Below, piece after piece: positions 1 to 26,478 of a stretch of DNA of 26,478 nucleotides. This stretch comes from Gamarada debralockiae (Eukaryota; Ascomycota; Leotiomycetes; Helotiales; Hyphodiscaceae), in contig NXFV01000338.1 in assembly GCA_002803225.1 (NCBI GenBank), positions 1-26,478 of the forward strand, in the 5' to 3' direction. Under the pieces are notes generated by a model. The model saw nothing but the letters and a program-made list of their open reading frames with translations, ran no database searches and had not been told where the DNA came from. The stretch's first letter is position 1, and every line of letters begins with the position of its first letter. Position numbers and translations under genes: made by a program.

Positions 1-586
1 TGAAAGCTTCAGACTACTGACTTCATTTTACTGTCAACCAGTCACGAGATTTAAATTTGTAGCCAACTTGTCAAGAAAGAGCACAGCTCAGATGGTACTC
101 CGATGCTATCTTCCATGCATATGAAAAGACGATAGGGTATGTAGTTGCGAAGGGCTAACCGAACAAGGCCACGCAAATCGAAAGTTTTTCTAAACTTTCA
201 GTATGCATTTGCATGTCCAACTCCTTTTTGCTGTAATTTTACTTCCAGCGCCGGACTGGAACAGTTTCGACGACGACACCTACATCGACAACGACATGAT
301 AAACGATAATGAGATGTTTTTAGAAAACATAAATGGTTAACGCGCTCGAAGTCTCGTCGTATTTCTTTGCTGGAAAGGGGGATGAAGGAAGCCGCCATGG
401 TATGGGATACTCCCTCAATGGAGCACGATCTTTGGAAGGCAATGGCGGAAGGAGTTCGATATGTCTCTCTGAAGGTAGCAGATTTGGCACACATGGAGAA
501 ATATATTAGTAGTTGCCCCTACTATGCTTGCAGCTACTAAGCTGACCCGCGAGTAAAGTTATTCATTTCGTCATTAAAATAAAAAG
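1..586. other. Intergenic sequence, no gene recognised
   Basis: No open frame here has protein-like composition. The only minus-strand frame of moderate length (198-494) is rich in Arg/Cys/Ser runs and has no recognisable motif. The stretch lies downstream of the minus-strand gene ending at 587 and probably contains its 3' untranslated region. Confidence 0.5.
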
Positions 587-2081
587 TTAAGGTGACAAGT
601 TCTGCCAACTCGTATAGCTCATCCTGGCTTGTTTCTGCCTTTCAATCTCCCGTTCCCTATCCCTATCCCTTTGCCTCTCCCGATCCGTCCTCATATCACC
701 ACCCCACCCTCCTATCAGTCCGCCGGCCGCGTTAATACTCTCAACCGTCGGACCCGCACTCCAACTTCCACTTCCATCCACCGCACTCCCGCTCATAGTC
801 CTCACCCTCAGACTGACTGGGGGCCTCCTCCGTTCTCGCCATCGATCATTGATTGGGGACGCGGGCAGATCTGGCACGAGGTCTGCAAAGGAATCCGGGT
901 TTTCGTAAATTGGCTGTGGAGCAGGCTCACTTCTCCTCCTCGGGTCGTAAGTTCCGAGTCCGCGATCGGATTGCACCTGTCGTATCGTTGGGGGAGTGCG
1001 GGGATCATATTGTTGAGCACTGGATCTCCTTTGGCTACTTCTCGCCGCAACGGCTGCGGCTGGAGCAACTCCTGCACCAGCGTCATGAGTCGGATATGAG
1101 TAATTATACGACGCCCTCCGCGATCCCATGCCTGCTACAGGCGAGCTAGGAGAATGTGGTTGCGAAATATATGCGGGAGGAGGTGACGGTCCGGTAGATG
1201 AACCGCTGCCGGATCCCGAACTCCTCCTCCTCGCTTCAGGCTGTGCTACTGCATCCGGAGCCTTGATAGCATGTGGCACCCCGAAGATTGGGCGACCGGG
1301 ATAATAAGCTTCATCACTGCTACGACTCCTCACTTCTCTCCCAACTAAAACCTCTTTCGCCGATAGGATGGAATGTCGCGAGTCGAAGGAGCTAGGCGTG
1401 ATATGATTAGGCGAGTATGCTGAATATGTGGAGTGGGTTCGTTGCCGGGCTTGCGTTTTCTGAAGATCGGTTTGAAGGTATGGGAGTGGCCTTCTTGGTG
1501 TCGGTTGTGATTGAGACATTTCAGGTGGGAAGGGGGAAGGAGCAGGACGGAGGGGAGGTTGAGAGATATGCGCTTTTCGGGATTTCTTTGCGCGATACCA
1601 TGTGAAGCAGAGAGCAAAGAGGAGGAAAATGAAGACAGCACCGCCAGCTGCTCCTCCCGCTATTGCCCGGACTTGCGCGTGCGTTAGAGATGTTGATGCA
1701 ACGGCCGTGGGTGTTGGGGATGGTGACGCGGTGAGGCTTGCTGCGAGATCTGTTGTGCTCGATGACGATGAAGTTATTGTGGAAGAGCTTGTTGCAGAAG
1801 AAGACGTGGTCGTAGTTTTGCTCCTGCTTTGTGATTCTGAGGTTGAGCTTGCTGCTGCGCTCGAACTAGTCGATGTGACTGAAGCAAATGCAGCGGGGTA
1901 AAGCTCCCCATCAGGACACCCCGTTCCATCCCCTTGGCAAGGATCGGTTAAGCAGCATCCTTGGAAGGTTGGATCTTGATCTGTACAAGTGTACCTGCGA
2001 GAAATATTAGTGAAGGTGATGAGACATTGGAGGTGGATCAGCGTACCATTGGCCCCCGTTTGGGCAGCTACCCATTGACAT
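587..2081 (-). CDS. Single-pass membrane protein: Cys-rich head, Ser/Thr stalk, long cytoplasmic tail
   Basis: Two exons, complement(587..1994, 2047..2081), give 480 residues. The start ATG is at 2081-2079, with an in-frame stop 15 nt upstream. The 52-nt intron (1995-2046) has donor GTACGC and acceptor CGCAG. Residues 1-45 are a small Cys-rich head beginning MSMGSCPNGGQWYTC, with a CC pair and a CPDG motif. Residues about 46-120 are a Ser/Thr-rich stalk. Residues about 122-145 form one hydrophobic helix (AIAGGAAGGAVFIFLLFALC) followed by a basic stop-transfer WYRAKK. The remaining 330 residues are low-complexity, Pro/Ser/Arg-rich cytoplasm. There is no signal peptide, so insertion is probably N-out by the helix itself. 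This layout is common in Pezizomycotina and resembles wall-stress-sensor-like proteins. A sensor role is inference; no enzyme motif is visible. The TM and head are missed if only the long ORF from 1519 is annotated. Confidence 0.85.
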
Positions 2082-3790
2082 TGTGACCGGATCCAATCAC
2101 GTGACTTGACGTTGAATTATACCAGACAAGGCTGGGCACTGAGCCTAAAAGATGCTATCGGACACTCCGACAGTACGACATAGATTTGGGGGACATTAAC
2201 TTTAATAGTTGAGGCAATTAGGAAGCGGCGTAGGGCTATCGTTAGCATATATGAGTAACATGTGAGGAAGGATTGCCCAGGTGAGCTGTGACGAGCATGA
2301 GGGCGGAGTAGAAGCCGAATCCTCAAAAAGTTACGAAGCGAAGCCAGAGATTGGAAGAAACGAATCTGGATCCTTTCTGGTATGCACAATTGTGCCATTG
2401 CACCAATGAGGTTGAGGTGATGTGAGATAGTGTTGGGTAGTGAGGCTGTGAGGCACGGCAACCAAAGCCTCAAGCGCCCCCAATAAAATAATTCATGAAT
2501 ATGATTCGAGAGTATTTCGCTATCTGAGATACGTTCTATTTTTGAAGGATCGTGGATGCAGGAAGAAGCATGGAATGATTGAATTCGGAAGAGAAAGCCG
2601 ACTGGTTTCTTGGTTTTGGGCAAAAGTTGAGATGAAGGTGGGGAGGATCGACGCCACACTCCTTCGACAAGGCTGCCAGCTGAGTTCGGCATGAAAGAGA
2701 CACGCTTCCCCGCTAATTTCGTCACTGGACTGGACCTTGGAGGCTCAAATATTGAATGCATAAGAAACACCCTGCCCTCTCCCAAGCCATTGGAGATCCA
2801 CGTGGGCTCCCGGAAAATTGGTCATCACGTGACTATATGAGGTGAGGTTTCGAGGAGAGCGCCGTGATGAAAGGTCTCAGCCGCGGCGTGGTTCGCTCAA
2901 ACGTCAGCCATCCTGAATGATATGAATCGTAGAAGGGTCTTTTCTGTTGACATGCTGTACACTTTCTTACTGTGTTGCTCTATGCACTGTTGAACAGTTC
3001 GTCACCGTTACGAGGGAGGATTTTTGACTTCGGCTAGCTGAAACTTGGAGGAAGAGGGATGGCGGAGCCGCCCTTCACTGGAAAATCGACGTTTCTGGCT
3101 TTGCGCAGAAAACTTATGCAAAACAAAACGAAACTTGCAGATGGGAGAACAAGAAGGCATTCATAACGGTCTCTGTTTCGCTTTCGCTGTGTCCCACGTG
3201 ATCTAACCTCCCAAGTAACAGGTACTCAGCCTTGTGTCAAAGCTGCAGCCTTAAAGAGAGATTACCTGCTCTAATCTCTCAGGCACAGCCAGCTCCCTTC
3301 ATTGGGTCATAGAATTGAGTTTTCGACATTGCAAGTCGATGGTTGGAATAGTATCGTGATAGAAGGGAGGATGAATGCTGAAAAACCAAGGGAGGTTCAC
3401 GTTCACTACAGTAGGAACCTCACCGTCATAGACTAAATGTGTTCCATGTTTGGTTTGTTCTGGGTCCCTGACTCGACCCCTAAAAGCTTTGACAGCGGGA
3501 TGTTGATAAGAGTGAAATATTATGTCAGAGATATTTTTAAATGCGTTCTTACGGAAGATCTCTCAGTGGACAATTTCGACCGGCGATTGAAGGGGCCCGA
3601 TGTGAGACTCAAGTTTTTGCGCAGCCTCTCGTCTACAAACGAGGATCAGACCCCTGAAACGTGGGGACAGAAACCTGAACACCAGCCAAGACTGCGATTA
3701 CGATTCATTCAACCTCAACAATCTCATAACCATCGCATCAGTATTTCAATGATCTGAACGAACAGATCTGTCTGCGAAACGCTCGCAGCC
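2082..3790. other. Shared upstream region between divergent genes, no gene recognised
   Basis: This 1.7-kb spacer separates two divergently transcribed genes (start codons at 2081 minus and 3791 plus) and should hold both promoters. A 222-codon minus-strand frame (2117-2785) has no motif and a composition unlike the real genes nearby, so it is not called. ATCACGTGA-type palindromes occur near 2098 and 2823. They could be bHLH sites, but CACGTG is common in this window. Confidence 0.5.
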
Positions 3791-5368
3791 ATGGCCATCC
3801 ACTACGATGCCCTCCCTCGCTCCTCTTCCGACCTCGAAGACAGCGTCGCATTCAAAGACAAACCTCGCCGGCGATCCTACCGCATCTCTTCGTTTCTTCG
3901 AAAAGCGCGACGAGTCTGCAGACCCCTCTATGTCTTTATCGCTCTCGTTATCTTCCTCACCTGGCAAATTATCTTCAACGCCTCGTACACGAATCCCCCT
4001 CCTTTTACGCTCGACTCTCACGAAACGGTATACATTGCGGCGAATATTATCGATGCAGATCTCATAAATGGGTCTTGGGGGAAGTCTTTACTAGAGTTGG
4101 TGGATTTAATTGGGAAGGATAGAGTCTTTGTCTCGATTTACGGAGGGCCAGCTGATGCGCTGAAGGAGCTGGAGGCTAAGCTACCGTGCGAGAAGTCTAT
4201 TGTATCACAAGATGCTGAGCCAATTCCGTTGAAGGACATCCCACACACGAAGTTGCCTAATGGAGAGAGCAGGATAAAACGAATTGCTTATCTTGCAGAG
4301 GTACGGAACAAAGCGTTGGCACCGCTGGATACGTTGACGAAGAAATACGACCGCGTGCTGTTTATCAACGATGTGTTCTTCGCTCCTATGGACGCGGCGA
4401 GATTGTTATGGGGCACCAATTTGAACGCAGACGGGAAAGCTGAATATAAAGCAGTATGTGGGACTGATTTTGTGACGAGCTGGAAATATTACGATACATT
4501 TGCTACGAGGGATCTAGAGGGCTACAGCATTGGCGTTCCCATCTTTCCCTGGTTCGCAGGTGAAGGAGATGCAGTTACTAGGAAGGACGTTCTGGCGGGA
4601 AAAGATGCGGTGAGAGTAAAGAGTTGTTGGGGCGGCATGGTAGCATTCGATGGACGATATCTACAGAGAGATCTGAATGGCCTGAGCCTGAGCGCCGCAG
4701 GACACAAGCCAGATCAGCACCTCAAAGCCCCTGCTAGGAGCGACGCAGTCGGCCCCCCAACTCTTCCCCTCCGTTTCCGCTCCGAGCCAGAACCATTCGT
4801 GGATTCCAGTGAATGCTGCTTAATCCACGCCGACATAATGGCCCTCCCAACCTTCCCCTCCATCTCTAAAGCCTCGAAGAAAGAATCCTGGGGCGATGGC
4901 ATCTTCATGAATCCCTACGTGCGCGTAGCCTACGATGCGAAATCCTATTCCCATATTGGGGTCGCGAAACGCTTTGAACGACTCTTCGCCCTGCCTCAAG
5001 GCATCATCAACAAGTTAGCACATATGCCCGTTTACAACCCCCGGCGCACAGAGATTGAAGGGCAAGTCATCAAAGACCGACTATGGGTATCCAGCAAGAT
5101 AGGGAAGGATGAGCATATCTCCGCGGAATTCGGGGACGCGGATAAGACGTGGCAAGGCTCTGGTGTTGCGAAGAGGGACACAATTGGGAGTGGGAAGGGG
5201 AAGGAGTTCTGGGATGGTGAAGGCCATTATGTTGATTATGATCGGGTGGCGAGGAGAGGTGGTTATTGTGGGGTGAGGCAGTTGTTGGTGTTGAAGGAGG
5301 GACATTTGGTGGATGGAGAAGGCAACTGGGACAATTTGCGCGATGTGGTGCCTCCGCTCGAGACTTAA
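3791..5368 (+). CDS. CAP59-family alpha-mannosyltransferase-like protein (GT69)
   Basis: Intronless, 525 residues. The start sits in a good fungal context (GCAGCCATGGCC). A cytoplasmic N-terminus with basic residues (38-44) precedes one membrane helix at about 46-62 (LYVFIALVIFLTWQIIF), which predicts a type II Golgi protein. The catalytic region begins near TVYIAANI, followed by LLELVDLIGKDRVFVSIYGG, then RIAYLAEVRNKAL, the DxD-like block YDRVLFINDVFF, the VCGTDF segment, YDTFATRDLEG and the SCWGGMVAFD block. These are the usual landmarks of the cryptococcal mannosyltransferase/CAP59 family (Pfam PF11735). Family members transfer mannose in capsule or cell-wall glycan synthesis; donor and acceptor cannot be told from sequence. 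The tail after about residue 430 is family-variable. Nothing looks broken. Confidence 0.93.
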   Translation: MAIHYDALPRSSSDLEDSVAFKDKPRRRSYRISSFLRKARRVCRPLYVFIALVIFLTWQIIFNASYTNPPPFTLDSHETVYIAANIIDADLINGSWGKSLLELVDLIGKDRVFVSIYGGPADALKELEAKLPCEKSIVSQDAEPIPLKDIPHTKLPNGESRIKRIAYLAEVRNKALAPLDTLTKKYDRVLFINDVFFAPMDAARLLWGTNLNADGKAEYKAVCGTDFVTSWKYYDTFATRDLEGYSIGVPIFPWFAGEGDAVTRKDVLAGKDAVRVKSCWGGMVAFDGRYLQRDLNGLSLSAAGHKPDQHLKAPARSDAVGPPTLPLRFRSEPEPFVDSSECCLIHADIMALPTFPSISKASKKESWGDGIFMNPYVRVAYDAKSYSHIGVAKRFERLFALPQGIINKLAHMPVYNPRRTEIEGQVIKDRLWVSSKIGKDEHISAEFGDADKTWQGSGVAKRDTIGSGKGKEFWDGEGHYVDYDRVARRGGYCGVRQLLVLKEGHLVDGEGNWDNLRDVVPPLET

Positions 5369-5811
5369 GTGGAATAAGGATTGTGTCTGTGCAATGGTTA
5401 TGGATACCCCTTGTGTTCGAGAGCGAGTTCCTTGAGTTGGGACTGGGATTTGGATAGATTCCTGCGATAGTGCGATGATCATGGTGTTTGGCTGCATGAA
5501 TGGGTAGAAGGTTGGCGTTTGAGATATGAGCGGGATGCTCGCTTCATTCTATGTCAGAACCTCTTTTGCAATGCTTGGCTTTCATGTTCATAAGATCAGG
5601 AGTTTACACCTTTTTAATGAAATCCTCAAGATCCCCCCGCAACATATTCATTCGTTAGTCTCGATGCGCCAAGCGCCCTGTTGTATAAAGCATCCTCTCA
5701 GTTTCTCTTTTTTGCTCCTCAAACCACCTTCCGATGCTGATGTTGACAGACCTGCTGCTGACGAGGTGTTCCGTGTTCTCTGCTGCCCAGTGTGGCACAG
5801 AAAACTTTAAT
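5369..5811. other. 3' flank of the glycosyltransferase gene, no gene recognised
   Basis: Short frames only, none with recognisable protein features. The stretch passes into AT-rich repeat sequence at about 5812. Confidence 0.5.
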
Positions 5812-6430
5812 TACTCGAGTTACTCTAGATTACATTAAATCAAATTAGATTAGATTTAGAGTAATGAGTTGATTAGATTAATTTAGATTTAGAGTTACTC
5901 TAGAATAATTTGAGTAACACGTGATTGCAATAGTAATTTTTAATTAAATATCAAAATTAAAATATATTAGTAGTATTTATAGACTTAATAATTAGTAAAT
6001 ATTCTAAAACACTTATATATAAATAAGAAATGTATATAGTGTATTTGTTGGACCGGGTTAGTTTACAGCTCTGAGAGCTACGGTATCTCGTGCTACCAGC
6101 ATGTGATCTAAGCGAGCCCTTAGGATTTTCCCAAGGTCACCAGTTACTCCTTTACCTCTCTTCTATCCACTCTTAATGAGCAATACGTGCTTAACCCTAT
6201 CTATGTTGCCGTGCTTACGTTAATCAGATTACTACTGTGTCAATATTATTTTTAATTATATTTAAATTTAAATTTCTAAGTAATTCCAAGGTCACGTGTA
6301 TCATCACGTGCCTACTCTAATTCATCTAGTGTTGCTCTGGAATAATTAGATTAAATTTAGAGAATTTGATTGGTTACTCTAATTAGATTTTGAGCAATAA
6401 CTAATAATTTAATTTAATCTAATCTAATGC
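5812..6430. repeat. AT-rich decayed inverted-repeat element (MITE-like)
   Basis: Both ends are built from GATTAGATT-type motifs in opposite orientation. ATTAGATTAGATT at 5844-5856 is matched exactly by its reverse complement at 6416-6428. Further in, GAGTAACACGTGAT (5922-5935) is matched by the reverse complement of 6303-6317 with one extra base. The arms are diverged with indels. The core (about 6046-6235) has a more balanced base composition, and its flanks are very AT-rich. This fits an old non-autonomous DNA element or a RIP-decayed repeat. No coding capacity and no certain target duplication were seen. Confidence 0.5.
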
Positions 6431-7208
6431 CACATTGCTGCTACCCAAGTGACAAACGAACTTAGTCCAGCCTCATGCTGCAAGCTGTGCCCACCACCAC
6501 CTCTGAGGCAACTGATCCACATGCTACTCCCTCCATCTCTGGTGCTTGGGTCTCGGACGATGATGAAGATAATGCCTCTGCTCAGCACTCGCCGCTGCCA
6601 CAACCGCTTCCGCCACATGGATGGCTTCCTTGGAAAGTATACTGCTGCCTGGTCTATGCGGAATCGAAATTCGGTGACAGGGCCGATATTTGAAGTGTCG
6701 AGCTTTGCTGCTGCCGAGAGTACTGTTCCAGTTGATGTGTTCACGACTGTTGATTTTATGGAGCACCTTTGGACTCTGGAGAAGCAGTCTGTGGTTGATT
6801 TTTGCGGCTGTGTAGTGAGGAAGAATGCTGTGATTTATGACTTCGATAAAACAAAGGAAGTACGAGGTCCAACTTGCTTGCCTATCATTCTCTCCAATCC
6901 GCACACTACCAGTTCTGCTGTTGAATGTCTGGAGGTGTCCAAGTATATATACACTTCAGCGTTTGCTATGTATAAACTTCACTCACCCACTGGTCGTGAT
7001 TGTCTAACCAGTAAATGTTTCACATCCCACATCCTCATTGCCTTGGCCATTAAAACCTCCCTTGATGTTCGAGCTGTCCCGCTCCAAACACTCTGTGCTA
7101 TACTGCCTTCCCCTAGGACGGATGCCCTGACTAGGGGGACACTCATCTCTCACCTCAGGTTGCAGGGTCAGTTCATAACATGCACGCGTATGAATCGGGC
7201 TTCAATAC
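6431..7208 (+). pseudogene. Unrecognised ORF region, probably decayed coding sequence
   Basis: A plus-strand frame is open from 6449 to 7213 (254 codons) and overlaps a second plus frame (6475-6693) containing an acidic patch DDDEDN. Neither frame reads convincingly throughout. The long frame ends exactly where the LTR-like element starts at 7209. It may be a remnant of a transposon or host gene with a frameshift, or noncoding sequence with chance open frames. No family was recognised and the strand is uncertain. Confidence 0.2.
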
Positions 7209-7471
7209 TGTAGAAGGAACGAAATGCGAGTATAAGCGCGTCCCGATTGCGCTGTGTATCGCACGTGCTCTCAGTGAGGGATAAAACAAAAACAACATAA
7301 AACGAAGGTCAAGTGCTCGAACGCACTGCAAAACGCATCAGAAAACAAGTTGTACGATTGTGCATGTATGTGTAGGTGTCTAAGTACAGGTCCAGCTGCA
7401 AAAGACAAAATATGCCCGGCTGGCACGTGACATCCAGCTAAGCGATCAACGTGACCGATTTCCCCACCACA
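7209..7471. mobile_element. LTR-like element, copy 1 (263 bp), 4-bp target duplication ATAC
   Basis: The element starts TGTAGAAGG and ends CCACCACA, so it has the TG...CA ends of an LTR. It is flanked by ATAC at 7205-7208 and 7472-7475. A second copy at 22577-22838 is about 95% identical by eye (13 differences including one indel) and has its own 4-bp duplication. No internal coding sequence is present. A solo LTR or short non-autonomous LTR-like element is the best reading. The outer bases also match as imperfect inverted repeats (TGT.G..GG), so a MITE cannot be excluded. Confidence 0.75.
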
Positions 7472-7475
7472 ATAC

Positions 7476-8309
7476 TTGACTTCTTCTAGAGCTTTCGGAA
7501 GTCGGACTAGTGGCTCCCATCCTGATACCTCGGAGAAGTTCAAGCGCGGTTCTTGGACCAATTTCATACAGTTCCTTAGCGATGCGATGTCTCTCTCGGA
7601 TGTTAAGTTCACTTGAAGATTCTGGAATTAGTCGAGGAGATTTGGATATCCGACGAGTGTGACCTTGACTTCGTTCCGAAACCATATCCCGACGGTTGTT
7701 GAAATACCGATTCAAGCGCTTTGTCACAAATGGAGGCCAATGCCCCTTCATGACTCCAGCGACTGAGGAAGATCTTGAAGTTTGCCTCGGCCGCTATTGT
7801 ATACCATGGGTCTTCGAAGATGACTTCTCTTGGGTCTTTGCACACCACTCGTTGTAGAAGGTGTGGTTTAAGACCCAAATAAACCTTCTTTCAGAGTGCT
7901 CTTTCGGAAGTCGGAAGTCGGATCCCACCCATCTTGTTTGAGCCATTCATCTCCTATTACAACGAATTGGTATGTTCTGCCAGACCTCCGCCCATAACCA
8001 ATGCTAATAGATATCCAGACCTCATTCTTGTTTGTATTCCCGACGCTGGATGCGATTAACGAAAAATAAAATTAGCTTCATGTGTCTTTCATTTCGTGGA
8101 GACTCGGGAAGGTTCAGTTGATCGTACCAGGCCGTTGTAGATAGCGAATGCCTGTTGGATATAGGCAAACTCAATTCACCGAATGAAATAGAATAATGCA
8201 ATGCCTCTCGTTTTGATGATGTATCTCCTTTAAGCTTCCAATCGCTTGGAATTGAAAGATTTATATGCCAAATCCCAGTCTCAGAGAAACGCACGGAGCA
8301 TACATTTGG
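7476..8309 (-). pseudogene. 3' half of a broken gene, product unrecognised
   Basis: Read on the minus strand, coding-like sequence passes through all three frames. A frame open from the element boundary down to 8022 contains FSETGIWHINLSIPSDWKL. The next piece contains VWISISIGYGRRSGRTYQF and GDEWLKQDGWDP. The next contains DPREVIFEDPWYTIAAEANF, and a last piece runs from NEVKVTLVGYP to LEEVKY. Shifts lie near 8045 (a T-run), 7885 and 7680, and an in-frame TAA lies near 7627. The 3' end meets the LTR-like element at 7475. The 5' end abuts the TIR element at 8310 and appears to continue at 13472-14475. The many frameshifts make a functional product unlikely. No family was recognised. Confidence 0.55.
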
Positions 8310-8311
8310 TA

Positions 8312-8352
8312 ACGTCTATCCCTGCGTGGCGGAAAAACCCTACGTGCCGGAA
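8312..8352 (+). repeat. Left terminal inverted repeat of the NLR-carrying element
   Basis: 41 bp starting ACGTCTATCCCTGCG and ending GTGCCGGAA, preceded by TA. It matches the reverse complement of 13430-13469. Homology stops abruptly after GCCGGAA. Confidence 0.85.
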
Positions 8353-8717
8353 CGACTTCATAGTTTAGGGGTCTTAAATCTCTACTACATAAATATATAA
8401 AGTTACAATTAGTTTGCTATTATTCTTTAGCTATTTCTCTATAAGGGTTCAGTTTAAGTAAGAAAATACTATCGTTGTGGTCATATTGTCAATTGTCCTA
8501 TCAATAGCGTTGAAAGCCCTTTGGCTATTCCCCCCTGCTCTATTATAACTATTGGCCTGTATCTAAATTTCGGGACCGTAGCATGAGGCTCCTATCAAGA
8601 AAGAATATAGCTCCAAAGTTTAAAGAAATAGAGCGGAAGGAAACCTTTTGCCGGATTTATCCGGACAAAGTGAGAGAAGGTATATAATAGAATAACGCCA
8701 CACTTTAAGTCAGGCTT

Positions 8718-8834
8718 GTGGCTGTGCAGAGTCTTGGTAAACGGGCCCCGCAGCCTTGCAATCCACTCAACTCTCTGAGAATACCTACAGAATTCGCCAC
8801 CTTAAAAGGGTGTGGTTGGTGCGGGTCGGCCGCC
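8718..8834 (+). repeat. Inner inverted repeat, left copy
   Basis: GGCTGTGCAGAGTCTTGG, then CCCCGCAGCCTTGCAATCC, then GAATTCGCCACCT and a GGGTGTGG..GTGCGG block all recur in the same order, inverted, at 12881-13022. There are gaps and an extra ~15 bp in the right copy. The two copies lie at similar distances from their outer ends (about 406 and 450 bp), upstream and downstream of the receptor gene. Confidence 0.7.
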
Positions 8835-8854
8835 CTCCCAGCTAGCGGTGGCGA
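8792..8854. repeat. Short inverted-repeat unit inside left inner repeat
   Basis: ATTCGCCACC at 8792 pairs with GGTGGCGA at 8847-8854. It is a 63-bp diverged relative of the clearer 94-bp unit at 12826-12919, with a shared GGGTGTGG core. Confidence 0.4.
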
Positions 8855-9218
8855 CGTCCAGTGCCAGTTCTGTATGAGCTCGATTGGCCCGATTAGAGCC
8901 ACAAAATGCAAAGTTGAGTTGGCAGCTTAGCGTGACTGCGCTGCCTGGTGCGTTAAGAACCGCTGAATCACTTTCTATATCTCCACCTCATCTTCCATTC
9001 CCCTTATGAGTTTTCGCATTCCATCCCATTTCCACAGTATCCGACGCATTTATCGATTGTCAACATTTTCTCAAACAAGTTTCCTCAGTCATTCAATCTC
9101 GCGTTAGGGTCGCTATCAGACTTCCTAGTATTTTGACCTTTCTCGACAAAAGATCATACGACGGCCCGGCTCCGTTTCTGTGCGCTGTTAGCATTAGTAC
9201 AACGCCGTCGTTGCACAA

Positions 9219-12200
9219 ATGGTTTCGAGTGAACAAGGCATAGCCCTTCAGGGGGCCGCGACCGAAGACGATCAGGGGAAAACTTTAACCATGCCTCCAG
9301 AACACTACTCGATCGGCTGGATTTGTGCAATCCCATGCGAATTCACAGCTGCACGCGAAATGCTCGACGCAAGCCATGAGCAGTTGGAAAGCCAGGCCAA
9401 GCACGATGAAAATAACTACATACTAGGGCGCATTGGGAAGCACAATGTGGTCATTGCCTGTCTCCCGGAGTATGGCACCAACCGCGCAGCTATCGCCGCT
9501 AAGTCGATGCAATCCACATTCCCTAATCTGAGATTTGGCTTGATGGTCGGTGTCGGAGGCGGTGTGCCCAGCGCTGAGAATGACATTCGGCTTGGTGATA
9601 TCGTTGTGTCCTTGCCAACTGAACAGGGCGGGGGAGTAATACAGTATGACATAGGTAGGAGGGAAGTAGATGGATTTCATCGTCGGGGTGCTCTAAATAA
9701 ACCTCCAACGCTACTGAGGACAGCCATAAGCAATCTGAGATCAACACTCAAGCTGGCACAAGAGATTTCAGGCTTGGTCAATAAAGCATTTGGAGAGGAC
9801 GAAGACTTTGAGGACGAGTGGACATATCCTAGCAACTTGAAGGATGTCTTATTTAAGGCGACCTACGAACACATCCATAAGAATCCTAATTGTGGGGATT
9901 GTGCTAAAGACACGGCTGGAATAGTGGTTCGAGAGTCACGGCGCGGCACAAATCCTGGAATTCACTACGGCAACATTGGTTCTGGGAACTCAGTTATAAA
10001 AGATGGCCTTGAGCGGGATTTCCTCGCCAAGCGGGATGCTGTTATTTGCTTCGAGATGGAAGCTGCTGGTTTGATGGATGACTTTCCATGTCTAGTCATC
10101 CGGGGCATCTGTGATTATGCCGACTCCCATAAGAACAAAAAATGGCAGCCATATGCTGCCGCTGTGGCTGCTGCGTACGCCAAGAGACTCCTGTCTGTGA
10201 TATCTCCTCAGGCGGTTAACAAACTAGCTCCTATCGAGTGTAAGTAGACCTTTCATTTGAAAGGGACAATCTACTTTTAAGCTTTTGCTCTTATCTTTCT
10301 GTATTGGCGTCTGAGTAGTGGGGATGGGCTTTTGTTTTGATGCTAGAGACATAGGCGGATGAGAAATGTTATTAGCGGTAAGAAGCCGAAGAAAATTGCA
10401 AATAAAACTTTAGGCCTTTAGTTAATTTTCCTGCGATATTGGATTGCAACAGCAGAAGGCGAAGTGTAGTATTATGATGCTGACTTCTTAATGCACTGAA
10501 TAAGTCCTTACCGCTGTGGTATTCCCTATCAGAACGAACTCTAAACAATGACTACCTTGAGTTACTAATAAGTTATAGTGCTAGAAGGAATTCAAAAAGG
10601 AGTCTCGGACATTATAAGAAAGGCTGACGACATTATCCATCATCAACATGGTCAAGAGAAGGAGAAAATCCTGAATTGGCTCACGCCAACCAACTATACT
10701 CTGCAACAGAACGACTATATCAGGAGGCAACAACCAGGAACTGGCCAATGGCTTCTGGACTCAGAAGAGTACCAGGCGTGGCTCAAGACCAGCAAGCAAA
10801 CGTTATTCTGTCCAGGCATTCCCGGAGCAGGGAAGACGATTATTACATCGATTGTGGTTCGCGATCTCAATAATAGATTTCACAATGATACCACTGTTGG
10901 AATCGCTTATATCTATTGCAACTTCAAACGGAAGCATGAACAGACGCTTGAAGACTTGCTCCTGAATCTGCTAAAACAACTTGCCCAAAGCCAGTCCACC
11001 CTACCAAATAGCGTAAAAAGCCTTTACGAGGACCACCAACAGAAACAGACACAGCCATTGTTTGACGAAATCTGCAAGGCTCTCCAGTCCGTGGCGGCAG
11101 TGTGTTCGAGTGTCTTCATCGTTGTTGACGCACTTGATGAATGCCAGGTATCCGATGGCTGTCGAAGGAGATTTCTAACAGAGATCTTTGATCTCCAGGG
11201 AAAGCATGGTGCAAACGTCTTTGCAACTTCGCGATTCATCCCAGAAATCACGAAGACGTTCGCTGGAAGCAATTCTATAGAGATACGTGCAAATAAGGAC
11301 GATGTGCACCGATATGTAGAAGACAACATAAGACAACTACTATCATTTGTCCAGAAAAACAAAGAGTTGCAAGAGGAGATTAAGACTGGAATCTCAGGTG
11401 TTGTTGATGGCATGTACGTTACCACTGATCTTTGAGAGAACTGTTCTTACTAACCTTCTGGGAGGTTTCTCTTAGCTCAAATTTATCTCAGCTCACTTGA
11501 TGACAAGCCCACACCAAGAGCTATCAGAGAAGCACTAGGACAATTCCGGAGACAAATCCCAGGATCAAGCGAGGACAAAAAGGTTGCTGTCCTAGATCTG
11601 GCATATGAACAAGCAATGGAGAGAATCAACGGGCAAAAACCAGGTTTAAAGAAGCTTGCTAAGCAGGTTCTGTCGTGGATTACATGTTCAAAACGGCCCC
11701 TTACCCAAACGGAGCTCCAGCACGCCCTTGCAGTGGAAGTTGGCAAGCCTGAGCTTGGTGAAGATAACCTTCCACAAGTCGAAGACATGGTTTCTATGTG
11801 TTGTGGATTAGTCACAGTCGATGAACAGAGCAATATCATTCGGTTGGTCCACTATACTACTCAGGAATACTTCGACCGGACTCTGGGAAAATGGTTTCCA
11901 AATGCAAAGACTGATGTCACTGCAGTCTGTGTTGCTTACCTCTCATTTAGTGTCTTTGAGAGCGGGTTCCGTCACACAGACAACGATTTTGAGGAGCGGC
12001 TCAAGTTGCATCCTCTCTATGACTACGCTGCACACAACTGGGGACATCATGCCCTCGCAGCTTCAATGGAGGTGGAACAGTCGAAATTGGAACAATCGAA
12101 ATTGAAACAGTTGGTTCTGAATCTTCTTGAGAGTAAACACAAGATCTTTGGCTGCAGCCAGGCGATGATGGTTTCCAGAGACTACTCTGGATATAGTGAT

Positions 12201-12602
12201 AGAGTGCCAAAGCAAATGACAGGATTGCACTTAGCAGCATACTTTGGACTTAAAGAAACGACAAGCTTACTCGATAGTGGACGTGACCTAAACTCTGAGG
12301 ATTCTTATGGCCGGACACCGCTGTCATATGCTGCGGGGAATGGGCACGAGGCGGTCGTGAAGCTGCTGCTCGAGAAAGACGCTGAGCTCGAGACTAAGGA
12401 TGATAATTCTGGTCGGACGCCGCTGTCATATGCTGCAGGGAATGGGCACGAGGCGGTCGTGAAGCTGCTGCTCAACAAAGACGCCGAGCTCGAGACTAAG
12501 GATAATTCTGGTCAGACGCCGCTGTCATATGCTACACAGAATGGGCACAAGGCGGTCGTGAAGCTGCTGCTTAACAAAGACGCTGAGCTGGAGAAATCCT
12601 AA
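9219..12602 (+). CDS. NLR-type receptor: PNP_UDP nucleosidase-like - NACHT - ankyrin repeats
   Basis: Three exons, 9219..10239, 10579..11413 and 11465..12602, give 997 residues with no frame break. Residues about 28-330 are a purine/uridine phosphorylase-like domain: [14 protein letters not shown], the glycine-rich [18 protein letters not shown] (278-284) and GICDYAD (296-302), where family members bind or cleave nucleosides. The NACHT/NTPase part has a Walker A GIPGAGKT (420-427), a Walker [11 protein letters not shown] (about 519-528) and an ATSRF sensor-like segment, followed by [13 protein letters not shown] after the second intron. Residues 868-997 are one diverged and three very similar ankyrin repeats. 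The second intron (51 nt) has a TACTAAC branch site. Known fungal NLRs of this build are thought to act in non-self recognition and programmed cell death, with the N-terminal domain as effector; that role is inferred. The gene sits alone inside the TIR element. Confidence 0.93.
10240..10578 (+). other. Unusually long first intron of the NLR gene
   Basis: Donor GTAAGT, a TACTAAT-like branch sequence near 10563, and acceptor TTATAG. At 339 nt it is six to eight times longer than every other intron inferred here. Unspliced RNA meets a TAG two codons into the intron (10245-10247). AATAAA at about 10402 could serve as a polyadenylation signal. No extra exon was recognised in it. Confidence 0.75.
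12300..12599 (+). repeat. Near-identical ankyrin coding repeats (3 units)
   Basis: Units are 12300-12404, 12405-12503 and 12504-12599, at 35, 33 and 32 codons. Each encodes G-R/Q-TPLSYA..NGH.AVVKLLL.KDAELE. The nucleotide match between adjacent units is high enough to suggest recent duplication or gene conversion. The third unit ends abruptly in KS-stop, where the others continue ETKD. Confidence 0.9.
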
Positions 12603-12825
12603 TAATATTTTATTTTAATAACTTTGATAAAGAGAGTCCTGGGGAGCTGATGTTTATATACTATGGAAATATTGCCACTGGGTGTATCTAGCATGTTCTA
12701 AAAACTTCTATCGAGAAAATTTATTAATAATAGATATTAAGTAATTCACTTAATGATACTGGTCTAAAAAGATTATAGAGACTGCTCTATAGCACTTTTG
12801 CTTTATAAAACTCTTGATTTATAGT

Positions 12826-12919
12826 ATTCGCCACCTTCGCCACTCTGTCATACTTCCAAGAGCTTTTACAAAGTAGCATGGCTGATCCGCACTGGCCACA
12901 CCCTTGCGAGGTGGCGAAT
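12826..12919. repeat. 94-bp unit with 11-bp perfect inverted ends (MITE-like)
   Basis: It begins ATTCGCCACCT (12826-12836) and ends AGGTGGCGAAT (12909-12919), an exact inverted match. The ends continue with weaker pairing (TCGC against GCGA). It is too small to code. It may be an inserted miniature element or a structured sub-terminal motif of the larger element. Confidence 0.6.
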
Positions 12920-13022
12920 TCTCTAGAGTTGAGTTGGTAACCAGAGGCATGGCCAAGGTTGAGTTGGATTGTAAGGCTGCGGGGCTGAGGTCGGTAAGTT
13001 TGCCAAGATTCTGTACAGCCAT
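12881..13022 (-). repeat. Inner inverted repeat, right copy
   Basis: Reverse complement of the blocks listed for 8718-8834, in the same order, including ATGGCTGTACAGAATCTTGG and GAATTCGCCACCTCGC. It overlaps the 94-bp unit. Confidence 0.7.
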
Positions 13023-13266
13023 CCGCGATCACGTGTTGCTATCAGTATGTGCGGGGCTGGTGATCACTTCGGTTGGAGGTACTGATCAGCGTGGCGACCG
13101 TGCATGAATTTGCGTGCCACAGCAGCCACAAGGCTAATGATGATTTCTCCTATAGTAGTGAGAGCCTTAGAGCTCAGATAAGAGCCTTGATAAGTATTAG
13201 GGATAGTATAAGCTTGGTGGTAGAGTCGTGGTAGAGGAAGTCTACTATACTATAAAAGGGGACTCT

Positions 13267-13344
13267 TTACAAATCAAGCGTGAGGGCGATAATACGAATG
13301 TGATTTTCTAGTAGGAAGGGTTTAGGGTGTCTAGGAGTAGCCAT
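13267..13344 (-). pseudogene. 25-codon frame, possible transposase N-terminal remnant
   Basis: Starting 86 bp inside the right TIR and reading inward, an ATG opens MATPRHPKPFLLENHIRIIA and stops after 25 codons. Position and orientation are where a Tc1/mariner transposase would begin, and the short basic start followed by a helix-like stretch would suit the start of a DNA-binding domain. No catalytic residues exist and the frame is tiny, so this is speculative. Confidence 0.25.
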
Positions 13345-13429
13345 AGAATACAACTTAAAAGAAAATATAGGAGATATTGAGGTGTGTATAGATTTTATGA
13401 TGCTTGAAGTCAAAGTACCTATTATTTTT

Positions 13430-13469
13430 TTCCGGCATGTAGGGTTTTCCGCTACACAGGGATAGACGT
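13430..13469 (-). repeat. Right terminal inverted repeat of the NLR-carrying element
   Basis: 40 bp ending CAGGGATAGACGT, followed by TA. It differs from the left repeat by three transitions and one missing A in the A-run. Two of the transitions are at CG dinucleotides. Confidence 0.85.
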
Positions 13470-13471
13470 TA

Positions 13472-14475
13472 AGCCCTCCTTCATTGCAAAAGATGTATTA
13501 TTCTACTCATAGCTATAGTGCCGCGCAACAAGGCTCCATGAATGTTGGTCCGCTTCAACGACCTCATCTACCTCAATTCCTCTTCGGATCTCTCGCAGTT
13601 TGCTCGCCTGTTCTTCCCGCGCCCTTTCCTCACCAGCTCCCATCACTTCTGCAACCGCAATGTCCGGCATTCTGTACTCCAACCCATCGATTTCCGATTG
13701 TTGGAATGCTGTATGCCTCGTGTCTTAAGCCTCTCCAAGCTCGCCCTGACAGGAACCTGCTTCTTCCTGACTGAAGGTATCCTAGCTAAATTGGCCGACG
13801 CATTACTCTCAGCCCTCCCAACATCAAGAATGAAGACTCTCTCGTCGCTCTTGATCCTTTCTGGAGACGGCGACTTTGGGGGCTTCGACAGCCTTCAAGT
13901 CTTTCCATACAGCAACCCAAAAAGAGAGTTCCCCTTCCAATTCGTGGGCCTCAACTTGCAACTCCGCCAGCTTCAAAATAAAGCAATTGAAGCGCAACGT
14001 CCACCTTTTCCTTCTGACTCTTCAGCCTCTCCTTATCGATCGGGTCAAGACTCTCCGGTAGTGGAACCTTCTTCTCGCTGCAATCCATCATCTTCGGGCG
14101 TTCAATCAGCGGGCTCACCGCATTTGCAGCTGCAATTGCGAGGGAGTCAGCGGCGGTCTCTTCCCATTCAAATCATTCCCGTCCTGCTCCGGAGCCATCT
14201 TCATCAAGCATTTATTGATCAAAGCTTCAACAGCTATACTCCGCCTATACTCCTCCGTTTGTGGTTTTGGCGATATAGACAGTTGGGATTTGACGCAGCG
14301 GCCGATGGTAGGGAGATTGCAGTGACACTGATCGATGCTGGATTGTAAGGAATGGATATCGCGTCGGATATGATATGCAGTCTTTGAGAATTGCATGTTG
14401 TTTTAGCGTTATTTCGGAGGGTTTGGGGGGTGAAGAGGAGAGGTGGATACTCAAGTATTTCATGAGGGAGGCCAT
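13472..14475 (-). pseudogene. 5' half of the broken host gene, product unrecognised
   Basis: The minus strand carries coding-like blocks in shifting frames. A start MASLMKYLSIHLSSSPPKPS at 14475 is followed by HIRRDIHSLQSSIDQCHCN in another frame, then AIAAANAVSPLIERPKMMD with PESLDPIDKERLKSQKEKV, LAELQVEAHELEGELSFW, and finally RMPDIAVAEVMGAGEERARE down to HSWSLVARHYSYE and a TAG at 13503-13505. Beyond that TAG the same frame stays open to the TA at 13471 and resumes in phase at 8309. Charged, helical, possibly coiled-coil stretches dominate. Frameshifts near 14390, 14140, 13970 and 13690 argue for a pseudogene, although an unusual intron set cannot be fully excluded. A plus-strand 268-codon frame over the same DNA is rejected as antisense. 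Confidence 0.5.
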
Positions 14476-14883
14476 GGTAGACGACCCTTGAAGCACCTAG
14501 AGAACAAGGGAGATAGAATACAAGAAACGAAATGAATGACTAGGTAAAAAGTAAGAAGTAGGAACTGGATATCGAGGTTGTTTGATAAAGGCCCCTCAAA
14601 ACGTACCTCGCCATTTGTGGTAGGGTAACATTTATGCGGGAGCTATAAGTGGCAGTTGAGCCGCTTCACATCAAGTTGAATACGGGTCCCGCCAAGTACC
14701 AAAGTCCCATGCCAAATTTAGAATGACCATCCATTGCCGTGAGGTGTTGACTCTCTGGTATGCCTAGTTTGTCCATTCCGTTCCGTTTCGAAACGCCATT
14801 TCGCCCCATTGCGGTATCCTCTGAACTCCGGTGCTATGCAGCCAAACAACGCCCCTGATTCAATGGCCCAGCCCCCAATCCTC
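14476..14883. other. Intergenic, no gene recognised
   Basis: Short frames only. It contains the 3' flank of the PHF5A/Rds3 gene and the region upstream of the broken gene. Confidence 0.5.
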
Positions 14884-15320
14884 CTAATGGTTCCTGAAAT
14901 TTTTCTTTTGGTAGAACAAGTCGGTCTAGCAACCTTATTAGCAGTGTACAGTAAATGATGGCAGGGGAAAGAGAACTTACCCTCGAGGATCCCAAGTTTA
15001 TAATCTTCGGACAGCCATCCCTATCCTTCTCTAACCTCGTACATTCAAAGCAGTAAAACGCATCTGAGATTCCTTCACCACCGCATACCACACATTTGTT
15101 CTGATAGTTGCCAAAGCTGCATTCGTCGCAGATGCGAACGAGGGTCGTGGGTCGAACGTAGGAATCGCACACTGGGCATTTGCCGTCACACTTATCGCAG
15201 AGCCGACCGATGGCGATGCCGGATTGCTTGCGGCACATAACGAGATCGCTGGGAGAATGTTAGCATGTGCTTCAAAAGATCTGGAGGGGCAGAAAAGACG
15301 TACGGATGATGGCGAGACAT
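14884..15320 (-). CDS. RDS3: PHF5A/Rds3-like subunit of splicing factor SF3b
   Basis: Three exons, complement(14884..14925, 14981..15248, 15304..15320), give 108 residues. Both introns are 55 nt with donors GTAAGT and GTACGT. The protein starts [20 protein letters not shown] and contains the family's CxxC series: [34 protein letters not shown] and YCFECT. It then has [16 protein letters not shown] and ends [13 protein letters not shown]. This matches PHF5A (human, 110 residues) and yeast Rds3 (about 107) along the full length. The protein is a small zinc-binding knot that joins SF3b in the U2 snRNP and contacts the branch-site pocket in the nucleus. Reading only the 134-codon frame would miss the first and last exons and add an unrelated tail. 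Confidence 0.97.
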
Positions 15321-15657
15321 ATTTGGGGTTTAGGGCCTTTCTGAGTGGTTTTGGTAGTTGTATGATCGATTCTGGAGCTTCTGCGGAGGTGTTGATGTGA
15401 GCTTTGTGTAGGAAGGAAGTGAGAATGAATGTGGAGAGAGCTTGGGGTTTTCAATATCAAAATATTTTGGCTGCCAATTTCTGGAGCTTTCGAGGTATTT
15501 GATTTGTAATGCACGGACCACATCAAAATAAAACACTAAACTAAATTCGGAGCTTCTCCAGGTGTTCAGCCTGACCAAACCTCGTTGACATTTTTCGCGA
15601 CCTTCAGTCCATTTATTCAGAAGCTTGTGATTCTAGATCCATTTACAAGCTGGCGAG
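15321..15657. promoter_or_regulatory. Bidirectional promoter region between two splicing-factor genes
   Basis: 337 bp separate the start codons of the PHF5A/Rds3 gene (minus) and the pinin-domain gene (plus), so both promoters and 5' leaders must lie here. No clear TATA box was recognised for either. Confidence 0.7.
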
Positions 15658-16732
15658 ATGTCTGAGAGCATTGGGTGAGTTGTAATCAATTGATTGTCAA
15701 TTCACCAGCTAACCGTTTGCGCAGTCCAATATCCTCCGCAGTCATCCTCCCAGTAGAGCCTGAAGCTCCCACATCTCCGCGCGCAAAACGAAGACAATCC
15801 TCCACATCCGAAGATCCAACCTCGAAACGTCCCAGGTTATCACACAATGGCAGTGCAGGCTCCCCGTCAGCTTTGCGCGCATCTCCGGCCTCCGAATCGA
15901 TCAAGCAAGAATCAGGCATAACACAAGAGCCTGGAGAGAAAGCCAAGGATCTTAACCAAGAGCGAAGGAAGAGCAGCATGGTAGAGGAAAGGAAACGGGG
16001 TCAGCGATTATTTGGGGGACTCCTGAGTACATTGAGTCAAAGTGCGCCGAATAGTCAACAGAAGCGACGGCTGGAGATCGAGAAACGACAAGCGGAGAAG
16101 GCACAGCAACAAAAACATGACGATGAGCTGCGGAGGGCGGAGAAATTGGCCGGTCTGAAGAACATCCGGAAGGCCGAGCAGATCAAGTTCGACGAGGAAT
16201 CGGTCAGTGACCACGAAGGACATATGATGGAGCTTTGCTGATAAGTGGGTGTAGATGCGGATACGACATTCTAATATGCTGGCTATGGCAAATTTCCTGT
16301 TTACGAAGACAGAACCGAAGCTTGTATGCATCACCACATGCCATTAAATTGCCTACACTAACAGCTTCCCAGTACTACAAGCCCTGGGAACTACTGCCTC
16401 GAGACGAAGAGCGCATCAAATCCCAAATCGCAGAAGCCGAGGCCATCATCGAGCGAGAAGTCGAAGAATTCAACAGATGGCATCCGAGAGAACCAGGGGA
16501 AGAAGCAAGGCAAGAGCAGCCAGCAGAAGGAGGAAACACTAACGGCACGTCCAAGGAGACGGTGGGTGAGCCTCGCTTTGAGTCTCCATCAGTTTCTAAT
16601 GCTCCTGTTGATACTACTAATCTTCCTGCACAAGCACCTCAGTCTGATCAGGTTATGGCTGAGAAACAGTCCTTGGAGGAGCATAATGGTGAAGTGGTTG
16701 TTGAGGCAGAGGAGGATACCGTGATCTATTGA
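15658..16732 (+). CDS. Pinin/SDK/memA-domain nuclear protein
   Basis: Four exons, 15658..15674, 15725..16202, 16255..16323 and 16373..16732, give 307 residues. Introns are 50, 52 and 49 nt with donors GTGAGT, GTCAGT and GTATGC. The start is MSESIGPISSAVILP. A low-complexity nuclear-type segment follows (AKRRQSSTSEDPTSKRPRL). The conserved core then begins KRGQRLFGGLLSTLSQ, continues through a long charged helix, and reaches KFDEESMRIRHSNMLAMANF, FTKTEP and YYKPWELLPRDEERI. These are the pinin/SDK/memA family landmarks. Animal pinin works in exon-junction-linked splicing complexes; a splicing role here is expected but inferred. The C-terminal third is acidic and disordered. All three splices restore frame exactly and join conserved blocks. 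Confidence 0.93.
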
Positions 16733-17240
16733 TCATGAGGAATGTAATACGTTTTCTTGCCTGCATTTGCAGGAGCGATCTTCCGTGGGCGTTCTGTGGA
16801 CGGTCAATGATATCCGGGGCCATCTTGTAGATAGGCTTTACGAAATACTCATCTTCGTTATTTGGTTCTCGGTGCCACAGGATCTTGAGAAGACAATGCA
16901 TTCCTTGGCAAGTCCATTGTTCCACCAGGTCGACGATGCACAACACAGTCATACGCGGCACATTCCTCTGTCGTCGGCTTTCTGGCATGACGACGGACCA
17001 ATCCGGGCCCACTTCAAGAACGATGAAGCAAAACACTGCCAATCGATTTAAGTTTCGAGGTGGATTCACTGTGATTCATATGTCCGTACTCCGTAACTCA
17101 CGAGTCAATGCAAAGGAGAAGCCGAGGCTAATTTAAAGCGGGGCAGCCTCGCATTTAAATCGACCTCACACCCTTCCATTCGTTTCAATCTTTCAGCCTT
17201 GCGCAAACACTAGCGACGACTCCTTTTCCAACCTTCCAAC
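16733..17240. other. Intergenic, promoter of the epoxide hydrolase gene
   Basis: Overlapping frames on both strands (for example 16653-17069 minus, 138 codons) have no recognisable motif, and the minus frame runs into the pinin coding region. The last 100 bp are pyrimidine-rich, as expected just upstream of a fungal start codon. No gene is called. Confidence 0.5.
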
Positions 17241-18230
17241 ATGGTTGATAAAATTGCCCCCAACGACTCCCGAGTCCAATACAAGACTGCCAATCTAAAT
17301 GGCATTATCTACAGCTACCTTCTTGCTGAGCCCTCAGGCCAGGCCCTTAACACCATCTTCCTAATCCACGGCTGGCCCGATCTCTCCCTAGGATGGCGGT
17401 ACCAGATCCCTCTCCTCACATCCCTTGGCTTACGTGTGATTGTGCCCGATATGATGGGATATGGAGGAACGGATGCTCCTGAGGACGCCAAATTCTACAC
17501 CTTCAAGCGTACAGCTGACGACATGGCAGCTCTCGCCAAGCACATTGGTGCATCAACTATCATTCTCGGAGGTCACGACTGGGGAGGAGCGGTCGTATAC
17601 CGTATCGCAATGTGGTACCCGCAACTCATCTCCGCGGTGTTCAGCGTGTGTACTCCATACACGCCTCCCAAGACAAGCTATGTGTCAGCGACCGTGCTGC
17701 CCAATTTTAAGTATCAGCTTCAACTCAGAGGCCCAGATGTTGAAGGCAATATCGTCGGGGAAGAAAAGATTCGGCAGTTTCTGAATGGGATGTACGGAGG
17801 CCGTGGTTCAAAGGGCGAAATCGCTTTCGATGTGAGCCATGGTTGTTATTTTGACAATCTCCCAAAGCTGGGTCCCACCCCACTTCTCAGCAAAGAAGAG
17901 CTTGATTTCTACGCCCAGCGGTACGCCATCCACGGGATGCATGGCCCACTGAACTGGTATAGAACTGGAGAGCTGAATTTCGAGGATGAGAAGGAGATGG
18001 CGGCGAAGATAGAGAAGGAGGGGTATAAGTTCGATATGCCCGTATTGCTAGTTTCAGGGTCAAAGGACGCGGCGCTTCCACCGAGATTGAGTGAGGGGAT
18101 GGAGAAGTGGTTTAGGAGTCTGACGAAGGGAGAGGTGAATGCTGGACATTGGGCGCTTTGGGAGAAGCCGGCTGAGGTGAATCGGCTTATTGCGGAGTGG
18201 TTGGGAGGGAAGATTAAGCCGCACCTTTAA
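17241..18230 (+). CDS. Epoxide hydrolase, alpha/beta-hydrolase fold
   Basis: Intronless, 329 residues, start in context CCAACATGG. The oxyanion motif HGWPD is at 43-47, followed by the lid entry W52. The nucleophile elbow GHDWGG lies at 111-116 with Asp113 as nucleophile. The lid segment HGMHGPLNWYR has the tyrosine-rich pattern of soluble epoxide hydrolases. The acid is probably Asp276 (SGSKDAAL) and the catalytic base His303 (GHWALWEKP). An Asp nucleophile with HGxP distinguishes epoxide hydrolases from haloalkane dehalogenases and esterases. It would open epoxides to vicinal diols. No signal peptide is visible, so it is probably cytosolic. Substrate is unknown, and the neighbours give no pathway. 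Confidence 0.93.
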   Translation: MVDKIAPNDSRVQYKTANLNGIIYSYLLAEPSGQALNTIFLIHGWPDLSLGWRYQIPLLTSLGLRVIVPDMMGYGGTDAPEDAKFYTFKRTADDMAALAKHIGASTIILGGHDWGGAVVYRIAMWYPQLISAVFSVCTPYTPPKTSYVSATVLPNFKYQLQLRGPDVEGNIVGEEKIRQFLNGMYGGRGSKGEIAFDVSHGCYFDNLPKLGPTPLLSKEELDFYAQRYAIHGMHGPLNWYRTGELNFEDEKEMAAKIEKEGYKFDMPVLLVSGSKDAALPPRLSEGMEKWFRSLTKGEVNAGHWALWEKPAEVNRLIAEWLGGKIKPHL

Positions 18231-18669
18231 GTTATACAGTAGGAGTTGAGTTGCCCATTGAAGGAGCGAGTATCCAAACCAGGGATCAAAATGTCAGGAT
18301 ATTTATATCTGGGAGGCAAAATGGGGAAGGAGGATACTTTAACAATCTTGAAATGTTCAGTAGAGTACTCAATCGCTCGAGAGCAGCTGTGTCCAGAGAG
18401 CCAGACTCCTGATGCTACAGCTCTATGTGTTTTTCAAAGGACGATGTTTCTGAGAATTTGAGTCCAATTATTCATCTTCGATCACTTTATCGTACCAACA
18501 AGCAACAACCTTCTATACACCTACTTCCTATTCAACTGCTCAGTCAATGCCAAAGACGCATTTTGCTGATAGATGGAACATGGTCGTTGTAGAAGTGGTT
18601 GATCAGTGCGTTATTAAGCTGAGCCTGTACCTTCCAGAACAACAGACCCCTTACAATTATAGGGAAGGA
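18231..18669. other. 3' flank of the epoxide hydrolase gene, no gene recognised
   Basis: Only a 71-codon plus frame (18246-18461) without motif. Nothing else is visible. Confidence 0.5.
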
Positions 18670-19050
18670 TTATGTCTCATGTGACATCATCATAACCCTT
18701 CCCGCTTGCACCGAAAATACATAGAGTGGAATACTGTCCAAGGCCAAACTCTGAATTGGTATTTTGAGGTGGGTTGACGCTGCCCATAACGTTTCCCAGT
18801 ATCTAATTTGTGACAGATGATAATCTTGAGCTAGCCGACCTCTCAGATAGAAGTTCCACATTCTAGACCGAATCTCATGCATTCGAATATTGGAGGAATT
18901 GAACGGACGCTTTGTGGAAGATTCGTCTAAGGATTTCACATACGGAAAGGATGAGAATGCTTGGCACAGAATTTTGAAGTCGCAATGGCGTGGATTGGCC
19001 ACAATTTGGTCAAGTATTTCGTTCACATCCGGTCTGTCATCGTGGTCCAA
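18670..19050 (-). pseudogene. ORF in a shifted frame after the small minus-strand gene
   Basis: The frame reads DHDDRPDVNEILDQI, FKILCQAFSSFPYVKSL, RMHEIRSRMWNFYLRGRLAQ and ETLWAASTHLKIPIQ, a protein-like composition of about 126 codons. It overlaps the last 28 nt of the upstream gene model in another frame. It may be the original C-terminal half of that gene after a 1-base shift near 19050. No family was recognised. Confidence 0.35.
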
Positions 19051-19465
19051 ATTTCCCGCAGGGTATACAAAACACGTTGTAGGTCAAATTCTCGAGTTGA
19101 AAATCTCCGACGCATATGTCCACCTGCGTGAAGGAGCAGGTTTGGTTTGGGACCACCTGTAGACCTAGTAAAGACAAGTGTTAGCAATGTCTGGAGGGCA
19201 CGAATTGATCTCGAGCTTACTCTGAGAGTCCAGCTGCGAGAAATGCGTGAATGCCGATTGACCAATTGACAGTCAACAAAGACCTGGGAACGTTTGCCAA
19301 TGGTTGATTGACGCTGTGAAGTTGTTACAGGATGAAGCTAGATTAACCAATGATTATGAAGACGAATTCAGACCTGCTGAAGTTCGTTGATGGCTGGTAG
19401 GTTGGTGATTCGTGGAGCTCTGCGTGTGGAAGAAGAGTGAGTGTTGAGAACGTGGTCCCGTTCAT
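19023..19465 (-). CDS. Small unrecognised protein, three exons
   Basis: Proposed exons complement(19023..19164, 19221..19313, 19374..19465) give 108 residues. The introns are 56 nt (GTAAGC...TTTACTAG, a strong pair) and 60 nt (GTCTGA...CACAG, with a weaker donor). The exon lengths sum to a multiple of three and the joined frame is continuous: it starts MNGTTFSTLTLLPHAELHES, contains VPRSLLTVNWSIGIHAF and HMRRRFSTREFDLQRVLYTL, and ends MTDRM. No signal peptide or membrane helix stands out and no family was recognised. Coding-like sequence continues downstream in another frame (18670-19050), so this could be the N-terminal half of a longer, damaged gene. Confidence 0.45.
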
Positions 19466-20126
19466 ATACACGCATGACTAAACACTATTGATGAAATTAC
19501 CAGGAACTGTTTGTTGTGATTGTGGCTTTGCCTTGTTCAAAAGCACTTTGGGCAACCCTTCGACTCGTCTGGAAGGTAAAGTGGTTGAAGGAGGGCTTTC
19601 TTTGCGATTCAGAAGGATGCCACATCCCTACATAATGCCCTTTTTGTCATAGAACATGAAAATATATAAGAGATATAAGAGCCAGAAGGGCTAGAAATGG
19701 AGCTATATGCAGCTCCCTTATCTTTGCCCCACTGCTATGGCCCTCCGGCAATTGGCCAACAATCGGTCCTAGTTTCGCAGGCCATCCTCCAGTGAATTCG
19801 CCAATCGCAAATTAAGCTTATCCCTAGTGCGAATGATAGATCTTGACAAGGTATAAAAGTACTTTTTGTATCTTCTGTTTCCGAAATTAGAACAAGAAAG
19901 CGGGGTTCAGGCCAATAGCAACCCTTCCAAATTTCCTCGTTTCTGGTTGGCACGATAACTTTATCGGTAAGCCGTCCGGTCAGTGTACAAGTCGGGCGAT
20001 GCGCCACCAGGCTCTAAGCAGGAAGCTCTAAAAATCCATGCCCCAGCGTTGCGGGCAGTCGACCCATGCTTGCGCGACCTCTGAGAACATCATAATGAAG
20101 CTTGACAGCTGTTGATATTATTATCG
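19466..20126. other. Intergenic between divergent genes, no gene recognised
   Basis: It should contain the promoters of the small minus gene and of the surface-protein gene starting at 20127. A 90-codon minus frame (19735-20007) has no motif. Confidence 0.45.
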
Positions 20127-22505
20127 ATGGCTTCTACCACAGATTTCGCGGTGTTACTGGCCGCTATCCTATCTCTGTGCTGGGCACAGAGCCTGTGCAC
20201 ACAACCACAATGCGTTGTAGGATAGATCAAAACCAAAGACGTGGGTTTCTACTGAGTGTTGATAGATTGACGCATTCTATTCGGCGGATTCCAACGCCAA
20301 CAGAATATTATGCAACGAGTTCCAAGTCGACTCGTTTTGCTCCAACACTTTGATGGTCGGCAACTACTTGATATACCTCCCCACGGCCTGCCACATCGAA
20401 GTCAATGGATTTAGTGTAGGATGTACTGTGAGCAACTGTTGTCAAGATTACCAGGGTGAGGATATGGTAGTTATACTGAGAGTAATTATCTAACAGTGTC
20501 ACAAGCTGGCGTTAACTGGATAGCTACACGATGCCTGTCAGGCTATCTCGCCGCCATCACCGCGACCGCAGAGGCGAGGCTCAAACCACGACAATATGAG
20601 TGCGCAATCACGACTCCCACCGTGGTCACTACTACACCACAATCGCCTCCAGCACCTGGAAGCTCAACCCCACCAAGTATGTCGGATTTCCTCAGCCACG
20701 GTATATCTGTTGTGTCGTCTTTTAGTGCTCAGATTATTCTTCCGAGACAAATAACGATTAATGATGGATCTTTGACAACGACTCTACTTTGCAATCCAGC
20801 GCATTCTTATCCTGGATGCCTGAGTTGTGTAAGCGGTACAGCGTGGGGGACCACGCCTGGTTGCACAGTATCAGCAGCAGCTTCAAGTACCACTCCGAGC
20901 ACTACTCCGCTAACAACCTCTACTCCAGTGGCAACTTCTACTCCAGTAGCAACCTCTACTCCAGTAGCAACTTCTACTCCAGTGGCAACTTCTACTCCAG
21001 TGGTAACTTCTACTCCAGTGGCAACTTCTACTCCAGTGGCAACTTCTACTCCAGTGGCAACTTCTACTCCACCAACCCTTACCACTATCAGCGACACATC
21101 AAGTATAAGCTCTAGTCCAAGCATAAGCTCAAGCTCAAGCTCAAGCACGCCTAGCCAAGTTGTCATCACAACCTCTCAGTCCAAAACATATAGTTTCACG
21201 AGCGTGATTGTGCCTTTAGTGTCAACACTGAGTACCACTACGGAAGCAGCCGGATCGGAGAGTATCTCAACCCCGTCCTCAGCACACATTACCTTCCCTA
21301 CAACCCCATTCACCGGTCAAGCGCTGCTCGTGGGAACATGCACGATTCCAATATACACAGCGCTTGTAATGAGTGGAGGCGGAATTTTAGAAGCGCCCAT
21401 CATCGGTTGCGCCGACGATCGACCAGACTGTTGCCCGTCTCTGAGCACATCTTCCAGCGTTACTTCAACAACACCGCCCACAACTTCGACAAGTACAGTC
21501 ATTGTCCCAGTCTATGAGAGCACCGCTGTGGTCGCCGCGCTTTCGGCCGACCCGATTACGGCTTGCCCTTCTGATTACATCGATCTGGGCTCTGTATGCT
21601 GTCCTGTGTATGTCGCGAACTGAGTAGATTGTCACATTTGCATCCGTAGACTGACACAACACAGCGGCTTTACCCTCTATCCCCAAGCCATAATTGGCCA
21701 AACCCCCTGTTACACTGTTCTCCCCACCGATCTCAACACCAACGCCGCCAGTGCCGCAATCTCCTCTATATCCGCACAAATCGCCGCAACGGCCTCTCCC
21801 GGCTCCACACCCACAGTTTCCATCCAGATAATTACTGATCAGGTCTTCGCTCTTTCCCTGCCTCACACGCCGCACAAATCCCTTGTCAGCACAAAGATCG
21901 GCGCCGGCGTTGGCGCCGGAGCGGGTGGATTGCTCCTTCTGTTATTGTTGGTCTGGGTGTACTCCCTGCGGAAGAAACTTAGAGGAGAAAGGAAGCAGAA
22001 TAAATTGAGCGCGGCTATTGCAAGTGCAGCAGCAGGTAGTGGGTCGACACCAATTGCGAGTGAGAGTTTAAACTCGGGAAGTATGAGCCAGCAGCCGAGT
22101 TTGCCCTCTACGGGACCGACGCCACCAGCTGGTCCAAGTCCGCCTGAAATGCAGAACAGGAACCACTCACTTTTGGCACCGCATGTGCCATCAAGGGCCC
22201 AGCAGCCATATCAACAGACCTATCAACAGTCGCAGCCTGGCCAGCCATGGCAGCAAACGCCAGGCTCTGCTCCCTACCTAGCACTAGGGCAACCCGGCCC
22301 ACCGCACATGACAGCGATATCCGAAGCCTACGACGAGGGTTTCCTTAACGGCTATCGTGAGATGTCCGGTGTACAGACTGACGTCTACGAGACGAATGCG
22401 AACTTGCCGCGGCCGGGAATCTCACGTATGCCAGACGGGAGGATATACACAGAGCCGGTAGAGATGGGACGGAGTGATACGCCACAAGTTATTCAGAATC
22501 TTTAG
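20127..22505 (+). CDS. Secreted-pathway, STP-rich single-pass surface protein
   Basis: Four exons, 20127..20216, 20266..20455, 20497..21607 and 21665..22505, give 743 residues. Introns are 49, 41 and 57 nt; the 41-nt one is short but restores frame. A signal peptide is clear (MASTTDFAVLLAAILSLCWA, cut near 21). A Cys-rich ectodomain follows (IDAFYSADSNANRILCNEFQ, CTVSNCCQDYQG). Next comes a Ser/Thr/Pro stalk with eight TS-TPVA hexapeptides (234-281), and further Cys pairs (DRPDCCPSL, SVCCPVGFTLYPQ, TPCYT). The membrane helix at about 541-560 (GAGVGAGAGGLLLLLLLVWV) is followed by YSLRKKLRGERK. The 180-residue tail is Pro/Gln-rich. The layout suits a wall-anchored or sensor protein; function is unknown. 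The exon 1-2 part is missed by frame-only calling. Confidence 0.85.
20916..21071 (+). repeat. 18-bp coding tandem repeat (8 units plus partial)
   Basis: ACTTCTACTCCAGTGGCA and one- or two-base variants repeat eight times (20916-21059), followed by a 12-bp partial unit. Each unit encodes TSTPVA (one TSTPVV). The units stay in frame, extending the Ser/Thr/Pro stalk. Confidence 0.95.
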
Positions 22506-22576
22506 AGTTTGCAATGCGGTAGTGGGGTATTTCTATGAACCTCTGAAACTCCGATAGCAGAAGTGTTAGTTGCTAC

Positions 22577-22838
22577 TGTAGAAGGGGCGAAATGCGAGTA
22601 GGAGCGCGTCCCGATTGCGCTGTGTATCGCACGTGCTCTCAGTGAGGGATAAAACAAAAACAACATAAAACGAAGGTCAAGTGCTCGAACGCACTGCAAA
22701 ATACATCAGAAAACAAGTTGTACGATTGTGATGTATGTGTAGGTGTCTAGGTACAGGTCCAGCTGCAGAAGGCAAAATATGCCCAGGTGGCACGTGACAT
22801 CCAGCTAAGCGATCATCGTGACCGATTTCCCCACCACA
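22577..22838. mobile_element. LTR-like element, copy 2 (262 bp), 4-bp target duplication CTAC
   Basis: Same orientation as copy 1 (7209-7471), starting TGTAGAAGG and ending CCACCACA, flanked by CTAC at 22573-22576 and 22839-22842. It lies 71 bp downstream of the surface-protein stop codon and may affect its 3' end. It is about 95% identical to copy 1 by eye. Confidence 0.75.
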
Positions 22839-22842
22839 CTAC

Positions 22843-23628
22843 ACTCGCTTTTTTACCCCAGTTTACTCTCACACGCTAATCGTCGCTCCATATAACACTT
22901 ACTGTTTTACCCCTGTTTTGTCTCTATCCCCTGGATGCTCACAACGCTAGCTAAATCAGTGCATAAGCTTATGTAATCTTCTTAAAGAAGTTAGTCCAAA
23001 CAACAACGCGCTCTGATTTGTTAGCGAGTTTCTGTTCAATATCTCGTTTCTATTATTTATAGTTATTCAGTGTAGCCAGCAGTACAAACAGTACAGTGTG
23101 CACAGCCGTATTTTCCAGTCACGACTTGAAGCTCGGACTCTTGGACCGAAAGTCACATGACTAGAGACCTTGATATAACACGGCTAGGGCTACGCTAGAC
23201 TAGCGAACGCACAGAGTATAGTATAAGGGAAACCGCTTGTAGATTAGAACCTTTCTTTCTTCTTCTCTCTTTAACTTCGAATAAATGTAATTGAAACGTT
23301 CTTCCCTTGTCTTATAGGCCTTTGTGATAGCTCTATGTGGCGGGTTACAACCGAAGTAGGACTTAGTGGCCTAAGGTCGCCTGCATTTGTTGCTATGGCG
23401 ACTAGCCAGTTTATTCACAACAACTGTCGCCAGGCTTTCTTCTCTTCTCTTTAGGGTATTCTCTTTGTACAGTACAGTAGCTTTAGTTTGAAACATGACT
23501 CTTGCTAGCCTGTCACACTCTACGCAAGAGAGTCTCACAAGGGGACGCTGTTAGAAGTGCTATATTACTACAGGAATTCTAATCTAAATAGAAAGGAAGA
23601 GAAAGAGAGATTCTAATCTATAATATTT
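22843..23628. repeat. Probable LTR-retrotransposon-derived sequence, unresolved
   Basis: There is no gene. The stretch 23150-23360 has the look of an LTR: a pyrimidine-rich tract (CTTTCTTTCTTCTTCTCTC), AATAAA, then TCTTATAGGCC and GGCGGGTTACA. Matching ends and a target duplication were not found. Short runs recur around it (GAATTCTAATCTA and TTCTAATCTATAA). Confidence 0.35.
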
Positions 23629-23633
23629 GTTTA

Positions 23634-23855
23634 TGTGACGGTTGCATGCAGATAAGACCCGAAGGAATGGCGTGAACGCGCGTTTATTGCGAGAATCTAA
23701 AGCTAGAGAAGAAAGACGAAGAAGAGGGCTCCGTGAGAAGCTCGACAGGACTGGGGCTACACTAATGCAGGGTCCTTGCTGGCGCGAGCTAACAAGGGCC
23801 CTGAATGGGTAGTTGCCTAAGGTTCTGACAATTGTCAAGGACACGTGCCGTGACA
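23634..23855. mobile_element. Solo LTR (222 bp) with 5-bp target duplication GTTTA
   Basis: It begins TGTGACGG and ends CCGTGACA, a near-perfect inverted terminus. It is flanked on both sides by GTTTA (23629-23633 and 23856-23860). TG...CA ends with a 5-bp duplication are the standard signature of an LTR retrotransposon, here reduced to one LTR. The ends recall fungal Ty3/gypsy LTRs; that family assignment is inference. Confidence 0.8.
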
Positions 23856-23973
23856 GTTTACACCTTATGTGTGCGCGCTAGTGTGGTTGGGATGAATAAT
23901 CGCAAGTGTCAGGAGTGTCATTTGAGAGGTCACGTGCTCAGATGATAACCGGTATTTACTGGTATATAACTGC

Positions 23974-24340
23974 TGTTAGGATTAATCCCACTTGTCTGGG
24001 ATTAATATTAGCCTTTCTGGTTAGAGTGCGACAACACTTGACAATGGAATCAGCTGACTAACAGCAGCTGAAATCACAGGAGGAAGTCGGTCGAGTCACG
24101 TGACAGTGATATGGGAATTAGAGGTCTCGTTCTAGTCCGGCCTACTAGAGTCTAGGTGTCTCTAGACTTGGTATAAAGATGTATAGAATATACGCGAGAA
24201 TATACAATAACATCTTTCTTCTTATTTTTATTTAGTTAGTTACTTTAGTTAGTACTTATATTATTAATTATCTTAGGTATTGAGTTCTCTTCTATTTGGC
24301 ACAGCTTGTCGGGTGACCTAACCGACCCTTCGACTATACA
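23974..24340. repeat. LTR-like sequence, possibly truncated copia-type
   Basis: It starts TGTTAGGATTAATCCCA and contains a 10-bp perfect inverted repeat (23981-23990 with 23997-24006, 6-base loop). A TATAAAG motif, a TTTCTTCTTATTTTTATTTAG tract and a possible end at CGACTATACA follow. These are LTR-like landmarks, but the ends carry no matching target duplication, so the right boundary is uncertain. Confidence 0.4.
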
Positions 24341-24355
24341 AAAGCCTACGTATAA

Positions 24356-24589
24356 GCTGTAGTTTCTCCGGAGGCGATTGAGTGGACTAGGGATTATTTT
24401 GAGAATCTCAAAAGACTTGAACAGGAGACGGGCTCGGAGGAAAAGTTGTATGAAAGGATGTTGGAAATTTATTCCAAGGCGTCGAGTCCGGGGTCTTGCT
24501 GGGGTGCTGCGAAGGTGCTAAAAGTATCCAAACTACACGAAAATAGTAATCATATCAATCTTCAGAAGGTAAAAAGAGAATGCCAATGA
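24356..24589 (+). pseudogene. Orphan last exon, possibly of an MBL-fold hydrolase
   Basis: The frame reads VVSPEAIEWTRDYFENLKRL, QETGSEEKLYERMLEIYSKA and SSPGSCWGAAKVLK. From memory, this resembles the C-terminal helix region of fungal metallo-beta-lactamase-fold proteins. It is preceded by GCTGTAG, which could be its old 3' splice site. Everything upstream is LTR-like sequence, so the rest of the gene was lost or displaced. The metal-binding residues would have been in the missing part. The family name is tentative. Confidence 0.4.
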
Positions 24590-24647
24590 AACTTGTCATC
24601 AATAAAACGGCTAGATTAGCATTCCCGATTTCATATTGCGGGTGCGA

Positions 24648-25706
24648 TCAAGCCTCTTTATCCAAGCACCAACCCAAAACATCCACCAACCATTGTTCCA
24701 CTTCCCCATTCCCAGATCCCACTCCGCAAATCGTAGACATGTGATTATGTTCCTTCCCAGGCACCTCCCTCATCTCACCCCTCCCCCCTTTCTCCACCCA
24801 CGCATCCCAAAATCTCTTCTGCGGATCAATCGCTCCAAAATGATCCCTCCTAGCATGTAAGCACAATAACTCCGGTAGAACCGTCGCATCGTCATCCTTC
24901 AACTTCCTCACCAACCCAGTAGGACACCTCTCCCCAATCAACTCAAACCCACCAAAATACCTCGACCAAGCGAATTTTCTCTGCTCCCGAGAATGGATAT
25001 AATCAAACGTCGCACTCAACGTCACAACTTTCTTCAATCTTCTCAGAAGTTCAGGATCCGAAGGTATGAGCTGAGGTAGCAAAATGCTTGTTGCGAGATG
25101 GTTCGCCCCAGCACTGTGACCCATCGCGAAGATCGTCTCTGTATCGGCAATTTCAGAGAGATTTTCGACGGCCCATTTGATGGATAGTGTGACATCTTCG
25201 CCTCCTGAAGGCCATATTGCATCCCGTTCTGCTTTGAAATTGTAGTTGGGCTCTGGATCCATGTTCACCAGGCGGTAGTCTGGGATCACGACTACAAAAC
25301 CGTGGCTTGCAATGAAGCTGCCGATGTTTTGGTGGTAGAGATGATCGATGTGCTTTGGATCTGCAGTAAGAACTGCATTTTCTTTGGATTGGAGAATTGG
25401 GATGAGGTTGGGTAGATAGACATTTCCGGCTTCAAGACTGAGTGACATCTGTCGACTTCCGGACATATAACCCCCACCATAGTAGAATATAAATATCGGA
25501 GGCTTTGTATGTTCTCCAGCGGGCTTCGTCTCTGGCGGTGGAGTGTAGACATCGAGTTGCTGAGAGGTTAAAGGCCCGTATAGATGCGATTGAAGAGTGG
25601 CATTTTTGATAAGCGGATTGCCGAGAAGTTGGGGAACAAAGTGTGCGTACGTTGGCGTGCTGATTTCTGGCAGCTCCGTGCCTTGAACTTTCGAGAGTAC
25701 ATCCAT
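24648..25706 (-). CDS. Alpha/beta-hydrolase (carboxylesterase/BD-FAE-like)
   Basis: Intronless, 352 residues, ATG at 25706. An oxyanion-type segment FYYGGGYMSGS lies at about 75-84. SHGFVVVIPDYRLV lies at 134-147, as in hormone-sensitive-lipase/carboxylesterase relatives. The nucleophile elbow GHSAGA is at 196-201 with Ser198. The acid is probably Asp288 or Asp294 (ARRDHFGAID), and the base is His320 or His322 (GKEHNHMS). It should hydrolyse an ester or lactone; substrate is unknown. No signal peptide is seen. Residues about 100-125 look like a family-variable insertion. No start upstream extends the frame convincingly. Confidence 0.9.
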   Translation of the reverse strand: MDVLSKVQGTELPEISTPTYAHFVPQLLGNPLIKNATLQSHLYGPLTSQQLDVYTPPPETKPAGEHTKPPIFIFYYGGGYMSGSRQMSLSLEAGNVYLPNLIPILQSKENAVLTADPKHIDHLYHQNIGSFIASHGFVVVIPDYRLVNMDPEPNYNFKAERDAIWPSGGEDVTLSIKWAVENLSEIADTETIFAMGHSAGANHLATSILLPQLIPSDPELLRRLKKVVTLSATFDYIHSREQRKFAWSRYFGGFELIGERCPTGLVRKLKDDDATVLPELLCLHARRDHFGAIDPQKRFWDAWVEKGGRGEMREVPGKEHNHMSTICGVGSGNGEVEQWLVDVLGWCLDKEA

Positions 25707-26478
25707 AGCCTTGAGTGGTCACACACGTTGTATTTTATGTTCACTAATAACATGTGTGTTTGTATAATCTGGGTTCGTACTCCGTTGCTCGGCTTTACCC
25801 CCACCATGCCCCATTTTACTGTAAGCGAACCACCTACAGGATTCCCCCCGCGCTGCACAGCCTCCACTTCACAAAAAATATATATGTTGTCCACCGAGCC
25901 ACCAAGTCGCACCAGATGAGCTATGAGACTCCAGACCGAATGCCTCACTTTATACTACCACCACTTTCTTTATCTATATATCAAAGAGTTCTAAAGTCGC
26001 CCTCTTCTACTCTACCCTGCAGTTCACTCTCATTTACTGGCAAACTGGTTCTCAGCTCTTTACCTCGCTAACATCCTGAAATCGTACGGAAAATTCTGCA
26101 GGGACACGAAGTCGTTGCTTGTTCTAACAGCGCGAGCATGCCGAATTAGTTGTCGGCCGCAAAATTAATTCGAGTGCTCATTTTCTAATCACACCGATAT
26201 CTGTGAGCTTCGCCAGCAAGAACAGGATTCGGTGCGTTGGGGGCCGAGGTTAATCTTTTCAACATCTGAAAGTCCCTAAAGTCGCTATTATTACAGTTCG
26301 CCTCGGCTCCAAGGAAGACTTTCATCTAATATGCCACTTGCTGTAGATGAAGGGGCTCCATGTTCGATGGACCAACGGACCGAAGCTTAACAATTTGTCC
26401 TCCATCTGGCCGAAGCAATATCAGCATAATGAAATTTCAAAACCGGTTAGCGCCGCGTACTGCACTACCCCCCCCCCC
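25707..26478. other. Upstream region of the esterase gene, no further gene recognised
   Basis: Only short, motif-free frames on either strand. The window ends in 11 consecutive C (26468-26478). Confidence 0.5.

Follow-up and report, generated by a model that had tools for sequence, protein, structure and literature searches.

Fungi differ widely in their repertoires of HET and NLR genes, and the routes discussed for these differences include clusters of NLR genes (PMC12258605) and also the giant Starships. PMC9815663 states, with reference to other work, that transposons can carry NLRs, and 42 HET genes of Pyrenochaeta lycopersici were found near repeats (PMC6034849). Starships, the giant tyrosine-recombinase elements of Pezizomycotina, carry cargo that includes genes of the HET, NACHT and ankyrin types (PMC9594970) and reach sizes of up to ~700 kb (PMC12134995). 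The family described here resembles them in this HET/NACHT/ankyrin cargo; however, Starships possess a DUF3435 captain and are far larger, whereas the element in focus is 5.16 kb long, is bounded by terminal inverted repeats (TIRs) and has no DUF3435 domain among its ORFs of at least 150 aa.

ToxhAT, a 14-kb TIR transposon that carries ToxA, is like the present family a fungal type II element in which an ecologically important gene and others lie between TIRs, but it is hAT-associated, holds eight genes and is no many-copy family of differing recognition-type cargo (PMC6737239). The hAT element of Pseudocercospora fijiensis that captured histone H3 is again a fungal TIR element with a captured host gene, yet there a single gene reached hundreds of copies, all RIP-inactivated except the original (PMC6710886), whereas the family here carries many different genes, several of them intact, and a close parent copy was not found in this assembly. 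Tc1/mariner-type elements are generally 1.3-2.4 kb long and have one transposase ORF (PMC4188875). The TA target, the TIRs and the DDE_1 domain (PF03184) of the pogo/Fot members of Tc1/mariner all recur in the present family, which differs in the size of its complete copies (2.4-11.1 kb), its long left (L) and right (R) ends and the mostly host-type genes that replace an intact transposase. No TIR family with HET/NLR cargo is described in the available portions of the open-access literature searched; gene-carrying transposons are already known, and the new feature is that recognition genes make up most of the cargo of a small TIR family.

The window, i.e., the whole stretch of 26,478 nucleotides that was analysed, contains at positions 8310-13471 an element of 5,162 bp. 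We regard it, with a probability of roughly 0.86, as a non-autonomous DDE_1 element with one intact NLR as its cargo, which likely inserts into TA sites as a whole with the help of transposase from other family members. If this is true, a compact many-copy TIR family would be a further route by which HET/NLR repertoires come to differ.

The element and its receptor gene

The earlier note on this DNA described TIRs of about 40 bp with TA at both outer ends, and such termini are indeed present. The left TIR (8310..8352, forward strand) and the right TIR (13430..13471, reverse strand, delimited by inverted-repeat search and alignment) measure 43 bp and are 90.7% identical in one gapped alignment of the left with the right end. 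Inverted arms lie at 8310-8339/13442-13471 (90%) and at 8334-8363/13419-13448 (80%), and TA is the outermost dinucleotide at both termini (8310-8311 and 13470-13471). The inward reach of the conserved ends, ~380 bp on the left and ~400 bp on the right, is absent from the earlier note. The family L end occupies 8310..8688 (forward; profile match E 1.9e-118), with 41 matches listed including the window, the others being 76-91% identical, and the R end occupies 13074..13471 (forward; E 1.4e-126), with 43 matches listed including the window, a few of which are pieces of one place.

Also absent from that note is a second, inner inverted repeat, with its left arm at 8745..8831 (forward; two stretches, 8745-8765 and 8785-8831, at 95% and 81%) and its right arm at 12880..12985 (reverse). 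Since the right arm overlaps the right-end extension (window position 12904 onward) that is common to another copy, L024, the inner repeat was not taken as a second transposon, and its interpretation as the border of a nested one was set aside.

The element encloses, as had been claimed, one complete PNP-NACHT-ankyrin receptor as its sole gene, with no further ORF of at least 150 aa listed inside. Three exons, separated by GT..AG introns that were assigned by hand from the sequence, give a protein of 997 aa with no inner stop. All are on the forward strand: exon 1 (9219..10239) encodes a PNP_UDP_1 domain (Pfam E 5.6e-08), exon 2 (10579..11413) an NPHP3_N/NACHT domain (E 3.5e-39), and exon 3 (11465..12602) a GPIID_WHD winged helix and ankyrin repeats (E 4.3e-14 and 1.2e-29) followed by the stop codon. 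An N-terminal effector domain, a NACHT domain and C-terminal repeats in one protein make up the architecture of fungal NLRs, and from this domain content the protein is predicted to function as an NLR-type immune receptor, in which the ankyrin repeats would detect a cue that is non-self or altered self, the NACHT domain would oligomerise and the PNP domain would serve as effector. The same domain order is met in many PNP-NACHT-ankyrin NLRs of Pezizomycotina; unlike those compared, the window NLR is enclosed by TIRs, and it is shorter than nearly all of its best 120 matches, with about three clear ankyrin repeats. Because the introns are kept, a retro-copied origin of this gene was rejected. 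Recent horizontal transfer is not supported either: the best 120 of 6852 database matches are only 34-60% identical, whereas ten full-length matches at 82-91% exist for the mannosyltransferase next to the element. The 3' flank of the gene (12606..12851, forward) has an 84% match on another contig (G000:C276, L048), where the matching DNA likewise comes after ankyrin-repeat DNA and is itself followed by degenerate R-end pieces.

The TIR family in the genome

In the single assembly searched (54.3 Mb in 1112 contigs, probably helotialean) the TIR pattern, allowing up to three mismatches, gave 95 matches and its reversed control none; a looser pattern gave 189 places versus 3 in the control. Both ends are present in 21 complete copies, the window's included, which range from 2,443 to 11,121 bp. 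By end profiles 18 of them have a single L end and a single R end, and the remaining three (L014, L017 and L036a) have extra, nested end pieces. Outside this set there are a 13.4-kb end pair on C512 and a pair on C37, recovered with the looser pattern and seen in part, the examined part of which contains ankyrin proteins. The ends of the window element belong to a many-copy TIR family that encloses differing cargo.

When each of 19 elements was compared with the one of most similar ends (L014 and L017 left out), 18 had no interior DNA in common with it. For the window element the most similar ends among the 19 complete copies compared are those of L024, which match at 91% over 445 bp and 85% over 578 bp; the interior DNA is unrelated, and the cargo of L024 is an unrelated HET gene. 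Such natural pairs, with similar ends and different cargo, are material for studying how whole host genes enter a cut-and-paste transposon. Genome searches with the ends and interior of the window element did not find a near-identical second copy of it.

These comparisons bear on whether the NLR gene is flanked by chance by the ends of two unrelated transposons that differ in age, a case that the earlier note had named as one that would overturn its reading. Internal inverted repeats do make the region structurally complex, but the L and R ends stand in the same order and orientation as in 18 of the 21 complete copies, and among 19 complete copies both ends of the window element have their closest relatives in a single copy, L024, at its two termini. 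Chance flanking is therefore extremely unlikely; two separate elements at either side were rejected, the two ends here being the L and R ends of one element.

Target sites and transposase

TA was found at both outer ends of all 18 elements checked, where the A was part of the search pattern and the T was not. By inspection the printed outer flanks have only TA in common and show no 8-bp target duplication, the length that hAT elements duplicate. Joined-flank pairs of 18 elements were searched for empty sites, leaving out L036, whose flanks hold end pieces of other copies, and the nested L014 and L017; four pairs gave a site and 14 gave none. The empty sites are those of L009, which holds a HET relic (in C612 and C180), of the HET carriers L013 (in C568) and L028 (in C260), and of L016 (in C214 and C3), so that three of the four elements concerned are HET carriers. 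Each of the six alignments shows a single dinucleotide where the flanks meet, which is TA in five and TC in one. For the window element the joined-flank search gave self matches only, with no empty site in the genome; of the empty single-TA sites for which the earlier note had suggested looking, there are examples for four sister elements and none for the window copy. Any set of isolates could be typed for its empty sites, ends and cargo, which makes a route of this kind directly testable.

No intact transposase lies inside the window element, in agreement with the earlier note, as by ORF list and Pfam the ORFs of at least 150 aa are those of the NLR only; for this reason it is called non-autonomous. 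The earlier note had suggested looking for an autonomous relative with the same TIR and a DDE transposase, and DDE relatives behind the same ends do exist: six contigs with family left ends contain a DDE_1 (PF03184) transposase domain, each stop-interrupted or partial. In five of them (C849, C133, C724, C345 and C87) it lies 1158-1702 bp from the left TIR in the same orientation, and in C769 it lies at 755-991 bp within L021, a complete copy that also has a HET relic. We take pogo/Fot, with the fungal Fot1-like elements, to be the branch of the Tc1/mariner superfamily to which these DDE_1 transposases belong. The Tc1/mariner-type assignment made earlier stands by the TA, the TIRs and the DDE_1 relics, provided that this branch is the class meant, and the window element is likely a non-autonomous pogo/Fot-type (DDE_1) element mobilised in trans.

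It may be asked if the element is by now a dead relic, which moved in the past and has no functional transposase left, so that its receptor is an ordinary fixed gene. The DDE_1 domains linked to family left ends are broken or partial and a recent twin of the window element was not found, which lends this possibility considerable weight, somewhat short of an even chance. On the other hand, the window gene and its TIRs are intact, and four near-complete DDE_1 matches without a stop are present elsewhere in the genome (C628, C324, C340 and C595); none of these contigs is among the 95 strict TIR matches, and of the 189 looser places the first 100 were covered. On C340 the stop-free DDE_1 match, HET hits and ankyrin hits all fall within 4 kb. 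We infer mobility of the window copy and present activity of the family.

Cargo of the family

The further copies with other cargo that the earlier note anticipated do exist. A HET or NACHT gene or relic is inside 14 of the 21 complete copies, in unrelated kinds and in both orientations, supported by Pfam in 12 copies and by our own profile only in L009 and L014; without L014, L017 and L036a the count is 12 of 18. The other seven copies hold DUF6579, Peptidase_C70, a protein kinase, Pfam-less ORFs (two copies) and a sub-threshold EamA-like match, the seventh being an 11-kb copy; ORFs for Pfam were chosen by length, and the absence of HET/NACHT in these seven rests on our own profiles in six frames. 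The cargo is thus biased but not exclusive.

The genome is rich in such genes, with 770 HET and 358 NACHT first-look candidates, and one may argue that the bias is passive, i.e., that genes are picked up at random in a HET/NLR-rich genome and that HET/NLR genes survive as other duplicates are lost or mutated. The high number of candidates and the other genes in seven of the 21 complete copies speak for such a passive origin. However, random placement of these candidates gives an expectation of 2.07 HET/NACHT copies among 21, even at this density, and 14 or more were reached in none of 200,000 simulations. A test of inside against outside used 150 scored candidates of the 770 HET and 150 of the 358 NACHT: the 4 kb on the inner side of the 95 ends contained 14 listed HET/NACHT hits (expected 1.57) and the 4 kb on the outer side 2 (Poisson P 1.5e-9 for the inward excess; P 7e-4 for inward against outward). 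One of the 14, on C248, falls outside if a reverse end of the looser pattern is the other end of its element. A recount with 16 further ends of the looser pattern, inward stretches being cut at the partner end, gave 14 inside versus 3 outside (P 6.5e-9 and 1.5e-3). On the outer side of these ends the density stays close to background (2 or 3 hits where 1.85-2.24 would be expected), which also fails to support an insertion hot spot beside HET/NLR genes. Passive accumulation is, on this evidence, possible but doubtful.

Pack-MULEs are a precedent for gene pieces copied between TIRs, and a Pack-type transduplication would place a duplicate of a resident gene between the TIRs here. Part of the window ankyrin DNA has matches of 79-81% elsewhere in the genome, and the hAT capture of histone H3 offers a fungal precedent (PMC6710886). 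Such an origin is nevertheless very unlikely: the best paralogue of the window NACHT region in the genome is at 73%, several cargo genes are whole rather than fragments, and for ten cargo pieces of 240 bases, taken from ten elements, the assembly contains no close second copy (best full-length match 75%; best partial matches 85% over 97-98 bp and 92% over 39 bp), in a search that skips very common words.

We consider it likely that transposition moves such immune receptors about the genome; this would be part of the reason why receptor content differs between fungi. A transposase acting in trans would recognise the TIRs and perhaps also the ~380/400-bp L and R ends. Whole genes would be picked up as genomic DNA, and the window gene keeps its introns; capture probably happens when an L end and an R end that belong to different copies act jointly on either side of a host gene. 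HET/NLR cargo may then be kept because it is favoured when rare, or because it helps the element to persist. A broader proposal, for and against which we see equal odds, is that this transposon lineage is a specialised vehicle for fungal non-self-recognition genes, with constant L and R ends between which HET/NLR cassettes can be exchanged and which are mobilised in trans, and that this mobile receptor pool drives HET/NLR presence/absence variation, akin to the bacterial mobile elements that circulate defence systems. Of 7996 database candidates scored against the HET cargo of L028, a single one, from Leptodontidium, reached E <= 1e-60, and judged from these sequence matches the distribution of this HET gene looks patchy.

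Ends and gene of the element

The terminal inverted repeats (TIRs) that the earlier note had placed around the 5.16-kb element at 8310–13471 were recovered there as 30-nt arms (8310–8339 and 13442–13471) that are 90% identical; gapped alignment gives 43 bp at 90.7%, in keeping with the proposed length of about 40 bp, and both outer ends are TA, as had been described. The receptor gene between them, said to be complete, is intact, with three exons, GT..AG introns and a 997-aa product in which Pfam recognizes PNP_UDP_1, NPHP3_N/NACHT, GPIID_WHD and ankyrin domains. Since the best 120 database relatives are 34–60% identical to this NLR and mostly have the same architecture, the carried gene as such is, as judged from its sequence, an ordinary fungal NLR. 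The neighboring mannosyltransferase, whose best named match is in Hyphodiscus hymeniophilus (84%), points to Helotiales. Elsewhere in the window, two direct copies of a dispersed repeat of ~270 bp (7206–7475 and 22574–22842) are 94–96% identical, one of them ending 835 bp ahead of the element. A 34-nt inverted repeat (23237–23270/23590–23623, 79%, spacing 319 nt) may be a small MITE from a different family, 18-bp repeats (20866–21107) lie within a threonine-, serine- and proline-rich ORF of 375 aa (20496–21623), and the A+T-rich stretch 5817–6424, which contains several degenerate repeats, both direct and inverted, is perhaps a decayed repeat.

The element belongs to a family with conserved left and right ends. 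Across the whole genome, a 26-base TIR pattern, allowing three mismatches at most, finds 95 ends (none for the reversed pattern), and a looser pattern finds 189 (three for the control). The element's outer 909 and 869 bases have ~40 other genomic matches each (40 of 91 and 40 of 113 candidates scored), mostly limited to the first ~360–380 and the last ~400 bases. Twenty-one complete copies were selected for having both ends on one contig, irrespective of content; by end profiles, 18 have exactly one left and one right end, and three (L014, L017, L036a; such handles denote copies or stretches containing one) have nested additional end pieces. The outer bases are TA in all 18 copies checked. At G000:C248:7214–7870 (G000, the assembly; C248, a contig), a forward and a reverse end of the looser pattern stand ~0.66 kb apart, perhaps a short cargo-free copy, and a HET gene follows 0.4 kb past this pair.

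Cargo between the ends

HET or NACHT domains are found inside 14 of the 21 complete copies, the call for L009 and L014 being based solely on a profile made in this analysis. L012, like the window's element, carries a PNP-NACHT-ankyrin gene; HET-NACHT-WD40 is present in L018 and, decayed, in L025, HET with TPR in L023 and, as a relic, in L009, HET proteins in L013, L022, L024, L027, L028 and L036a, and HET relics in L021 and the nested copy L014. Copies of which one end was seen add HET-NACHT (L030), HET-ankyrin (L031) and HET (L040). The other seven complete copies carry DUF6579 (L015), Peptidase_C70 (L016), a protein kinase (L019), a sub-threshold EamA-like match (L026), ORFs lacking Pfam matches (L017, L020) and, in an 11.1-kb copy (G000:C82:174911–186031; L010 501–6090 plus L011 1–5531), several ORFs, so that a pair of family ends may surround more than one gene. 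Pfam found no match in three ORFs of this copy; one ORF looks short-chain-dehydrogenase-like by eye.

Among the HET and NPHP3_N hits listed genome-wide (150 scored candidates per family, from 770 and 358 first-look candidates), 14, each on a different contig, are located no more than 4 kb inside one of the 95 ends, against two at up to the same distance outward; the inward expectation is 1.57 (Poisson P 1.5e-9; inside versus outside P 7e-4). A recount with 16 further ends from the looser-pattern matches listed (the first 100 places), and with inward stretches cut at the partner end, gave 14 versus 3 (P 6.5e-9 and 1.5e-3), because C248 shifts outside and C302 inside. When all 770 and 358 first-look candidates were taken as genes and placed randomly, 2.07 of 21 copies were expected to contain one, and none of 200,000 simulations attained 14.

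Copies with other cargo, envisaged in the earlier note, do occur: among 19 complete copies the ends closest to the window's (91% over 445 bp, 85% over 578 bp) are those of L024, whose cargo is an unrelated HET gene pointing the opposite way to the NLR. No interior DNA is common to an element and its partner with the most similar ends in 18 of 19 cases. With respect to the ends, cargo genes run in either direction. Because the HET domains of one element are mostly 24–47% identical to those of another (pairs reported by BLASTP), repeated entry of the same gene class into the family is likely; one lineage (L018, L023, L030, L024) reaches 57–80%. Cargo also appears to spread together with its element, since L025 and L030 have left end and HET-NACHT cargo in common and their homology ends within three bases of the TIR. 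For none of ten cargo pieces does the genome contain a close second copy (75% in the best full-length match), in which the family differs from Pack-type transduplication.

The HET-side DNA of L009, L018, L023, L025 and L030 is related (66–80%), and behind it the C-terminal repeats differ: TPR in L023 (and, judging by similarity of the DNA, in L009), WD40 in L018 and L025. This joining of related HET sides to different repeats suggests repeat-domain swapping within element-borne receptors. The L028 HET protein has, among the candidates scored, one relative at E ≤ 1e-60 (P0241, Leptodontidium; 76% identical over 66%), and may be patchily distributed in that set.

Empty sites and movement

For 18 elements, the joined flanks (80 bases, TA, 80 bases) were compared with the genome to find the empty sites that the earlier note had pointed to. 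Four elements have paralogous empty sites in which the junction is a single dinucleotide: L009 (C612, 92%; C180, 88%), L013 (C568, 79%, junction TC, not TA), L028 (C260, 85%) and L016 (C214, 88%; C3, 87% as aligned; further listed copies of the same repeat). The HET carrier L013 (501–6555, G000:C105) has inserted into a NACHT-type gene, within a reading frame that is open across the joined flanks and likewise in the paralog on C568 (an NPHP3_N match). Because the flanks of the window's element match only themselves in the genome, with no empty site, we infer movement of this copy from its family.

Transposase and origin of the carriers

Of 79 DDE_1 matches genome-wide, six lie beside a family left TIR: those on C849, C133, C724, C345 and C87 in the same orientation, 1158–1702 bp from it, and that on C769 at 755–991 bp. 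Relatives with the same TIR and a DDE domain, of which the earlier note had suggested seeking an autonomous form, are thus present, all six domains being partial or stop-interrupted. Through this linkage the cargo carriers are tied to a DDE_1 transposon, and mobilization in trans gains support. The complete copy L021 (501–4792; G000:C769:185244–189535) holds a rearranged DDE_1 fragment together with its HET relic, and on C87 a NACHT match, perhaps within the element, lies 3.9 kb in from the left end, with no right end found up to the contig end.

The simplest account is a DDE_1 TIR family, presumably of pogo/Fot type (the tested basis being DDE_1, TIR and TA), in which whole host-type genes would have taken the transposase's place and sibling copies would supply the transposase that moves the carriers. 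Genes may have entered when the left end of one copy and the right end of another were used around them, which would fit a whole intron-bearing gene and the occurrence of both orientations. HET/NLR cargo may prevail because recognition genes profit from rare alleles, because a HET-rich genome retains such cargo passively, or because the element itself benefits.

Gene-carrying transposons as such are already known: published accounts describe HET and NACHT genes among Starship cargo (PMC9594970), ToxA carried by ToxhAT (PMC6737239), histone H3 captured by a hAT element (PMC6710886) and HET genes close to repeats (PMC6034849). Among the open-access papers listed, none was seen to describe a small TIR family whose cargo consists mostly of HET/NLR genes, which would make it a new form of such gene carriers. 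On the minus strand of G000:C340:76–4019, a stop-free DDE_1 domain and a HET domain lie within 4 kb together with ankyrin DNA that resembles the window's at up to 81%.
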